Both the position numbers and the translations under genes were made by a program. From Flavobacteriales bacterium ALC-1 (GTDB lineage Bacteria; Bacteroidota; Bacteroidia; Flavobacteriales; Flavobacteriaceae): a stretch of 64,000 nucleotides of DNA. The stretch covers positions 682,001-746,000 of the forward strand of contig ABHI01000002.1 in the NCBI GenBank assembly GCA_000171875.1, read 5' to 3'. Under the pieces are notes generated by a model. The model searched no databases and was not told where the DNA came from. It saw nothing but the letters and a program-made list of their open reading frames with translations. Positions 1-64,000 of this stretch are shown piece by piece (the stretch's first letter is position 1; each line of letters begins with the position of its first letter).

Positions 1-1
1 T

Positions 2-181
2 GATGATGAGGGAAATAAGATATTCTTATTATTTCAAGGAAATACTCCTGCACAGAGTGTTCACTTGGTAAAGAATCTTGAGGATACTTTAATTTCTCCT
101 TGGTATCAATTAGAAAATGATGCCGTAATTCCTGTTTCAAATTACACCTTTGGAAGTGCAAAATTTGTACGTTTTAAATAA
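2..181 (+). CDS. C-terminal end of an unidentified protein (partial)
   Basis: An open frame runs in from the left edge and stops with TAA at 179-181, giving about 59 residues that end in KFVRFK. The gene begins outside the window. The fragment has no motif that I recognise and may be the end of an extracytoplasmic or mixed alpha/beta domain. It lies 21 bases before the next gene on the same strand, and that gene appears to have its own promoter in the gap. Only the reading frame is supported; no function can be given. Confidence 0.6.
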   Translation, partial: DDEGNKIFLLFQGNTPAQSVHLVKNLEDTLISPWYQLENDAVIPVSNYTFGSAKFVRFK

Positions 182-190
182 GTTACTTTG

Positions 191-198
191 TATCTTTG
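191..198 (+). promoter_or_regulatory. Bacteroidota -7 box TATCTTTG
   Basis: This is an exact match to the TAnnTTTG -7 consensus of Bacteroidota primary sigma factors. It ends only four bases before the ATG at 203, so the transcript could start at or very near the start codon. A TTTG at 164-167 could serve as a loosely spaced -33 element. Confidence 0.6.
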
Positions 199-202
199 TA
201 AT

Positions 203-580
203 ATGAAAAAATCACTAACTCCTCAAGAGGTACATAATCTTGCCATGAATCATGTTGGTAAAGATTTAGAAGCTCGTGGTTTTGAATTTGTAGCTATTAA
301 TAGTAAATTAAAACGACACCCACAGTTTGTCTGTATTGATAAAAATAGCCAATACTTTTTTGTTGTGGTTAGAGCAGTAATTCTTCCCGAAAACCCAAAT
401 AACTATGATGTAGTTTGGATGGAGACTTTTAAAAAACATGCTTATGAAAAAGATGCTAAAGTTTTGTATGCAGGAGTTGGATTAGGTAATCCAGATGGAG
501 AAGACTTACCTATTTATTTAGATGAAGACTATTTGATTGAGTATAATGGTGTCCAAGTCATAGAAATGAATCTCAATTAA
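203..580 (+). CDS. Small conserved Flavobacteriia protein, often annotated as Na+-NQR subunit F-like
   Basis: The 125-residue soluble protein has no signal peptide or membrane segment. It resembles a conserved flavobacterial family that databases often label Na(+)-translocating NADH-quinone reductase subunit F. It is far too short for NqrF and I see no 2Fe-2S cysteine motif or FAD/NAD domain, so that name is probably inherited from gene neighbourhood. Conserved-looking blocks include NPNNYDVVWMETFKKHAYE and AGVGLGNPDGEDLP. I chose the ATG at 203 because the upstream in-frame TTG at 188 lies before and inside the promoter box. One base separates its stop from apbE, so the two are probably co-transcribed. 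The function is unknown; a role near flavin transfer to NQR is only a guess from position. Confidence 0.8.
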   Translation: MKKSLTPQEVHNLAMNHVGKDLEARGFEFVAINSKLKRHPQFVCIDKNSQYFFVVVRAVILPENPNNYDVVWMETFKKHAYEKDAKVLYAGVGLGNPDGEDLPIYLDEDYLIEYNGVQVIEMNLN

Positions 581-581
581 T

Positions 582-1562
582 ATGAAGAAGCTAATTTTTA
601 CTTTAGTACTTACTTCTATTTTTTGCTGTGCAGAAAAAGAACCAAAAAATGTAAAACTCTCAGGACCAATTTTTGGTACAAGTTTTAATATTCAATACTA
701 TTCAGATGATAACATTAATTATCAAAAACAATTTGATAGTTTATTTAATGTTGTTAATCAATCACTGTCAACATATATATCAGATTCTGATATTTCTAGA
801 TTAAATAGAAATGAAATCACTGAAGTAGATCATCATTTTGAAAATGTTTTTAAAGCTTCTAAGCTTATCTATAGATACACTGAAGGTGTATTTGATCCAA
901 CCATCGGTAATGTAGTTAATGCATGGAATTTTGGAGCTGAGAAAAATAAATTTCTCACCGATAGTATGACCATAGATAGTTTAATGCAGTATGTAGGATT
1001 TAATAGAGTGGGCTTAGTAGATAATAACATTAAAAAATCTAAAGGCTCTTATTTAGAATTTAATGCTATTGCTAAAGGCTATGGAATTGATGTGATAGCT
1101 GATTATATAGAGTCAAAAGGTATAAATAATTATGTGGTTGATATAGGTGGAGATATGCGCATCTCTGGTATTAATCTTGAAAAGAAAAAAGACTGGACTG
1201 TTGGTATTGACGATCCAAATTTTGATGGCACGCAATCTTACTCTAAAGTCGTTTCATTAAATGATGAAGCTATGGCAACATCTGGGACTTATCGTAAGTA
1301 TAAAACCGATGAAAACGGAAACCGTTATGCACATATCATCAATACAAAAACGGGTTATCCTACCAAAACAAATATATTAAGTGTTTCTGTTATAGCACCA
1401 GATTGTATGACAGCAGATGGATATGCTACAGCTTTTCAGGCTATGGGTATAGAAAAAGTGAAGTGGTTTTTAAATTCCCATCCAGAATTAAAAGTTTATT
1501 TTATCTATGAAGATGAAAATAAGGCACTTAAGACTTTAAGTCTAAATAATTTTCCAGAATAA
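582..1562 (+). CDS. apbE: FAD:protein FMN transferase (ApbE), lipoprotein
   Basis: ApbE covalently attaches FMN from FAD to a threonine of acceptor proteins such as NqrB, NqrC and RnfG, working outside the cytoplasmic membrane with Mg2+. The 326-residue length fits the family. The N-terminus is a lipoprotein signal with candidate lipid-attachment cysteines at 15-16. Family motifs are visible: DIGGDMRISG near the middle, MATSGTYRKY, the HIINTKTGYP block, and DCMTADGYATAFQAMG with the metal-binding Asp/Thr region. The start ATG follows the stop of the upstream small gene by one base, indicating one operon. No NQR subunits lie in the window, so the target is inferred. A hairpin terminator follows the gene. 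Confidence 0.93.
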   Translation: MKKLIFTLVLTSIFCCAEKEPKNVKLSGPIFGTSFNIQYYSDDNINYQKQFDSLFNVVNQSLSTYISDSDISRLNRNEITEVDHHFENVFKASKLIYRYTEGVFDPTIGNVVNAWNFGAEKNKFLTDSMTIDSLMQYVGFNRVGLVDNNIKKSKGSYLEFNAIAKGYGIDVIADYIESKGINNYVVDIGGDMRISGINLEKKKDWTVGIDDPNFDGTQSYSKVVSLNDEAMATSGTYRKYKTDENGNRYAHIINTKTGYPTKTNILSVSVIAPDCMTADGYATAFQAMGIEKVKWFLNSHPELKVYFIYEDENKALKTLSLNNFPE

Positions 1563-1623
1563 GCAATTTTATTGTGACCTACATCAAAGTGATGTGTCTT
1601 ATAAATGCTATTAATCAATATTC

Positions 1624-1663
1624 AAAAAAAGTTGGACCTAGTTCGTTTGGTTCAGCTTTTTTT
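1624..1663. terminator. Bidirectional hairpin terminator
   Basis: The imperfect inverted repeat AAAAAAGTTGGACC / GGTTCAGCTTTTTT has a short loop and a T-run on both strands. It sits between the convergent apbE and methyltransferase genes and can end transcription of both. Confidence 0.7.
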
Positions 1664-2432
1664 ATTTGAATACTACCGGAATGATTTCGCCTTTAGCCAA
1701 CCTGAATTTATTTACATCATCATCAGATAGTTGAGATGTATAATCCACTTCTTCAACTTTAAAACCTATTGATCTTAGTTTATCAAAATAATCTCTACCG
1801 TATATTCTAACATGATCGTATTGCCCAAATATCTTAGCACGTTCTGCTTTATCTATAATGCTATCGTCTTCAAAAGTTACATCACGATTTAAGTCTTGTG
1901 GAATCTGAAATATACCATAACCTCCAGGTTTCATTACACGATATAATTCTTGCATAGCCATAGTATCGTCAGGAATATGTTCTAAAACATGATTACATAG
2001 AATAACATCATAGCTATTATCTTCAAAAGGCAAATCACAAATGTCTGCTTTTACATCTGCAATAGGAGACAGTAAATCTGTAGTTGTATAATTTAAGTTG
2101 CTTAATTTTCTGAAGCGTTTCAAAAAACATTGCTCTGGAGCAAAATGAAGCACTCTTTTTTCTGCAGTAAAAAAATCGGTATCATTTTTAAGATATAACC
2201 ATAAAAGTCGATGTCTTTCTAATGAGAGTGTAGAAGGCGATAATATATTTGGTCTTTGTTTTTCATAACCATAAGGCAAAAAACTTCTAAATTTTTTTCC
2301 GTCAATTGGGTCAGTATACTTACTTCCTCGCATAAATAAAGCTAGAATTGGACGTGCCAAATAACTAAGCCTAATAAGTAAAGGTCTAGGTAAAAGATTA
2401 AGAAAAAGTTTGAAAACTGATTTCAAAAGCAA
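1662..2432 (-). CDS. Class I SAM-dependent methyltransferase (Methyltransf_11 type)
   Basis: This 256-residue protein carries the Rossmann-like methyltransferase core: an acidic motif I/II region (LHFAPEQCF, then TTDLLS), motif ADICDLPFEDNSYDVILCNHVLEHI and the post-III block ELYRVMKPGGYGIF. The substrate cannot be told from sequence; these features are shared with methyltransferases acting on small molecules, lipids and quinones. The N-terminal 40 residues are basic and hydrophobic (FKLFLNLLPRPLLIRLSY), which may aid membrane association. The start is odd: the reading frame opens with TTG directly after the cupin stop codon, and the next ATG would remove this conserved-looking N-terminus. 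I therefore keep a TTG start (2432, or the TTG two codons later). It is the last gene of the HAD-map-cupin run. Confidence 0.85.
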   Translation of the reverse strand: MLLKSVFKLFLNLLPRPLLIRLSYLARPILALFMRGSKYTDPIDGKKFRSFLPYGYEKQRPNILSPSTLSLERHRLLWLYLKNDTDFFTAEKRVLHFAPEQCFLKRFRKLSNLNYTTTDLLSPIADVKADICDLPFEDNSYDVILCNHVLEHIPDDTMAMQELYRVMKPGGYGIFQIPQDLNRDVTFEDDSIIDKAERAKIFGQYDHVRIYGRDYFDKLRSIGFKVEEVDYTSQLSDDDVNKFRLAKGEIIPVVFK

Positions 2433-2756
2433 TTATTTATAATCCTCCCTAACAGGAGAGAATGTGTCTGTAATTTTGCAGTCAGTAATAGCCTTTCCAC
2501 TATGTGATACATTTGGAGGAATTACTAAAATAGATCCAGGTGTATAGATCTTAGTGACTCCGTCAATAGTCATTTCAAACTGACCTTCGGTTAGCCTAAC
2601 AAGTTGTTCGTTGATATGCGAATGCTCAGGTAGTTTTGCTCCAGCGTCAATTTCCCAAATGGCCACAGTCATAGTTTCTGAGTGAATAAATCGTGCTCTA
2701 TAGCCTTTAATAATTTCTCTTGGTTCTATTTCAGAAATGACATACTCTAAACTCAT
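2433..2756 (-). CDS. Cupin domain protein
   Basis: This is a 107-residue single-domain cupin. It shows the two conserved motifs: G-X5-HSH-X3-E (around LPEHSHINEQL) supplying metal-binding His and Glu, and the second motif with a late His (VIPPNVSHSG). Small cupins of this sort bind a divalent metal and can be dioxygenases, isomerases or sensors; the reaction here is unknown. Its ATG overlaps the map stop codon as ATGA, and the next gene begins directly at its own stop, so it is translationally coupled in a map-cupin-methyltransferase operon. Nothing ties it to a particular pathway. Confidence 0.85.
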   Translation of the reverse strand: MSLEYVISEIEPREIIKGYRARFIHSETMTVAIWEIDAGAKLPEHSHINEQLVRLTEGQFEMTIDGVTKIYTPGSILVIPPNVSHSGKAITDCKITDTFSPVREDYK

Positions 2757-3571
2757 ATGATCAATTCTTTTTGTCTAAATTCATCTTCTTCATTAGAAGT
2801 GATTCCTAAAGCTTCATGCACGTATGCAAATGTTGATAGAATTTCTGGTTGTCCATTAACAATAGCAATATCGTGCTCAAAATGCACACTAGGTTTCCCA
2901 TCTTGTGTTACAATGGTCCAACCATCTTTAAGTTGTTTTACTTTATGAGTTCCCATATTTATCATAGGCTCAATGGCAACTACCATACCTTCTATAAACT
3001 TTTTACCTCTACCACGCCTTCCATAATTGGGCATTTCTGGATCTTCGTGCATTTTACGTCCTAATCCATGACCCACTAATTCGCGTACAACTCCATAGCC
3101 TTCTTTTTCACAATATTGCTGAATTGCATAGCCAACATCACCAACGCGATTACCTACTTTTAATTGACTAATGCCTACATAAAGTGATTCTTTAGTAATC
3201 CGAATTAATTTCTTGGTCTCTTCTGCAACATTACCAATTTCAAAAGTATAAGCATGGTCTCCATAGAAACCATTCATAAAAGAACCACAGTCTATTGATA
3301 CAATATCTCCATCCTTTAAGGGAATATCTGTAGGTAAACCATGTACTACAGCTTCATTAACACTACATAATAGTGTAGATGGACAATCGTAAAGCCCTTT
3401 AAAGCCTGGAATAGCACCATTATCTCTAATAAATTCTTCGGCAATAGTATCTAAATGATTTGTAGTAACACCTTCTTTAACCTCTTTGGCTAACATGCCT
3501 AAAGTTTTGGATACAATAAGCGCACTTTGACGCATTAATTCAATTTCCTCTTTCGTTTTTACAATAATCAT
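2753..3571 (-). CDS. map: Methionine aminopeptidase, type I
   Basis: This enzyme removes the initiator methionine from nascent proteins. The 272-residue protein has the pita-bread fold metal ligands in the expected order and spacing: Asp94 (SIDCG), Asp105 (GDHA), His168 (GHGLG), Glu201 (IEPM) and Glu232 (FEHD), with substrate-contacting His77 (VVHGLP). The lack of an N-terminal zinc-finger extension makes it the short bacterial type I. It starts with ATG 23 bases after the HAD phosphatase gene and its stop overlaps the cupin start. In many bacteria map sits with ribosomal protein genes; here it lies with metabolic genes, so this may be a second, stand-alone copy, though the rest of the genome is not visible. 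Confidence 0.95.
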   Translation of the reverse strand: MIIVKTKEEIELMRQSALIVSKTLGMLAKEVKEGVTTNHLDTIAEEFIRDNGAIPGFKGLYDCPSTLLCSVNEAVVHGLPTDIPLKDGDIVSIDCGSFMNGFYGDHAYTFEIGNVAEETKKLIRITKESLYVGISQLKVGNRVGDVGYAIQQYCEKEGYGVVRELVGHGLGRKMHEDPEMPNYGRRGRGKKFIEGMVVAIEPMINMGTHKVKQLKDGWTIVTQDGKPSVHFEHDIAIVNGQPEILSTFAYVHEALGITSNEEDEFRQKELII

Positions 3572-3594
3572 TATGATTTAATTATGTGAGCTGA

Positions 3595-3993
3595 TTAAAA
3601 TTGCCACCATTTTTTTTGAGCATTTTTTATATCTGGCTTTTCGTTGGTAATTAATTGGTAAACTTCTCCCCAACCAAGTATTCCACCAATATTACGATCA
3701 TCTATAAAAAGATCAGCATGGATTTTACGGCTTCTGGTATCATCGAATTTTTCTCCAGGGAAACTCGCATTTACAGCATAAAATTCAATACCATTTTCTT
3801 TACAGAAATCAACAGCCTCTTGTAGCTTAGAACCATTTCTGTATGTCCAAAGAATAAGCCTATGACCATCTTGTTGCAATCGCTTTAAAGTTTCAAAAGC
3901 GAAAATACGTGTCTTACCTATTTTCGGGTAACCATCTTCTACAATGGTACCATCAAAATCTACGGCTATTATTAATCTATCTTGAAAATTCAT
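3595..3993 (-). CDS. HAD-superfamily phosphatase, BT0820-like
   Basis: The 132-residue protein has the HAD catalytic motif DFDGT near the N-terminus (nucleophile and acid/base Asp), a Thr/Ser region (LILWTYRNG) and the late acidic motif LFIDDRNIGG. The small cap-less size matches the BT0820-type group of Bacteroidota. The physiological phosphate ester is unknown. I start it at the ATG at 3993: a good -7 box lies at 4013-4020, and the in-frame TTG at 4005 would sit at the transcript's first bases. It is the first gene of the HAD-map-cupin-methyltransferase operon. Confidence 0.85.
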   Translation of the reverse strand: MNFQDRLIIAVDFDGTIVEDGYPKIGKTRIFAFETLKRLQQDGHRLILWTYRNGSKLQEAVDFCKENGIEFYAVNASFPGEKFDDTRSRKIHADLFIDDRNIGGILGWGEVYQLITNEKPDIKNAQKKWWQF

Positions 3994-4012
3994 GCTATCA
4001 TTCAATTAAGGG

Positions 4013-4020
4013 CAAAGGTA
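4013..4020 (-). promoter_or_regulatory. -7 box TACCTTTG for the HAD-map operon
   Basis: On the minus strand this reads TACCTTTG, an exact fit to TAnnTTTG, 19 bases before the chosen ATG at 3993. It lies in the 41-base gap after gpmI, giving the downstream operon its own promoter. Confidence 0.6.
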
Positions 4021-4034
4021 CAATAATAAGCGTT

Positions 4035-5552
4035 TTATACAAGGCTGTGTTGCGTCATTACTTCTGGTTGAGGTACACCTATTAATTTTAATATTGTTGG
4101 TGCAATATCTCCAAGAATTCCCTCTTTAATTGCTTTTAAATGGTTGTCAATTAAAATAATTGGAACAGGGTTAGTAGTATGAGCGGTATGAGGTGAGCCA
4201 TCAGGGTTTATCATAGTTTCGCAATTGCCGTGATCTGCAATTAATATAGTAGTGTAATCATTTTCTAAAGCTGTTGTAACGACATCTTTGACACATTGAT
4301 CAACAGCTTCACAGGCTTTAATAGCTGCTTCCATGACTCCTGTATGCCCAACCATATCTCCATTGGCAAAATTTAAACATACAAAATCCACGTCTCCTTT
4401 CTGTAATTCTGGTATTAAGGCTTCGGTTAGTTCATATGCACTCATTTCGGGCTTTAAGTCATAGGTTGCTACTTTTGGTGAGTTTCTTAAGATTCTAGTT
4501 TCTCCCTTAAAAGGTTCTTCTTGTCCGCCAGAAAAGAAAAACGTAACATGAGGATACTTTTCAGTTTCCGCAATACGGATTTGCTTTTTGTTGTGTTTTT
4601 CTAAAACTTCACCTAAAGTCTCTGTTAAGTTGTCTTTGTTGTATACCACATTTATACCCTCAAAGCTATCATCATAATTAGTCATTGTGACGTAATGAAG
4701 ATTTAATTTATGCATGTTGTACTCATGGAAATCTTCTTGAGATAGCGCTTGTGTTAATTGGCGACCACGATCTGTTCTAAAGTTAAAAAATATTAGGACA
4801 TCATCATCTTTTATAGTTACAATGGGCTCTTCATTGTCACCAACAATAACTAAAGGTTTTATAAACTCATCCGTAATATCTTCTTCATAACTATCTTGTA
4901 TGGATTTTAAAGCATTTTTGGTAGGTACACCTTTACCTCCCACTAAAGCATCATAAGCTAATTTTACACGCTCCCAACGTTTATCTCTATCCATGGCATA
5001 ATAGCGACCAGTAACACTTGCTAATTTTCCTGTTGTTTTATTAAGGTGATCTTCTAATTCTGAAATAAAACCATATCCAGATTTTGGATCAACATCTCTA
5101 CCATCGGTAAAGGCATGAACAAAAACGTTATCTAGACTATAATCATTAGCTGCATCGAGTAAACCAAAAAGATGATTAATATGAGAATGTACTCCGCCAT
5201 CACTAACTAAACCTAATAAATGAACATTCTTAGTATTGGCTTTTGCATATTGAAAAGCATTTTTTAAAACTTGCTCTTCTTGAAGCGTTTTGTTTTTTAC
5301 GGCTAGATTAATTTTTACTAAATCTTGATATACAATTCTACCAGCACCTAAATTCATGTGTCCAACTTCGCTATTACCCATTTGCCCTTCTGGTAGCCCA
5401 ACATGGAGTCCATCAGTTCTTAAACTAGCACTTGGGTATTTAGTGTAAAGCGAATCTATAAATGGTGTTTGCGCATTGTCTATTGCAGATACTTTAGGGT
5501 CTGGTGACTTTCCCCAACCATCTAAAATCATTAAAATAACCTTTTTGTTCAT
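4035..5552 (-). CDS. gpmI: 2,3-bisphosphoglycerate-independent phosphoglycerate mutase
   Basis: This glycolytic enzyme interconverts 3- and 2-phosphoglycerate through a phosphoserine, using two Mn2+ ions. The 505-residue length is typical. The alkaline-phosphatase-like metal site begins at Asp11 (LMILDGWG). The catalytic serine is Ser61 in MGNSEVGHMNLGAGR. Other family blocks include HAFTDGRDVDP, RYYAMDRDKRW, FFFSGGQEEPF, NFANGDMVGHTG and IADHGNCE, the last supplying further metal-binding Asp and His. It has its own promoter (-7 box at 5573-5580), so it is probably transcribed separately from, or reads into, the HAD-map operon. Confidence 0.96.
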   Translation of the reverse strand: MNKKVILMILDGWGKSPDPKVSAIDNAQTPFIDSLYTKYPSASLRTDGLHVGLPEGQMGNSEVGHMNLGAGRIVYQDLVKINLAVKNKTLQEEQVLKNAFQYAKANTKNVHLLGLVSDGGVHSHINHLFGLLDAANDYSLDNVFVHAFTDGRDVDPKSGYGFISELEDHLNKTTGKLASVTGRYYAMDRDKRWERVKLAYDALVGGKGVPTKNALKSIQDSYEEDITDEFIKPLVIVGDNEEPIVTIKDDDVLIFFNFRTDRGRQLTQALSQEDFHEYNMHKLNLHYVTMTNYDDSFEGINVVYNKDNLTETLGEVLEKHNKKQIRIAETEKYPHVTFFFSGGQEEPFKGETRILRNSPKVATYDLKPEMSAYELTEALIPELQKGDVDFVCLNFANGDMVGHTGVMEAAIKACEAVDQCVKDVVTTALENDYTTILIADHGNCETMINPDGSPHTAHTTNPVPIILIDNHLKAIKEGILGDIAPTILKLIGVPQPEVMTQHSLV

Positions 5553-5572
5553 TTTTAATTTTTTAGTAAAAT

Positions 5573-5602
5573 CAAAGATAACATATAGAAGTCTATAACA
5601 AA
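5573..5602 (-). promoter_or_regulatory. gpmI promoter: -33 TTTG and -7 TATCTTTG
   Basis: On the minus strand TTTG (5599-5602) is followed after 18 bases by TATCTTTG (5573-5580). Both match the Bacteroidota consensus, and the spacing is within the usual range. The ATG of gpmI is 20 bases downstream. This is one of the few sites in the window with a plausible -33 element as well. Confidence 0.65.
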
Positions 5603-5821
5603 TTTGTAGGTTAAAAAAAAAATTAAAGTTTTACTTCTATTTTAAGTTTATGTAGTCAGTTGATAAAATTGAACTTATGTTTTGTGAAAGTCTTAACAGA
5701 TTTGCTACCAATGCGTTAAATATATGTTATATAACTTTTTTTAGTGTAACGGTTTAAAGGATATATCGTCTCTTTATTATAATCAAAAAACAAATCAATT
5801 AATTTTTAAAAATCTTTCATC

Positions 5822-6217
5822 ATGAAAAAATCAGTAGTAGTATTAGCCTTAGCATTAGGCTTTTCAATTAGTAATTTAAATGCATCAAACGAAATCTTAG
5901 TTTCAGACGTAAATGAAGTCATTGTAAAAACAGTAGAAGTAAGTCCTTTATGTAAAGCTGTAGCTACAGGTAATTTAGAACAAGTTAACAAGCTTATTAA
6001 AGCTGGTGCAGATGTAAACGCAAAATCTAATGGCATGATGCCAATTCATTATGCTGCAAAATATAATCGAGTAGAAATTATCAAAGCATTAATCACTGCA
6101 GGTTCAGAAATTCATAAGACTTGCGATTTAGGATATACGGCTTTAGGGCATGCAAAAAAATCTAAAGCAGTTGATGCAGCAAATTTCTTAAAACGATTTA
6201 AAAAGAAAACTGTCTAG
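5822..6217 (+). CDS. Secreted ankyrin-repeat protein
   Basis: A 131-residue protein with an N-terminal signal peptide (about 20 residues ending near NLNAS) followed by ankyrin-type helix-turn-helix repeats: LCKAVATGNLEQVNKLIKAG, then MPIHYAAKYNRVEIIKALITAG, then a degenerate third unit TALGHAKKSKAVDAANFL. Ankyrin repeats bind other proteins; the partner is unknown. The signal peptide suggests a periplasmic location. It stands alone between divergent gpmI and convergent M48 protease genes and ends at a strong bidirectional terminator. The 270-base upstream gap must hold its promoter, but I could not pick a convincing -7 box. Confidence 0.85.
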   Translation: MKKSVVVLALALGFSISNLNASNEILVSDVNEVIVKTVEVSPLCKAVATGNLEQVNKLIKAGADVNAKSNGMMPIHYAAKYNRVEIIKALITAGSEIHKTCDLGYTALGHAKKSKAVDAANFLKRFKKKTV

Positions 6218-6249
6218 GAGTAGACAATTATTTGAGTTAGTTAGTTAGA

Positions 6250-6276
6250 AAAAGCGTCTTTAAGACGCTTTTTTGT
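6250..6276. terminator. Bidirectional terminator
   Basis: The inverted repeat AAGCGTCTT / AAGACGCTT (6252-6260 and 6262-6270) is flanked by an A-run on the left and a T-run on the right. It serves the ankyrin gene on the plus strand and the M48 gene on the minus strand; the M48 stop codon lies inside the hairpin. Confidence 0.8.
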
Positions 6277-7033
6277 TTCTGTAATTTCTAATGGCTTCTT
6301 TTATTTTCTCAATTCTGTTTTCAGGATCTGGATGAGAGCTCTGAAACTCAGGAACACGATTAGGACCTGCTGCTGCTTTTAAAATTTCCATTACTCCAAT
6401 CATTTCTTCAGGGTTATATCCTGCGTCCATCATAAATTGAATACCTAATTCATCACTTTCCAACTCATCACCTCTACCATTTTTTAATAGCTGACCTTGC
6501 CCAATTTGTTGAGCAACACCACCCATATCTATGGCCGCGCCTCCCATCGCTAAGGTTTTCCAAAAGTTAGCATTAGTAATACGTTCATTAGAATGTTTTC
6601 CGAGAACATGGCCAATTTCATGCCCTAAAACACCAGCCAATTGATCTTCATTTTCTAATTTTGAAAATAAGGCTTGAGTAATAAATATTTGCCCACCAGG
6701 TAAAGCAAATGCATTAATTGTTCTTTCATCAGCTAATAAATGAAACTCATATTTATAAGGTGTGTCTCTTGCAACACTACTATTTACAAGTTTATTACCA
6801 ACATTATCCACAAAAGCTTGATATTCATTATTTGGGTGTAAACCTCCATGCTGTTGTGCCATACCAGGAGCACTTTGTAATCCAATGGCAATTTCTTGAT
6901 CTGGTGATAAAGAAATAGCTTGTTTTTTTCCTGTATAAGGATTGACTTCTTCTTGACTACATTTTCTTATAAATGCAAAAGCAGCTATAGCTGCAAATAT
7001 TAAAATTCGGACTTTAAAATTACCTCTTCTCAT
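6260..7033 (-). CDS. M48-family metallopeptidase, membrane- or lipid-anchored
   Basis: The 257-residue protein carries the zinc motif HEIGH at 138-142 within AGVLGHEIGHVLGKH, and a third-ligand region (ELESDELG, about 190-197) as in M48B/LoiP-like periplasmic proteases. The N-terminal 25 residues form a hydrophobic segment ending in a cysteine (FIRKC, Cys25), which could be a lipobox or a simple membrane anchor. These enzymes act in envelope protein quality control. The gene stands alone: it is divergent from the GNAT gene and convergent with the ankyrin gene, with which it shares a terminator. The ATG at 7033 is the natural start because the signal segment follows directly. Confidence 0.9.
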   Translation of the reverse strand: MRRGNFKVRILIFAAIAAFAFIRKCSQEEVNPYTGKKQAISLSPDQEIAIGLQSAPGMAQQHGGLHPNNEYQAFVDNVGNKLVNSSVARDTPYKYEFHLLADERTINAFALPGGQIFITQALFSKLENEDQLAGVLGHEIGHVLGKHSNERITNANFWKTLAMGGAAIDMGGVAQQIGQGQLLKNGRGDELESDELGIQFMMDAGYNPEEMIGVMEILKAAAGPNRVPEFQSSHPDPENRIEKIKEAIRNYRNKKAS

Positions 7034-7186
7034 AATGAATGTCTTAATGGCTTCAATTTACAAAAGTTTGACACAAAATATATTGAAAAGTCATCAGTTT
7101 TACATTATAAGCTCTTATTTTTTTTAAAAATAATAATTATGAAGAATAGTATTAATGGTTTATTTTTATTCTATAATATATAAAAT

Positions 7187-7612
7187 ATGAACTATCAATT
7201 TAGAATTATTCCTAATGATAATTTAGACCAAATTATTCCTTTAGTTTATGAGCTAGGAGAAGCTAAAGTAAGCACAGAATTACTTAAATCGCGTTTTAAT
7301 GAAATGAAACATCAAAACTATGAGTGTGCAGGTATTTTTGATGGAGATGATGTAATTGGTGTTTCTGGCATGTGGTTTTGTACCCGACACTATATAGGTA
7401 AGTCCGTTGAATTAGACCATGTTTATATTAAACCAGAATACAGAGGGAATGGTTTAGGTAAGCAATTTATGGCTTGGATTAATAACTATGTGAAGAAAAA
7501 AGGTTGTAATTCTGTAGAGTTAAATACTTACGTTCAAAATTATCCTTCACACAAATTTTATTATAATGAAGGCTTTGAGATTTTAGGATACCATTTTTTA
7601 AAGAAGCTTTAA
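7187..7612 (+). CDS. GNAT-family N-acetyltransferase
   Basis: A 141-residue single-domain GNAT protein. The acetyl-CoA pyrophosphate-binding loop is visible as YRGNGLGKQFMAW after the strand ELDHVYIKPE, and the late NYPSHKFYYNEGFEILGYHF block is the usual C-terminal part of the fold. The acceptor substrate is unknown. The ATG follows an AT-rich stretch and the gene ends one base before the convergent peptidase E gene, so their 3' ends abut without an obvious terminator. Confidence 0.9.
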   Translation: MNYQFRIIPNDNLDQIIPLVYELGEAKVSTELLKSRFNEMKHQNYECAGIFDGDDVIGVSGMWFCTRHYIGKSVELDHVYIKPEYRGNGLGKQFMAWINNYVKKKGCNSVELNTYVQNYPSHKFYYNEGFEILGYHFLKKL

Positions 7613-7613
7613 C

Positions 7614-8321
7614 CTATTTTAAAAATCCTAAATCAGAATTAGTATCTATTTCATAAGGAGCTTTTCCATGTTCAAAAATTCTGGCTTCTAAAATTCCTTT
7701 TAATGTTAGAGTATTATTTTTTACATTTATCCAACTGCCTTCTCTTAATCCTATAACAGGTTGAGTATTATAAGCATGAAATTCTTTAATACGTGTTTCT
7801 CTGGTCTCTCCCATATGTGTACTACCAGCAATTGGATCTAAATAATGCGGATTTATATTAAATGGTACTAAACCTAAAGTTTTAAAACTTGGAGGATACA
7901 CAATTGGCATATCGTTAGTGGTATTCATCGTTAAACCACAAATGTTACTACCTGCACTTGTGCCCAGATATGGTATACCATTGCTAATGGCATCTTTTAT
8001 AGCAGATAAAACACCATTCTTATACAATTGAGAAACCAAAACAAAAGTGTTACCACCTCCAACAAAAATACCTTCAGCATTTAGTATAGCATTTTTTGGA
8101 TTTTCAAACTCATGTAAGCCTTTTATAGTTTTACCTATTTTACTAAATGCTTTTGATACAGTTTCAGTATACTCATCATGAGAAACACCACCAGGTCTTG
8201 CATAAGGGATAAAAATAATGTCGCTGGCAGATTTAAAATGAAGTTTTAGCTCATCTAAAAGATATTCTAAATAACCACTTCCATGAATAGTAGATGTGCT
8301 AGCAATTATTATCGATTTCAA
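7614..8321 (-). CDS. pepE: Peptidase E (S51-family dipeptidase)
   Basis: PepE hydrolyses dipeptides with an N-terminal aspartate. The 235-residue length fits the S51 family. The nucleophile is Ser122 in LGTSAGSN, preceded by the GIFVGGGNTFVL block; the NINPHYLDP segment carries the likely catalytic His. No signal peptide is present, consistent with a cytoplasmic enzyme. The start is TTG at 8321 (TTG AAA TCG), because no ATG occurs near the conserved N-terminus and the family begins just before this first strand. It is transcribed alone and divergent from the next plus-strand operon. Confidence 0.9.
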   Translation of the reverse strand: MKSIIIASTSTIHGSGYLEYLLDELKLHFKSASDIIFIPYARPGGVSHDEYTETVSKAFSKIGKTIKGLHEFENPKNAILNAEGIFVGGGNTFVLVSQLYKNGVLSAIKDAISNGIPYLGTSAGSNICGLTMNTTNDMPIVYPPSFKTLGLVPFNINPHYLDPIAGSTHMGETRETRIKEFHAYNTQPVIGLREGSWINVKNNTLTLKGILEARIFEHGKAPYEIDTNSDLGFLK

Positions 8322-8455
8322 ATTTTTATATTTTTAGTTGTATAGAGTTACAAAGAACGTTAAACTTTTTTTGAAAATTTATATTTTATCATTTAACAAA
8401 GATTTTTATGAGAATTAAATAATATATCCGAAATTTAGTACAAGAAATAATATAC

Positions 8456-9274
8456 ATGAAAAAAATTACAATATTAGTATTCAGTCTTTTTGCATTAATG
8501 GTTTATAGTCAAGATGTGGAAAGAATTTCTATAGATGGTAGAATTATTGTATCGTCTAACGACAAAGAGGGAGTAACCGTTTATAATTCATCTTCTAATA
8601 AGGGTACTATAACCAATGAGCAAGGAGAATTTGTTATAAAAGTTGCTGTTAATGATATCGTTGAGTTTGGTGCACTACAATTCAAAGATTTTAAGATTAC
8701 AATAACCGATGATATAATTAAAACCAAGCGGTTGACAGTAATATTAGTAGAAGAGGTTAATAAATTAGATGAAGTTGTATTATTACCGTTTGGACTTACA
8801 GGGAACTTAAATGCAGATTTAGGAAATGTAAGAACCTATAATGTAAGTTTAGATGCTATTTATTTTGGTTTTAATAATATAGAAGATTTTGAGTTTACTG
8901 CAGATTATAAAACTAAGATAGATAATCCTGCTTTTGATGATTATCATCCAAAAGTAGATAATATGCTCAATATTATAAATCTTGCAGGTTTTCTAGTAAG
9001 CCAAGTTGCAGATATTGATAAAGATAAACCAGTTTCTAATGCAGAAAAAGAAATAAAGAAAACACCTTTTAAAGAAGCTTTAGATAAGTATAGTATTAAT
9101 TATATCCATTCAAATTTTAAAATCCCACTAGATCAAGTTGAAGCATTTACAGATTATGTAGAAGCGCAAGGAGTGGATGAAGTGTTGTTAAAAGAAGATA
9201 AAGAAATGCAATTTTTAGAGCGTATCACTCAATTAAGTAAATCTTTCTTAAAATTGCAGAGTGAAAAAGATTAA
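8456..9274 (+). CDS. Carboxypeptidase-regulatory-like domain protein (paralogue 1)
   Basis: The 272-residue protein has a signal peptide (cleavage near VYSQ) followed by a beta-sandwich of the CarboxypepD_reg-like type, as found at the N-terminus of TonB-dependent receptors: IDGRIIVSSNDKEGVTVYN, then TNEQGEFVIKV. No receptor barrel follows; the rest is charged and mostly helical. It is probably periplasmic or surface-associated. The next gene is a paralogue with the same layout (EKVNALDQVIV versus EEVNKLDEVVL at the end of the sandwich), overlapping by 14 bases. The M1 peptidase and DUF6702 genes follow on the same strand, suggesting one envelope-related operon. The exact role is unknown. Confidence 0.82.
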   Translation: MKKITILVFSLFALMVYSQDVERISIDGRIIVSSNDKEGVTVYNSSSNKGTITNEQGEFVIKVAVNDIVEFGALQFKDFKITITDDIIKTKRLTVILVEEVNKLDEVVLLPFGLTGNLNADLGNVRTYNVSLDAIYFGFNNIEDFEFTADYKTKIDNPAFDDYHPKVDNMLNIINLAGFLVSQVADIDKDKPVSNAEKEIKKTPFKEALDKYSINYIHSNFKIPLDQVEAFTDYVEAQGVDEVLLKEDKEMQFLERITQLSKSFLKLQSEKD

Positions 9275-10058
9275 TATTATTTCTTTTCTTATTGCTTTTG
9301 TAATAACAATAGCTGTAAAAGCGCAACGCAAAGATTTAAAAGGTCAACTCATTGCTGATGATGAGGTAGAAGGTCTTCATATCCAAAACAGAACTGCAGC
9401 AAAGTATGCCATATCTATCGAAGATGGTAGTTTTGTGATTTCGGCAAAAGCTTTAGATACCTTAATAATTTCAGGTGTTAAATACCAAACACAAGAATTG
9501 GTGATTTCCCAATCTAATGTCGATTTAGGTAGTTTTAATGTTTTGTTAGTTGAAAAAGTGAATGCGTTAGACCAAGTTATAGTTGGTAAAATTCTAACTG
9601 GAAGTTTAGAATCTGATCTTGAAAATTCTGAAACTGAAACTGAAATTAATTTTTACGATTTAGGCATTCCTGGAAATGTAAAAAAACCACTTACACAAAA
9701 TGAACAAAAGTTACATGATGCTGATGGAGGATCATGGGGAGCTTTAGGAATTGGTTTTGCGGTTAACTTTCATAAATTGCTTAATAGGGTTAGTGGTAGA
9801 ACCAAAAAACTGAGAAAAATAGTTGCCTTGGACAATGAAGAAAAATGCATATCGAGACTTAGACGAGAATTTGGAGAAGCAATTTTTGAAACAGACTCCT
9901 TAGCTGATAATCTGAAGAATGAATATTTTTATTTTTGTCAAGAGGATGAAAATTTCAAAGCAATTTGTGACGAAAACAATGATTTAAAAGCTATTGAATT
10001 TTTACAGAGAAAGTTAAAAGCTTATAATAAGAATAGAGAATCCGTAACTAAAGATTAA
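9261..10058 (+). CDS. Carboxypeptidase-regulatory-like domain protein (paralogue 2)
   Basis: A 265-residue paralogue of the preceding gene: a signal peptide ending near VKAQ, a CarboxypepD_reg-like beta-sandwich (RKDLKGQLIADDEVEGLHI, then SIEDGSFVISAK), and a charged helical C-terminus with several cysteines (about five) that the first copy lacks. The start is GTG at 9261, which overlaps the 3' end of the first paralogue by 14 bases and suggests translational coupling. The two proteins may form a pair or recognise related partners. The function is not known. Confidence 0.82.
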   Translation: MKKINIISFLIAFVITIAVKAQRKDLKGQLIADDEVEGLHIQNRTAAKYAISIEDGSFVISAKALDTLIISGVKYQTQELVISQSNVDLGSFNVLLVEKVNALDQVIVGKILTGSLESDLENSETETEINFYDLGIPGNVKKPLTQNEQKLHDADGGSWGALGIGFAVNFHKLLNRVSGRTKKLRKIVALDNEEKCISRLRREFGEAIFETDSLADNLKNEYFYFCQEDENFKAICDENNDLKAIEFLQRKLKAYNKNRESVTKD

Positions 10059-10107
10059 CTTTGGAATACTTTTTGGACTCAACGCTAAAACTATTCGAAA
10101 TAAACAC

Positions 10108-10614
10108 ATGAAATCATTTTATTTAATACTTGCCTTAGTGCTGCTACCCTTTTTTAATTCTAGCAGTGAAAAACACGAATATTACGTAAGTGTAACAGAA
10201 ATTAATTATGCTAAAGAGCAGCAATCGCTTCAAATTATTAGTCAGATTTTTATTAATGATTTTGAAAAGCTATTGCGAAAGCGTTATAATGAAGATGTAA
10301 CACTTGATCCAGATAGCGACTCTAAAACTATTGATAAATATATGCAGCGCTATATAGAGGATAAACTAAAAATAAAAGTTAATGGCAAGGCCGTAAATTT
10401 CAATTTTATAGGTAAAGAATATAAAGAAGATATAGCCTATTGTTACCTCGAAATTGAAAACATTTCAGGCATAAAATCAATAGAAGTTACTAATACAATT
10501 CTATTCGATATTTTTTCAGAGCAACAAAACATTGTAAGGTTAAAACTTTTAGATAAAAATAGAAGTTTTTTACTACTTCCAGACGATGATAAATGTATGT
10601 TAAACTTTAATTAA
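10108..10614 (+). CDS. DUF6702 family protein
   Basis: A 168-residue exported protein with an N-terminal signal sequence and the DUF6702 pattern HEYYVSVTEINYAKEQQSLQ, followed by IFINDFEKLLRKRY. It is predicted to be a periplasmic beta-rich protein. In Flavobacteriia such genes commonly sit directly upstream of a large M1 metallopeptidase, as here (66 bases apart), so a functional link to the peptidase is likely but unproven. It follows the two CarboxypepD_reg-like paralogues by 49 bases. Confidence 0.85.
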   Translation: MKSFYLILALVLLPFFNSSSEKHEYYVSVTEINYAKEQQSLQIISQIFINDFEKLLRKRYNEDVTLDPDSDSKTIDKYMQRYIEDKLKIKVNGKAVNFNFIGKEYKEDIAYCYLEIENISGIKSIEVTNTILFDIFSEQQNIVRLKLLDKNRSFLLLPDDDKCMLNFN

Positions 10615-10679
10615 AATTCTGTTAATGCAACTCAATTGCGTATTTTAGGCATCATTTTTTAACAACACAAAAAATCAAC

Positions 10680-12977
10680 ATGAAAATTTTTAAGTATTTC
10701 TTATTCGCTTTTCTTTTTGTTTCTATGAGTACATTCGCTCAAAATGAAATAAAACCTGAGCGTAAACCTGGTCACACTAATCAAAACAAATTCAAGCAAT
10801 TGTATGATGAGTTTGCAACACCAAATATGTTCAGAACAGGTTCTGGTGCTCCAGGTCCTGCGTATTACCAACAACAAGCAGATTACAAAATGGACATCGA
10901 AATCGATGATGTAAATGCAAAATTGTACGGTAATGAAACCATTACTTATACGAATAACTCACCAGACGAGTTAACGTATCTATGGGTGCAACTAGATCAA
11001 AATATGCGTGCAAAAGATTCTAAGACACCACTTATTAGTGGTTCAGGAATTGGTCCTGCTACTACATCTTCTAGAGCAGTTGGATCTTATTTAAAAGAGC
11101 GTTTTGATGGAGGTTTTAATATAGAGCATGTAAAAGATGTTAATGGAAAAGACTTATCGCACATGATTAATAGAACAATGATGCGTATTGAGTTACCGAA
11201 ATCTATGAAAACAGGAGATAAGTTCTCTTTCAACATTAAGTGGTGGTATAATATTAATAATCACGTTAAAGATGGTGGACGTTCAGGTTACGAGTATTTC
11301 GAAGAGAATGACAACAGAATTTATGTAATGGCTCAGTTTTATCCTCGTATGGCAGTATATAATGATGTAGAAGGATGGCAAAATTCTCAATTTTGGGGAC
11401 GTGATGAGTTCGCTTTACCATTTGGTGATTTTGATGTAAATATTACAGTACCAGCAGATCATTTATTAGATGGTACAGGTTATTTAACAAATAGAGAAGA
11501 GGTTTATACTAAAGATATGATGAAACGTTATAACAAGGCTAAAAAATCTTACGATAAGCCAGTTATGATTGTTACACAGGCTGAAGCTGAAAAAACTGAA
11601 AAAACTAAAAGTAGCAAGAAAAAAACTTGGAAACTTTCTGCGCAGATGGTTCGTGACTTTGGTTTTGCAACATCTCGTAAATTCCTTTGGGATATGATGG
11701 CTGTAAAAATTGGGGATAAAGACGTAATGGCTGTATCAATGTATTCTAAAGAAGGAAACCCTTTATGGGAGCAGTGGTCAACAAGAGCTGTTGCAAGTAC
11801 ATTAAAATCATATTCTCGTATGACTTTTGATTACCCTTACCACAAAGCAATTTCTGTACATGCGCCTATGGGAATGGAATACCCAATGATCTGTTACAAC
11901 TTTGGTCGTCCAGATAAAGATGGTAACTATTCTGATAGAACTAAATTTGGAATGATAGGTGTTATTATCCATGAAGTTGGTCACAATTTCTTCCCAATGA
12001 TTGTAAATAGTGATGAGCGTCAGTGGACATGGATGGATGAAGGTTTAAATACATTTGTACAGTATGTTGCAGAGCAAGATTTTGGTGAATGGAATCCAAC
12101 AGCACTTTCAGAAGGGCAAGATAAATATCCATCACGTAGAGGACCTGCTAAGAATATTGTAAGATATATGGGTGGAAATCAAGATTACATTGCTCCAATA
12201 ATGACTAAAGGTTTAAATACTTATCAGTTTGGTAGTAATGCTTACAGCAAACCAGCTACAGGTTTAAACATCTTAAGAGAGACTGTAATGGGACGTGATT
12301 TATTTGATTATTCGTTTAGAGAATATGCACGCCGTTGGATGTTTAAGCACCCAACACCAGAAGACTTTTTCCGTACTATGGAAGATGCATCTGCATTTGA
12401 TTTAGATTGGTTCTGGAGAGGTTGGTTCTACACTACGGATTACACTGATATTGGAGTAAAAGAAGTGAAGAAATTTGCCGTGACTAATAATCCTAACGAG
12501 GATGGGAAGAAACTGGCTCAACGCTATAATAGAGACCCAAATAGCTTGGTTTATTTTATTGAAGAAGGAAAGGAAGGTTATGACACTGCGATGAAAGCTA
12601 AATCATCTATTGAAGACTTACCTACAGTAAAGGAATACATTATGGATAACTTTACAGCAGAAGAGCAAAAGGCAATGAAAAAATCACCTAAATATTTTTA
12701 TCAAGTGACTTTTGACAAGCCAGGTGGATTAGTGATGCCTCTTATTGTAGAATATACATATGATGACGGTACAAAAGAGAAAATAACGTATCCTGCTCAA
12801 GTTTGGAGGCTTAATGATAAAGAGGTAAGTAAGGCAATTGCAAGTGATAAAGAAATCGTTTCTATAATGGTAGATCCAGATTTAGAAACTGCAGATGTAG
12901 ATACATCAAATAATTCTTGGCCAAGAGAGGTTAAAGAAAGTAAATTCGATAATTTTAAGAATAAAGTAAAGGACTAA
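10680..12977 (+). CDS. M1-family zinc metallopeptidase, secreted
   Basis: This 765-residue exported protein (signal peptide ending near STFAQ) belongs to the gluzincin M1 family. The zinc site is complete: His431 and His435 in HEVGH, and Glu454 in WMDEGLNTFVQY, with the exact HExxH-18-E spacing. An N-terminal beta-domain (about 60-270) precedes the catalytic domain, and the C-terminal third resembles the helical and beta regions of this subgroup. The classical GAMEN exopeptidase motif is replaced by a stretch around HAPMGMEYPM at 394-403. A lysine-rich insertion lies at about 300-318. It is probably a periplasmic or surface aminopeptidase. A strong terminator follows. Confidence 0.93.
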   Translation: MKIFKYFLFAFLFVSMSTFAQNEIKPERKPGHTNQNKFKQLYDEFATPNMFRTGSGAPGPAYYQQQADYKMDIEIDDVNAKLYGNETITYTNNSPDELTYLWVQLDQNMRAKDSKTPLISGSGIGPATTSSRAVGSYLKERFDGGFNIEHVKDVNGKDLSHMINRTMMRIELPKSMKTGDKFSFNIKWWYNINNHVKDGGRSGYEYFEENDNRIYVMAQFYPRMAVYNDVEGWQNSQFWGRDEFALPFGDFDVNITVPADHLLDGTGYLTNREEVYTKDMMKRYNKAKKSYDKPVMIVTQAEAEKTEKTKSSKKKTWKLSAQMVRDFGFATSRKFLWDMMAVKIGDKDVMAVSMYSKEGNPLWEQWSTRAVASTLKSYSRMTFDYPYHKAISVHAPMGMEYPMICYNFGRPDKDGNYSDRTKFGMIGVIIHEVGHNFFPMIVNSDERQWTWMDEGLNTFVQYVAEQDFGEWNPTALSEGQDKYPSRRGPAKNIVRYMGGNQDYIAPIMTKGLNTYQFGSNAYSKPATGLNILRETVMGRDLFDYSFREYARRWMFKHPTPEDFFRTMEDASAFDLDWFWRGWFYTTDYTDIGVKEVKKFAVTNNPNEDGKKLAQRYNRDPNSLVYFIEEGKEGYDTAMKAKSSIEDLPTVKEYIMDNFTAEEQKAMKKSPKYFYQVTFDKPGGLVMPLIVEYTYDDGTKEKITYPAQVWRLNDKEVSKAIASDKEIVSIMVDPDLETADVDTSNNSWPREVKESKFDNFKNKVKD

Positions 12978-12996
12978 GAATTTAGATTATAATATT

Positions 12997-13027
12997 AAGC
13001 CGACTTTAACAAGTCGGCTTTTTTTTT
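12997..13027 (+). terminator. Rho-independent terminator
   Basis: The perfect 10-bp stem AAGCCGACTT / AAGTCGGCTT with loop TAAC is followed by at least seven T. It ends the M1 peptidase operon. Confidence 0.9.
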
Positions 13028-13065
13028 ATTTTAATATAGTAGTGGTATTATTCATAAAGTCACTC

Positions 13066-13073
13066 TATATTTG
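13066..13073 (+). promoter_or_regulatory. -7 box TATATTTG for tatA
   Basis: Exact TAnnTTTG match ending four bases before the GTG start of tatA at 13078. The same four-base distance is seen at the gene at 203, so this could yield a nearly leaderless mRNA. Confidence 0.6.
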
Positions 13074-13077
13074 CATT

Positions 13078-13368
13078 GTGATACAGTTAACCACATTCTT
13101 ATTTATTGGAGGCACCGAAATTGTTTTTATACTTTTTATAGTGGTGCTAGTATTTGGTGCAGATAAACTTCCCGAAGTAGCAAGAGGTCTAGGTAAAGGT
13201 ATGCGTCAATTAAAAGATGCTACTAATGATATTAAGCACGAAGTCACAAAAAGTGCCAAAGAAAGTAATATTATAGATACAGAAGCTGCCAAGGATATTC
13301 AAAAAGAGATCAATACCATTAAAGACGATCTTAAAGATTTTACAGGTTCTGTAAAACGAAAAATGTAA
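13078..13368 (+). CDS. tatA: Twin-arginine translocase subunit TatA/TatE
   Basis: TatA oligomers form the pore through which folded proteins with twin-arginine signals cross the cytoplasmic membrane. The 96-residue product has the single N-terminal membrane helix (EIVFILFIVVLVFGADKLPE) followed by the hallmark hinge and amphipathic helix, VARGLGKGMRQLKDATNDI, and a charged tail. I use GTG at 13078 rather than the more upstream GTG, because a -7 promoter box covers 13066-13073 and the shorter protein matches the family. No tatC is present nearby. The gene is convergent with the O-methyltransferase gene one base away. Confidence 0.9.
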   Translation: MIQLTTFLFIGGTEIVFILFIVVLVFGADKLPEVARGLGKGMRQLKDATNDIKHEVTKSAKESNIIDTEAAKDIQKEINTIKDDLKDFTGSVKRKM

Positions 13369-13369
13369 C

Positions 13370-14011
13370 CTATTTTTTTCTACTAATAGTTAAGCCATCT
13401 CGTATAGGTAACAAAACAGTTTCTATACGTTTATCATTTTTAAGAAGTGTGTTGTAATTCAAAACAGCTTTTGTAGATGCATCCTTTTCATTTAAAGGTT
13501 CTACCACTTTACCATGCCAAAGCACATTATCTGATAAAATAATGCCACCAGCATTTAACTTATCTATAATTAAGTGAAAGTAATTGCTGTAATTAGGCTT
13601 GTCTGCATCTATAAAAACGAGGTCAAACGTCTTATCTAGCTTTGGGATAACATCTAAAGCACTTCCTGTATGTTGAAAAATTTGATGTCCATAATCAGAT
13701 TTATCAAAATATTTACGTTGAAAATCCACTAATTCTTCATTAATATCAATAGTATGTAACTCACCATTATTTGTTAAACCTTCAGCTAAACATAATGTTG
13801 AATAGCCTGTGAATGTACCTAATTCTAAAATAGATTTTGGGTTTATGAGTTTAGATAATATACTCAACACTCGCCCTTGATAAGGACCACTTAGCATTAT
13901 GGGTTGTAATACTTTTTGGTACGTTTCTCTAGTTAACTGTTGTAGCAGTTCTGGTTCTTGCTCAGAATGTTGCACAACATAATGGTCTAAATCTTCAGGC
14001 AGAAAGTGCAT
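13370..14011 (-). CDS. Class I SAM-dependent O-methyltransferase
   Basis: The 213-residue protein matches the small catechol/caffeoyl-CoA O-methyltransferase family (Methyltransf_3). Key parts are the SAM motif ILELGTFTGYSTLCLA, LHTIDINEELV, and the metal/catechol-binding region FDLVFIDADKPNYSNYF and ILSDNVLWHGKV, which carries the Asp and Asn ligands. I chose the ATG at 14011, four bases after the ACMSD stop; the longer frame would overlap ACMSD by 53 bases and add 19 unconserved-looking residues. It is the last gene of the kynurenine cluster. Methylation of a catechol-like intermediate is conceivable, but the substrate is unknown. Confidence 0.88.
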   Translation of the reverse strand: MHFLPEDLDHYVVQHSEQEPELLQQLTRETYQKVLQPIMLSGPYQGRVLSILSKLINPKSILELGTFTGYSTLCLAEGLTNNGELHTIDINEELVDFQRKYFDKSDYGHQIFQHTGSALDVIPKLDKTFDLVFIDADKPNYSNYFHLIIDKLNAGGIILSDNVLWHGKVVEPLNEKDASTKAVLNYNTLLKNDKRIETVLLPIRDGLTISRKK

Positions 14012-14015
14012 AACT

Positions 14016-15101
14016 CTAAGATGTAATTCGTGTGATAAGTTTTTGTTTGGATCCTTTATCATCTCCACATAGCCATTGTATCACATTATCTTCCCAGATA
14101 GCATCGCGCTGAGTTTCTGTAATAATGTCTTGATCTATTGCTAGGTCTAAGATTTTACCAGGATAAGAAGATTGCTTTTCGCTTTCCATCTCTCCTAGAG
14201 GATAAGGATCGTCTAAGCCCATGAGAACTTGTTTAGAGCCTTGGTTTTTAATTAATAATTCTAAACCGCCAGTATCATGTACTAAAGTATCAAAGAATAT
14301 GTTTTTATGACCAACAGCTTTTCTTGGGTGGCTTTTTCCTTCAAATAAATCTGGTCTACCATCAAAACCTTGAATACGTCTTCCTAAATTAATCTGTGCC
14401 AATTGACCTCCATGAGCAAAGCAAGTTCGCATGTTTGGGTACTTATCTTGGTAGCCATTTAAGGTTAAAAAATGATACGCATCAGCACATTGTGCTAGCA
14501 TCCAAATCAAATGAAAACGCCAAGATGTATTTTCTAATTTTATGAATTTTTCTCCATCATACGGATGAATTTCTACAGCGAGATTATACTTATTTGCTAG
14601 CTCAAAAAGGGGTTCATTTTCTTCATCAAATATGCAACGCCAAGTGCCTATAGTATCCATGTAATGTGTTGGTAAACATAAGAGTTGCATGCCTAATTCC
14701 TCAACACAACGCTCTATTTCCCAACAAGCACCTCTTACAAACCCAGGATGCACTACAAAACCGCAAGTAAATTTACTTGGATTTTCACTTTGAACTTTTG
14801 CATTAAAATCATTCTGAAATCGCAAAGCCTGTTTCATTTCTTCAACACGCAATCCATTTCCGTAAAGTTGAGACAAGTTTAAAACAACAGCATGGTCAAT
14901 TTTAAACCGTTCCATCCAAGCCAGTTTTTCATTTAAAAAGAAACTAGAATCTGTGATTGGTCGATTCCAATCTTTCTGAAGCATGTATTTACGATCTTTG
15001 TCTACCCAAAAAATACCTTTGTCTTTCATAAACTGAGGAATCTCCTCAGGGTAGGGAAGAAGATGTGAGTGGCCGTTTATTCTTAGTTTACGTTTACTCA
15101 T
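14016..15101 (-). CDS. 2-amino-3-carboxymuconate-6-semialdehyde decarboxylase (ACMSD)
   Basis: ACMSD decarboxylates the unstable ring-opened product of 3-hydroxyanthranilate, steering the pathway away from quinolinate/NAD and into catabolism. The 361-residue protein is an amidohydrolase_2 TIM barrel: the HxH zinc motif is His11/His13 (NGHSHLLP), a later zinc His lies in CFAHGG, and the catalytic Asp region is LMGLDDPYPLGEM. Its start overlaps the HAAO stop by eight bases, showing direct coupling of ring cleavage and decarboxylation. In Pseudomonas and Burkholderia the gene is called nbaD. The surrounding genes strongly support this assignment. Confidence 0.94.
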   Translation of the reverse strand: MSKRKLRINGHSHLLPYPEEIPQFMKDKGIFWVDKDRKYMLQKDWNRPITDSSFFLNEKLAWMERFKIDHAVVLNLSQLYGNGLRVEEMKQALRFQNDFNAKVQSENPSKFTCGFVVHPGFVRGACWEIERCVEELGMQLLCLPTHYMDTIGTWRCIFDEENEPLFELANKYNLAVEIHPYDGEKFIKLENTSWRFHLIWMLAQCADAYHFLTLNGYQDKYPNMRTCFAHGGQLAQINLGRRIQGFDGRPDLFEGKSHPRKAVGHKNIFFDTLVHDTGGLELLIKNQGSKQVLMGLDDPYPLGEMESEKQSSYPGKILDLAIDQDIITETQRDAIWEDNVIQWLCGDDKGSKQKLITRITS

Positions 15102-15630
15102 CTATCTGAACCTTTTTTGGTGGTTGCATTACTTCACCACAATTAGGGCAGCTGCGTTTATCCTTATCTCCATAATAGGCATCAAAAATTGCAGGCATAT
15201 CTGTTTCAATATTATCTAAAGTAAAATCCTCTTCATATAATTTTGTTGTACAATTTTCACAGAACCATAGTAACGCATCTTGTACGCCTTTTTCTCTCGG
15301 ATATTCTATCACTAAACCAACTGTATTAGCACCACGTTGAGGTGAATGCGGAACCTTTGGTGGTAATAAGAAAATATCACCTTCTTTAATATGAATATCC
15401 TTTGGTGTGCCTTTGTCAATAACTTTTAAAACGATATCACCTTCTACTTGATAGAAAAATTCTGGAGTTTCATTATAATGATAATCTTTTCTACTATTTG
15501 GTCCACCTACTACCATAACTATAAAGTCACCATTTTTCCACACAACTTTATTGCCAACAGGTGGTTTTAATAAATGACGATTTTCTTCGATCCATTCTTT
15601 AAAATTAATGGGTGGGAATAATTTACTCAT
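15094..15630 (-). CDS. 3-hydroxyanthranilate 3,4-dioxygenase
   Basis: This extradiol-type cupin dioxygenase cleaves 3-hydroxyanthranilate with Fe(II) and O2. The 178-residue length is that of the bacterial single-cupin form. Cupin ligands appear in DYHYNETPEFFYQ (His, Glu) and PPKVPHSPQR (His). The C-terminus has two CxxC pairs (FCENC and SCPNC) that make a rubredoxin-like iron site typical of bacterial HAAO. It overlaps ACMSD and follows the SDR gene by 34 bases in the same operon. The name nbaC or haao is used in other organisms. Confidence 0.95.
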   Translation of the reverse strand: MSKLFPPINFKEWIEENRHLLKPPVGNKVVWKNGDFIVMVVGGPNSRKDYHYNETPEFFYQVEGDIVLKVIDKGTPKDIHIKEGDIFLLPPKVPHSPQRGANTVGLVIEYPREKGVQDALLWFCENCTTKLYEEDFTLDNIETDMPAIFDAYYGDKDKRSCPNCGEVMQPPKKVQIDE

Positions 15631-15664
15631 GATATAATTTTTTTAAAAAGGTAATTCTATAAAG

Positions 15665-16447
15665 TTACAAACTTTTTGTACGTCCACCATCAACAGGGAG
15701 ATTAATTCCATTAATATAACTAGCACGTTCACTAGCTAAAAATGTAATAGCATCTGCAAGCTCTTCAGGCTTAGCAAAACGTTTTGCTGGTACTGCATTT
15801 TTCATGGCATTAGAAGCTTCTTCTTCAGACTTACCAGTTTTAGCCGATTTGTTTTTAATGATTTGAGTTAGACGTTCTGTTCCTGTAGCTCCAGGAAGTA
15901 CGTTGTTGACAGTAATACCAAATTGTCCCAATTCATTAGCTAGCGTTTTACTCCAATTAGCAACTGCTCCACGAATAGTGTTACTAACTCCAAGACCATC
16001 TAATGGTTGTTTTACAGAAGTAGAAATCACATTAATTACTCTTCCATAGCCTCCTTCTTTCATAAAAGGAACAAGGGCTTGTACTAACACATGGTTGCAT
16101 TTTAGGTGTTGTGTAAAGGCATTTTCAAATTCTTCAACTTTTGCAGAAAAAACTGGTCCACCTGCTGGTCCACCAGTGTTATTAACTAAAACATGAAAAC
16201 CATGATGTTCTTTTATATAAGTTTCAACTTTAGCTTTCAATTCATCAGGATTAGAAAAATCAGCAACGATATAATCGTGATTTCTGTGTTGCGGTAATTC
16301 TGCAAGTGTAGCTTTGAGTTTGTTTTCATTTCGTGCAATTAGTGTTACAATTGCTCCTTCTTCGGCTAAGGCTAAGGCTGTTGCTTTTCCAATTCCAGCT
16401 GTGCTTCCACAGACTAATGCGTATTTATTGTTTAATTCTAGATTCAT
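15665..16447 (-). CDS. SDR-family protein with non-canonical active site
   Basis: The 260-residue protein has a clear short-chain dehydrogenase fold: a nucleotide-binding motif at 14-20 (GSTAGIG), VADFSNP, and NNTGGPAGG (89-97) in place of NNAG. The catalytic Ser is Ser142, but where Tyr (+13) and Lys (+17) should stand there are Ser155 and Arg159 (SNTIR), so the YxxxK pair is missing. The C-terminal SDR signature NVLPGATGTERL and LPVDGG is intact. Related SDRs with this SNxxR sequence seem to be a real subgroup in Bacteroidota, so this is not a sequencing error. Its start directly abuts the stop of the upstream PsbP-like gene. It lies within the kynurenine cluster, but the reaction, if any, is unknown. 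Confidence 0.88.
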   Translation of the reverse strand: MNLELNNKYALVCGSTAGIGKATALALAEEGAIVTLIARNENKLKATLAELPQHRNHDYIVADFSNPDELKAKVETYIKEHHGFHVLVNNTGGPAGGPVFSAKVEEFENAFTQHLKCNHVLVQALVPFMKEGGYGRVINVISTSVKQPLDGLGVSNTIRGAVANWSKTLANELGQFGITVNNVLPGATGTERLTQIIKNKSAKTGKSEEEASNAMKNAVPAKRFAKPEELADAITFLASERASYINGINLPVDGGRTKSL

Positions 16448-16975
16448 TTATATAGAAAATTTAAAACTATTTAAAGTCTTATTTACAACTTCATCATATG
16501 CATCATATTCTGAGGTTGTTGAGGAAAATGTAAGGACATATGCTGTCCCATTATTTATAATGTATACTTGTTTAAATTGTAATACCATGCCATTTCCAAA
16601 ATCTGCTGACCAAACAACTTCTCTTGCATCTTCATCACCTAATTTAGTTTCTTTATTGGATTTAATTTCTGCTGATGGTATTTGAGCCATTATTTGATCT
16701 AATGAAATTTTAACATAATCTTCAATTGAGAGTGTTTGACCACCCAAAGGTTCTGAAACTAAATTAATACTTTCCCTAAATAAATCTTCTTTTTGCGAGT
16801 TTTCAGGTGCTTTTAACAAAAATAGAACAGAAGGTTGTGGTTTCTCATCACTAGACACCCAATCTTTTGGATAGCTAATACTATAATTGTCTTGCTCTAA
16901 TGTTTGCCATTCATCTTGAGCTAGCATTATTGAAGATGATAATAATACTAATAAGGTTAAGAATTTTGTTTTCAT
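16448..16975 (-). CDS. Exported PsbP/DcrB-like protein
   Basis: A 175-residue protein with a signal peptide (cleavage near MLAQ) and a PsbP/DcrB-like fold: YSISYPKDW near the start, then alternating beta-strands, and the closing pattern YVLTFSSTTSEYDAY, followed by a helix. These small proteins are usually periplasmic with no known enzyme activity. Its stop codon is adjacent to the SDR start. The gap to the upstream aldehyde dehydrogenase gene is 58 bases. Its placement in a catabolic operon is unexplained. Confidence 0.8.
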   Translation of the reverse strand: MKTKFLTLLVLLSSSIMLAQDEWQTLEQDNYSISYPKDWVSSDEKPQPSVLFLLKAPENSQKEDLFRESINLVSEPLGGQTLSIEDYVKISLDQIMAQIPSAEIKSNKETKLGDEDAREVVWSADFGNGMVLQFKQVYIINNGTAYVLTFSSTTSEYDAYDEVVNKTLNSFKFSI

Positions 16976-17033
16976 AGTGTTTGGTTTTATTATTTATAAC
17001 ATACTAAATCAAGTTCAGTATGACAATGAGTTA

Positions 17034-18473
17034 TCAATATTTAATACATACATTCTTAGCTTCCGTAAAAAAGCGCAAAGCCTCAAAACCACCTTCGCGT
17101 CCAACACCTGAAGCTTTTACACCACCAAAAGGTGTGCGTAAATCGCGCATCATCCAAGTGTTTACCCAAACAATACCAGCTTGTAATTGGTTACTCATGC
17201 GCATGGTACGTTTTAAGTTATTGGTCCAAAGTGTGGCTGATAAACCATACTTTACTTTGTTTGCCATTTGTAAAACATCGTCTTCAGAATTGAATGGCAT
17301 AATGGTTACTACTGGACCAAAAATTTCTTCTTGGTTAACACGACATTCATCATTTGGAACTTCAATAACTGTAGGTTCTAAATAATAGCCGTTTTCATAA
17401 CCTTTTACAGTCACTTCATTTCCACCACAAAGTACGTTTCCATTTTCTTCTTTGGCGATGTTGATATAGTCTTTTACTTTTTCTAAATGTGGTTTTGAGA
17501 CTAGTGCTCCAATATTAGTGTCCTTTTCAGTAGGATGGCCAACTTTTAATACTTTTACTTTTTCAACAAAGTCTTTCTTGAATTTTTCATAAATAGACTC
17601 TTCTACGAAAATGCGACTTCCACACAAACAAATCTGCCCTTGATTTGCAAAAGACGAGCGAACCGTTGTATCTAACATATCATCATAATCACAATCTGCA
17701 AAAATGATATTCGGGTTTTTACCACCTAATTCTAAAGACAATTTCTTAAACATTGGAGCAGCGACTCTGGCAATATGTGCTCCTGTTGCAGTTCCACCAG
17801 TAAAAGAAATGGCTTTTATATCTGGATGCTCTACAATGGCTTGACCAGTTGAACCTCCAAGTCCATGTACTATATTTAAAACCCCTTTAGGTAAACCAGC
17901 TTCATTACAGATTTCTCCTAATAGATAAGCAGTCATTGGTGTCACTTCACTTGGTTTAGCAACGACGCAATTTCCTGCTGCAAGCGCAGGTGCGATTTTC
18001 CAGGTAAATAAGTAGAGTGGAAGGTTCCAAGGACTAATACAGCCAACAACACCAATGGGTTGTCTTAAGGTATAATTAATAGCATTTTGTCCAATACTTT
18101 CATGACTTTCGCTAGCAAATTGTGTTATGGCATTACCAAAAAATCTAAAGTTACTTGCAGCTCTAGGTATGTCAATAGTTTTTGCTAAAGACACAGGTTT
18201 GCCATTGTCTTTACTTTCGGCTTCTGCAAAACGTTGTAAGTTGACCTCTAATAACTCTGAAATTTTGATAAGAATACGACTGCGTTCTTCTAAAGTGGTT
18301 TGAGACCAACTTGGAAACGCAGATTTTGCTGCGATATAGGCATTTTCAACATCTTCTTTAGTAGAGTCTGGTATTTGCCCATAAACGTTTCCGTTTGAAG
18401 GGTTATAGTTGTCTATCCACCCATTAGCAATGGGAGGCATAAACTTTCCGTTTATGTAGTTTTGTATGTTCAT
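17034..18473 (-). CDS. 2-aminomuconate (2-hydroxymuconate) semialdehyde dehydrogenase
   Basis: This NAD-dependent aldehyde dehydrogenase would oxidise 2-aminomuconate 6-semialdehyde to 2-aminomuconate, the step after ACMSD. The 479-residue product has all ALDH landmarks: CISPWNLPLYLF, KPSEVTPMTA, FTGGTATG, catalytic Glu in LELGGKNPN and catalytic Cys in NQGQICLCGSR, and the EEIFGPVVTIMPF block. The ATG at 18473 forms a 4-base ATGA overlap with the upstream lipoprotein gene; the longer frame begins at a TTG inside that gene. Other ALDH substrates cannot be excluded from sequence, but HAAO, ACMSD and the deaminase on the same strand favour this role (nbaE/amnC in other organisms). Confidence 0.92.
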   Translation of the reverse strand: MNIQNYINGKFMPPIANGWIDNYNPSNGNVYGQIPDSTKEDVENAYIAAKSAFPSWSQTTLEERSRILIKISELLEVNLQRFAEAESKDNGKPVSLAKTIDIPRAASNFRFFGNAITQFASESHESIGQNAINYTLRQPIGVVGCISPWNLPLYLFTWKIAPALAAGNCVVAKPSEVTPMTAYLLGEICNEAGLPKGVLNIVHGLGGSTGQAIVEHPDIKAISFTGGTATGAHIARVAAPMFKKLSLELGGKNPNIIFADCDYDDMLDTTVRSSFANQGQICLCGSRIFVEESIYEKFKKDFVEKVKVLKVGHPTEKDTNIGALVSKPHLEKVKDYINIAKEENGNVLCGGNEVTVKGYENGYYLEPTVIEVPNDECRVNQEEIFGPVVTIMPFNSEDDVLQMANKVKYGLSATLWTNNLKRTMRMSNQLQAGIVWVNTWMMRDLRTPFGGVKASGVGREGGFEALRFFTEAKNVCIKY

Positions 18474-19075
18474 CTTATCCAACCTCCTGCGAAATCTATA
18501 AATTCCCAGGTATTATTTGTTTTCTCAAATAGATAACCATTCCCATAATAATATGAAAAATCGACTTCTATATAAGCTTTATTTAATGATTTATTAAAGA
18601 TAGGTTTGCTTAAAGAAATATTACTATTTTTTTCTAAATATTCATAAATACTTTCTAAAGAATCGGTAGATACAAAAACACGTTCTTTGACTAAACTATC
18701 ACCAATATACAAATCATCTCTAATGTTTTTCCAATCAATAGCATTATGCCCAAAAGGTCTAAGCTTTTCTATATTGAATTTATCATTATAGATTTGATTA
18801 TAGATAAAAGAAGTGTCTTGTTCGCTTAAAGTCATTGAAATAAGTTTGATTCCATTATGTATGCTATTTTCTTTATTTGAAATTTCTTTCTTAAAAATAA
18901 TTGCATTTTCATATTTACCGCGTAGGATTATTGTGTCTTTTAATATCTCATTTAAAAATGTAAGCTTATAATCATTAGTAATTACAGGTGTTTCAATGAT
19001 TCTTTTTTCAATATTATTAGTTAATATTTCTTTTTCTGAGTTTTTGCATGAGGAACATAGGACTAAAAAAAACAT
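18470..19075 (-). CDS. Hypothetical lipoprotein
   Basis: The product is a likely lipoprotein: MFFLVLCSSCKNSEK gives a short hydrophobic stretch with the lipobox LCSSC. I prefer the ATG at 19075, since the longer frame from 19150 places 25 polar residues before the signal. The mature part (about 190 residues) has no recognisable domain; it is rich in Lys, Asn and Ile, with a tyrosine-rich beta-like end (EVDFSYYYGNGYLFEK). It overlaps the aldehyde dehydrogenase start by four bases, so it is co-translated. It may have been carried into the cluster by chance rather than by function. Confidence 0.7.
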   Translation of the reverse strand: MFFLVLCSSCKNSEKEILTNNIEKRIIETPVITNDYKLTFLNEILKDTIILRGKYENAIIFKKEISNKENSIHNGIKLISMTLSEQDTSFIYNQIYNDKFNIEKLRPFGHNAIDWKNIRDDLYIGDSLVKERVFVSTDSLESIYEYLEKNSNISLSKPIFNKSLNKAYIEVDFSYYYGNGYLFEKTNNTWEFIDFAGGWIR

Positions 19076-19159
19076 TAAAAAATAGTGATTTCCATAATTT
19101 GATATTGGATTATAGAAATTACTATTTATGTATTCTTTGATGTTTGTCATTTATAAAGA

Positions 19160-19190
19160 AACCTCTCGACTACTCTCGAGGAGACATTTT
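19160..19190. repeat. Short palindromic repeat element, copy A
   Basis: The sequence ACCTCTCGAC-TAC-TCTCGAGGAGACATTTT contains CTCGA-type inverted repeats. Its ends, ACCTCTC and CTCGAGGAGACATTT, recur at 25937-26009 beside kynU. Both copies sit just outside minus-strand genes. It resembles short interspersed palindromes with GACTGCGCTCGAG cores that I recall from other flavobacterial genomes. Confidence 0.5.
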
Positions 19191-19197
19191 AATTACA

Positions 19198-20700
19198 TTA
19201 AATACTAGTCTGTAAAATAGCTATACACATTTTTATACCTTCTCGAATATTACCAATTCGAATATTCTCATTCGGACTATGTTGATTATTATCCATATTC
19301 ACCATAGGTACAATAATTGCCGGAATATCTAAAGTCTTAACTGCCGAAATAATTGGTACTGTACCTCCCATTGTTCTAATAGAAATAGGCACTTCGCCAA
19401 AGACTTTTGTGAGACTTTCTCTTAATGTATTTCCTAAGTTAGAATTTAAATCTGTTCTAAACGCATTAACACCATTTGTTCTTGTAAATTTCACGATTTT
19501 TTTATGTGTTAGACGTTCTTCATCTGTTGGGTCTCTATCTAAAACGAGATAGCCTAAACCTTCTATATGTGCTATCACTTTATCGAGTTGCGCTTTACCA
19601 TCCGTTTCAACTACTAATCTTACATCGATATTTGCCATCGCAATTTTTGGAATCACTGTTTTAGGTTTGTCGCCTTTCCATGAGGTTTCTATTTGTCTTA
19701 CATTTAATGAAGGATACTGAAGTGCTTCTTGGTAATTATTACCAACTTGTTCTGATTGTATAATGCCTAATCGTTTATTCAGTGCATCTGTATCATCTGG
19801 TACAGCGTTTAATATATCTTGCTCTTCAGGAGAAATGTTTATGCCTGAATAAAAATCTTTAATGAGAACTTTTCCATTCTCATCTTTCATACTAGATAGA
19901 ATACGAGACAAAGAAAATACAGGATTTGGTACATAATTTCCATAATGGCCACTATGCTGTGGTAATTTGGCTCCATAGGTTGTAATTGTACATCTTGCAA
20001 TACCACGACAACCAAAGGTTAGCGTTGGTTTGTTAGACTCATGCGCTGGTCCATCCATAATAATCATGGCATCTGCAGCATAACGCTCTTTGTACTTGCT
20101 TATGGTTGATAAAAATGCATTAGAACCATATTCTTCTTCTGGATCAAAAACTATCTTAATATTAAATTTTGGTTCAATACCTTCTGCTTTCATAAATTTT
20201 AAAGCATTAAAAAGCATGGTTATTGGTGCTTTATCATCTGCAGCAGCTCTAGCAAAAATGCGCCATTCATCGTCTATATTTTGATTAATGGCATCCCAAT
20301 TAAGAGTTTCCCAATTCCCTTGGTCGTCTTTATGTTTTAAAGCTGGTATAAAAGGATGGTCTTGATCCCATTTGTTTGGATCTACAGGTTGCCCATCTAT
20401 ATGAAAATAGAATAAAACTGTTTTAAATTCTGGATTGTATTCTTTCTCTATAAGAAGAAGAGGAAGGGTAGAGGATTCTAATAAATTGATTTTAAAATTG
20501 AGTGTCTTGTAGTTATCAGCAACCCAGTTTATGTTTTTAAGCATGAGTTCTTCGTTTTCTGGAAGATTTGGTATACTAACAAAAGCTTTGTGTTGTTTAA
20601 CGATGTCTTTTAAATTATCTTCTATCATTGCATCCCAATTTGTTTGAGAATGCACAATGAAGCTCATAAATAAAAGTAGTAAAGTGAATTTTAGTTTCAT
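19198..20700 (-). CDS. M20-family metallopeptidase, exported
   Basis: A 500-residue dizinc hydrolase of the M20/M28 co-catalytic class with a signal peptide (cleavage near VHSQ). Metal-site motifs: FHIDGQPVDP (His, Asp), AADDKAPITM (bridging Asp), DPEEEYGSNAF (catalytic Glu plus ligand Glu), and a late NQHSPNENIRIGN (His). The dimerisation domain carries HSGHYGNYVPNP. Such enzymes are di- or aminoacylpeptidases or amidohydrolases; the substrate is unknown. Its start overlaps the last DUF6090 gene by four bases (ATGA). It lies between kynurenine genes; hydrolysis of an acylated amino acid or peptide feeding the pathway is only a guess. Confidence 0.9.
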   Translation of the reverse strand: MKLKFTLLLLFMSFIVHSQTNWDAMIEDNLKDIVKQHKAFVSIPNLPENEELMLKNINWVADNYKTLNFKINLLESSTLPLLLIEKEYNPEFKTVLFYFHIDGQPVDPNKWDQDHPFIPALKHKDDQGNWETLNWDAINQNIDDEWRIFARAAADDKAPITMLFNALKFMKAEGIEPKFNIKIVFDPEEEYGSNAFLSTISKYKERYAADAMIIMDGPAHESNKPTLTFGCRGIARCTITTYGAKLPQHSGHYGNYVPNPVFSLSRILSSMKDENGKVLIKDFYSGINISPEEQDILNAVPDDTDALNKRLGIIQSEQVGNNYQEALQYPSLNVRQIETSWKGDKPKTVIPKIAMANIDVRLVVETDGKAQLDKVIAHIEGLGYLVLDRDPTDEERLTHKKIVKFTRTNGVNAFRTDLNSNLGNTLRESLTKVFGEVPISIRTMGGTVPIISAVKTLDIPAIIVPMVNMDNNQHSPNENIRIGNIREGIKMCIAILQTSI

Positions 20701-21434
20701 TTTAAGTAGTTTTCAATATCTTTTTTTAGTTGTTCTGCTTCATTACTAACTTTAGTTAAGGTTTCGAAGTAAGTAATATTAACACCTAAGAAAGCCTTAA
20801 GTGATTGTATGTATTCCTTGTCTTTTTTTAAAGCGTTAAAATCGTTAGGAATCATTTTTCCGTGAGCATCTCCTTCAAAAACTGACGTAAATTTTTTTCT
20901 ATAGTAATCTATCATATAGCTGTAAAAATCTAAATGTACTTCTTCAAAACCTCCTTTTGTATCATTAATAGATGATGTGTGGAATTTTCCAATTGCTGAT
21001 CGCAATTTAGGATCCTCAACAAGGTCTGTTCCTATAGATACTAACGATTGATAACCACTGGTTTTAAAATCAATATTATCGTAAGCGTTTGTTGCTCTAA
21101 AATGATAAGCCAAAGAATCATGATAAGGTTTATCGGTTTCTAGAACATCAATTATTGTATTAATTGAATAAATAGTCCTTTTTATATTATTCGTTCTTGT
21201 ATTAATAACTCTATCTAAATCTACTAACGTATACTCCAAATCTGAAACAATTTCTTTTAGGACTTGTTGTTCTTTTTCTTTGGCTTTATTGCCTTCATTC
21301 CAGTTATTAATCTGTAGTGCAATTAAGATTCCAATCACAACAAGGATAATTTCGCCAATGGCGTATTTGAAGTATTTGGATGTTTTGTTTTCCATAAGAA
21401 GTGATTTGCGTATGTGACGGAAGAATTTAATCAT
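20697..21434 (-). CDS. DUF6090 family membrane protein (copy 4 of 4)
   Basis: A 245-residue protein with the DUF6090 N-terminus: a basic amphipathic start (MIKFFRHIRKSLL), then NKTSKYFKYAIGE and the hydrophobic helix IILVVIGILIALQINNWNE, which is the only membrane segment. The remainder is a charged helical domain that differs widely from the other three copies. It is probably an inner-membrane protein with a short cytoplasmic N-terminus and the large domain outside, by the positive-inside rule. The function is unknown. It is the last of four tandem paralogues on the minus strand and overlaps the M20 peptidase gene. Confidence 0.9.
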   Translation of the reverse strand: MIKFFRHIRKSLLMENKTSKYFKYAIGEIILVVIGILIALQINNWNEGNKAKEKEQQVLKEIVSDLEYTLVDLDRVINTRTNNIKRTIYSINTIIDVLETDKPYHDSLAYHFRATNAYDNIDFKTSGYQSLVSIGTDLVEDPKLRSAIGKFHTSSINDTKGGFEEVHLDFYSYMIDYYRKKFTSVFEGDAHGKMIPNDFNALKKDKEYIQSLKAFLGVNITYFETLTKVSNEAEQLKKDIENYLK

Positions 21435-21439
21435 AACAT

Positions 21440-22171
21440 CTAGTTGTTCTTTGGTTTTGAAAGTTCTATAATGTTATCTAAAGTTTCTTGTACTTTTTGC
21501 AATTCACCACTAGAGTTTAATATTTGATCAACTAAATCGTAATTGTTTTTTATTAAATATTCAAACTCCAAAGTTTGTAACGCATCAAAATTATTCCGCT
21601 CATCTTTAAAATTATATTTCCAATCAAAATGTTTAGACATATATGCATCATATTGATTTATTATATAATCTCTTGAGCGTAATTCTTCTTCTTGATAATC
21701 TGTAATTAAATCATTCCAGGATATCAATAAATCGCGTAAGGTTTTGTTTTTAATGATATCGAAAGATGAGGTACTCGCCAATGCATTAATACTTGTTTGA
21801 GATGGATTAAAAGTAACACCTCCATACGACCAAAAAAGTTGATAACTTAAAGAATCTAAAACTGCAGGTTTAGGTTTTGTAGTTATAGGGAATAACTTAA
21901 TAATTTTCGCACTATTACTATGTGAACGTCTATGACTAAATACAACAGAATCTAACTGTTTTTGGTTCTGTTTAAACTCTTTGTGAATGTTTGCTAAAAT
22001 GGCAGTTTCTTTATTAGAATTTATTCTGTTTTCATTCCAATTATTAATCTGTAGTGCAATTAAGATTCCAATAACCACGAGGATGATTTCACCAATGGCG
22101 TATTTGAAGTATTTGCCTGTTTTTCCTGTTTCCATGAGTTTGTATCTTATTTTTCGAAAGAATTTAATCAT
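21440..22171 (-). CDS. DUF6090 family membrane protein (copy 3 of 4)
   Basis: A 243-residue paralogue: MIKFFRKIRYKLMETGKTG, then KYFKYAIGEIILVVIGILIA and LQINNWNENR. The helical C-terminal domain (about 55-243) diverges from its neighbours. Five bases separate it from copy 4, and its start overlaps the end of copy 2 by eight bases. The first 45 codons are nearly the same as in copies 2 and 4 even at synonymous positions, while the rest is not. The function is unknown. Confidence 0.9.
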   Translation of the reverse strand: MIKFFRKIRYKLMETGKTGKYFKYAIGEIILVVIGILIALQINNWNENRINSNKETAILANIHKEFKQNQKQLDSVVFSHRRSHSNSAKIIKLFPITTKPKPAVLDSLSYQLFWSYGGVTFNPSQTSINALASTSSFDIIKNKTLRDLLISWNDLITDYQEEELRSRDYIINQYDAYMSKHFDWKYNFKDERNNFDALQTLEFEYLIKNNYDLVDQILNSSGELQKVQETLDNIIELSKPKNN

Positions 22172-22880
22172 TCATATGTTTTTTAGAAAGTGTTCTAATT
22201 TTAGTTATTTTTTCTAATGTAGATTCTAAATATTCACTACCACTAGCTCTATTGTTTTTATAAAGTCTAATAAAACTAATGTTAGATTGTTTTTCGAAAA
22301 ATGCTTTAATATCAACTAGTATGGCATACTCGCGCCATTTGTAATCTGAAAAATCTTTTTTAAGAATAGGCACCCAATCATTTTTAAAAGATTCTTCTAC
22401 ATCCTCAAAGGCTTCATAAGCATGATATAAACTTTCGTCGTAATAGGATATTAGTTCTAATTGAAGTTCTGTATCGGAAATAATATCTATTCCTTTTGAT
22501 TTTAGAATTTCAAAGGCACTGGATTGTGATTTAAACATTTCAAATGAAATAATTTTTCCCATCCATTGGTTTATACTATCGCTATAAACCCCATTAGCAA
22601 CTTGTTCTAATAATCGATTTGTTAGTTTAGTAGCTTCTTTGGAATGAAATAATTGTTCGGATAAAGCAATGGAATCATTTTTTAAGTTTTTATTAATAAG
22701 CGTTAGGATTTCTTGCTCGTAGTTTCGGTTTTTTCTTATATCATTCCAATTATTAATCTGTAGTGCTATTAAGATACCAATGACAACAAGGATGATTTCG
22801 CCAATGGCGTACTTAAAATATTTGCCTGTTTTGTTTTCGCTCATGAGCTTAAATCTTATTTTACGGAAGAATTTAATCAT
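22164..22880 (-). CDS. DUF6090 family membrane protein (copy 2 of 4)
   Basis: A 238-residue paralogue beginning MIKFFRKIRFKLMSENKTG with the same hydrophobic helix and INNWND end. The C-terminal domain is acidic and helical, with a distinct sequence (SAFEILKSKGIDIISDTELQ). Similar SxGxxxIxxxxLR phrases occur in the other copies (TSGYQSLVSIGTDLVEDPKLR in copy 4), suggesting one shared fold. It overlaps copy 1 by one base and copy 3 by eight. The function is unknown. Confidence 0.9.
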   Translation of the reverse strand: MIKFFRKIRFKLMSENKTGKYFKYAIGEIILVVIGILIALQINNWNDIRKNRNYEQEILTLINKNLKNDSIALSEQLFHSKEATKLTNRLLEQVANGVYSDSINQWMGKIISFEMFKSQSSAFEILKSKGIDIISDTELQLELISYYDESLYHAYEAFEDVEESFKNDWVPILKKDFSDYKWREYAILVDIKAFFEKQSNISFIRLYKNNRASGSEYLESTLEKITKIRTLSKKHMND

Positions 22881-23617
22881 TAATAAGCTTTTAGTTCATT
22901 AATTATTAAATTTCTAAGACTATTGTTTTGCGTTAAAAGTTTATTCTTAAGTCCATTTATAATGGATTTTAGTTTAAAATTTGCTTCAAATAGAAGTTGC
23001 TGAAAATCAGAGTTCTTACTAATCTTTATTAGGTCATTCTTACTTAACATATTTACGTCATTAGCATCAAGAGCCTCAAACTGACTCGATAAGTTATAGA
23101 CTTCTTTTTGCCCTAAATACGGTCTAATCTTATCTTTAACTATACTAATAAACTCATTCATTTCGATTAATCCTTTGTTTAAATCTTCATTATAATCTAT
23201 AAGTTCTTTTCTAATCGTCTCATTATTTAATTGGCTTACTAATAACGTTGACGTTTTTTGACTAGGCGCTTCAAAAGCTACATAGCGCCTAATATGTCTT
23301 GGACTTTCAGTTAATGGCTCATTAGAATTTTTGTACCCTATATTATAAAGTTGCTGGTGTAAATTATTTATTTCTGATAGTACTTTAATGTTTGAATCGA
23401 AAGCAATAGAATCTAATTTTAGATCTCCAAGTAGTTTGTTGAGTTCAGTAGATTCAGTTAGTCTGGTTTTTCTGTGCTCATTCCAGTTGTTAATCTGTAA
23501 GGCTAATAAAATACCAATCACCACAAGAATAATTTCACCAATGGCATAGATGAGGTACTTACTGAATTTGTTTTCAGTAAAAAGGCGTTGACGAACGCGG
23601 CGAAAAAAATTAATCAT
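22880..23617 (-). CDS. DUF6090 family membrane protein (copy 1 of 4)
   Basis: A 245-residue paralogue, the first of the four in transcription order and the most divergent at the N-terminus (MINFFRRVRQRLFTENKFSK, YLIYAIGEIILVVIGILLA). It keeps LQINNWNEHRK. The C-terminal domain again has the pattern STLLVSQLNNETIRKELIDY. The 111 bases between it and the RidA-type deaminase gene upstream contain no obvious terminator, so it could be transcribed together with the kynurenine genes. The function is unknown. Confidence 0.9.
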   Translation of the reverse strand: MINFFRRVRQRLFTENKFSKYLIYAIGEIILVVIGILLALQINNWNEHRKTRLTESTELNKLLGDLKLDSIAFDSNIKVLSEINNLHQQLYNIGYKNSNEPLTESPRHIRRYVAFEAPSQKTSTLLVSQLNNETIRKELIDYNEDLNKGLIEMNEFISIVKDKIRPYLGQKEVYNLSSQFEALDANDVNMLSKNDLIKISKNSDFQQLLFEANFKLKSIINGLKNKLLTQNNSLRNLIINELKAY

Positions 23618-23727
23618 TTGCTGTTGGTAACAAGCAAATTAGGTTGATGGTGTCCTTGAGGTTGGTTAACTATTTGTGTTTAAAGATAGTGATATGTTAC
23701 AAATTACTGTTTTTGCAATAATGACAA

Positions 23728-24156
23728 TTATGATTTCCTAAAAGCCATCACCTTAATCTCAATCACTAAATCTGGATGTGGTAATTGGTGCACAGCAACG
23801 GTTGTTCTGGTTGGCCCTGTTACTTTATCAAAGAACTCTGCATAGGCTTTGTTGTAATCTGCAAAGTCATTCATGTTAACTAAAAAAGACGTGACATCTA
23901 CTATATCTTTTAAAGATGCTCCCACTTTGGCTAGATTGCCTTCTATGTTTTTTAAGACTTCTTGAGTTTGGGCATAGGCGTTTAGCTTTTTCGTTCCCAT
24001 GTCGTCAATAATATCAACACCTGCAATAGTGTTGTCTGGTCTGCGAGAACTTGTGCCAGATACGAATATAAAATCTCCGACTTGTTTTACATGTGGATAT
24101 GCTCCTCTTGGTGTTACTACTTTTCCTGCGGAAGCAGGTTTTGAATTGCTACTCAT
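23728..24156 (-). CDS. RidA-family 2-aminomuconate deaminase
   Basis: The product (142 residues) belongs to the YjgF/YER057c/RidA family, in the subgroup that deaminates 2-aminomuconate to 4-oxalocrotonate. Typical motifs are [23 protein letters not shown] near the start, [12 protein letters not shown], and the catalytic Arg in [22 protein letters not shown] start it at the ATG at 24156. The frame extends to another ATG at 24186, but that part (MPRNDGK...) reads through a repeat-like GCCTCGCAATGATGG sequence and is not conserved-looking. It stands between kmo and the DUF6090 array. Other organisms call it nbaF/amnD. A generic enamine deaminase role is the alternative. Confidence 0.9.
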
Positions 24157-24494
24157 AATTTTATATTTTCCATCATTGCGAGGCATTTTTTTGCCGTGAC
24201 AATTTGTTTGTTTTTAACTCTGTTCATTTGCCTTGATGCAAACGAACCAAAAATCACGATCAAAATATAGGAAATTGCTACAGCAACATTCATTTTCGGA
24301 ATTCCGTGCTTGAAGCTGCGCTTCGCATCTACATTCCTTCACTCATTATTTCTGAATTTTGATGTTCAATTCTATGAATTGATTTGGGACTAGCATTTTT
24401 TGCTTTCTATAGTCCTTAACTCTTAATTTATTTTTTTGCTAACTGCTAACTGCTAACTGCTAACTGCTAACTGCTAACTGCTAACTGCTAACTG
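24157..24494. other. Gene-free interval between the deaminase gene and kmo, rich in repeats
   Basis: About 340 bases without a gene. From left to right it holds an imperfect inverted repeat ATTGCGAGGCA / TGCCGTGACAAT (24173-24206), then a stretch (24230-24330) that resembles flavobacterial intergenic repeats (GCCTTGATGCAAACGAACC, then TGAAGCTGCGCTTCGCATC), and finally a heptanucleotide tandem array reaching the kmo stop codon. No clear promoter box for the deaminase gene is visible, so the deaminase may be read from the kmo/kynU promoter. Confidence 0.6.
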
Positions 24495-24499
24495 CTAAC
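24438..24499. repeat. Heptanucleotide tandem repeat (GCTAACT)n
   Basis: Eight perfect copies of GCTAACT followed by GCTAAC, with no mismatch over 62 bases. The right end overlaps the kmo stop codon (24495-24497), so kmo's TAG is formed by the repeat itself. A seven-base unit cannot keep frame, and stops occur on this strand, so it is non-coding. Confidence 0.95.
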
Positions 24500-25895
24500 G
24501 CAATCCAGCAATTTTATCATCTTCTAAAATCGCTTCTGTTTCTGTTTTCACTTTGTCTAAAATAGCTGTAATATCATCCTCTGTAGAAATCACACCATCA
24601 GATAGCATATTTAAAATGGCTTTGTCTTGAGCTCTTCCTCTTAACATGGCTTCTCTATAACCAATATCCTCATTAAAGGTAACTAAACTATATTTTGATG
24701 AATAATCTTCTGGAAATTTATTCTCAAGCTCCATTTCAATTTTTCGTTTTTCTTTAAAAATTGCTTGGCCAACATGACTTTTCATTTCATGAAAATTATC
24801 AACTGCTAAATCGGCAATTGCATCTGTATCTTTTTTCCTGTTTTTCTCATAAGCCTCAAAAGTAGCTTCCCAATTTTCTAAATTTTGATCGAGCACTTTG
24901 TCAAATTCAACCACATCTTCAAAAGAGGCATTCATGCCTTGTCCATAAAACGGTACAATAGCATGAGCAGAATCTCCCATTAGTAAAGTATTGCCTTTAT
25001 AATGCCAAGGAGAACATTTTACAGTGCCTAAAGGTGCTGTTGGATTTTCAAAAAAGTCTTCAACCAAATTTGGCATTAATTCTAAAGCATCAGGGAATTC
25101 CTTTTGGAAGAATTCCGTAACTATTTCTGGTGTCGTTAGGTTATTGAAATTGTATTCACCTTCATCGTAACTTAAAAATAGTGTCACTGTAAAGCTGCCA
25201 TCTAAATTTGGTAATGCTATCACCATAAAATCACCTCTTGGCCAAATATGTAAAGCGTTTTTATAAGTTTTATAGCCACCATCTTCTGCTGGAAGAATAC
25301 TTAGCTCTTTATAACCATGTGTTAAATAATCTTGTGAAAAACTAAACAGAAATTTCTTCTCCAAATAGTAACTCTTTCGTAAAGCAGAACCTGCTCCATC
25401 TGTAGCAATGATACAATCAGCATCTTCAATAAATTCATCTTTAGTATGATAATCTTTGAACAAAGCTGTGGTTTTTTCAAAATCAACGGATTTGCATTTT
25501 TTGTTGAAATGAATAGTGACATTATCGTGTTTTTCTGCTTCAGTTAAAAGTAAACCATTAAGTTCCCCTCTAGAGATAGAGTTGATATACTCGTGGTCTC
25601 TTCCGCTGTAATTAGACAGAAATGTATTACCCTCTTTATCGTGCAACATTCTGCCATTCATAGGAATACATAAGTCCTTAACTTTGTCTTCAATACCAAC
25701 AAGTTTCATTGCTTTATTACCACGGTCCGAAAACGCTAAGTTGATAGAACGACCAGCAGAAATGTCTGTACTTCTGAGATCTGGACGCATTTCGTAAACA
25801 GTAACATTGTAGCCACGTTGCCCTAGTCTTAGTGCTAATAAACTTCCGCAGAGACCTGCTCCTATGATTAGTATATTTTGTTGTTTGTTACTCAT
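24495..25895 (-). CDS. kmo: Kynurenine 3-monooxygenase
   Basis: KMO is an FAD- and NADPH-dependent hydroxylase that turns L-kynurenine into 3-hydroxykynurenine. The 466-residue length matches. The FAD motif GAGLCGSLLA lies at about 12-21 after strand ILII, the ATDGAGS motif is at about 165-171, and the second FAD block GDSAHAIVPFYGQGMNASFED is intact. The protein ends in a charged region without the long hydrophobic tail of the mitochondrial enzyme. The stop codon is supplied by the heptanucleotide repeat. It is the second gene after kynU, 112 bases downstream of it. Confidence 0.95.
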   Translation of the reverse strand: MSNKQQNILIIGAGLCGSLLALRLGQRGYNVTVYEMRPDLRSTDISAGRSINLAFSDRGNKAMKLVGIEDKVKDLCIPMNGRMLHDKEGNTFLSNYSGRDHEYINSISRGELNGLLLTEAEKHDNVTIHFNKKCKSVDFEKTTALFKDYHTKDEFIEDADCIIATDGAGSALRKSYYLEKKFLFSFSQDYLTHGYKELSILPAEDGGYKTYKNALHIWPRGDFMVIALPNLDGSFTVTLFLSYDEGEYNFNNLTTPEIVTEFFQKEFPDALELMPNLVEDFFENPTAPLGTVKCSPWHYKGNTLLMGDSAHAIVPFYGQGMNASFEDVVEFDKVLDQNLENWEATFEAYEKNRKKDTDAIADLAVDNFHEMKSHVGQAIFKEKRKIEMELENKFPEDYSSKYSLVTFNEDIGYREAMLRGRAQDKAILNMLSDGVISTEDDITAILDKVKTETEAILEDDKIAGLR

Positions 25896-25913
25896 ATTAT
25901 TTTGTCTAGTCGA

Positions 25914-26009
25914 GCGCAGTCGAGACTTATTTTGAACCTCTCTTTAAGCTGCGCTTACTATCTTCAATTCAAATATATTTGAATTTCGATAATGCTCGAG
26001 GAGACATTT
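25914..26009. repeat. Palindrome-rich repeat region between kynU and kmo (copy B)
   Basis: The 112-base gap holds a near-perfect inverted repeat GTCTAGTCGAGCGCAGTCGAGAC (25914-25936), AACCTCTC (25936-25943), AAGCTGCGCTT (25947-25957), a perfect 20-bp palindrome AATTCAAATATATTTGAATT (25966-25985), and CTCGAGGAGACATTT (25995-26009), which runs into the kynU stop. The outer pieces match the ends of the element at 19160-19190. It could be a nested or expanded form of that repeat, or form RNA hairpins within the operon transcript. Confidence 0.6.
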
Positions 26010-27282
26010 AGTTATTGTTCAGTATATTTTTCATCTTTTCAACCATTTGATACACATCTTCAAATGAATTATAAAGAGGAACAGGTGCACATCTAATCAC
26101 GTCTGGTTCTCTCCAATCGCTAATTACACCAGCTTCAGTCAATTTATCGTGTAATTTTTTATCAGCATTTAAAACTTGAATAGATAATTGACAACCACGT
26201 TCATTAGGATTTTCTGGAGTTATAATTCTTATGACATCTTCACCAAGTTCTTTTAATAGAAACTCAAAGTAACCTGTGAGCTTCTTGGATTTTGCTAAAA
26301 GCTTATCCATACCTACGTTGTTAAACATATCTAATGAGGCTTTAATTGCTGCCATAGATAGAATAGGAGGATTACTTAATTGCCAACCTTCTGCGCCTGG
26401 CAACACATCAAACTCATGACGCATATTAAAACGTGTTTGTTTATTATGACTCCACCAACCTGTAAATCGGTTTAAGCTTTTATCATAGGCGTGACGCTCA
26501 TGTACAAAACAACCAGATAAACTTCCTGGTCCTGAATTTAAATATTTATACGTGCACCAAACTGCAAAATCAGCTCCTGAGTTGTGTAAGTCTAAGTTGA
26601 CGTTACCTGCTCCATGAGCACAATCAAAACCTACCATACAGCCATAACTGTGACCAAGTTTTGTAATACGTTTAAAGTCGAAGAATTGACCCGTGTAGTA
26701 GTTAACACCTCCAATCATGACTAAAGCAATTTCATTACCATGCGCCTTTAGAATAGTTTCTAAATCTTTGTAGTTTAATAATTCTTCACCGTCTCTTGGT
26801 GTCCATAGAATTAAACCTTCCTTATCATCATAACCATGATGGCGTAATTGAGATTCTACAGCATATTTATCTGAAGGAAAAGCATCACTTTCTATAAGTA
26901 TTTTATAACGTTCTTTTGTTGGCTTATAAAATGAAGCCATCATAAAATGAAGATTCGCAGTTAGCGAATTCATTGTCACGACTTCAATTGGTTTTGCGCC
27001 AACTAACTTAGCCGAACTTTCGGTTAGAAATTCGTGATAAGGTAGCCAAGGGTTTTTAGCTTCAGTATGACCTTCTACACCAAGATTTGCCCAGTCTTCA
27101 AGTTCTTGATTAATATAATCTTTAGTTGACTTTGGTTGTAACCCTAGAGAATTACCGCAGAGATAAATTAATTCATTTCCGTATTTGTCTTTTGGAATGT
27201 GAAATTGTTGTCTGTAGCTAGATAATTCGTCTAAAACATCTTGTTGTTTAGCGTAATCTAGACCGTGTTTGTAGTCGGACAC
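26008..27282 (-). CDS. kynU: Kynureninase
   Basis: Kynureninase is a PLP enzyme that cleaves 3-hydroxykynurenine or kynurenine to 3-hydroxyanthranilate or anthranilate plus alanine. The 424-residue protein has the family blocks YLCGNSLGLQPKST, FDCAHGAGNV and the PLP-lysine segment WCTYKYLNSGPGS, with the WWSHNKQTRFNM region that contacts substrate. The start is GTG at 27282 (GTG TCC GAC). A -7 box TATTTTTG lies 25 bases upstream, making this the promoter-proximal gene of the kynurenine cluster. The last codons overlap the repeat element by a few bases. Confidence 0.95.
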   Translation of the reverse strand: MSDYKHGLDYAKQQDVLDELSSYRQQFHIPKDKYGNELIYLCGNSLGLQPKSTKDYINQELEDWANLGVEGHTEAKNPWLPYHEFLTESSAKLVGAKPIEVVTMNSLTANLHFMMASFYKPTKERYKILIESDAFPSDKYAVESQLRHHGYDDKEGLILWTPRDGEELLNYKDLETILKAHGNEIALVMIGGVNYYTGQFFDFKRITKLGHSYGCMVGFDCAHGAGNVNLDLHNSGADFAVWCTYKYLNSGPGSLSGCFVHERHAYDKSLNRFTGWWSHNKQTRFNMRHEFDVLPGAEGWQLSNPPILSMAAIKASLDMFNNVGMDKLLAKSKKLTGYFEFLLKELGEDVIRIITPENPNERGCQLSIQVLNADKKLHDKLTEAGVISDWREPDVIRCAPVPLYNSFEDVYQMVEKMKNILNNN

Positions 27283-27307
27283 TATGCGTTGATTTTTCGG
27301 TTGCTAA

Positions 27308-27315
27308 CAAAAATA
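27308..27315 (-). promoter_or_regulatory. -7 box TATTTTTG for the kynU cluster
   Basis: Exact TAnnTTTG match on the minus strand, 25 bases upstream of the kynU GTG. It shares the 109-base intergenic gap with the divergent promoter at 27358-27365, so a regulator could act on both. Confidence 0.55.
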
Positions 27316-27357
27316 AGGATTTAAAACGTAGGATTAAAGGTGTTTTTTAAGACATAA

Positions 27358-27365
27358 TAATTTTG
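27358..27365 (+). promoter_or_regulatory. -7 box TAATTTTG for the Fe-S protein gene
   Basis: Exact TAnnTTTG match on the plus strand, 26 bases before the ATG at 27392. A weaker match, TATCTTTA, lies a few bases further down. Confidence 0.5.
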
Positions 27366-27391
27366 ACTATCTTTAATGAAATAACAAAATT

Positions 27392-27811
27392 ATGGGTAAG
27401 GCAAAAGAGTATTCAAACGGTGAAGTAACCATAGTTTGGGAAGCGGAAAAGTGTATTCATTCTGCAATATGTGTTAAGAATTCACCCAAAGTATTTCAGC
27501 CCAAAGACAGACCTTGGGTTAAAATTGATGCGGCTTCTACGAATGAAATTGTAGGTACGGTTAAAAAATGTCCTTCTGGCGCTTTAAGTTATTATATGAA
27601 TAATGAAGATGACCATACTTCTGAATCCTTAGAAACTAAAGTTGAAGTATTAGAAAATGGACCACTATTAGTTTATGGAACTATAAAAGTAACCGACAAA
27701 GATGGTAATGAAGAAACTAAAAATAGAACGACTGCATTTTGTCGTTGTGGAGCCTCACAAAATAAACCGTATTGCGATGGTGCTCATGTAAAAGTAGATT
27801 TTAGAGGATAA
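27392..27811 (+). CDS. Fer4_19 / CDGSH iron-sulfur fusion protein
   Basis: The 139-residue protein joins two small Fe-S modules. Residues about 5-70 are a divergent mono-cluster [4Fe-4S] domain (Fer4_19) with CIHSAICV and KKCPSGALSYY. Residues about 110-137 hold the CDGSH motif CRCGASQNKPYCDGAH, whose three Cys and one His bind a [2Fe-2S] cluster. Such proteins are thought to serve in electron transfer or cluster handling, with no proven partner here. It is divergent from kynU. The adjacent monooxygenase/dioxygenase pathway makes a redox role there tempting but unproven. A long hairpin follows the gene. Confidence 0.92.
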   Translation: MGKAKEYSNGEVTIVWEAEKCIHSAICVKNSPKVFQPKDRPWVKIDAASTNEIVGTVKKCPSGALSYYMNNEDDHTSESLETKVEVLENGPLLVYGTIKVTDKDGNEETKNRTTAFCRCGASQNKPYCDGAHVKVDFRG

Positions 27812-27815
27812 AGAT

Positions 27816-27847
27816 AAAGCACTTTAACTCGTAAGTTAAAGTGCTTT
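27816..27847. terminator. Long hairpin after the Fe-S protein gene
   Basis: The perfect 14-bp stem AAAGCACTTTAACT / AGTTAAAGTGCTTT has loop CGTA. No strong T-run follows, so termination may be inefficient, but this is the only candidate between the convergent genes. A second inverted repeat, AATGTAAG / CTTACATT (27875-27882 and 27916-27923), follows in the same gap. Confidence 0.6.
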
Positions 27848-27950
27848 GATATATATAGGCGCCATAAGGCGGAAAATGTAAGCTATACGTTTTAAGTCGA
27901 AACTATGACGTGAAACTTACATTATAGAATGCAAAAGTAATGCCATAAAT

Positions 27951-28634
27951 TTAGTCTTGCAAAGTAATATTTACATCCGCAAAATTTAAATTCCAGTTGC
28001 CATTGTCTTTTTTGTGGTCTATGGCAATTTTAATTCCGTTAAAATCTTGGTAGTTTTCAAAGGTTGTTGTTAATGATGGTTCTTTTGAGTTCCCTTTTCT
28101 AAATACCCATTCTTTAATTAAATAATTGTCATCATAATAGATATCGTATGCATCACCAGGAGTATAACCTCCTTCATTACTATACAAAATCGTAATCATA
28201 TCTAATTGTTGCTTACTAATAGGTGCTTCAGCTTTTTTAGATTCTGAAACCGTTGCAGATGAATCCCATACCAATTGAAAAGGTACTAAAAGCCAATATT
28301 TATCATTAATAAAGCCTCTGTCTGTACCAATGTGAGTACTATCCATTTTGCTCCTAGTGTATTCTATTGATCCAGTATGATTTTCTAAAATTACTATATC
28401 TTCTTTTGGTTTCCATATCCAAGACCTTCCTTTTCCTTTTATAGTATCTCTATCGACTTTAAAAGTAAACTTTACTTCTTCAACATTATTCCAGTTTTCA
28501 AAACCATGTGCGTTGGCTATTTTTTCGGCAATAGTTAATTCTTTTGTCTCTTCCGTAACGGGTGTTTCTGATTTCTCTGATTTACACGCTGAAACTAGTA
28601 ATAGACAAATCAAACCTAGATATAATGATTTCAT
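27951..28634 (-). CDS. Hypothetical lipoprotein, possibly DUF6503-like
   Basis: A 227-residue lipoprotein with lipobox LVSAC (Cys at about 17). The mature part is beta-rich with many Trp and Tyr: IANAHGFENWNNVEEVKFTF, GKGRSWIWKPKEDIVIL, KYWLLVPFQLVWDSS. This pattern is like LolA-type or DUF6503-type outer membrane lipoproteins of Bacteroidota, but I am not sure of the family. The gene stands alone, divergent from a methyltransferase gene. The function is unknown. Confidence 0.8.
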   Translation of the reverse strand: MKSLYLGLICLLLVSACKSEKSETPVTEETKELTIAEKIANAHGFENWNNVEEVKFTFKVDRDTIKGKGRSWIWKPKEDIVILENHTGSIEYTRSKMDSTHIGTDRGFINDKYWLLVPFQLVWDSSATVSESKKAEAPISKQQLDMITILYSNEGGYTPGDAYDIYYDDNYLIKEWVFRKGNSKEPSLTTTFENYQDFNGIKIAIDHKKDNGNWNLNFADVNITLQD

Positions 28635-28763
28635 GTGTAAGTATTTATTGTTTTAATTGTCACATGGAACATCCTTATTGTCATTTTTTTATTTGATTAA
28701 ATATAAGACAAGGATGTTTCATATTAAAAAGTTGTTTTAAATTACACGCAAAATTAACCAACA

Positions 28764-29564
28764 ATGGAAGAGAATACGAATTATTTTGAAGTTAATAAAG
28801 CAACTTGGAACCAAAAAGTAGGCGTTCATGCAGAAAGTGAGATGTATAAAATGGAAGCTTTTAAAGCAGGTGAAACATCTTTAATGCCATATGAATTAAA
28901 TGCTTTGGGAGATGTAAAAGGGAAGTCGTTACTGCACTTACAATGTCACTTTGGACAAGATACTTTAAGTTGGAGTAGGTTAGGAGCTAAAGCTGTTGGT
29001 GTAGACTTGAGTGATGAAGGTGTAAAATTAGCTCAACAGTTAAATAAGGAGTTAAATCTAGATGCTGAGTTTGTGTGCTGTAATGTATTAGATACATCTA
29101 AGCATATTTCTGAAACGTTTGATATTGTTTTTACCAGTTACGGAACTATAGGTTGGTTACCAGATTTAAAGCCTTGGGCAAAAATGATTGCAGAACGTCT
29201 AAAAGTTGGTGGTACATTTTATATCGTAGAGTTTCATCCTATTATTTGGATGTTTGATTATGTCGAAGGTGAATCTAAAATGAGGTATCATTATAATAGA
29301 AAGGAAGCAATTTATGAAGAATATGAAGGGACTTATGCGAACCAAGTTTCAAAAATGGTGACTAAGGAGTATGGCTGGAATCATGGACTTGCTGAAGTCG
29401 TTAATTCACTAATTGAGGCAGGATTACAAATAGACTATCTTAATGAGTATGATGAGAGTCCATATGATGTATTTCCTGATTTAGTAAAGCTTGATAGCGG
29501 AATGTATAAGATGAAAGATCAGCTCTTTCCAATGTTGTTTGATATTAAAGCGACTAAGAAGTAA
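28764..29564 (+). CDS. Class I SAM-dependent methyltransferase
   Basis: The 266-residue protein carries a full SAM-binding core: SLLHLQCHFGQDTLSWSRLG (motif I with C for the first Gly), AVGVDLSDEGVKLA, FDIVFTSYGTIGWL and ERLKVGGTFYIVEFHP. The substrate is unknown; this subgroup is common in Bacteroidota and resembles small-molecule methyltransferases. It stands alone with a divergent lipoprotein gene upstream and a shared terminator with msrA downstream. Confidence 0.9.
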   Translation: MEENTNYFEVNKATWNQKVGVHAESEMYKMEAFKAGETSLMPYELNALGDVKGKSLLHLQCHFGQDTLSWSRLGAKAVGVDLSDEGVKLAQQLNKELNLDAEFVCCNVLDTSKHISETFDIVFTSYGTIGWLPDLKPWAKMIAERLKVGGTFYIVEFHPIIWMFDYVEGESKMRYHYNRKEAIYEEYEGTYANQVSKMVTKEYGWNHGLAEVVNSLIEAGLQIDYLNEYDESPYDVFPDLVKLDSGMYKMKDQLFPMLFDIKATKK

Positions 29565-29565
29565 T

Positions 29566-29598
29566 AAAAAAGCCTAAAACTTAGTTTTAGACTTTTTT
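29566..29598. terminator. Bidirectional terminator
   Basis: The hairpin AAGCCTAAAAC / GTTTTAGACTT (one mismatch) has A- and T-runs on either side, between the convergent methyltransferase and msrA genes. Confidence 0.75.
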
Positions 29599-29600
29599 AT

Positions 29601-30263
29601 TTAATGCTTTTCTTCGTCTTTTAATAACTCTGGAAATTTCGCTTTAAATCGATTTAATCTCGGAATCGAGACAGCTCTTATATAACTCTGATTAGGATTA
29701 CGTTTTTCAAAATCTTGATGGTACGCTTCACCTATATAAAACTTTTGAAAAGGATATACCTCCGCGGCTATTGTAGCACCTAATTCTTTAGCTAATTTAG
29801 CTTTCTTTTCTTCAATAATTTTCTTCTGGTCGTCATCTTGGTAAAAAATAATAGACCTGTATTGAGAACCTTTGTCAGGGCCTTGACCATTAACTTGTGT
29901 TGGGTTTTGAGAACCAAAGTATACATCGACAAGTGTTGAAAAACTAACTACCTTAGGGTCGTAAATAATCTCTACGGCTTCCGCATGACCTGTAGTGCCT
30001 GTATTACTCTTTTTGTAGTTAATATCTGTTGTATGTCCTCCAGAATATCCACTAATAGATTCTTCAACACCTTTAACACTCTCAAAAACTGCTTCTACAC
30101 ACCAAAAACATCCACTTGCAAAATACGCTCTTGCTTTACCATCTTGTAACGGCACAACCACTGGTTCTGCATCAATAATGGCTTGTTGTTTGTCACCAAC
30201 TTGGGCTTGGTTATGACAGCTAAAAAATAAGCTAATGCTTAAAATGTAAAGTAATTTTTTCAT
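29601..30263 (-). CDS. msrA: Peptide-methionine (S)-S-oxide reductase, exported lipoprotein form
   Basis: MsrA repairs oxidised methionine (S-sulfoxide). The 220-residue product has the catalytic motif GCFWC with Cys52 as nucleophile, followed by GVEESISGYSGG, GTTGHAEAVEI and the GSQYRSIIFY block. An N-terminal signal with FFSC (Cys16) marks it as a lipoprotein, so it probably protects envelope proteins. No MsrB domain is fused. It ends at a bidirectional terminator. Confidence 0.95.
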   Translation of the reverse strand: MKKLLYILSISLFFSCHNQAQVGDKQQAIIDAEPVVVPLQDGKARAYFASGCFWCVEAVFESVKGVEESISGYSGGHTTDINYKKSNTGTTGHAEAVEIIYDPKVVSFSTLVDVYFGSQNPTQVNGQGPDKGSQYRSIIFYQDDDQKKIIEEKKAKLAKELGATIAAEVYPFQKFYIGEAYHQDFEKRNPNQSYIRAVSIPRLNRFKAKFPELLKDEEKH

Positions 30264-30343
30264 GATGATATTTTTTCTTTTTCTAATAGACGTATAAAAT
30301 TACGATTCCTTAAAGCGAATTGCTTTAAAATTTTATTAAATAA

Positions 30344-30373
30344 AAAAGCCCTTGCAATTTGCAAGGGCTTTTA
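30344..30373 (-). terminator. Rho-independent terminator
   Basis: The stem AAAAGCCCTTGCAA / TTGCAAGGGCTTTT is followed on the minus strand by a T-run. It ends the NIF3/zinc-ribbon-like operon just after the stop at 30391. Confidence 0.85.
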
Positions 30374-30390
30374 AATATGTGTTAGAATAA

Positions 30391-31176
30391 TTATTTGCTC
30401 AATTTAGCAAATAACTTATTCATTTTTGTTTTTTCTTCTTCAGCTAAAGTAGCATCTACCAAGATACGTCCACTGTGCTCATCAGTTATTACTTTTTTAC
30501 GAGACGCAATTTCTACTTGTACTTGAGGTGGAATTGTAAAGAATGAACCTCCAGAAGCTCCACGTTCTATAGCAACAACAGCTAAACCATTTTTAACATT
30601 GTTTCTAATTCTTTTATAGGCTTTAACTAAGCGCTCGTCAATTTTCTTCTGAAATTTTTCAGATTCATTGTTAAGTGCTTCTTCCTCTTTTTCAGTTTCT
30701 TTTAAGATTTCATTAAGTTCACCTTTTTTATGCTTAAGGTGAGCTTGACGATCTTTTAAACGGTCTTTAGTTTCAGAAATAACTTCTTTTTTCTGCTCTA
30801 TTTGTACCTTAAATTCTTTGATATGCTTTTCAGCTAATTGAATTTCTAGTTCTTGAAATTCAACTTCTTTAGTCAATGAGTTGTATTCTCTGTTATTTCT
30901 AACATTTTTTTGTTGCTCACTGTATTTTTTGATTAAAGCTTTTGCTTCTTCGATTAAATTCTTTTTTCCTTTAATCTCATCATCAATGATAGCAAGGCTA
31001 TCATTTAGCTTTTCCATTCTAGTGTTAAGTCCTTCAACTTCGTCTTCTAAATCTCTAACTTCTAAAGGAAGCTCACCTCTGACATTTCTTATCTCATCTA
31101 CTCTAGAGTCAATTAATTGTAAATCATATAGTGCTCTTAATCGCTCTTCAACAGAAACTTCAGCTTTTTTTGCCAT
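30391..31176 (-). CDS. Coiled-coil protein of the C4-zinc-ribbon (CdsZ/DUF164) family, zinc site lost
   Basis: The 261-residue protein is almost wholly helical from about 40 to 185, a long coiled coil rich in Glu and Lys. The C-terminus is recognisable as the zf-RING_7/C4-type zinc ribbon of this family (IPPQVQVEI, SGRILVD). However, the four cysteines that bind zinc in other members are replaced: Ser-Gly-Gly-Ser (SGGS before FFTIPPQ) and Asp-Glu-His-Ser (DEHSGRIL). It follows the NIF3 gene by two bases, the usual pairing for this family. The biochemical role is not established in general; it may scaffold RNA or protein. Confidence 0.88.
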   Translation of the reverse strand: MAKKAEVSVEERLRALYDLQLIDSRVDEIRNVRGELPLEVRDLEDEVEGLNTRMEKLNDSLAIIDDEIKGKKNLIEEAKALIKKYSEQQKNVRNNREYNSLTKEVEFQELEIQLAEKHIKEFKVQIEQKKEVISETKDRLKDRQAHLKHKKGELNEILKETEKEEEALNNESEKFQKKIDERLVKAYKRIRNNVKNGLAVVAIERGASGGSFFTIPPQVQVEIASRKKVITDEHSGRILVDATLAEEEKTKMNKLFAKLSK

Positions 31177-31178
31177 AA

Positions 31179-32273
31179 TTATAAATACTTTACCGGATTT
31201 GTATTTGTCTTTGATAAAATGATTGCAAAATTAGTAATTTTTTTTGAGAGATAGTCTACTAAAAACGATTTTGTGAATTGTTCGCTTTCATAATGCCCAA
31301 TATCAGCTAAGATAATAGTGTTTTCTGCACTAAAAAAGTCGTGATATTTAAGGTCTGCAGTCACTAAAATATCTGCACCAGCTGATTTTGCAGCATTAAT
31401 AGCAAAACTGCCTGATCCACCTAAAACAGCAACTTTTTTTATGGGCTTATCTAATAATGAAGAATGTCTTATAGATTCAGTATTCATTTTGTTTTTAATA
31501 TGCAGTAAACAATCTTTAGGATTCATCTCATTTTCGAATTCTCCAATCATTCCCATACCTATATGTTGGTTGGTGTTTTCTATAGTTGAAACTTCGTATG
31601 CAACTTCTTCATAAGGATGCGATTCAAAAAGTGTTTTTAATACTTTAGATTCTAAGTGTTTTTTAAATGTTACTGAAATAGCTGTTTCATTTTCGATATG
31701 TAGTTCACCTTTTTGTCCAATAGTTGGGTTGGAATCTTCATTTCCGAGGTAAGTGCCTTCGCCATCAACATTAAAACTACAAGATTCATAATTTCCTAAC
31801 ATTCCTGCTCCTGCGTTAAAAAGTGCTTGTCTTAATTCTTCTGCATTGGTCTTTGGAACATAAGTTTGTAATTTTTTAATCGTACCAGATTGTGGAATTA
31901 AAATGCTTTTATTTTTCAATCCTAATTGATCACAAATAATAGAATTGACACCTTCAATAGCATTGTCTAAAGCTGTGTGGATTGAGAAAATTGCGATATT
32001 GTTTTGAATTGCTTTAATGACTACACGCTCTACATACGTTTTGCCTGTCAATTTTTTTAAGCCTTTAAAAATAATAGGATGAAAACTCACAATAAGATTA
32101 CAGTTATTGTCTATAGCTTCATCAACAACAGCTTCAAGTGTATCTAATGTTACTAGGATACCAGAAACGGATTGATTTTTGTTGCCAACTAAAAGACCAA
32201 CATTATCAAAATCTTCAGCATAAGCCAAAGGAGCAAGGCTGTGTAGGTGATTTATAACATCTTGTATTATCAT
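31179..32273 (-). CDS. NIF3-family dinuclear metal protein
   Basis: The 364-residue protein is a long-form NIF3/YbgI-like protein with the family's metal-binding motifs: SFHPIIFKGLKKLTGKT near residue 65-81 and ADIGHYESEQF near the C-terminus. The middle (about 120-240) is the inserted PII-like domain of the long bacterial forms. These hexameric proteins bind two metals; GTP cyclohydrolase-like activity has been proposed for some members but the general function is unsettled. The gene starts 17 bases after a good -7 box and is coupled to the zinc-ribbon-like gene. It is divergent from lpxK. Confidence 0.93.
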   Translation of the reverse strand: MIIQDVINHLHSLAPLAYAEDFDNVGLLVGNKNQSVSGILVTLDTLEAVVDEAIDNNCNLIVSFHPIIFKGLKKLTGKTYVERVVIKAIQNNIAIFSIHTALDNAIEGVNSIICDQLGLKNKSILIPQSGTIKKLQTYVPKTNAEELRQALFNAGAGMLGNYESCSFNVDGEGTYLGNEDSNPTIGQKGELHIENETAISVTFKKHLESKVLKTLFESHPYEEVAYEVSTIENTNQHIGMGMIGEFENEMNPKDCLLHIKNKMNTESIRHSSLLDKPIKKVAVLGGSGSFAINAAKSAGADILVTADLKYHDFFSAENTIILADIGHYESEQFTKSFLVDYLSKKITNFAIILSKTNTNPVKYL

Positions 32274-32289
32274 AAGTGCTTATTTGTTT

Positions 32290-32297
32290 CAAAAATA
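32290..32297 (-). promoter_or_regulatory. -7 box TATTTTTG for the NIF3 operon
   Basis: Exact TAnnTTTG match on the minus strand, 16 bases upstream of the ATG at 32273, in the 34-base gap shared with lpxK. Confidence 0.55.
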
Positions 32298-32307
32298 ATA
32301 TATTTTA

Positions 32308-33315
32308 GTGCTCGTGAAGTTTATTAGAATCATATTATTTCCTATTGTACCCATTTATTATTTGGTGACATGGCTACGCAATTGGCTATATGATAAAGGT
32401 ATTAAAACTTCTCAGTCTTATGATTTTCCTGTTATTTGTGTTGGAAATTTGAGTACAGGGGGTACTGGTAAAACACCAATGATTGAGTATTTAATTCGAC
32501 TCTTAAAAGATAAAAAGCAACTTGCTACATTAAGCAGAGGTTATAAACGAAAAACTGAGGGTTTTGTTTTGGCTGATGCTAATGCAAATACAGACTCAAT
32601 AGGAGATGAGCCTTTACAGTTTTATAATAAGTTTAAAAATGAGATTAAAGTTACTGTAGATTCTAATCGGCAAAATGGTATTGAGAACCTTAGAAGTTTA
32701 AGTTCTATGCCAGAAGTTATTTTATTGGACGATGCCTATCAGCATAGAAAAGTAAAGGCGGGTTTTAATATACTATTGACAGCTTATAATAATCTGTATT
32801 ATAGAGATATAGTTTTGCCAACTGGAAATTTACGCGAACCTCGCTCAGGATCTAAACGTGCGGATATCATTGTTGTTACAAAGTGTAGAAAAGATATTTC
32901 GGAAGTCGAAAAACAAAAAATCACTTCAGGATTAAAGCTGAAAAGCCATCAAAAAGTATGCTTTAGTTATATTGATTATGCTGATAAAGTTGCATCTGCA
33001 AATAATTCTTTAAGATTAGAAACACTTCCAAAGTTCACCTTAGTTACAGGAATAGCAAATGCAAAACCACTAGTTGATTTTTTAGCTGAAAAAGGACTAC
33101 AATTCGATCACTTAGAGTTTAGCGATCACTACGATTTTAAAGCTTCAGATATTGAAACTTTAAAGCCTAAACCGCTAATATTAACTACTGAGAAAGATTA
33201 TATGCGTTTATCAAATGATAGAAGTCTAAAGGATAATCTGTATTATATACCAATTGAAATAAAAATAGACAAACCAGAGCTATTTAATACTGCAGTAAAG
33301 TCTTTTGTTAGCTAA
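32308..33315 (+). CDS. lpxK: Tetraacyldisaccharide 4'-kinase
   Basis: LpxK phosphorylates the lipid A disaccharide precursor at the 4' position at the inner membrane. The 335-residue protein has a hydrophobic N-terminal helix (FIRIILFPIVPIYYLVTWLRN), the Walker A motif GGTGKT at 51-56, SRGYKRK, and ILLDDAYQHRKVKAG, which is the Walker B-like catalytic Asp/His region. The start is uncertain: GTG at 32308 or the GTG two codons later (32314), which gives MKFIRII and fits the family better. No other lipid A gene is nearby. The 3' end overlaps the convergent histidine kinase gene by eight bases. Confidence 0.92.
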   Translation: MLVKFIRIILFPIVPIYYLVTWLRNWLYDKGIKTSQSYDFPVICVGNLSTGGTGKTPMIEYLIRLLKDKKQLATLSRGYKRKTEGFVLADANANTDSIGDEPLQFYNKFKNEIKVTVDSNRQNGIENLRSLSSMPEVILLDDAYQHRKVKAGFNILLTAYNNLYYRDIVLPTGNLREPRSGSKRADIIVVTKCRKDISEVEKQKITSGLKLKSHQKVCFSYIDYADKVASANNSLRLETLPKFTLVTGIANAKPLVDFLAEKGLQFDHLEFSDHYDFKASDIETLKPKPLILTTEKDYMRLSNDRSLKDNLYYIPIEIKIDKPELFNTAVKSFVS

Positions 33316-35548
33316 AAAAGCTAGAGACTATTTTTTCACCAGAAAGTGCTGCATATAACTTCGACTCAAAATCTTCTTGCTTAAATGGTTTTGAAATAAT
33401 ATCATCAAAACCTGCTTCACCAAACTCATGCATTTTATCCTCTAAAGTCACAGCAGTAAGTGCAAATATGGTCAATTCTTTATCAAAAGTTCTAATAATT
33501 TTCGTAGCCTCTAGTCCACTGATACCTGGCATGTGAATATCCATCAATACCACATCGTATGTCGTGTCTTTCACCTGTTCTACAGCGGCTTCACCATTAT
33601 CAACAATATCACAGTAAAGATCCATTTTGTTGAGAATCTTTTTAGTAATCATTTGATTGATCTTGTTGTCTTCTACAATTAGAATTTTAACATTACTTAA
33701 ATCCAAATCTTCCATCTTATTAGACTTTTTAGTTTCTTCTACTTTAGTTTCTTCGACCATTTCAGAATACTCTAAAGGAAGCTCAAAGAAGAATGTTGTG
33801 CCTTTTCCAAGCTCACTCTTTAAGTAAATTTTCCCTTTAAGAATTTGAATAAGTCCTTTTACAATAGATAATCCAAGACCTGTACCTCCGTACTTTCTGT
33901 TGATTTGCACAGAACCTTGAGAGAAACTCTCAAACATGTGATCTTGTTTTTCTTTTGTAATACCAATACCATTATCTTCAATTTCAAAGCGAAGCGTGTA
34001 CATATTGTCTTTTTTGTCAATTTTGTACGCTCTCACCCAGATGTCTCCATCTTTTGTGAATTTAATAGCATTACCAAGTAGATTAATTAAGATTTGGGAA
34101 ATCTTTAATTGGTCACCAGTATAAGTTTCTGGTAAACCGTCTTCAAAATCAAAATGCAGACTAGTTTCATTGTCTTTAGCTGAGTTGCTAAGTGCTGAAA
34201 TTACATTTTCGATTTTATTTTTAAGATTGAATTGTTCTGGGTCTAATTCAACTTTATTTGCTTCAATTTTATTGATCTGAAGAATATCATTAATAAAGGT
34301 CAATAGATAATCTCCTGAGAATTTTAATGATTTTAAATGTGGTATTTGATGCTCTTTAGGTTCTTCATCTAATAACATGTTTGTAAGTCCAGTAACAGCA
34401 TATAGAGGAGTTCGTAACTCATGTGTTACTGTTGATAAGAAATTAGCTTTTGTCTTAGAGGCTAATTCTGCCTTTTCTTTTGCTACAATTAGTTCATCAT
34501 TCTTTTTATGAAGCATATTGTTAGTTCTAAGCCTAATATTATTGTTTTTGTATAAAGACAAGGTTAAAAGCGACAGAATAGTAATTAAAGCGATACTTAA
34601 TATGGTTGTTATTCTTGTAAAGGTGCTTTCTGCTTTTAGCTCATCTGATTGTGTTTTTAACTGTTGATTTTCAGCATCCTTATATTTATTAATATTTTGG
34701 CCAGTTATACCTTCAGATAAATTTTCGCGCTTTACATTTAATATGGAATCAGATAACTTAATATGCCTTTTTACATAATCTAAAGAATTAGAATAGTCAC
34801 CATTCTTTTCGTAAATGTCACTTAGTGCTAAATACGCTTCATTAATATTTTCAGGTATTTTGTGGTTTTGCGCAATAGTTAAGCCTTCTTCAGCTTGAGA
34901 TAGTGCTAGTTGACTGTTATTTAGTGCGCTAGATACTTTTCCGCTTTCAATTAATGCACTACTGAGTAAACGTTTTTTGTCGTACTTCTTAGCCAAAATG
35001 ATTGTTCTTTCAAGCTTTGTTTTTGCTTCTTCAAAACGCTTTAGAGCGATAAAAACTTTTGCTTCATTTAAGGTGACTTCAGAGATGTATTCTTCTAAAT
35101 TCTCTTGCTCAAATAAATTTTTTGCTGAAATAAATACTTCTAAAGCATTTTCATATTCCTTTTTGGTACTATAGATTACGCCCTTAATATTGTAAGTAAT
35201 AGCTAAGTTAGGGTAATCTTCTATTTCACGTTGAATCTCTAAAGCCTTGCTAAGAGAGACATTTGCTTGATTCTTTTCATCAACTAAAAATTGAACTTTT
35301 GCAATTTTAGTGTGAATCTTACCTTGATTAGATTTATCATCGATTTTTATTGCAATATCTAATGCTTTATCTAAGTTGTTCTTAGCATTGTAATAATCAC
35401 CTCGATCACTATATAATTTGGCTTGATTAATATGTTCTTGGAGTCTCAATGCCAACCTGTCTGTATCTTCTACACTGTTCTGTTGTGCAAAGATCAGACT
35501 GCAAAAACATGCTAAAAAAACAAATATGTTATATTTGATTCGGGACAT
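33308..35548 (-). CDS. TPR-containing hybrid histidine kinase
   Basis: The 746-residue protein is a hybrid sensor. In order: signal peptide (1-21), periplasmic TPR-like repeats (about 30-270), one membrane helix (about 312-332), a short coiled coil, HisKA with phospho-acceptor His376 (VTHELRTPL), HATPase_c with the N box at 489-498 and G1 box DNGIGI at 525-530, and a C-terminal receiver domain (about 619-735) with phospho-Asp670 (LMDIHMPG). The TPR sensor with HisKA, HATPase and REC in one chain is common in Bacteroidota. Neither the signal nor the output partner is known, and no response regulator is next to it. It has a clear promoter box at 35570-35577. Confidence 0.95.
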   Translation of the reverse strand: MSRIKYNIFVFLACFCSLIFAQQNSVEDTDRLALRLQEHINQAKLYSDRGDYYNAKNNLDKALDIAIKIDDKSNQGKIHTKIAKVQFLVDEKNQANVSLSKALEIQREIEDYPNLAITYNIKGVIYSTKKEYENALEVFISAKNLFEQENLEEYISEVTLNEAKVFIALKRFEEAKTKLERTIILAKKYDKKRLLSSALIESGKVSSALNNSQLALSQAEEGLTIAQNHKIPENINEAYLALSDIYEKNGDYSNSLDYVKRHIKLSDSILNVKRENLSEGITGQNINKYKDAENQQLKTQSDELKAESTFTRITTILSIALITILSLLTLSLYKNNNIRLRTNNMLHKKNDELIVAKEKAELASKTKANFLSTVTHELRTPLYAVTGLTNMLLDEEPKEHQIPHLKSLKFSGDYLLTFINDILQINKIEANKVELDPEQFNLKNKIENVISALSNSAKDNETSLHFDFEDGLPETYTGDQLKISQILINLLGNAIKFTKDGDIWVRAYKIDKKDNMYTLRFEIEDNGIGITKEKQDHMFESFSQGSVQINRKYGGTGLGLSIVKGLIQILKGKIYLKSELGKGTTFFFELPLEYSEMVEETKVEETKKSNKMEDLDLSNVKILIVEDNKINQMITKKILNKMDLYCDIVDNGEAAVEQVKDTTYDVVLMDIHMPGISGLEATKIIRTFDKELTIFALTAVTLEDKMHEFGEAGFDDIISKPFKQEDFESKLYAALSGEKIVSSFFS

Positions 35549-35569
35549 TTCAGCTCACTTTAATTTGAA

Positions 35570-35577
35570 CAAATATA
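35570..35577 (-). promoter_or_regulatory. -7 box TATATTTG for the hybrid kinase gene
   Basis: Exact TAnnTTTG match on the minus strand, 21 bases upstream of the ATG at 35548. Confidence 0.6.
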
Positions 35578-35578
35578 A

Positions 35579-36595
35579 TTATTTATTCGACAAAAGTGCT
35601 TTTTTGTCCGACAAATTGCATATTAAATCTAAAATTCGAGTGCTATAACCTGTTTCATTGTCGTACCAACCTACTATTTTTACCATATTTCCAATCACAG
35701 AAGTCATTTGAGCATCAAAGATGCAAGAATGTGAATTGCCAACAATATCAATAGATACAATTGGGTCTTCAGTATATTCTAAAATTCCTTTTAATTTTGA
35801 TGAAGCTGCACTTTTGAAAATTGCATTTACGTCTTCAATAGATGTCGATTTTTCAACATTGATAGTGATATCTGTTAATGACCCATTTGCAACAGGGACT
35901 CTGATGCCACAACCACCAATAACGTTTGCTAAGTCAGGAAAAATTTTAGTTAAAGCTTTAGCTGCTCCTGTTGTTGTTGGTACTATAGATTGTCCAGCAG
36001 CTCTTGCTCGTCTTAAATCACGATGAGGTTGATCGTGCAAACTTTGATCAGTAGTGTAGGAATGTACAGTTGTAATGTAAGCTTGTTTTATACCAAAATG
36101 CGCTTTAATTAAAGCAATCATTGGTGCTGCATTATTGGTAGTACAAGATGCATTAGATATAATAGATTCAGAGCCATCAATAATAGTATCATTTACACCA
36201 AGGACGATTGTCTTAATCTCGTCATTTAATGCAGGTACAGATAAAATAACACGTTCAGCACCATTTTTTAAATGGTATTGAAGTTCTGTTTTAGTTTTAA
36301 ATTTTCCGGTTGATTCTATTACATAATTGGGTCTAACTGTTGACCAATCTATAGCTTTAGGGTGTGATTGATTATATAATGGAATTTTATTGTCGTTAAC
36401 AATAATATGATTGTCATCAAAAGAAATCGTTTCATTTAAAACTCCATGAATGCTATCATATTTTAATAAATGACTTAAGGTTTTAGCATTTGCTAAATCA
36501 TTTATAGCAACAATTTTTATTTGCGGATGTTGAAGTGCCAATCTAAATACACGACGACCAATTCTGCCAAAACCGTTTATTGCAACAGTAATCAT
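35579..36595 (-). CDS. gap: Type I glyceraldehyde-3-phosphate dehydrogenase
   Basis: This enzyme oxidises glyceraldehyde 3-phosphate with NAD(P)+. The 338-residue protein has the Rossmann start INGFGRIGR, catalytic Cys151 (SNASCTTNN), His178 (TTVHSYT), and the substrate-binding TTGAAKA and GWYDNETGYS blocks. The residues INDLAN at about 31-36 form the cofactor pocket. The active-site sequence ends in NN rather than the commoner NC, which I believe is normal in this phylum. Its ATG overlaps the lipA stop by one base (TAATG). This may be a second gap gene, but other copies cannot be seen. Confidence 0.94.
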   Translation of the reverse strand: MITVAINGFGRIGRRVFRLALQHPQIKIVAINDLANAKTLSHLLKYDSIHGVLNETISFDDNHIIVNDNKIPLYNQSHPKAIDWSTVRPNYVIESTGKFKTKTELQYHLKNGAERVILSVPALNDEIKTIVLGVNDTIIDGSESIISNASCTTNNAAPMIALIKAHFGIKQAYITTVHSYTTDQSLHDQPHRDLRRARAAGQSIVPTTTGAAKALTKIFPDLANVIGGCGIRVPVANGSLTDITINVEKSTSIEDVNAIFKSAASSKLKGILEYTEDPIVSIDIVGNSHSCIFDAQMTSVIGNMVKIVGWYDNETGYSTRILDLICNLSDKKALLSNK

Positions 36596-37467
36596 TAATT
36601 AATATGTTTTTGAGCTTTGTAAGAGGATCTTACTAGGGCACTACTTTCTACATGTCTAAAGCCTAGGTTTAATCCAATCTCTTCATATTCCTTAAACTGA
36701 TCAGGATCGATAAATTGTTTAACAGGCAAGTGTTTTTTACTTGGTTGTAAATATTGACCAATCGTTACGACATCTACGTCATTGGCTTTTAAATCATGAA
36801 GCGTTTCAATAACCTCTTCTCGTTTTTCCCCTAAGCCAAGCATAATTCCAGACTTAGTTCTACGCTGTCCTTGCTGTTTTAAATATTTTAAAACACCCAT
36901 ACTACGATCGTATTTTGCTTGTATACGAACTTCGCGAGTTAGTCTTCTAACGGTTTCAATATTATGAGATACAACTTCTGGAGCAACATCAACAATGCGA
37001 TCGATATGTTTTTCTATACCTTGAAAATCCGGAATTAAGGTTTCAAGTGTGGTTTCTGGGTTCATTCGTCTAACAGCTTTTACTGTTTCTGACCACATAA
37101 TGCTTCCCATGTCTTTTAAATCATCTCTATCTACACTCGTTAAAACAGCATGCTTAATCTGCATCAATTTAATTGAACGTGCCACTTTTTCTGGTTCATC
37201 CCAATCAACCGTTTCAGGTCTTCCGGTTTTTACACCACAGAATCCGCAAGAACGCGTGCAAACATTTCCTAAAATCATAAAAGTAGCTGTGCCTTCTCCC
37301 CAGCATTCTCCCATATTTGGACAACTTCCAGATGTACAGATAGTGTTAAGTTTATACTTATCAACTAGACTTCTAAGCTCTGTGTATTTTTTGCCTGTAG
37401 GCAATTTTACACGCAGCCATTTTGGTTTACGTTCTGGTAAAATATTTGAAGCAACTTTCGTTTCCAT
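36595..37467 (-). CDS. lipA: Lipoyl synthase
   Basis: LipA inserts sulfur into octanoyl groups on lipoyl-dependent dehydrogenases by radical SAM chemistry. The 290-residue protein contains both clusters: the auxiliary CX4CX5C motif at Cys44, Cys49 and Cys55, and the radical SAM CX3CX2C motif at Cys70, Cys74 and Cys77. The C-terminal [12 protein letters not shown] block carries the serine that ligates the auxiliary cluster. The ATG at 37467 follows the -7 box by 20 bases. gap is translationally coupled behind it. Confidence 0.96.
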
Positions 37468-37487
37468 TCATTTTCAAATTCAGAAAG

Positions 37488-37495
37488 CAAAGATA
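37488..37495 (-). promoter_or_regulatory. -7 box TATCTTTG for lipA-gap
   Basis: Exact TAnnTTTG match on the minus strand, 20 bases upstream of the lipA ATG, in the 50-base gap after the Nramp-like gene. Confidence 0.6.
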
Positions 37496-37517
37496 CGAAG
37501 TAATTAATTAAAATTAA

Positions 37518-38762
37518 TTAGAGTATGGTGAGATACCAAAGACTAAAACCAATTAAAAAAAATATACCAAGCCACGATAATACATGAAGTTTTAAACTTG
37601 GTCTCCAATCTTCTGGTGTATACTTACTCGAAATTAATCTGTAATTAATAATGGCATAAAAAGGTGCAGTTATAAATGAGAGTATAGTTGCAATTTTAAT
37701 AAGCAATCCCATTTCAGAAGCAAAAACAAAAAAGATAATTAAGGTCCCGAAAGTCAATATTAAAATCCAAAGCAGATAGCCTTTTTTGTATGTTTTCTTT
37801 GTGAGTAATTCTAAACTTCTTGACATAGCTCGGGGTGAGGCATCTAGAGTAGTTATAGTTGTGCTAAACATTGTTGTAAATGCTGCAATTCCAATAATTA
37901 TATAGGCCCAATTCCCTAAACTCTTCGTGTATAAGTCAATTAGTTGATTAGAAAAAATAGCAGCTTTATCACTGAACGTTTCTCCTGTTTGGAACATTAC
38001 AAAATAGCCTAAGGATACAAAAGCAATTCCTAAAATTATAGCGCCAGCATAGCCAATATTAAAATCTAAAAGTGCAGTTTTTGGTGCAAATTCGCCTTCA
38101 TCTTTTTTCTTTTCAATCGCCCAAATAGAATGCCAAACAGATATATCTAATGGAGCAGGCATCCAACCCATAAATGCTATTAAAAAAGCAATTTCGGTGG
38201 TGTTTTCTGGTAGCATTTGTACTAGTGTAATAGGCTTGTCAAATTCAATAAAAGCAAAGCAAACTGCGACCAGAGTACTAATAGTTAGTGTAACAATAAT
38301 AACTTTAATGAGTTTGTCTAAAGTACTGTACTTTCCAAGGAAAAGAATTATGAGGCAAATAAATAAGATAATAACCGTCCAAATTTCTACACTAGAAATA
38401 CTTTCAATCCCAAAGTTTAAAAAACTAATATCTCCAAAAAGAGAATTGGCCAATCCGGCACTAACAATAGTTACTGCAGTTTGAATAGTGAACATGGTTC
38501 CTAAACTTAAAATAAAATAGGTGACAAGAACTCCTTTGCCTAATTTATGATAACCTTCTAGTAAGCTTTCACCAGTTGCAGAAGCATATCTCGGTCCAAA
38601 CTGAAAAAAAGGATATTTAAATAAGTTAACGAGTAATAATGCCCAAAGTAAACCAAATCCAAAATCGGCACCAGCTCTGGTGGATTGCACCAAATGTGAT
38701 ACACCTATGGCAGCACCTGCAAACAATAATCCTGGGCCTAATTTTTTAAGAGTAGAAAACAT
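37518..38762 (-). CDS. Nramp-related membrane transporter without the DPGN motif
   Basis: The 414-residue protein has about 11 hydrophobic segments and aligns with the Nramp/APC fold over its whole length (GPGLLFAGAA at the start, LLWALLLVNLFKYPFFQFGPRYA after helix 1). In classic Nramp Mn2+/Fe2+ carriers, helix 1 holds Asp-Pro-Gly-Asn; here the equal-length segment reads GVSH. Helix 6 keeps Met but has MPA in place of MPH. Metal selectivity or even the type of substrate is therefore in doubt. Its start overlaps the ECF sigma factor stop by one base. Naming it mntH would be too specific. Confidence 0.88.
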   Translation of the reverse strand: MFSTLKKLGPGLLFAGAAIGVSHLVQSTRAGADFGFGLLWALLLVNLFKYPFFQFGPRYASATGESLLEGYHKLGKGVLVTYFILSLGTMFTIQTAVTIVSAGLANSLFGDISFLNFGIESISSVEIWTVIILFICLIILFLGKYSTLDKLIKVIIVTLTISTLVAVCFAFIEFDKPITLVQMLPENTTEIAFLIAFMGWMPAPLDISVWHSIWAIEKKKDEGEFAPKTALLDFNIGYAGAIILGIAFVSLGYFVMFQTGETFSDKAAIFSNQLIDLYTKSLGNWAYIIIGIAAFTTMFSTTITTLDASPRAMSRSLELLTKKTYKKGYLLWILILTFGTLIIFFVFASEMGLLIKIATILSFITAPFYAIINYRLISSKYTPEDWRPSLKLHVLSWLGIFFLIGFSLWYLTIL

Positions 38763-39307
38763 TATGTTTTAGTAATAATTGCAGCGAGAAGTTTTTTAGC
38801 CCTCAAAAGCTTCACTTTTACATTGTTCATAGGTTCTTTCAGTTCCTCAGATATTTCTTTATAACTCAATTCTTGAAAATACCTAAGGTTAATAACCTCT
38901 TGATAATGTGGTTTTAGTTTTTTGATGTCACGCAATAGCTTGGCTAAATTCTGTTCTGTGATAATTTTATCTTCGGGAGTAGGTGAATCATCTACAATTT
39001 CTAAATAATGGTTTTCGTTGTCTTTTGATGTGTTTCTGATTGATTTTTTTTGTTTTCGGACTAAATCGATATGAATATTTTTAGAAATAGTAATCAACCA
39101 AGTCTTAAACTTATAGTCTTCTTTATAAGTTTTAATCTTATCAAAAGCTTTAGAAAAAGTTTGAATGGTAATATCTTCAGCATCATTTTCGTTTTCAGTA
39201 CGTTTTAGTTGAAACGCATAAACGTCATTCCAAAACGTATCTAACAGAAAATTGAAAGCAATTTGGTCATTCTTTTTTGCTTTGCTAATAGCCTCTTTTA
39301 TTTCCAA
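38762..39307 (-). CDS. ECF-type RNA polymerase sigma factor
   Basis: The 181-residue protein has region 2 (FLLDTFWNDVYAFQL, DAEDITIQTFSKAFDKI, FKTWLITISKNIHIDLVRK) and region 4 (LKPHYQEVINLRYFQELSYKEISEEL) of the ECF family. The frame opens with TTG at 39307; there is no ATG before region 2, so TTG is probably the real start. It overlaps the glycosyltransferase gene by ten bases upstream and the Nramp-like gene by one base downstream. No anti-sigma gene lies next to it, which is unusual for ECF factors. Confidence 0.92.
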   Translation of the reverse strand: MEIKEAISKAKKNDQIAFNFLLDTFWNDVYAFQLKRTENENDAEDITIQTFSKAFDKIKTYKEDYKFKTWLITISKNIHIDLVRKQKKSIRNTSKDNENHYLEIVDDSPTPEDKIITEQNLAKLLRDIKKLKPHYQEVINLRYFQELSYKEISEELKEPMNNVKVKLLRAKKLLAAIITKT

Positions 39308-40410
39308 TGTTTGGGTTTAGATATAAGATTAGCAATAAAGATACTTAATTGTGTAGTAATTAAAAATAATTCTAGAATAGGCGTTAATATAATAAGGTCA
39401 ACTTCTCCTAATTTTTTTGCCGTAAAACCAAAACACAATAATTGAATAACAAATCGTAATGCTATTAATGCCACAAGCCATTGCCAATCATAGCCTAACA
39501 ATATTAATAAAAGACCTAAAGTCCAAAATAGTAATTGTGATATGTAAAACAGTCCCAAGAAAAATTTGTGCTTCAACTTATAAAACTTTGCAGTACTAAT
39601 ATGTCGTCTTTTTTGCAAAATCCAAGTTTTAATAGATGTTTTAGGCTCTGATGTTGTAAAGCTATCTTTTGTGTAGGTTATAGAAGTGTTTGTTTTATCT
39701 GCGACTTCATTTATAAATAAATCATCATCTCCCGATTTTATAGACATATGATTATTAAATCCAGAATTGTTAAAGAACAAATCTTTTCTGTACGCCATAT
39801 TACGACCAACTCCCATATAAGGTGAACCTAGACTTGCATAAGAAAAATACTGTAAAGCTGTCATTGCAGTTTCAAATCGTATCAATTTATTTAATAATGA
39901 AAATTTCTTTTTAGCATAAGCACCATAACCTAAAACTATTGATTTTTCATTAGAAAAGTTACCGTTTATGTGCTCTAACCATTTATTTGAATTTGGAACG
40001 CAATCTGCATCAGTAAACACTAAAAAATCATGTTTTGAAACTTTTATACCAAGAGTTAATGCGTATTTTTTATTTCCCCAAAATGTTTCATTCGTTTTTA
40101 CATCTACAAGTTGAATATTATCATTTTTGGCTTCAAATTCCTTCATAATTTTCAAGGTATCATCTGAAGAACTATCATTTACTAGGACAATTTCAAAATT
40201 AGAATACTCTTGATCTAATATTAAAGGAAGATTTTTCTTTAAGTTTTCAGCTTCATTTTTAGCACAGATAATTATAGAAATAGGAATGTTCTTCTTTAAT
40301 CGAGTTTCTGCGCGTTTAATTGCAAAAGAGAAGAGAAAACTAAGGTAATAGAAAACTTGAATACTAACAACTCCTATAAATATATAGAACAGTATAGAGG
40401 GAAGTGTCAT
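39298..40410 (-). CDS. Family 2 glycosyltransferase, membrane-bound
   Basis: The 370-residue protein starts with a membrane helix (about 5-28), then a GT-A domain with VNDSSSDDTL, the DxD-type motif TDADCVPN and a later SGDDDLFINEV, and ends with two or three membrane helices (about 280-360). A QKRRH motif (LQKRRH), resembling the QxxRW of processive enzymes, sits before the helices. It may add sugars to a lipid carrier or to a surface polymer; the donor and acceptor are unknown. It is the first gene of the glycosyltransferase-sigma-Nramp run. Confidence 0.9.
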   Translation of the reverse strand: MTLPSILFYIFIGVVSIQVFYYLSFLFSFAIKRAETRLKKNIPISIIICAKNEAENLKKNLPLILDQEYSNFEIVLVNDSSSDDTLKIMKEFEAKNDNIQLVDVKTNETFWGNKKYALTLGIKVSKHDFLVFTDADCVPNSNKWLEHINGNFSNEKSIVLGYGAYAKKKFSLLNKLIRFETAMTALQYFSYASLGSPYMGVGRNMAYRKDLFFNNSGFNNHMSIKSGDDDLFINEVADKTNTSITYTKDSFTTSEPKTSIKTWILQKRRHISTAKFYKLKHKFFLGLFYISQLLFWTLGLLLILLGYDWQWLVALIALRFVIQLLCFGFTAKKLGEVDLIILTPILELFLITTQLSIFIANLISKPKHWK

Positions 40411-40416
40411 TAAGGC

Positions 40417-40620
40417 TTAAGAATGTTGAGGTTCGTTACAGTCTTTGTACTGATCCGGTGTTTTTCCACAAAAACCACAAGCTTCACCTTCTTGGTTAAG
40501 CATTGGATTTTGACTAGCACAAGTGCCAGCAAATTTACCGTCCTTTTTTGCCCATATTTTTATTGCTATTCCTGCAATGGCTAAAGCCAATAATCCTAAT
40601 GTGAGTAGTAGTAATTTCAT
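40417..40620 (-). CDS. Small Cys-rich membrane protein
   Basis: A 67-residue protein with one N-terminal hydrophobic helix (about 3-22) and a polar tail with four cysteines: GTCASQNP and ACGFCGKTPDQYKDC. The tail may bind a metal or form disulfides outside the membrane. Similar short proteins are annotated as hypothetical membrane or secreted proteins in Flavobacteriia. The start has an exact -7 box (40641-40648) 20 bases upstream. Six bases separate it from the glycosyltransferase gene, so it may head that operon. Confidence 0.8.
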   Translation of the reverse strand: MKLLLLTLGLLALAIAGIAIKIWAKKDGKFAGTCASQNPMLNQEGEACGFCGKTPDQYKDCNEPQHS

Positions 40621-40640
40621 TTAAATCCCTTAATTTAGTG

Positions 40641-40648
40641 CAAAGATA
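40641..40648 (-). promoter_or_regulatory. -7 box TATCTTTG for the small membrane protein and downstream genes
   Basis: Exact TAnnTTTG match on the minus strand, 20 bases before the ATG at 40620. Given the tight gene packing downstream, it may drive the glycosyltransferase, sigma factor and Nramp-like genes too. Confidence 0.6.
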
Positions 40649-40755
40649 ATGCTTTTACTTTTATTTTGATGCCCTTCTTCAATGTGACTTAACAGCTTAA
40701 TGTTGTGTCGTATACCTATATAAACATTTATTACTAACTAATTAATTTATCAATT

Positions 40756-41442
40756 ATGAAAAAATTATTTGCTGAGTTCTTCGGAACATTTTGGCTTGTA
40801 TTTGGTGGTTGTGGTAGCGCCATATTTGCTGCCGGATTTCCAGAATTAGGAATTGGATTTGTGGGCGTTGCTTTGGCATTTGGTCTTACTGTGTTAACTA
40901 TGGCTTATGCAGTTGGTCATATTTCTGGTGGTCATTTTAATCCTGCTGTATCTATTGGCCTTTGGGCTGGTGGAAAATTTGAAGCTAAAGACTTAATAGG
41001 CTATATAATAGCTCAAGTTGTTGGTGCTATTGTAGCTGCTGGTGCACTTTATCTTATTGTTTCTGGTAAAGCTGGTTTTGAATCTGTAGGTGGGTTTGCT
41101 TCTAATGGTTATGATGCTTTATCACCAGATGGTTATAGTCTGATGGCTGTAATAGTGGCTGAGGTTATTTTAACCGCATTTTTCTTAATCGTTATATTAG
41201 GAAGCACAAATGTTAGAGCACCTAAGGGGTTTGCACCTATAGCTATTGGTTTAGCATTAACCTTAATTCACTTAATAAGTATTCCTATTTCAAATACTTC
41301 TGTTAACCCTGCGAGATCTTTAAGCCAAGCATTATTCGCTGATGGTGCTTATTTATCTCAAGTATGGGTATTTTGGCTAGCTCCTATTGTTGGTGCTATA
41401 ATCGGAGGAATAATCCATAAAACACTTTTTGAAAACGAATAG
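40756..41442 (+). CDS. aqpZ: Aquaporin Z
   Basis: A water channel with six membrane helices and 228 residues. Both NPA half-helices are present: [11 protein letters not shown] and TSVNPARSL. The narrow water-selective filter is consistent with His in the helix-5 segment ([14 protein letters not shown]) and Arg after the second NPA. The ATG at 40756 is directly followed by the first helix ([19 protein letters not shown]). It stands alone on the plus strand and ends at a strong bidirectional terminator. Confidence 0.96.
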
Positions 41443-41459
41443 TTTTCAAAATTTAGAAT

Positions 41460-41496
41460 AAAAAAAGAGGCATATATATTTATATGCCTCTCTTTA
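41460..41496. terminator. Bidirectional terminator
   Basis: The stem AGAGGCATATA / TATATGCCTCT (41466-41476 and 41481-41491) is flanked by A- and T-rich runs, between aqpZ and the anti-sigma gene. Confidence 0.85.
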
Positions 41497-41514
41497 TTTA
41501 TCTAATAAGCTTAC

Positions 41515-42306
41515 TTAGTCATCTTTATCTTTTAAAGATATTTCAGCAACTTCTGTATCATTTTCACTGGCATCACCACCTTTAATTTTTATACTAAGCG
41601 CTAATGCATCTTCCATGTATGGTATTTGTTTCAACTTACGGTCAGACTCATCTAAAATGCCTAAGTTCACCATTCTATCTTGTAACTCAGCCCATATTTC
41701 ATAGTACTGCTCTTTTGGTAGTTGAGGTAGAGTAATCACATCAATCATCGATGTTTTTTCTACAGGATTGATATATGCTACAGTTTTTAAGTTTTTAGCA
41801 CGCTCGTTACCATTGATAACATATTTTCTGGCATCAGGATTGTTTAACTTCAGCAATTCTCTAGAGAGCTCATCTAACTTAGAGTTATTGTTTTCAATAT
41901 CACTTCTTAAATCAAAAATTTCTTCAACAACGATATTGTTTTCGTTATTTAATTTTTGATTTTTTTGATAAAGCATAAATGAAGTTGCAGCAAATAATAC
42001 AGCTGCAGCACTAGCTGCTATACTATACCAAGGTGTTTTTCTCTTTTGAACAAGCTGAATTACTTTGGTGTCATTCTTCTCATCTAAAGATTCTAAAATC
42101 TTAACTAAGATATCATTTGGTACATCTACAGCACCAGCTTTTGCTATAATCTCTAAGTTATCTTGAAGTTTTTCGTAAGCTGTTGCTGCTTCAGGATAAT
42201 TTGAAATAAAATATTCTACCTCCTTAGTTTCTTCTATGGAAGTCTCGCCTAACAAATACATATTAAGTATGTTAGACTTTAAAAAGTTATGTAATTTTGT
42301 TTCCAT
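41515..42306 (-). CDS. RskA-type anti-sigma factor
   Basis: The 263-residue protein has an N-terminal sigma-binding helical region (about 1-60, without the zinc HxxxCxxC motif), one membrane helix (about 94-112, WYSIAASAAAVLFAATSFML), a periplasmic coiled-coil linker and the RskA C-terminal domain (about 165-255) with PQLPKEQYYEIWAELQD and GILDESDRK. It would hold the sigma factor encoded 11 bases upstream at the membrane and release it on regulated cleavage. The signal is unknown. Confidence 0.92.
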   Translation of the reverse strand: METKLHNFLKSNILNMYLLGETSIEETKEVEYFISNYPEAATAYEKLQDNLEIIAKAGAVDVPNDILVKILESLDEKNDTKVIQLVQKRKTPWYSIAASAAAVLFAATSFMLYQKNQKLNNENNIVVEEIFDLRSDIENNNSKLDELSRELLKLNNPDARKYVINGNERAKNLKTVAYINPVEKTSMIDVITLPQLPKEQYYEIWAELQDRMVNLGILDESDRKLKQIPYMEDALALSIKIKGGDASENDTEVAEISLKDKDD

Positions 42307-42317
42307 AATTTAATACT

Positions 42318-42851
42318 TTAAGGATTATAAACCTTTTTAAGTTCTCTTAATCCTATTTTTAATCTAGACTTAATTGTACCAAGCGGAATGTCTAATTCAT
42401 CACTCGCTTCTTGTTGTGTCATTCCTTGAAAAAACAAGGCGTCTAGCACTATTTGATACTTTTTGTCTAATCGCCCAACATGCTCTTTAATATCCAATAC
42501 ATCTTGGTTTAAATTGCTTGTTGGTAAGATATATACGTTTGAATTATCAATTTGGACTTCTTTTTGGTAGCGATTATTAAAACTTCTGAGTTTATCAATG
42601 GCTGTATTTCTAGCTATTCGGAACAGCCAAGTAAAAAGTTTAGCTTTCTTTTGATCGTATTTTGAAGCATTTTTCCAGACTTTTATAAAGGTTTCTTGCA
42701 AAGCATCTTGGGCAATTTCTTCGTTAATTGTAATTTTTAAAATCACACCATAAAGACTATTAGAATAGTTTTCGTAAAGTAAATTTAATGCACGTTTATC
42801 TCCTTTTTGAAGAAAATCAATTATTTTTTGTTCTGTAGGGGTAATACTCAA
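42318..42851 (-). CDS. ECF sigma factor paired with RskA-like anti-sigma
   Basis: The 177-residue protein has regions 2 and 4: LYENYSNSLYGVILKITIN, DALQETFIKVWKNASKYD, LFTWLFRIARNTAIDKLRSF, and VLDALFFQGMTQQEASDELDIPLGTIKSRLKIGL. It matches the SigK/RpoE-like ECF group that pairs with RskA. The frame opens with TTG at 42851 and no ATG precedes region 2. The anti-sigma gene is 11 bases downstream. The 196-base upstream gap is AT-rich; a weak -7-like TATATTTA is present but I do not call it. Confidence 0.94.
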   Translation of the reverse strand: MSITPTEQKIIDFLQKGDKRALNLLYENYSNSLYGVILKITINEEIAQDALQETFIKVWKNASKYDQKKAKLFTWLFRIARNTAIDKLRSFNNRYQKEVQIDNSNVYILPTSNLNQDVLDIKEHVGRLDKKYQIVLDALFFQGMTQQEASDELDIPLGTIKSRLKIGLRELKKVYNP

Positions 42852-43016
42852 AATGTTAAAATCTTATTTTTTGATCTTTAAAACATCCAAAATGGATTTA
42901 TAAACGTAAATATAACTAAATACACCACATAGTGGTGCTCACAATATATTATTAGAATGGTTTTAACTTCTTAAGAGGTTGATTAATAGCATTTTCAAAT
43001 AAAATTATTCTAAATT

Positions 43017-43045
43017 CAAAAGTCACATTTTTATTGTGACTTTTG
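43017..43045 (-). terminator. Hairpin terminator after murB
   Basis: The 11-bp stem CAAAAGTCACA / TGTGACTTTTG with a T-rich loop lies immediately after the murB stop at 43048. Confidence 0.7.
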
Positions 43046-43047
43046 CT

Positions 43048-44061
43048 TTATATAATGTTGACTTCAGTCTCAATAGAAATATTAAAAAGACGTTTCACTG
43101 TTTTTTGTATCAATTTTGCCAATTCAAAAATAGCAGAACCACTTGCGTCATCATAATTAACCAAAACTAAGGCTTGTTTATTGTGCACACCATAATTCTT
43201 AAATCGCTTGCCTTTAAAACCTGCTTTTTCAATTAGCCAACCTGCTGGTACTTTAATTTCTTGTTCTGAAACCTTATAAGAAGGGACATCAGGAAAATTT
43301 TCTTGTAACTGTATAAATTGATCAGCAGAAATAATTGGGTTTTTAAAAAAACTACCACTATTGCCAATTTCTTTTGGGTCTGGTAATTTACTTTGTCTAA
43401 TGCTTATTACAGCTTTAGAAATATCTTGAATTGTTGGGGTATCAATTTTTGAAATAATTAGCTCATTTTTTATAGCACCATAATCCATATGTAATTTATG
43501 GTTGCTTTTTGTAAGTTGAAGATTTACACTCGTTATGATGTATTCTCCTTTTAATTTTTGTTTAAAAACAGATTCTCTATATCCAAAATTACAATCGGCT
43601 TTTGTAAATGTTCTAATAGATTGGTCTTTTACATTAATAGCTTCACAATTCAGAAAAATATCTTTTAATTCTACGCCATAAGCGCCTATATTCTGAATTG
43701 GTGCTGTACCAATATTACCAGGAATTAAGGATAAATTTTCAATACCTCCATAATTATGCTCTAAAGACCAAAGTACAAATTGATGCCAGTTTTCACCAGC
43801 CATAGCTTTTACAATAACTGTACTTTCTGTTTCATCTACAACTTCAATTCCTTTTAAATTAATATGAAGTACTAAAGCATCAATGTCTTTTGTCAATAAC
43901 ATATTACTCCCTCCTCCCAATATAAATAATGGGTTAGAATATTGTTCTCTTAATACATTTCGTAGTGTTTTTACTGAAGTAATATCACAAAATGATTTCG
44001 CTTTAGCATCAATGCCAAACGTATTAAATGATTTTAATGAAACGTTGTTTGTTATTGTCAT
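43048..44061 (-). CDS. murB: UDP-N-acetylenolpyruvoylglucosamine reductase
   Basis: MurB makes UDP-N-acetylmuramate, the second committed step of peptidoglycan synthesis, using FAD and NADPH. The 337-residue protein is a type I MurB: FILGGGSNMLL and IENLSLIPGNIGTAPIQNIGAYG bind FAD, GYRESVFK carries the catalytic Arg, and GNSGSFFKNP carries the catalytic Ser. The C-terminal Glu lies in the ISIETEVNII end. Its ATG overlaps the aminotransferase stop by one base. Confidence 0.96.
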   Translation of the reverse strand: MTITNNVSLKSFNTFGIDAKAKSFCDITSVKTLRNVLREQYSNPLFILGGGSNMLLTKDIDALVLHINLKGIEVVDETESTVIVKAMAGENWHQFVLWSLEHNYGGIENLSLIPGNIGTAPIQNIGAYGVELKDIFLNCEAINVKDQSIRTFTKADCNFGYRESVFKQKLKGEYIITSVNLQLTKSNHKLHMDYGAIKNELIISKIDTPTIQDISKAVISIRQSKLPDPKEIGNSGSFFKNPIISADQFIQLQENFPDVPSYKVSEQEIKVPAGWLIEKAGFKGKRFKNYGVHNKQALVLVNYDDASGSAIFELAKLIQKTVKRLFNISIETEVNII

Positions 44062-45251
44062 TAATCTTTATAAACTTTTAGTGCTTCTGCTAAAATTTTA
44101 ACTGAGAGCCTTAGACTGTCTTCATTTAAAACATATGCAATGCGTATTTGGTTTAATCCAACACCAGGAGTAGAGTAAAAACCTGCTGCTGGCGCTACCA
44201 TAACAGTATTATTGTTATAATCAAAAGACTCTAAAAGCCATCGTGCAAAATCATCAGAGTTTTTTACAGGCAATTCAGCAATACAGTAAAACGCTCCATT
44301 TGGTTTCGCAACCTTTACTCCTTCAATTTTTTCTAATTCTTCTATTAGGATATTTCTACGCTTTACATACTCATCTTTTACATCATCAAAATAACTTTGA
44401 GGAGTATCTAGAGCAGCCTCACTGGCTATTTGAGCTAAAGTTGGCGGACTTAAACGAGCTTGAGCAAATTTTAAAGCTGTTTTTATAACTTCCTTATTTT
44501 TTGAAACCAAGTAACCAATTCTAGCTCCACACATACTATAACGTTTAGAAACAGAATCTATGATTATAGCATGTTCTTCTAATCCTGGTTCTTGTAAGAT
44601 TGAATAGTGCGATACACCATCGTAAACAAATTCTCTGTAAACTTCATCTGCGATTAAAAATAAATCATGTTTCTTAACGATTGAAGCTAGTTTCTTTATC
44701 TCCTCTTTAGAGTATAAATAACCTGTTGGGTTTCCCGGATTACAAATTAGAATAGCTTTGGTTTTAGATGTGATTAACTTTTCAAACTCCTCAATGGCTG
44801 GTAATGCAAAATTGTTTTCAATTTTAGAGATTACAGGTACAACATTAACACCAGATGCTGTTGAAAACCCATTATAATTAGCATAAAAAGGTTCAGGAAT
44901 TATAATTTCGTCATCCTCGTCCATAATACTTCCAAAAGCAAAAAGAAGTGCTTCGCTACCACCTGTAGTAACAATAATGTCATTATGATTAACAACGATG
45001 TCATTTCTTTTGTAATATTCAGCAATTTTTATTCTGTAGTTCTCAGAACCTTCAGAACGTGAATACGCTAAAATATCTAATGATTGTTCTTTAATCGCAT
45101 CTAAAGCTACTTTTGGAGTTTTTATATCTGGCTGACCTATATTAAGATAGTAAACGTTTTTTCCTTGTTTTTCAGCTTCTTCTGCATAAGGCACCAATTT
45201 TCTAATTGGTGATTCGGGCATATTAACACCTTTTTTTGATATTGTTGGCAT
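44061..45251 (-). CDS. Class I/II PLP-dependent aminotransferase
   Basis: The 396-residue protein is a fold-type I aminotransferase of the aspartate aminotransferase Ib kind. Blocks: YYLNIGQPDIKTP, VTTGGSEALLFAF, ILICNPGNPTGYLYS, IADEVYREF, and the PLP lysine in DSVSKRYSMCGARIGYL. The Arg contacting the alpha-carboxylate is in NQIRIAYVL. The amino-acid specificity cannot be set from sequence; aspartate or aromatic substrates are both possible. It is coupled to murB by a one-base overlap. Confidence 0.93.
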   Translation of the reverse strand: MPTISKKGVNMPESPIRKLVPYAEEAEKQGKNVYYLNIGQPDIKTPKVALDAIKEQSLDILAYSRSEGSENYRIKIAEYYKRNDIVVNHNDIIVTTGGSEALLFAFGSIMDEDDEIIIPEPFYANYNGFSTASGVNVVPVISKIENNFALPAIEEFEKLITSKTKAILICNPGNPTGYLYSKEEIKKLASIVKKHDLFLIADEVYREFVYDGVSHYSILQEPGLEEHAIIIDSVSKRYSMCGARIGYLVSKNKEVIKTALKFAQARLSPPTLAQIASEAALDTPQSYFDDVKDEYVKRRNILIEELEKIEGVKVAKPNGAFYCIAELPVKNSDDFARWLLESFDYNNNTVMVAPAAGFYSTPGVGLNQIRIAYVLNEDSLRLSVKILAEALKVYKD

Positions 45252-45353
45252 AGAGTAGTTTTTAAAATGCTAAGTTCTGAAATTTCTTAAAGTTTATTTA
45301 AAAAATAGTAGATAAAATATGTTATATGCTAAAGATTTGTAACTTCAATCAAA

Positions 45354-46721
45354 ATGTGTGAGTTTTTGAAGTCATTTTATAAATATACCATACTATCTTT
45401 TTTAATTATAAATTATGGGTTTGCAATAGCTCAAGGTGACTTTTCTTTAACAGACAAATTAAGTGAGAAAATTTATTTTGAATTCTCCAGTAATTTAATC
45501 ATTATTCCTGTAGAAATAAACAATGTTACCCTATCATTTGTATTAGATACAGGTGTGAGTAAGCCCATTTTATTTAATTTAAGTGAACAAGATTCATTAG
45601 ACCTAAAAAATACGCAGTCATTTTTTCTACATGGTTTAGGTGGAGATGGGAAAATTGAAGCTTTAAAGTCTGATCATAATAAGTTTAAAATTGGTAGCGC
45701 GGTAAATCATGACCAAGATTTATATGTTGTTTTTGATAAAGCGATAAATTTTGCTCCAAGACTTGGTATTTTAGTGCATGGTATTATAGGTTACGATATC
45801 TTCAAAGATTTTGTAGTAGAAATTAATTACAACTATAAATATATTAGGCTTCACAAGCCTAGTAGTTTTAAACCTAAAACTTCAAAGAAATGGAAAACAT
45901 TACCAATTCATTTATATAAAAAAAAGCCTTATGTAGATGCTAAGGTTAATATTAATGATGAAGATAAACCAGTGAAATTACTTTTAGATACAGGGAGTAG
46001 CGATGCTTTATGGCTCTTTGAAGATAAAGAAGAAGGTTTTACACCTAAACAAGATATGTTTTTTATAGATTATTTAGGTAAAGGGCTAAGTGGCTCCATT
46101 TATGGAAAACGTTCTAAGGTGAAAACATTAGGTTTTAGTGATTTTAATATAGAAAACGTAAATGTTGCTTTTCCTGACTCTTTATCAATTGATGTGTCTA
46201 AAACTTTTAAAGGGCGTAATGGGAGTTTGGGTGGAGGAATTTTAAAGCGTTTCAATATGTTCTTTGATTATTCTAATGAAATATTACATGTTAAAAAGAA
46301 TAGATTTTTTAATGAGCCATTTACATATAATAATAGTGGTATTGTTATAGAGCACAATGGAAATATGTTCGTTGAAGAGCGGATTAAAATTCCTGCGCTT
46401 GATAATTCTAGACCAACGCATAGCTTGGATGCAATAAGAATAGATCAATCCATAAATTATAGATTGGTATTAAAACCAGCTTATAGAATAGTAGAGATTA
46501 GAACATCGTCTAATGCGTATAAAATAGGTTTAAGAAAGGGTGACATATTAATAAATATCAATGGTAAGCCAGCCTATGATCATCAATTACAGGAGATTAA
46601 TAGGATACTTCATGGTAAAACAGGCAAAACTATTCGCATGAAAATAGACCGACTTGGTGAAATCATTTTCTTTAAGTTTAAACTCGATAATGCTTTCAAA
46701 AAAAATGAGCCCTCAGATTGA
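45354..46721 (+). CDS. Exported aspartic protease with PDZ domain
   Basis: The 455-residue protein has a signal peptide (cleavage near AIAQ), two retropepsin-like halves each with the catalytic pattern hydrophobic-DTG (VLDTGVSKP at about 65-73 and LLDTGSSDALW at about 210), and a C-terminal PDZ domain (about 370-440, with RIVEIRTSSNAYKIGLRKGDILININGKPA). It therefore looks like a single-chain bilobal protease as in pepsin, rather than a homodimer. PDZ regulation of periplasmic proteases suggests recognition of exposed C-termini. The gene stands alone, divergent from the aminotransferase gene. Confidence 0.9.
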   Translation: MCEFLKSFYKYTILSFLIINYGFAIAQGDFSLTDKLSEKIYFEFSSNLIIIPVEINNVTLSFVLDTGVSKPILFNLSEQDSLDLKNTQSFFLHGLGGDGKIEALKSDHNKFKIGSAVNHDQDLYVVFDKAINFAPRLGILVHGIIGYDIFKDFVVEINYNYKYIRLHKPSSFKPKTSKKWKTLPIHLYKKKPYVDAKVNINDEDKPVKLLLDTGSSDALWLFEDKEEGFTPKQDMFFIDYLGKGLSGSIYGKRSKVKTLGFSDFNIENVNVAFPDSLSIDVSKTFKGRNGSLGGGILKRFNMFFDYSNEILHVKKNRFFNEPFTYNNSGIVIEHNGNMFVEERIKIPALDNSRPTHSLDAIRIDQSINYRLVLKPAYRIVEIRTSSNAYKIGLRKGDILININGKPAYDHQLQEINRILHGKTGKTIRMKIDRLGEIIFFKFKLDNAFKKNEPSD

Positions 46722-46730
46722 GAGCTCATT
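46703..46730. terminator. Hairpin overlapping the end of the aspartic protease gene
   Basis: The imperfect stem AATGAGCCCTC / GAGAGCTCATT (one mismatch) includes the stop codon. No strong T-run follows on the plus strand, so its role as terminator is uncertain. Confidence 0.45.
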
Positions 46731-46754
46731 AATATAATAAAGTGAGACTAAAGC

Positions 46755-47183
46755 CTATTGCTCAATCATACTTTTTTCTTTCTTTTCTAAAACACTTGTT
46801 TTGTTTGGATCTATTACTAAACCTTTAATTTTAAGTGCTACCGTAGGTGTTTCCGCATTAGAAATAACAGTTATAGTTTTTCTGATAGGATTTACTCTAT
46901 TAGTATCGTATTTTACCTGAATTTCACCGGTTTCTCCTGGCATTATTGGTCCTTTAGGTTTTTTAGGCACTGTACAACCGCAAGTAGATTTTACACTAGA
47001 TATTATTAAAGGAGCATTACCAGTATTAGTAAACTCGAAAACTCTAACTCCATCAGCACCTTTTTCAATGGTGCCATAGTCAATAACATCAGTCTTAAAT
47101 TCGATCTTTGCTACCTTTTCTTGAGCATTAACGCCTAGACTAATTAGTCCTACAAATAGTATTGCTATTAAATTTTTCATCAT
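46755..47183 (-). CDS. DUF1573 exported protein
   Basis: The 142-residue protein has a signal peptide (cleavage near VNAQ) and one DUF1573 domain: an Ig-like, ASH/MSP-type beta-sandwich with DYGTIEKGADGVRVFEFTN, the CGCT cysteine motif in STCGCTVPKKP, and GETGEIQVKYDT. Such proteins are abundant in Bacteroidota envelopes and have no known activity. The start may be either of two adjacent ATG codons. It stands alone, divergent from valS. Confidence 0.9.
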   Translation of the reverse strand: MMKNLIAILFVGLISLGVNAQEKVAKIEFKTDVIDYGTIEKGADGVRVFEFTNTGNAPLIISSVKSTCGCTVPKKPKGPIMPGETGEIQVKYDTNRVNPIRKTITVISNAETPTVALKIKGLVIDPNKTSVLEKKEKSMIEQ

Positions 47184-47330
47184 TTTAATTTTTTAAATTG
47201 ATTATTCAAAACTAGTTACTTTTTCATTCCAAACAAAATTAATTAGACGTAATACACTGTATTTAACAGAATTTATGGTGTTTGAACCTATATTATTACA
47301 CTAATAATTTTTCAAAAAAGGAATTATAAG

Positions 47331-47338
47331 TACTTTTG
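47331..47338 (+). promoter_or_regulatory. -7 box TACTTTTG for valS
   Basis: Exact TAnnTTTG match on the plus strand, 30 bases before the ATG at 47369. It overlaps the in-frame TTG at 47336, which helps to reject that earlier start. Confidence 0.6.
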
Positions 47339-47368
47339 TCAGTCATATTGCAAAAACGATACCAAAAC

Positions 47369-50002
47369 ATGGATATTCCATCAAAATATAACGCTTTATC
47401 AGTAGAAACCAAGTGGTATGATTACTGGATGCAGCATAATTATTTTCATTCAACTCCTGACGAAAGAGAGCCTTATACCATAGTTATTCCTCCTCCTAAT
47501 GTAACAGGAGTTTTACACATGGGACATATGCTTAATAATACAATACAAGATGTGTTGATTCGTCGTGCACGATTATTAGGTAAAAATGCATGTTGGGTTC
47601 CTGGTACAGATCATGCATCTATCGCAACTGAAGCAAAAGTTGTGGCGAAATTGAAAGCACAAGGTATTGATAAAAATGATTTGTCTCGTGAAGAATTTCT
47701 TAAACACGCTTGGGATTGGACCGAAGAATATGGTGGAGTAATCTTAGAACAACTTAAAAAGTTAGGATGTTCATGTGATTGGGATAGAACAAAATTTACG
47801 ATGGACGACGATATGTCTGAAGCTGTAATTAAGGTATTTGTTGATTTATATAACAAAGGTTTAATTTACAGAGGCTATCGTATGGTAAATTGGGATCCGG
47901 AAGCTAAAACAACCTTATCTGATGAAGAGGTTATACATGTTGAAAAGCAAGGTTTACTTTATTATTTAGAATATAAAGTAGAAGGTAGCGATGATAAGTT
48001 AACTATTGCTACAACTCGACCAGAAACTATTTTTGGAGATACTGCGATTTGTATCAATCCAAATGATGAACGTTTTACGCATTTAAAGGGAAAGCAAGCG
48101 ATTGTTCCTATTTGTGGGCGTGTCATTCCTATTATCGAAGATGACTATGTAGATATTGAATTTGGAACAGGTTGCCTTAAAGTAACACCTGCGCACGATG
48201 AAAATGATAAAGTTTTAGGTGATAAACATCAACTAGAAGTTGTAGATATTTTTAATGAAGATGCAAGTTTAAATAGCTTCGGAATGCATTACGAAGGTCA
48301 AGATCGTTTTGTAGTAAGAAAAGCTATTGTAAAAGAATTAGAAGAGGCTGGTATTTTAGTTAAAACTGAAAACCACATCAATAAAGTAGGGACATCAGAA
48401 CGTACTAAAGCGGTAATAGAACCACGTTTAAGTGATCAATGGTTTTTAAAAATGGAAGATTTAGCAAAACCTGCTATTGATGCCGTTTTAAAAACAGGGG
48501 ATGTAAAGTTATTTCCAAAAAAGTTTGAAAATACCTATAGACATTGGATGGAGAATATTCGAGATTGGAATATTTCACGTCAATTGCGTTGGGGACAACA
48601 AATTCCAGCATATTATTATGGTGATGGAAAAGAAGATTTTGTAGTTGCTGAAACTATAGAGGAAGCTGTTAAGCTTTCTAGAGAGGCAACTAACAACCAA
48701 GAACTAACGGTTGATAATCTTAAACAAGAGTCAGACGTTGTTGATACATGGTTTTCTGCATGGTTGTGGCCAATGAATGTTTTTGATGGTATTAGAAACC
48801 CTGAGAACGAAGAGATAGAATACTATTATCCAACTAACGATTTGGTAACTGGTCCAGATATTTTATTCTTTTGGGTAGCACGTATGATTATTGCTGGTTA
48901 TGAGTATAAAGACGAAAGACCTTTTGAAAATGTATATCTCACAGGATTAGTTAGAGATAAGCAAAGACGAAAAATGTCTAAATCTTTAGGGAATTCACCA
49001 GATGCTTTAAAACTAATTGAAGATTATGGAGCTGGAGGTGTAAGAGTAGGGTTATTGCTAAGCTCAGCAGCTGGTAATGATTTAATGTTTGATGAGGAGT
49101 TATGTGATCAAGGGAAGAAGTTTGCAAATAAAATATGGAATGCTTTAAGACTTGTTAAAAGTTGGGAAGTTGATGAATCAATTAGCCAACCTCAATCAAG
49201 CAAAATTTCAATTAATTGGTTTGAAGCTAAGTTTCAAAAGGATATTACTGAGATAGAAGATCATTTTAGTAAATACAGATTGAGTGATGCCTTAATGACT
49301 ACTTATAAATTAGTTTGGGACGACTTCTGTGGTTGGTTATTAGAAATGGTAAAACCAGCATATCAACAACCTATTGATGCAAAAACTTTAGAAAGTGTAA
49401 ATACAATATTTGAAGACCTTCTTAAGATTTTACATCCTTTTATGCCGTTCTTAACTGAAGAAATATGGCATTATATAAAAGAGCGTTCTCCAGAAGAAGC
49501 GTTGATTATTTCTAAATGGCCAGAAGCTAAACCAATTAATGAAGCATTGATTTCAGAATTTGATTTTGCCTCTGAAGTAATTTCTGGAATTAGGAATATT
49601 AGAAAGCAAAAGAATATCGCTTTCAAAGATGCCATTGGGTTTTCTGTTGTAAATAATGAAAATGTAGGTTCTACTTTTGATGCCGTTATTTCAAAATTAG
49701 GAAATTTAGATAGCTTCGAGTATGTAAATGAATCTGTTGAAGGAGCATTAACCTATCGTGTAAAGTCGAATGAATATTTTATTCCTATGGAAGGGAGTAT
49801 TGATTTGGACGCTGAAATTAAAAAGTTGACTGAAGAGTTAAATTATACAGAAGGCTTTTTAAAGTCTGTTCAAAAGAAATTGTCTAATGAGCGCTTTGTG
49901 AATAATGCACCAGAACAAGTTGTAGCTTCAGAAAAGCAAAAAGAAGCTGATGCGTTGTCTAAGATAGAGACTATTAAAGCGAGTTTAGCGAACTTGAATT
50001 AG
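47369..50002 (+). CDS. valS: Valyl-tRNA synthetase
   Basis: ValRS charges tRNA-Val. The product (877 residues from the chosen ATG) is a class Ia synthetase with the HIGH-type motif as HMGH ([12 protein letters not shown]), the CP1 editing domain ([29 protein letters not shown]), the KMSKS motif ([12 protein letters not shown]), an anticodon-binding domain (about 620-780) and the C-terminal coiled coil (about 815-877) that binds tRNA. I chose ATG 47369 because the promoter box covers 47331-47338 and the family starts at MDIPSKY. It ends at a bidirectional terminator with rodA. Confidence 0.97.
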
Positions 50003-50023
50003 GCTATAGTTTTATGAAATTTT

Positions 50024-50057
50024 AAAAAAAAAGGCTGTCTGATAAGATGGCCTTTTT
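50024..50057. terminator. Bidirectional terminator
   Basis: The stem AAAAAGGCTGTCT / AGATGGCCTTTTT (two wobble or mismatch positions) is flanked by A- and T-runs, between the convergent valS and rodA genes. Confidence 0.8.
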
Positions 50058-50059
50058 AT

Positions 50060-51340
50060 TTACCATTCATTTATTTTATTACTATCTAACTTCACAAAAA
50101 TAAATAGCAAAATAGTAAAGCCCCAAAGTCCGGAACCACCATAACTAAAAAAGGGTAGTGGTATACCAACAGTAGGAATTAAACCCATAACCATACCTGT
50201 ATTAATGGTGAAATGTATAAACAGAATCGAGGCGACTCCATAGCCATACACACGACTAAATTGCGATTTTTGAGACTCGGCCAAATACAATACTCTTATA
50301 ATAAGAAGTACAAACAAAATGACTACAAAACTACTGCCTAGAAATCCCCATTCCTCACCTACTGTGCTGAAAATATAATCGGTTTCTTGTTCTGGAACAA
50401 ACTTCCCTGTGGTTCTAGTACCTTGTAAAAAGCCTTTACCTGTCCAGCTTCCTGAACTAATAGCCTGCTCAGATTGTATAAGGTTGTAAGCTTCCTCTTT
50501 TTTCATTCTTTCAAGCTTAGCTGGATCTTTTTCTAAGCGTAACCATAGACTAATCCTATTTTGTTGATGCGCTTTTAGACCATGTTCGTAGAATAACTTT
50601 ACACCATAAGAAAATCCAACAGATATAATAAGTACTATAATATATTGAAATATTGACCCTCGTTTTTTTCGTCGTAATAAATAGGTAGCAAGGATAACTA
50701 AAGTTGCTACTACGGCTGTTGCTACGACTCCGAATTTAAGACCAACAACGGCTAGGATAATCAATGATAATGCTATTATTAAATATACTTGTTGCAACCC
50801 TTCTCGATAAAAAACAAAGAAAAAAGCCAAATAAACTATCGTGCTTCCAGCATCATTTTGAAGTAAAATCAATAATGCAGGAATAAATATAATAGCGGTA
50901 ACCCTTAGCTGATCTTTTAGGGTTCGCATGTTAGTTTGTAAATCACTTATATATTTTGCCACAGCTAATGCTGTTGCAAACTTTGCAAATTCACTAGGTT
51001 GAATAGTCATACTACCTATACCATACCATGAGCGAGCACCATTTACATCTTTACCAAAAATAAATAAACCAACTAAAGCTAGAATGGCGACCATGTAGAT
51101 GATACTGGCAAAGCGTTCATAAAACTTTGCTTCAAAGGATAGAATAAAGATAATGAGCACAAATGTTAGTCCTATGAAAATGAGTTGTTTCCCATAAAGT
51201 TCTGATGTGTCAAAATAATTAGTAATCTCTCCGACATGCGATGCTGATAAAATATTGAGATACCCAAAGCCAACTAATAATAAAAATAGAATGATGGTTA
51301 GCCAATCGAATTTAAAACGTCTTTGGTTTTCTCTCAGCAT
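50060..51340 (-). CDS. rodA: Peptidoglycan glycosyltransferase RodA
   Basis: RodA is the SEDS-family polymerase that extends glycan strands during cell elongation together with PBP2. The 426-residue protein has about 10 hydrophobic helices, with family blocks SWYGIGSMTIQPSEFAK, LQNDAGSTIVYLAFF, GKGFLQGTRTTGKFVPEQETDYIFSTVGEEWG (in two parts) and the closing PLPFFSYGGSG. The catalytic Asp lies in NDAGS. It follows mrdA by six bases and is the last gene of the elongation cluster. Confidence 0.96.
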   Translation of the reverse strand: MLRENQRRFKFDWLTIILFLLLVGFGYLNILSASHVGEITNYFDTSELYGKQLIFIGLTFVLIIFILSFEAKFYERFASIIYMVAILALVGLFIFGKDVNGARSWYGIGSMTIQPSEFAKFATALAVAKYISDLQTNMRTLKDQLRVTAIIFIPALLILLQNDAGSTIVYLAFFFVFYREGLQQVYLIIALSLIILAVVGLKFGVVATAVVATLVILATYLLRRKKRGSIFQYIIVLIISVGFSYGVKLFYEHGLKAHQQNRISLWLRLEKDPAKLERMKKEEAYNLIQSEQAISSGSWTGKGFLQGTRTTGKFVPEQETDYIFSTVGEEWGFLGSSFVVILFVLLIIRVLYLAESQKSQFSRVYGYGVASILFIHFTINTGMVMGLIPTVGIPLPFFSYGGSGLWGFTILLFIFVKLDSNKINEW

Positions 51341-51346
51341 TTAGCG

Positions 51347-53281
51347 TTACTGTTTTATATTGCTTTGATTTGTATTTCCAATGGCATAGTTGTCAATTAC
51401 TTGAAGCGTTGTTTCACCATTGATTTTAAAAGGTTCACCAGAATAAGGCTTAGCATATTCATTTTCTAAACTATGGGTTAAAATCCAACGTTCCAAATCG
51501 GTTCTGGTAACATATCCTTTAATGTATTTTTCAATCATTAAACTTGCCATTCTACCAGCAAAACGACTTCCCCAATATCCATTTTCTACAAACACAGCTA
51601 TTGCAATTTTAGGATTATCTTTCGGAGCAAATGCTACAAAGATAGAATGGTCAGTGAGCTGTGTTGTTACACTATCAATCTTCATAAAATTTTCTGCTGT
51701 ACCCGTTTTTCCGGCAATTTCTATACCAGGGACTCTTAAAGTTGCTGCTGTCCCTTTATTGTAAACATCAAACATGCCCTGTACCACAGGTTCAAAATGA
51801 CGCTTGTCTATTGTTGTATATTTTGGTGTGGTATATTTGCTATCAAGAGTTTCTCCTTCAATTTCCTTAATAATATGTGGAGTATAGTAATAACCACGAT
51901 TACCAATTGCTGCTGCCATATTCGCTAGTTGAATTGGTGTTGCTTCAACTTCTCCTTGGCCAATAGCATTAGAGACAATATATGTTGAACCCCAACGATT
52001 ATCGCCATAAGCTCTATCATAATAGTCTCCATCTGGTATTCTACCTTTTGAGCCTACAGACAAATCATTGTTTAAAAAATTACCTAAACCAAAGCTTTTA
52101 GCATGATTTGCCCATATGTTCATGCCTTTTCCAGCATCGTCATATTTGTCGATGATACGACGATATACATTTACAAAATAGGCGTTACAGGATTGCGCTA
52201 TGCCATCATTCATCGCAACAGGACTTCTATGATGGTGGCAACCTGTTAGTTTTCGACTTCCATAATAATAACCCATTCTACATTTAAACCTTTCTTGAGT
52301 ATCTACAACATCTTCTTGCAAAGCGATAAGTGCATTTATTACCTTAAAAGGTGAGCCAGGAGGATATTGCGCTTTTAAACCTCTGTCAAATAATGGTTTG
52401 GCTATAGTATCTGTATACAGCTTTGAAAAGTTTCTTGAGCGTTCTCTACCAACAAGTAGGTTTGGATTATAAGATGGACCAGAAACCATTGCTAAAATTT
52501 CACCAGAGCTTGGATCTAACGCAATTATTCCACCACGTTTGTGTGTCATTAATAATTCACCATAAGCTTGAAGCTCAGAATCAATAGTTAATGTAACATC
52601 TTTACCAGGTTTTGGTAATGTATCGTATATACCCTCTTTGTAAGGGCCAATATTTTTATTGAACCTATCTTTCTGTATAAATTTAATTCCTTTTACTCCT
52701 CTTAGAGTATTTTCATAAGTTTTTTCAACACCTTGTTTACCAATAAGGTCACCCATTCTGTAATAGGGTTGTTTACCAATAATGGTTCGGTTTACCTCAC
52801 CAATACTACCTAAAACATTAGCTCCAATCGTAGTTTGGTAAGATCGTAAGGATCGTTTTTGAATGTAAAACCCTTCAAATTTTCGCATTTTTTCTTGAAG
52901 AACAGCGTAATCGGTTTTTGAAAGTTGTTGTACAAAAGGTGATGATAGTCTTGGTGAATAGTTTGTGGCTCTTCTTAATTTTTTGTCGTAATCTTCTTTA
53001 GTGATTTTTAATAATGTACAGAATTCTAGTAATTTTAATGAATCCATTGGTGAAACCTCTCTTGGTATAACCATAACATCATAAGAAGGCTGATTTGCAA
53101 CTAAAAGTTCACCATTTCTATCATAAACATAACCACGTTTTGGATAGTTGTATTCTTTTCTTATTGCAGTATCTTCAAAAATATCATAGGCTGAACTACT
53201 ATAAACTTGTAGGTAAAATAAGCGTGCTATAAAAACAAGGCCAACAAGAATAACAGTTGTAAAGAGTAGCAGTTTTCTCAT
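51347..53281 (-). CDS. mrdA: Penicillin-binding protein 2 (elongation transpeptidase)
   Basis: PBP2 crosslinks peptidoglycan with RodA. The 644-residue protein has an N-terminal membrane helix (about 4-24), the PBP dimer/pedestal domain (about 45-220), and the transpeptidase domain with SxxK at Ser310-Lys313 (PGSPFK), SxN at 364-366 (SCN) and KTG (AGKTGTAEN, about 530). The C-terminus continues about 90 residues past the KTG motif. The start overlaps the mreD stop by four bases, as does the classic mre operon elsewhere. Confidence 0.96.
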   Translation of the reverse strand: MRKLLLFTTVILVGLVFIARLFYLQVYSSSAYDIFEDTAIRKEYNYPKRGYVYDRNGELLVANQPSYDVMVIPREVSPMDSLKLLEFCTLLKITKEDYDKKLRRATNYSPRLSSPFVQQLSKTDYAVLQEKMRKFEGFYIQKRSLRSYQTTIGANVLGSIGEVNRTIIGKQPYYRMGDLIGKQGVEKTYENTLRGVKGIKFIQKDRFNKNIGPYKEGIYDTLPKPGKDVTLTIDSELQAYGELLMTHKRGGIIALDPSSGEILAMVSGPSYNPNLLVGRERSRNFSKLYTDTIAKPLFDRGLKAQYPPGSPFKVINALIALQEDVVDTQERFKCRMGYYYGSRKLTGCHHHRSPVAMNDGIAQSCNAYFVNVYRRIIDKYDDAGKGMNIWANHAKSFGLGNFLNNDLSVGSKGRIPDGDYYDRAYGDNRWGSTYIVSNAIGQGEVEATPIQLANMAAAIGNRGYYYTPHIIKEIEGETLDSKYTTPKYTTIDKRHFEPVVQGMFDVYNKGTAATLRVPGIEIAGKTGTAENFMKIDSVTTQLTDHSIFVAFAPKDNPKIAIAVFVENGYWGSRFAGRMASLMIEKYIKGYVTRTDLERWILTHSLENEYAKPYSGEPFKINGETTLQVIDNYAIGNTNQSNIKQ

Positions 53282-53784
53282 TTTCGGGTTCGGCTAAATA
53301 GAATTATAATTAATACACTCAATAGTATTGTGAAAATACTAGAAAATAACGTCTTTTTTAATATTAAAAGTATATTAGAGATGTTAAAAATTTCTAGAGA
53401 AAATAATATAAAATGATGTAGTACTGTACCTAAGGTAATGTAAGTAATTAAACTGCCAACTTCTGTATTACTAAACTTTATAGTTTGATGCTCGTAAAGC
53501 ATTCCAAAAGATGTTTTTAGAAGTACTGGTCTAGAATAGGCTAAACAAACAGCAGCAGCTGCATGTACTCCACCAGAATCTGAGAACATATCTACCATCA
53601 TACCAAGTAGAAAACTCACCAATAAAAAGATGAGTCTATTCTCTCTAATAGGAAATAAAAAGATAAATATGATATAGATATAGGGGTTGATATAACCCAA
53701 AAAATTAATATTGTTACAAATAACCACTTGCACTAAAAGCAATGCTATAAACCTAACGATATTTGCTCCTATAACACTATTCAT
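53278..53784 (-). CDS. mreD: Rod shape-determining protein MreD
   Basis: The product (168 residues) has five or six hydrophobic helices and no soluble domain, as expected for MreD. A recognisable conserved patch is FPIRENRLIFLLVSFLLGMMVDMFSDSGGVHAAAAV. I use the ATG at 53784; the codon before it is TTG. It overlaps mreC upstream and mrdA downstream. Its sequence is poorly conserved across bacteria, so the call relies partly on the cluster. Confidence 0.9.
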   Translation of the reverse strand: MNSVIGANIVRFIALLLVQVVICNNINFLGYINPYIYIIFIFLFPIRENRLIFLLVSFLLGMMVDMFSDSGGVHAAAAVCLAYSRPVLLKTSFGMLYEHQTIKFSNTEVGSLITYITLGTVLHHFILFSLEIFNISNILLILKKTLFSSIFTILLSVLIIILFSRTRK

Positions 53785-54601
53785 CAATACTATCTTCTAG
53801 AGCTTTAATTTCTGTTTTATCAAGATTTTCTATGATATACACAGTACCAACATTAGTCATGTCATTAAATAATCTCACTTGGATATTGTAAGTATCACCA
53901 CTAATGTCAGTTTCAAAACTATCAATAGTACCAATACCAATACCTTTTGGGAAAATTGCAGATTGCCCACCAGTTACAATGGTATCTCCAATTTTTACTG
54001 GTGCAAAATTAGAGACGTCTATAAGTTGTGTGAATTCAGGAGATTCACCATTCCAAATTAAAGAACCAATATGGTTAGTCGATTTTAGCTTAGCATTAAT
54101 CTGACTTTTTTTACTTAAGATTGAAAGGACAGTCGCATATTTTTTTGATGTGTTATCAATAATCCCAATAATTCCTTTGGATGTTATAACTCCAAAATCT
54201 TGTTTAACACTATCGTTTTCGCCTCTATTTAAAGTGAGAAGATTATTGGTAAGTGAATAGCTGTTTTTGTAAACATTAGCCTTAATAACTCTATACTTAC
54301 CTTGAGAATAAGATGTTGTGTCTATGTATGAAGAATCAGAAGTGTTTACAGAATTTAAGAGTTGTTCTCTTAATCTTTTATTTTCATCAGATAGAATAGC
54401 GTTCTCTTCTTTTAAATCGAAATACTGGTCAATAGAATTAAAAGTACCGTAAACACCACCAGTTAATCCGTTAGCCGAGTTTATAAATTTACTTCTGTGA
54501 TACGAATGCGATTGAATGGTTAAGGCTAAGGCAATACTAAAAAGTAATAAAAACAACAGAAATGTTTTGTTTCTTATAACAAAATTGAAGATTTGTTGCA
54601 T
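53777..54601 (-). CDS. mreC: Rod shape-determining protein MreC
   Basis: MreC links cytoplasmic MreB to periplasmic PBP2. The 274-residue protein has one N-terminal membrane helix (about 12-28), a coiled coil (about 55-85, EENAILSDENKRLREQLL), and the beta-barrel MreC domain with DFGVITSKGIIGIIDNTSKKYATVLSI and GDTIVTGGQSAIFPKGIGIGTI. It lies ten bases after mreB and overlaps mreD. Confidence 0.95.
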   Translation of the reverse strand: MQQIFNFVIRNKTFLLFLLLFSIALALTIQSHSYHRSKFINSANGLTGGVYGTFNSIDQYFDLKEENAILSDENKRLREQLLNSVNTSDSSYIDTTSYSQGKYRVIKANVYKNSYSLTNNLLTLNRGENDSVKQDFGVITSKGIIGIIDNTSKKYATVLSILSKKSQINAKLKSTNHIGSLIWNGESPEFTQLIDVSNFAPVKIGDTIVTGGQSAIFPKGIGIGTIDSFETDISGDTYNIQVRLFNDMTNVGTVYIIENLDKTEIKALEDSIDE

Positions 54602-54611
54602 TATTTACGTC

Positions 54612-55640
54612 TTATTTAATCAATACGCTTTTATATTTTGCTAAGTTTTTAAGTACAATTCCTGTACCTCTTACTACTGCTCTTAAAGGATCTTCTGCAA
54701 TATAAACTGGTAAATCTGTTTTCTGAGATAGACGTTTGTCTAACCCCCTCAACATAGATCCTCCTCCTGCTAAATAAATACCTGTATTATATATATCTGC
54801 AGCTAATTCCGGAGGAGTTTGAGATAAAGTCTCCATTACAGAATCTTCAATACGTAATATAGATTTGTCTAAAGCTTTAGCAATTTCGCGATACGAGATA
54901 TTTACTTGTTTAGGTTTTCCCGTGAGTAAATCACGACCTTGAACACTCATATCTTCTGGAGGTAATTCTAAGTCTTCAGTAGCTGCTCCAATTTGTATTT
55001 TAATTTTTTCAGCTGTTCTATCACCAACATACAGATTGTGCTGTGTACGCATGTAATAAATAATATCGTTTGTAAACACATCACCCGCAACTTTTACAGA
55101 TTTATCACAAACGATACCTCCAAGCGCAATAACAGCAATTTCAGTGGTTCCACCACCTATATCCACAATCATGTTTCCTTTAGGCTGCATAATATCTACA
55201 CCAATACCAATTGCTGCTGCCATAGGCTCGTGTATTAAATAGACTTCCTTTCCATTAACACGTTCACAAGATTCTTTTACAGCTCGCATCTCTACTTCTG
55301 TAATTCCTGAAGGAATACAAACCACCATACGTAATGCTGGATTGAAAAATTTCTTTTTTAAAGCAGGAATGTTTTTAATAAACAAGCTTATCATTTGTTC
55401 AGAAGCATCAAAATCTGCAATTACACCATCTTTCAATGGGCGAATAGTTTTAATATTCTCGTGCGTTTTTCCTTGCATCATGTTGGCTTCTTTACCAACG
55501 GCTATGATTTTTCCGCTGATGCGGTCTCTTGCTACTATCGATGGATTATCAACAACAACTTTGTCGTTGTGTATTATCAGTGTATTTGCGGTTCCTAAAT
55601 CAATGGCTATTTCTTCCGTTAGGAAATCAAAAAATCCCAT
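54612..55640 (-). CDS. mreB: Rod shape-determining protein MreB
   Basis: MreB is the bacterial actin that guides cell-wall elongation along membrane filaments. The 342-residue protein has the actin-fold phosphate loops: IAIDLGTANTLI (phosphate 1), IVDIGGGTTEIAVI (phosphate 2), the adenosine motif GIYLAGGGSMLRGLD, and the connecting helix IHEPMAAAIGIG. The short N-terminal MGFFDFL could be the membrane-binding amphipathic segment. It is the first gene of mreB-mreC-mreD-mrdA-rodA. The 314-base gap upstream separates it from a divergent repeat-protein gene. Confidence 0.97.
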   Translation of the reverse strand: MGFFDFLTEEIAIDLGTANTLIIHNDKVVVDNPSIVARDRISGKIIAVGKEANMMQGKTHENIKTIRPLKDGVIADFDASEQMISLFIKNIPALKKKFFNPALRMVVCIPSGITEVEMRAVKESCERVNGKEVYLIHEPMAAAIGIGVDIMQPKGNMIVDIGGGTTEIAVIALGGIVCDKSVKVAGDVFTNDIIYYMRTQHNLYVGDRTAEKIKIQIGAATEDLELPPEDMSVQGRDLLTGKPKQVNISYREIAKALDKSILRIEDSVMETLSQTPPELAADIYNTGIYLAGGGSMLRGLDKRLSQKTDLPVYIAEDPLRAVVRGTGIVLKNLAKYKSVLIK

Positions 55641-55954
55641 GCGCTATTCTAAATTATTTGGGTTATTCTTGTCAATTTTTATGACTAAGCGTAAATGTAA
55701 TAAATTATACGTTATTTCTATAGTTATGGACGTTTATTGCTTGATTTTTTTTGAGTTAAATAATACAAACTAATTATTTAGCTCTAACTATACTCTTTTT
55801 TAGCATTATTTTAATTTAAACTTCTCTTCATACTTCTCTGTTTCTTATATTGAGAATCAACTTAATAATATCTTTCTCTTTTTATGTTAGTTAGCTAACA
55901 TTTTTTATGATTAGTGCTTTTTAATTTTATTGCGAACAAAAAGCAAATCATAAA
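55641..55954. other. Divergent intergenic region between mreB and the repeat-protein gene
   Basis: About 314 bases, AT-rich. It must hold the mreB promoter on the minus strand (a weak TACATTTA lies about 50 bases upstream of mreB) and the promoter of the secreted protein on the plus strand. The only clear structure is the hairpin at 55884-55906. I see no small ORF or tRNA in it. Confidence 0.6.
55884..55906 (+). terminator. Terminator-like hairpin in the leader of the repeat-protein gene
   Basis: ATGTTAG, loop TTAG, CTAACAT, followed by T5-6 and then AT. The stem is only seven base pairs and AT-rich. It lies 49 bases before the ATG, on the same strand, with no upstream gene to terminate, so it could be an attenuator or an mRNA-stabilising leader stem. 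Confidence 0.4.
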
Positions 55955-58900
55955 ATGATGAAAAAAAAATTACAATTTAAAACTGTGATGAAAGGTGTTA
56001 TAGCCTTATCACTCTTTTTTGTAGGTAGTCTAGAAATTACAGCTAAGAATGTTGTATTAACTAGTATTAGACCTACAACAGACATGTTAACGATTTTAGA
56101 AACAAAATCGGAAGTAAAAAATACTAATAACTCATTAATTTCTTGGCAATCTTGTACTGCTGAAGGGGGAGCTATTCAAATTGAAAATACTACTGATACA
56201 TCTACCTCAATATGTGTGGGTGAAGGTGTAGATGATTCGATTTGGGTTGAGTTTGTAGATGCGGCCGTATTATCTGGAGACAGTTCTACATGGTTAATTA
56301 CAGACAATGCAACAGGAAATATTTTGGGGGCACCAGAAACAATACCATCGGGAGGCTTTAATTTAGAAGGAGCACCTACTGGAGTATGTGATATTTGGTA
56401 TTTGCGATACACAGGAGATATAGGTTTAGGCACTGCAACTAACGTATCGGACTTAAGTGGTTGTTATGATTTTTCAAATGCAATTTCAGTGACCCGTTCG
56501 AGAGTAGATGGGGGTGAGCTTCAGATTGCAGGTACGACAGACACATCTACCTCAATATGTGTAGGGGAAGGTACAGATGATTTAATAGCAGTAGAGTTTA
56601 CAGCAGGATCAATGACAAGTGGGGCAAATGGTACTTATGTTATTACGGACCAAGCAACAGGAACGATTTTAGGATTACCAGCAGCAGGTCCATTTAACTT
56701 AGAAGGAGCACCAACAGGAGTATGTGACATTTGGTATTTACGTTATGAGGATGGTCTAACAGGATTATCAGCAGGGAATAACGTATCGGACTTAAGTGGT
56801 TGTTATGATTTTTCAAATGCAATTTCAGTGACCCGTTCGAGAGTAGATGGGGGTGAGCTTCAGATTGCAGGTACGACAGATACATCTACCTCAATATGTG
56901 TAGGGGAAGGTACAGATGATTTAATAGCAGTAGAGTTTACAGCAGGATCAATGACAAGTGGGGCAAATGGTACTTATGTTATTACGGACCAAGCAACAGG
57001 AACGATTTTAGGATTACCAGCAGCAGGTCCATTTAACTTAGAAGGAGCACCAACAGGAGTATGTGACATTTGGTATTTACGTTATGAGGATGGTCTAACA
57101 GGATTATCAGCAGGGAATAACGTATCGGACTTAAGTGGTTGTTATGATTTTTCAAATGCAATTTCAGTGACCCGTTCGAGAGTAGATGGGGGTGAGCTTC
57201 AGATTGCAGGTACGACAGATACATCTACCTCAATATGTGTAGGGGAAGGTACAGATGATTTAATAGCAGTAGAGTTTACAGCAGGATCAATGACAAGTGG
57301 GGCAAATGGTACTTATGTTATTACGGACCAAGCAACAGGAACGATTTTAGGATTACCAGCAGCAGGTCCATTTAACTTAGAAGGAGCACCAACAGGAGTA
57401 TGTGACATTTGGTATTTACGTTATGAGGATGGTCTAACAGGATTATCAGCAGGGAATAACGTATCGGACTTAAGTGGTTGTTATGATTTTTCAAATGCAA
57501 TTTCAGTGACCCGTTCGAGAGTAGATGGGGGTGAGCTTCAGATTGCAGGTACGACAGATACATCTACCTCAATATGTGTAGGGGAAGGTACAGATGATTT
57601 AATAGCAGTAGAGTTTACAGCAGGATCAATGACAAGTGGGGCAAATGGTACTTATGTTATTACGGACCAAGCAACAGGAACGATTTTAGGATTACCAGCA
57701 GCAGGTCCATTTAACTTAGAAGGAGCACCAACAGGAGTATGTGACATTTGGTATTTACGTTATGAGGATGGTCTAACAGGATTATCAGCAGGGAATAACG
57801 TATCGGACTTAAGTGGTTGTTATGATTTTTCAAATGCAATTTCAGTGACCCGTTCGAGAGTAGATGGGGGTGAGCTTCAGATTGCAGGTACGACAGATAC
57901 ATCTACCTCAATATGTGTAGGGGAAGGTACAGATGATTTAATAGCAGTAGAGTTTACAGCAGGATCAATGACAAGTGGGGCAAATGGTACTTATGTTATT
58001 ACGGACCAAGCAACAGGAACGATTTTAGGATTACCAGCAGCAGGTCCATTTAACTTAGAAGGAGCACCAACAGGAGTATGTGACATTTGGTATTTACGTT
58101 ATGAGGATGGTCTAACAGGATTATCAGCAGGGAATAACGTATCGGACTTAAGTGGTTGTTATGATTTTTCAAATGCAATTTCAGTGACCCGTTCGAGAGT
58201 AGATGGGGGTGAGCTTCAGATTGCAGGTACGACAGATACATCTACCTCAATATGTGTAGGGGAAGGTACAGATGATTTAATAGCAGTAGAGTTTACAGCA
58301 GGATCAATGACAAGTGGGGCAAATGGTACTTATGTTATTACGGACCAAGCAACAGGAACGATTTTAGGATTACCAGCAGCAGGTCCATTTAACTTAGAAG
58401 GAGCACCAACAGGAGTATGTGACATTTGGTATTTACGTTATGAGGATGGTCTAACAGGATTATCAGCAGGGAATAACGTATCGGACTTAAGTGGTTGTTA
58501 TGATTTTTCAAATGCAATTTCAGTGACCCGTTCGAGAGTAGATGGGGGTGAGCTTCAGATTGCAGGTACGACAGATACATCTACCTCAATATGTGTAGGG
58601 GAAGGTACAGATGATTTAATAGCAGTAGAGTTTACAGCAGGATCAATGACAAGTGGGGCAAATGGTACTTATGTTATTACGGACCAAGCAACAGGAACGA
58701 TTTTAGGATTACCAGCAGCAGGTCCATTTAACTTAGAAGGAGCACCAACAGGAGTATGTGACATTTGGTATTTACGTTATGAGGATGGTCTAACAGGATT
58801 ATCAGCAGGGAATAACGTATCGGACTTAAGTGGTTGTTATGATTTTTCAAATGCAATTTCAGTGACCCGTTCGAGAGTAGATGGGGGTGAGCTTCAGATT

Positions 58901-59842
58901 GCAGGTACGACAGACACATCTACCTCAATATGTGTAGGGGAAGGTACAGATGATTTAATAGCAGTAGAGTTTACAGCAGGATCAATGACAAGTGGGGCAA
59001 ATGGTACTTATGTTATTACGGACCAAGCAACAGGAACGATTTTAGGATTACCAGCAGCAGGTCCATTTAACTTAGAAGGAGCACCAACAGGAGTATGTGA
59101 CATTTGGTATTTACGTTATGAGGATGGTCTAACAGGATTATCAGCAGGGAATAACGTATCGGACTTAAGTGGTTGTTATGATTTTTCAAATGCAATTTCA
59201 GTGACCCGTTCGAGAGTAGATGGGGGTGAGATTCAGATTGCAGGTACGACAGATACATCTACCTCAATATGTGTAGGAGAAGGTACAGATGATTTAATAG
59301 CAGTAGAGTTTGTAGATCCTAATGTAGTATCAGGAGATAATTCAACATGGGTAATTACTGACCAAGCTACAGGTAATATTTTAGGCACACCTGCAGCAGG
59401 ACCTTTTAATTTGGAAGGAGCACCAACAGGAGTATGTGACATTTGGTATTTAAGGTATACAGGAGATATAGGTTTAGCAACAGCGACTAATGTATCGGAC
59501 TTAAGTGGCTGTTATGATTTATCTAATGCTATTTCAGTAACGAGATTGACAGGTACAGATTGTGATGCTCTAAGTATTGATGATTTAGATTCTAATTTTG
59601 ACTTTAATCTATATCCTAATCCAACTAATGATAGAGTTAATATAACTTATAATGGAAATGAAGCATTAGACATAAATATTCAAGTATATGATATGCTTGG
59701 GAAAGAAGTATATAATATTAAATTATCAACACAAGAGGATATGTCTTTAGATGTCAGTAACCTGGAAAATGGTACTTATTTTATGAATATCATTGACATA
59801 GTTTCTGGAAACAATACAGTAAAGAGAGTAATTAAAAACTAG
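55955..59842 (+). CDS. Large secreted repeat protein with T9SS sorting domain
   Basis: The 1295-residue protein has a signal peptide (about 1-32), ten tandem modules of about 113 residues, and a C-terminal type A T9SS sorting domain (about 1215-1295: NFDFNLYPNPTNDRVNI, IQVYDMLGKEVY, LDVSNLENGTYFM). The first and last modules differ from the rest; the eight between are almost identical. Each module has three Cys (positions 19, 74 and 100 of the unit) and phrases TSICVGEGTDD, TYVITDQATGTILG, GVCDIWYLRY and NVSDLSGCYDFSNAI. Similar modules occur in other Bacteroidota cell-surface proteins, where I know of no established function. It is probably exported by T9SS and released or anchored as an extended adhesin-like stalk. 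The gene stands between purH and mreB on the opposite strand. Confidence 0.93.
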   Translation: MMKKKLQFKTVMKGVIALSLFFVGSLEITAKNVVLTSIRPTTDMLTILETKSEVKNTNNSLISWQSCTAEGGAIQIENTTDTSTSICVGEGVDDSIWVEFVDAAVLSGDSSTWLITDNATGNILGAPETIPSGGFNLEGAPTGVCDIWYLRYTGDIGLGTATNVSDLSGCYDFSNAISVTRSRVDGGELQIAGTTDTSTSICVGEGTDDLIAVEFTAGSMTSGANGTYVITDQATGTILGLPAAGPFNLEGAPTGVCDIWYLRYEDGLTGLSAGNNVSDLSGCYDFSNAISVTRSRVDGGELQIAGTTDTSTSICVGEGTDDLIAVEFTAGSMTSGANGTYVITDQATGTILGLPAAGPFNLEGAPTGVCDIWYLRYEDGLTGLSAGNNVSDLSGCYDFSNAISVTRSRVDGGELQIAGTTDTSTSICVGEGTDDLIAVEFTAGSMTSGANGTYVITDQATGTILGLPAAGPFNLEGAPTGVCDIWYLRYEDGLTGLSAGNNVSDLSGCYDFSNAISVTRSRVDGGELQIAGTTDTSTSICVGEGTDDLIAVEFTAGSMTSGANGTYVITDQATGTILGLPAAGPFNLEGAPTGVCDIWYLRYEDGLTGLSAGNNVSDLSGCYDFSNAISVTRSRVDGGELQIAGTTDTSTSICVGEGTDDLIAVEFTAGSMTSGANGTYVITDQATGTILGLPAAGPFNLEGAPTGVCDIWYLRYEDGLTGLSAGNNVSDLSGCYDFSNAISVTRSRVDGGELQIAGTTDTSTSICVGEGTDDLIAVEFTAGSMTSGANGTYVITDQATGTILGLPAAGPFNLEGAPTGVCDIWYLRYEDGLTGLSAGNNVSDLSGCYDFSNAISVTRSRVDGGELQIAGTTDTSTSICVGEGTDDLIAVEFTAGSMTSGANGTYVITDQATGTILGLPAAGPFNLEGAPTGVCDIWYLRYEDGLTGLSAGNNVSDLSGCYDFSNAISVTRSRVDGGELQIAGTTDTSTSICVGEGTDDLIAVEFTAGSMTSGANGTYVITDQATGTILGLPAAGPFNLEGAPTGVCDIWYLRYEDGLTGLSAGNNVSDLSGCYDFSNAISVTRSRVDGGEIQIAGTTDTSTSICVGEGTDDLIAVEFVDPNVVSGDNSTWVITDQATGNILGTPAAGPFNLEGAPTGVCDIWYLRYTGDIGLATATNVSDLSGCYDLSNAISVTRLTGTDCDALSIDDLDSNFDFNLYPNPTNDRVNITYNGNEALDINIQVYDMLGKEVYNIKLSTQEDMSLDVSNLENGTYFMNIIDIVSGNNTVKRVIKN
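56504..59215 (+). repeat. Eight tandem 339-bp coding repeats
   Basis: Units start at 56504, 56843, 57182, 57521, 57860, 58199, 58538 and 58877, exactly 339 bases (113 codons) apart. The DNA is almost identical, synonymous sites included. A visible difference is the codon for Asp 13 in each unit: GAC in units 1 and 8, GAT in units 2-7. A ninth, more divergent unit starts at 59216 and a divergent leading unit ends at 56503. Confidence 0.97.
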
Positions 59843-59867
59843 CTTGTTATTGTAATTATTCTAACTG

Positions 59868-59899
59868 AAAAGAGCATCGATATCGATGCTCTTTTTTTT
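59868..59899. terminator. Bidirectional terminator
   Basis: The perfect palindrome AGAGCATCGAT / ATCGATGCTCT (59871-59892) is flanked by AAA and a T-run. It serves the repeat-protein gene and purH, which converge here. Confidence 0.9.
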
Positions 59900-59915
59900 G
59901 TTTCTAATTTGGAAT

Positions 59916-61445
59916 TTAGTGCTTAAAATGTCGTGTTCCTGTAAAGACCATTGCTACATTATTGTCATTGCAATAGTTAATACTTAATTCGTCTTTTATA
60001 GACCCTCCTGGTTGGATCACAGCAGTAATGCCAGCTTTATCAGCAATCTCTACACAATCAGGGAAAGGGAAAAATGCATCACTTGCCATAACCGCTCCTT
60101 CCAAATCAAAATTGAAAGATTTTGCTTTATGAATGGCTTGGTTTAAAGCATCAACTCTGCTTGTTTGTCCTGTGCCACTTGCACATAATTGTTTGTTTTT
60201 TGCTAAAACAATAGTGTTAGATTTTGTGTGCTTACAAATTTTTGAAGCGAATATTAAATCATCTAATTCACCTGTTGTAGCAGCTGATTTTGTTACAGAT
60301 TTTAAGCCTTCTAGTGTGTCAGTAACGTCATTTCTATCTTGAACTAAAACGCCATTCAAACAACTTCTTACATTGGTTTGTGGCATGTCAATATCTTTCA
60401 ATATTAATAATATTCTATTTTTCTTACCTTTTAGAATGTCTAAAGCTTCAGCAGAAAAAGAAGGAGCAATAACAACTTCGCAGAATAGTTTATGAATTTC
60501 TTCTGCAGTTGCGATATCAATTTCAGAATTACTAATTAAAACACCACCAAAAGCCGATACAGGATCTCCTGCTAAGGCATCTATATAAGCTTGATGTAAT
60601 GTGTCACGTTGAGCTAGTCCACAAGCATTATTATGTTTTAAAACTGCAAAAGTAGGAGCATCGTTTTTAAATTCTAACATTAAATTTACTGCCGCATCAA
60701 CATCTAGCAAGTTGTTATAACTTAAATCTTTACCATGTAGCTTTGTGAAAATGCCATCAAAGTTTCCAAAGAAAAATCCTTTTTGATGTGGGTTCTCACC
60801 ATAACGCAAAACCTTGCCATTCGTTTCAGAAATTTTTAAAGACGCTATGTCATTGTTTTTATTAAAGTAATTGAAAATTGCAGAATCATAATGAGACGAT
60901 ACATTAAATGCTTTTGCTGCAAAATGTTTTCTATCATCTTCAGAAGTTTCACCATTTTTTGCTTCGAGTAATTCTAAAAATTCAGCATAATCTTCAACTG
61001 AAGACACGCAAGTGACATCAGCATAATTTTTAGCTGCAGCTCTAATTAAAGAAATGCCACCAATATCAATCTTTTCGATAATATCTTGGTTGCTTGCACC
61101 AGATGCTACGGTTTTTTCAAAAGGGTAGAGGTCAACAATAACTAAATCTATTTGCGGAATTTCAAATTCAGCTAATTCAGCCACATCTCCATCATGATTT
61201 TGACGATTTAAAATACCGCCAAAAACTTTTGGGTGTAATGTTTTTACGCGTCCACCAAGTATAGATGGGTAGGAAGTGACATCTTCAACCGGAACAACAT
61301 TAATTCCTAAATCTTTAATGAATTTTTCTGTACCACCAGTAGAATAGATGGTGACGTTAAGGTCGTTTAATTTTTTAACGATTGGTGCTAATCCATCTTT
61401 ACTAAATACAGAAATTAGTGCTGATGACATCCTTTTGTTGCTCAT
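59916..61445 (-). CDS. purH: Bifunctional AICAR formyltransferase / IMP cyclohydrolase
   Basis: PurH carries out the last two steps of IMP synthesis. The product (509 residues) has the N-terminal IMP cyclohydrolase domain (ALISVFSKDGLAPIVKKLN, STGGT, GGRVKTLHPKVFGGIL, DLVIVDLYPFE) and the C-terminal AICAR transformylase domain (LRYGENPHQKG with the key Lys/His, LKHNNACGLA, SDAFFPFPDCVE). I start it at the ATG at 61445, since a good -7 box lies at 61472-61479 inside the longer frame. It converges with the repeat protein and would lie next to mreB without it. Confidence 0.96.
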   Translation of the reverse strand: MSNKRMSSALISVFSKDGLAPIVKKLNDLNVTIYSTGGTEKFIKDLGINVVPVEDVTSYPSILGGRVKTLHPKVFGGILNRQNHDGDVAELAEFEIPQIDLVIVDLYPFEKTVASGASNQDIIEKIDIGGISLIRAAAKNYADVTCVSSVEDYAEFLELLEAKNGETSEDDRKHFAAKAFNVSSHYDSAIFNYFNKNNDIASLKISETNGKVLRYGENPHQKGFFFGNFDGIFTKLHGKDLSYNNLLDVDAAVNLMLEFKNDAPTFAVLKHNNACGLAQRDTLHQAYIDALAGDPVSAFGGVLISNSEIDIATAEEIHKLFCEVVIAPSFSAEALDILKGKKNRILLILKDIDMPQTNVRSCLNGVLVQDRNDVTDTLEGLKSVTKSAATTGELDDLIFASKICKHTKSNTIVLAKNKQLCASGTGQTSRVDALNQAIHKAKSFNFDLEGAVMASDAFFPFPDCVEIADKAGITAVIQPGGSIKDELSINYCNDNNVAMVFTGTRHFKH

Positions 61446-61471
61446 AATGTTGTGTTGTGTTTTAGATGGGG

Positions 61472-61479
61472 CAAAAATA
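61472..61479 (-). promoter_or_regulatory. -7 box TATTTTTG for purH
   Basis: Exact TAnnTTTG match on the minus strand, 26 bases before the ATG at 61445. It lies inside the frame extension to 61490 and so argues for the shorter start. Confidence 0.55.
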
Positions 61480-61589
61480 CGGATAATCAAAAAGAAAATC
61501 TTAGTGTAAAAAGCAGTTTATTTAAGTTTTTTGTAACAATAAATTGTTGAAAACGTCCTATCTTTAAATTGTTATAAAAATTGCTAGAT

Positions 61590-62843
61590 ATGCTTGTCTA
61601 TTTAAGAGTATTTAAAGAGAGTTTTTCGTTTGCACTAAATGCGCTTAGAAATAACAAGCTCCGTACATTTTTATCACTCATAGGTGTTACGGTTGGTATA
61701 TTTTCTATTATTGCGGTTTTAGCAGCTGTAGATTCATTAGATAAGAATATCAAAGATAATTTATCGGGTTTAGATAAGAATACAATATACTTGACCAAGT
61801 ACTCTTTTGGTCCAACTGAAATACCAAGATGGAAACGTGATAATTTCCCTCAAACAGAATATGATGCTTTCGATTTTATTAGGAGAAGTGTACCAGATAT
61901 TGATGCTGTGGCGTACACTATATTTGGTGGTACAGAAACTATAAGATATCAAGCGGAAACTGTTTCGGGAGTTGCAATAGATCCAGTTTCTGATGAAATT
62001 TATAAGATTAATGATTTTAAGGTAGAAAAAGGAAGGTTTTATGGTGAATCTGAATCAGAATCTGGTGCGCCAGTTATAGTATTAGGTTACACTATTGCAG
62101 AAAATTTATTTGGGGATTCTAATCCAATAGGAAAGAAAGTAAGAGCTTTTGGTAGGAAACTAACAGTGATTGGTGTAATAAAAAAGTTTGGAGCGAGTAT
62201 TTTTGACTCACCAGATGAGAGGGCCTATGTACCAGTAAATTTTGTAAGACGCTTTAGAAATGGAGGTGTTAATGGTTTGCCTGGTGCTATAATTATTAAG
62301 CCAAGTTCAGATGTTGATATATCATCTTTTGAACAAGTTTTGAAGCAAAAGTTTAGAGCTTTTCGTGGTTTAAAAGCTGGTGAAGATGATAATTTCTTTG
62401 TTAATAAAATTTCTGGGTTTGTAAGTGCAGTAGATGGTGTTATATCTGGAATGAATTTGATAGGTTGGATAATTAGTGGTTTCTCACTTTTAGTTGGTGG
62501 CTTTGGTATTGCTAATATTATGTTTGTTAGTGTTAAAGAGCGTACCAACCTCATTGGTATTCAAAAATCATTGGGAGCTAAGAATAAATTTATCTTATTT
62601 CAATTTTTATTTGAAGCCGTGATTTTAGCTATAGTTGGTGGTTTAGTTGGCCTATTACTAGTTTGGATTACTGCCCTTATAATGAATGGAGTTGTTGGAG
62701 ATAGTTTTGAATTTGTACTCTCCTTAGGAAATATGTTTATAGGATTTTGCCTATCTACTTTTATTGGATTAATTTCTGGCGTCATACCTGCAATTTCTGC
62801 TTCAAAATTAGATCCTGTTGAAGCTATTAGAACAGGCATGTAA
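61590..62843 (+). CDS. MacB/FtsX-type ABC transporter permease (copy 1)
   Basis: The product (417 residues) has an N-terminal membrane helix after NALRNNKLRTFLSLIGVTVG, a periplasmic MacB_PCD domain (about 55-270), and three C-terminal FtsX helices (about 288-410) with the conserved KERTNLIGIQKSLGAKN loop that contacts the ATPase. Such permeases in mechanotransmission ABC systems expel lipoproteins, peptides or drugs. The ATPase and membrane-fusion partner are not in the window. The ATG at 61590 matches the start of the paralogue at 62941 (MLVYLRVFKES); the earlier TTG is rejected. Confidence 0.93.
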   Translation: MLVYLRVFKESFSFALNALRNNKLRTFLSLIGVTVGIFSIIAVLAAVDSLDKNIKDNLSGLDKNTIYLTKYSFGPTEIPRWKRDNFPQTEYDAFDFIRRSVPDIDAVAYTIFGGTETIRYQAETVSGVAIDPVSDEIYKINDFKVEKGRFYGESESESGAPVIVLGYTIAENLFGDSNPIGKKVRAFGRKLTVIGVIKKFGASIFDSPDERAYVPVNFVRRFRNGGVNGLPGAIIIKPSSDVDISSFEQVLKQKFRAFRGLKAGEDDNFFVNKISGFVSAVDGVISGMNLIGWIISGFSLLVGGFGIANIMFVSVKERTNLIGIQKSLGAKNKFILFQFLFEAVILAIVGGLVGLLLVWITALIMNGVVGDSFEFVLSLGNMFIGFCLSTFIGLISGVIPAISASKLDPVEAIRTGM

Positions 62844-62913
62844 TAACACGACATCTCTTCTTTATTTATCTGATGTTATTTTTTAATAATTAGCTTGTTA
62901 CTCTAAAAGCACT

Positions 62914-62935
62914 ATCTTTAAATCGATTTAAAGAT
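62914..62935. promoter_or_regulatory. Perfect 22-bp palindrome before the second permease gene
   Basis: ATCTTTAAATC followed by its exact reverse complement GATTTAAAGAT. It ends five bases before the ATG at 62941 and includes a -7-like TATCTTTA (62913-62920). It may be an operator or an mRNA stem that covers the start region. The related permease gene upstream has TATCTTTAAAT too, but no second half-site. Confidence 0.5.
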
Positions 62936-62940
62936 GGTCT

Positions 62941-64000
62941 ATGTTAGTTTATTTAAGAGTATTTAAAGAGAGTTTTGCATTTGCTATAAATGCACTTCGT
63001 AACAATAAACTTCGTACGTTTTTATCACTTATAGGTGTAACAGTAGGAATCTTTTCTATAATCGCAGTTTTAGCCGCTGTAGATTCATTAGATAAAAATA
63101 TTAAAGATAGTTTGTCGGGTTTAGACAGTAATACTATGTATCTCGCAAATATGTCTTTTGGGCCAACAGATGTCCCAAGATGGAAACGTGAGCAGTTCGA
63201 TGAAGTTACATACGATGAATATAGGCAGTTAAAAGCCTCACTTTCTGGTGCTGAGCATGTGGCTTTTCAATTATTTGTGAGGCGTGAAAATATTAGATAT
63301 GAGTCTGAACAAGTAAGTAGTGTAAACACTGTTGTCGTATCAAACGAGTTTACAGATATCCAAGTTCTTGAGTTTGAAAAAGGACGATTTTATAACGAAT
63401 CTGAATCCAATTCGGGTAAAGCAGTCGTAGTCATTGGTTCAGAAATTGCTGAATCTTTGTTTGGTGATTTTGAGCCTATTGGTAAAAAAGTTAGGCTTTA
63501 TGGACAAAAATTCACCGTTATCGGAGTCGTTAAAAAAGAAGGTTCTGGACTTTTTGGAGATAGTAACGATATTTCTATTTTTCTACCAGCTAATTATTAT
63601 AGAAATAGATTTGGTAATAACAATCCATTTATTAAAAATATAGTTATTATCAAACCTAAAAATGGTACTGATATAGAGGGTTTAAAGGCTGATGTTGTAC
63701 AATCCATGCGCGGGAAAAGAGGTTTAAAGCCAGATGAGATTAATACATTCTTTATTAGTGTCATTTCTGGACTTAAAGATGCGATTGACGGTATAATTGG
63801 AGCGATGAATCTTATTGGTTGGATCATCAGCGGTTTTTCACTTTTGGTTGGTGGTTTTGGTATTGCAAATATTATGTTTGTGAGTGTGAAAGAGCGAACC
63901 AATCTCATTGGAATTCAAAAATCCTTAGGAGCAAAAAATAAATTTATTTTATTTCAATTTTTATTTGAAGCTGTAATATTAGCTATAGTTGGTGGTTTAG
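62941..64000 (+). CDS. MacB/FtsX-type ABC transporter permease (copy 2, partial)
   Basis: An open frame from ATG 62941 runs off the right edge after 353 codons. It is a close paralogue of the preceding gene: MLVYLRVFKESFAFAINALR, then the same SLIGVTVGIFSIIAVLAAVD helix, a divergent periplasmic domain, and WIISGFSLLVGGFGIANIMF with SVKERTNLIGIQKSLGAKN. The gap between the two genes is 97 bases. The two could form a heterodimer sharing one ATPase, which would have to be encoded elsewhere. Confidence 0.92.
   Translation, partial: MLVYLRVFKESFAFAINALRNNKLRTFLSLIGVTVGIFSIIAVLAAVDSLDKNIKDSLSGLDSNTMYLANMSFGPTDVPRWKREQFDEVTYDEYRQLKASLSGAEHVAFQLFVRRENIRYESEQVSSVNTVVVSNEFTDIQVLEFEKGRFYNESESNSGKAVVVIGSEIAESLFGDFEPIGKKVRLYGQKFTVIGVVKKEGSGLFGDSNDISIFLPANYYRNRFGNNNPFIKNIVIIKPKNGTDIEGLKADVVQSMRGKRGLKPDEINTFFISVISGLKDAIDGIIGAMNLIGWIISGFSLLVGGFGIANIMFVSVKERTNLIGIQKSLGAKNKFILFQFLFEAVILAIVGGL

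Follow-up and report, generated by a model that had tools for sequence, protein, structure and literature searches.

A near-identical 339-bp repeat array, apparently recently amplified or homogenised, in a probably secreted, putatively stalk-like protein of Winogradskyella

How does a gene come to carry eight units of 339 bp that agree almost base for base, and what might a protein built in this way do? The question is raised by the window, that is, the whole 64,000-nucleotide stretch of DNA analyzed here, which comes from a genome of the genus Winogradskyella. Most reports of proteins whose length varies through recombination between near-identical repeats concern bacteria associated with humans and anchoring by a sortase or autotransporter; such proteins include the Periscope Proteins SasG, Rib and Sgo_0707 (PMC8201768 and PMC9704523, in the parts available to us). 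The main texts of both papers contain no word starting with 'Bacteroid' and no 'type IX'. None of the titles and abstract openings listed in a literature search concerns the present gene, a weak negative given that most subscription journals fall outside its coverage. We here propose, as the probable explanation, that the gene encodes a secreted, probably cell-attached, length-variable stalk of Ig-like modules, Periscope-like and exported by the type IX secretion system (T9SS), that lacks a head and whose array has been caught soon after it grew or was evened out.

Results

The eight inner units (Table 1) fill their interval exactly and in frame (8 x 339 = 2712 bp), encode the same protein sequence in 8 of 8 cases and vary at a single base. 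This base, at offset 39, makes a synonymous difference between GAC and GAT, with C in units 1 and 8 and T in units 2–7. The earlier note had described eight nearly identical units at 56504–59215, alike even at synonymous positions, and the unit alignment agrees on both counts, with synonymous differences per site (pS) of 0–0.012. Tandem Repeats Finder reports one array at 56357–59538 (period 339, 9.4 copies, 97% matches), and 2033 consecutive bases equal the base 339 positions downstream with zero mismatches, a repetition far beyond chance. The identity at this period ends within both outer modules, and hence extends past the interval first described.

Table 1 Features of the repeat locus, in window coordinates
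Feature	Position	Strand	Basis
Open reading frame, 1295 aa, with ten modules between a head remnant (after an N-terminal hydrophobic stretch) and a T9SS type A C-terminal domain	55955..59842	+	ORF list, domain searches
Probable signal peptide, ~residues 1–30	55955..56044	+	Translation read by eye
Head remnant, ~39 residues	56045..56161	+	Comparison with orthologues
Outer module W_0 (type A)	56162..56503	+	Last 64 bp identical to array
Eight 339-bp units (113 codons each), type B	56504..59215	+	Unit comparison, Tandem Repeats Finder
Outer module W_9	59216..59554	+	First 96 bp array-like (2 mismatches), remainder type A
T9SS type A sorting domain, residues 1219–1292 by PF18962	59609..59830	+	PF18962 E 3.6e-15; TIGR04183 E 6.9e-12
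Near-perfect period-339 identity, full extent	56440..~59311	+	Base-by-base period comparison
Presumed mreB, conserved neighbour marking the orthologous place	54612..55640	-	ORF list; used as query
Presumed purH, other-side neighbour in most genomes seen	59916..61490	-	ORF list; used as query

Under a star model, the one-sided 95% Poisson limit on change since the units were last identical is 0.0072–0.0095 synonymous changes per site. For scale, dS between the window and G047, the Winogradskyella genome that carries the best-matching copy and served as reference for dS, is 0.84 for the presumed mreB and 1.03 for the presumed purH. Relatives of the module are encoded in 487 stretches of public genomes, of which the best 80, equal to 72 loci, were kept. 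The window array is the most uniform of 80 sequences scanned. In 13 other loci with at least two units (12 genomes), mean pS over unit pairs is 0.05–0.95; pS of the closest pair spans the same 0.05–0.95, with the exception of Lacinutrix, where one pair is at 0. Closeness like that in the window is otherwise seen in single pairs (Lacinutrix units 11 and 12), and L108 and L051 each hold approximately 340 identical bases at one period. From this contrast between the window and the other loci we infer, in line with the suggestion of recent amplification or homogenisation in the earlier note, that the inner type B module was recently multiplied to eight copies, or that its eight copies were recently made alike. 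Both terms are kept because gene conversion and fresh duplication look alike in one genome.

Between the two outer modules and the inner ones, identity is approximately 73% and 80%. In the tree the outer modules cluster with modules of other species (branch support 100), which identifies them as an older module type. They had been taken for drifted copies of the repeat; judged from the tree and from their partial identity to the array, both are instead chimeras of that older type.

The reading frame is intact across its 1295 codons, including the N-terminal hydrophobic stretch and the sorting domain, and its product is probably secreted. The sorting domain exceeds the curated cut-offs of both models (PF18962, 56.4 bits versus 27; TIGR04183, 45.2 bits versus 23), and the same genome encodes a PorU-type T9SS sortase (NF033707, 1380 bits versus a cut-off of 420), the one component of the machinery that was searched for. 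A surface location is likely; proteins with a type A C-terminal domain may be either attached or released into the medium (PMC12618676, in the part available to us).

The module belongs to what appears, from the searches below, to be an uncatalogued family of Flavobacteriaceae and Saprospiraceae, in which the units of other members are more diverged and the eight-unit run of the window is the extreme of 80 sequences scanned. A single 113-aa unit matched no Pfam family at E up to 1, and across the 85 rows of alignment A2 each Pfam family matched at most 5 at E 0.01. PF21602 reaches its whole-protein score solely by summed fragments, of which 0 pass singly, and assignment of the module to a Pfam repeat family was dropped as no match was convincing. 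Among NCBIfam models the C-terminal domain alone scored above cut-off, with no module family. Probable Winogradskyella lipoproteins (L035, L036, L039 and L040) also carry the module in tandem.

Structure prediction for two units (pLDDT 95.6, pTM 0.80) places the same strands in each unit and gives, with high confidence, tandem Ig-like beta-sandwiches; the repeats are thus predicted to fold as separate domains. The fold matches of this model are Fn3, cadherin and Ig tandems. It aligns over its full length with tandems of titin, neurofascin and Hoc at Z 7.1–7.7 and rmsd 4.0–5.0, where Z below 8 is weak, and the query-normalised TM score in Foldseek is low (at most 0.37 among the matches listed), so that the reading as a rod rests on the two-unit prediction. 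Absence of a family from these match lists excludes nothing. Solved fragments of GhpA (Grappling hook protein A) of Aureispira, a genus that likewise belongs to Bacteroidota, are among the structural matches (9fly, 9fls, 9flu and 9flx; 9fly with Z 7.1, rmsd 4.3 and 158 aligned residues). GhpA is also a very large bacterial protein of tandem beta-sandwich modules. Kinship was nevertheless rejected, as the likeness is one of fold and its Z is tied with those of unrelated Ig and Fn3 tandems; when PDB sequences were searched by profile, the matches listed at E up to 1 included no GhpA chain.

In this analysis the same gene was found to adjoin mreB in 15 genomes, with unbroken arrays in 13 and arrays broken at contig ends in 2. 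Compared between species, with one genome per species, the unbroken arrays hold 1–13 modules: 10 in the window, 2 in G047, 3 in G036, 1 in G066 (frameshifted), 13 in Lacinutrix, 3, 3 and 3 in Algibacter, 2 in Flaviramulus, 7 in Jejuia, 8 and 5 in Hyunsoonleella and 5 in W. tangerina. Of the 13 genomes with at least two modules in the tree, 5 have modules that are all monophyletic (L046, L047, L052, L061 and G047, with branch support of 99, 100, 98, 100 and 100, respectively), which indicates that amplification or homogenisation has recurred. In the other 8 of 13 they are not: two or more old module types coexist in one gene (the window, L041, L042, L044, L045 and G017), or the modules of two species interleave, as in Hyunsoonleella (L049 and L051), and turnover is therefore not always fast. 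Seven neighbouring inner pairs of Lacinutrix show pS of 0–0.25 and pN of 0.004–0.016; so low a pN relative to pS suggests purifying selection on the modules. The possibility that the inner module passed horizontally between the lineage of the window and Lacinutrix was considered and is not needed, because the values between inner units of the window and Lacinutrix (units 2–5 and 7–12; dS 0.78–1.25, dN 0.088–0.103) lie near those of purH (dS 1.44, dN 0.098) and mreB (dS 1.30, dN 0.041) in the same two genomes, all near saturation.

Ten orthologues carry an intact N-terminal head of approximately 140 residues, which the window gene, G047 and Lacinutrix lack; this comparison leaves out G044, and the head of G066 is present but frameshifted. 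No match to the head was found anywhere in G000 at E 1e-10. The orthologues' head is weakly lamin-tail-like by sequence: 9 of 10 heads match PF00932 (lamin tail domain) at E up to 1, the best at 1.9e-4, and the two heads with bit scores listed reach 18.0 and 20.9, below the gathering cut-off of 34.3. In the fold search a metallopeptidase comes top, followed by lamin chains, which make up much of the upper part of the list at E above 0.05, and these matches are a hint given that the head model reaches a pLDDT of only 60.5. The head deletion has different limits in the window and in Lacinutrix. Both of the longest arrays, with 10 and 13 modules, are headless. The link between head loss and array length is suggestive at best because G047, a dead gene, is headless with 2 modules.

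Discussion

In the explanation that we favour, unequal homologous exchange of the RecA type, or slippage, would drive the turnover of units. The protein would leave the cell through Sec and then T9SS, its modules would form an extended rod whose length tracks the number of units, and cells with different lengths might differ in reach or surface coverage. As the N-terminal head is gone in the window species, the array itself is likely to be the working part there, whether as a spacer, a shield or a many-handed binder.

Three rival explanations were considered. An assembler may have inflated or trimmed it, so that the true number of units differs. The earlier note had warned that short-read assemblies may misjudge the copy number, and rightly: in 20 of the 72 loci (best 80 of 487 relatives) the array comes as close as 120 bp or less to the end of its contig, and in two metagenome bins of the same genus, G017 and G044, it is split. 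An artefact is nonetheless very unlikely here, given that the array is internal to a 1.03-Mb contig and that C at both end units with T within is not the pattern expected if one consensus had simply been copied. The assembly also has two LSU rRNA genes, internal to different contigs and identical over 2026 comparable bases, which points the same way but is no proof. The SSU rRNA model had no match in the window's genome, an uninformative result given runs of N (2500 and 5000) near the LSU copies, which we interpret as masking, and rRNA was dropped as a test of assembly type. That gene conversion has kept an old array uniform, with no recent amplification, seems to us unlikely. It would fit the one-clade genomes, and the C shared by units 1 and 8 and absent between them implies either that sequence was copied within an array already present or that one mutation arose twice; however, conversion would have had to erase nearly all changes here and not in the 13 other loci, and the inner pairs of Lacinutrix do reach a pS of 0.25.

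The array could also be a neutral by-product of recombination in a decaying gene that has lost its head and encodes an unimportant protein. The head of the window gene is indeed deleted, orthologues carry two in-frame stops (G047) or a frameshift (G066) or survive as a remnant (G055), and the gene is absent in 59 of the 67 Winogradskyella genomes that have both neighbours (counted by hand). Judging from these genomes it is dispensable and often decaying. Decay of the window copy is still quite improbable, given that its reading frame is unbroken from hydrophobic N-terminus to sorting domain and that in the other long headless array, that of Lacinutrix with 13 modules, the inner units show a pN far lower than their pS.

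The favoured stalk explanation likens the protein to Periscope Proteins. Both have long DNA repeats, highly identical in the eight 339-bp units as in Periscope Proteins, that encode tandem folded domains (in the window by prediction) in a secreted protein, the number varies between related genomes (for the window gene, between species), and intragenic recombination has been proposed as the motor. They differ in that Periscope Proteins have a sortase anchor or autotransporter and a functional N-terminal domain, whereas the window protein has a T9SS type A C-terminal domain and a head reduced from the orthologues' length to the remnant in Table 1. A published set of 124 proteins, mostly from Bacteroidetes, likewise combines stalk modules with the same C-terminal domain family; as far as the available part of the source goes, these were found through known adhesive and stalk Pfam domains, whereas the window module has no convincing Pfam match.

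A narrower version, possible but rather doubtful, is that the head was lost probably twice, in the window/G047 lineage and in Lacinutrix, that the array then took over as the working part and reached the two greatest lengths seen, 10 and 13 modules, with type B-like modules multiplied each time, and that length itself was selected. Its odds are lowered because the tree leaves one type or two for the inner modules of the window and Lacinutrix. If true, Bacteroidota would have their own counterpart of Periscope Proteins, a headless stalk selected for its length instead of for presentation of a tip. The locus raises the question of how a stalk functions once its head is gone.

For genome surveys, unit counts from draft genomes or metagenome bins in this family are untrustworthy unless long reads span the array. 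The design known from sortase and autotransporter proteins appears here with another export machine and at a constant position in the chromosome, flanked by housekeeping genes. Given that constant position, and with all stages present from 13 modules down to a remnant, the turnover of the array is measurable by comparing species.

Results

Tandem Repeats Finder reports a single array in the repeat gene (period 339, 9.4 copies, 56357-59538), and the unit used as a DNA query against the window's genome matches ten places, all within the repeat gene only. The eight near-identical coding units described in the earlier note are present and identical in their 113 encoded residues; a single synonymous base varies, at unit offset 39, being C in units 1 and 8 and T in units 2-7. 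The coordinates first given are exact for whole units, but the near-perfect period is longer, running from 56440 to about 59311: it takes in 64 bp at the end of the first outer module and, with 2 mismatches, 96 bp at the start of the last.

Coordinates of the repeat gene and its modules in the window
Feature	Position	Strand	Remark
Repeat-gene ORF	55955-59842	+	1295 codons
Eight 339-bp units (type B)	56504-59215		Filled exactly; within ORF 55955-59842
Outer module W_0	56162-56497		73% DNA identity to inner units
Outer module W_9	59216-59554		About 80% DNA identity to inner units

The proposal of recent amplification or homogenisation is borne out, given that the synonymous difference among the inner units is 0 to 0.012, against means over unit pairs of 0.049 (G047, a genome of the window's genus, taken to be Winogradskyella) to 0.946 (L048) at the 13 other multi-unit loci (from 12 genomes, two of the loci being from G017; all module types included). 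The closest pair per locus differs by 0.049-0.946 in 12 of these loci; in Lacinutrix, units 11 and 12 show no synonymous difference. A star radiation of the eight units has a one-sided 95% limit, in synonymous changes per site, of 0.0072 with one event and 0.0095 with two; dS between the window and G047 is 0.84 for mreB and 1.03 for purH, the genes that flank the orthologous place. The C-T-T-T-T-T-T-C pattern implies copying after mutation in an already multi-unit array, unless the same change occurred twice. Because the pattern needs copying within the array, amplification and homogenisation probably both acted here, their relative weight being a question for more than one genome. Across the genomes in the tree (IQ-TREE), 5 of 13 (L046, L047, L052, L061 and G047) have all their modules in a single clade; the remaining eight show more than one module type or, in Hyunsoonleella, interleaving between the two species' modules. 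Seven adjacent inner pairs in Lacinutrix have pS of 0-0.25 and a far lower pN of 0.004-0.016.

A scan of 80 sequences (one genome represented twice) for stretches repeating at one distance ranks the window highest (2452 compared bases at 99.92%), followed by L110 (2366 at 98.6%, period 390) and L038 (746 at 99.6%, period 660); 11 of the 80 reach a score of 300. L110, from an uncultured Flavobacteriaceae, has a further long array, of near-identical copies of a related module, at 5346-8101, and L038 (G048, another Winogradskyella) a 660-bp higher-order repeat of two alternating modules at 5472-6877, in a 915-aa frame.

The outer modules, previously described as drifted, are instead older type A modules: they cluster, at a branch support of 100, with other species' type A modules (IQ-TREE, 65 modules from orthologous loci) and have array-like edges, and we conclude from the sequences that both appear chimeric through exchange between registers. 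The 65-module tree does not settle the place of the type B inner units (supports 63 and 34); their likeness across species is read from pairwise DNA comparison and protein matches. DNA identity is 78-82% to most Lacinutrix inner modules (module 6 only 65%), 75% to the last Flaviramulus module, 73% to the last module of the Algibacter locus L042 and about 60-71% to type A modules of other orthologous loci; the protein match is 88% for Lacinutrix, 81% for Flaviramulus and 77% for L042. Both sorts occur within one gene in L042 and in Flaviramulus (L044), and the two are probably older than the genus.

Searches of 68 Winogradskyella genomes at E up to 1e-100, with gaps counted by hand from coordinates, found mreB in 67 and purH in 67 (G046 has neither). 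The repeat gene is present in 7 of 67, namely G000 (the window's genome), G047, G067 (W. tangerina), G036 and G066, plus G017 and G044, where it is split over contigs; in 59 of 67 the mreB-purH gap is 114-487 bp, insufficient for the gene. Three states of decay are seen: a remnant inside a 649-bp gap in G055, a frameshift in G066 and, in G047 (L027 5000-6169), two in-frame stop codons in a copy with only two modules. The G047 copy matches the window's best within the genus and is likely a recent pseudogene. The gene also adjoins mreB in Lacinutrix, Algibacter, Flaviramulus, Jejuia and Hyunsoonleella, with purH about 4.0 kb further away in L042, about 3.7 kb in L049 and outside the fetched stretch in L051. 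In these three loci (one Algibacter, two Hyunsoonleella), the repeat gene is followed by at least 3.6 kb of extra DNA before purH is reached or the fetched stretch ends.

Across the 13 genomes with unbroken arrays, module counts are 10 in the window, 2 in G047, 3 in G036 and 1 in G066 (frameshifted), and 13 in L041 (Lacinutrix), 3 in L042, 2 in L044, 7 in L045 (Jejuia), 3 each in L046 and L047 (Algibacter), 8 in L049 and 5 each in L051 and L052. Of the 68 genus genomes, 16 carry module relatives at some location. Altogether 487 stretches encode such relatives, and the best 80 of these gave 72 loci, most of them from genera that we take to be Flavobacteriaceae or Saprospiraceae.

The array is interior to a 1.03-Mb contig in an assembly of 8 contigs (54-1212 kb). 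Two LSU rRNA copies lie inside contigs C5 and C8, identical over 2026 comparable bases beside N runs; long identical repeats were therefore probably spanned by this assembly, which supports the unit count, short of proof. The warning that assemblies misjudge such arrays holds in general, as the array lies within 120 bp of a contig end in 20 of the 72 loci fetched from the best 80 of 487 stretches.

A single unit matches zero Pfam families at E up to 1, and in A2, a module set of 85 rows, any one Pfam family appears in at most 5 rows at E 0.01. The predicted structure of two tandem units (pLDDT 95.6, pTM 0.80) matches Fn3, cadherin and Ig tandems in Foldseek and VIA-align, among them 3pdd (E 7.8e-5, TM 0.35), 3shs (Z 7.7, rmsd 5.0, 176 aligned) and 7ok5 (Z 7.6, rmsd 4.0, 167 aligned). 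We read the module as a predicted Ig-like beta-sandwich chained end to end, a Z under 8 fixing no family. Module tandems also occur elsewhere in Winogradskyella (L035, L036, L039 and L040) in probable lipoproteins, called by eye from a hydrophobic start followed by Cys and an Asp-rich stretch.

Ten aligned orthologues have about 140 residues ahead of their first module. Nine of these ten heads weakly match the lamin tail domain (best E 1.9e-4; bit scores shown under Pfam's cut-off), and lamin structures take much of the top of the head's fold search, at E above 0.05 with a modest model. About 40 residues are kept in the window and G047, and fewer in Lacinutrix; since the deletion limits differ, two separate losses of the head are probable. 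A search with the head profile gave no match in the rest of the window's genome at E 1e-10. The two longest arrays are in headless genes, and G047 is also headless, with two modules and broken.

The C-terminus of the repeat protein scores over the cut-off for both PF18962 (E 3.6e-15) and TIGR04183 (E 6.9e-12), a putative signal peptide was spotted by eye, and the genome encodes a T9SS sortase (1380 bits). Type A substrates rely on the PorV shuttle and may finish either attached or released (PMC12618676).

Discussion

Module number differs between species, and modules of one genome are often nearest each other. We propose that unequal recombination would change module number, that the T9SS would export the module chain, that the Ig-like modules would keep it extended, and that chain length would be the varying property. 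Such a protein would work like the Periscope Proteins (PMC8201768, PMC9704523), whose introduction as a class includes an N-terminal functional domain that is absent here. The window's protein is therefore not filed among them, its rod shape being predicted and each species represented by one genome. Stalk proteins with the same T9SS domain are already known as fibrillar-adhesin-like proteins (PMC8286594); the window's protein, headless, freshly multiplied and T9SS-borne, is thus a variant of a kind already described.

Two further features of the window were observed. The heptamer TGCTAAC occurs in nine perfect copies at 24437-24499, at the 3' end of a minus-strand ORF (24495-25895); the stop codon of this ORF falls within the nearest copy, and a change in copy number would leave the reading frame unshifted. 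Two adjacent similar genes (61581-62843 and 62941-64000), presumably ABC-type permeases, are paired in several relatives too.
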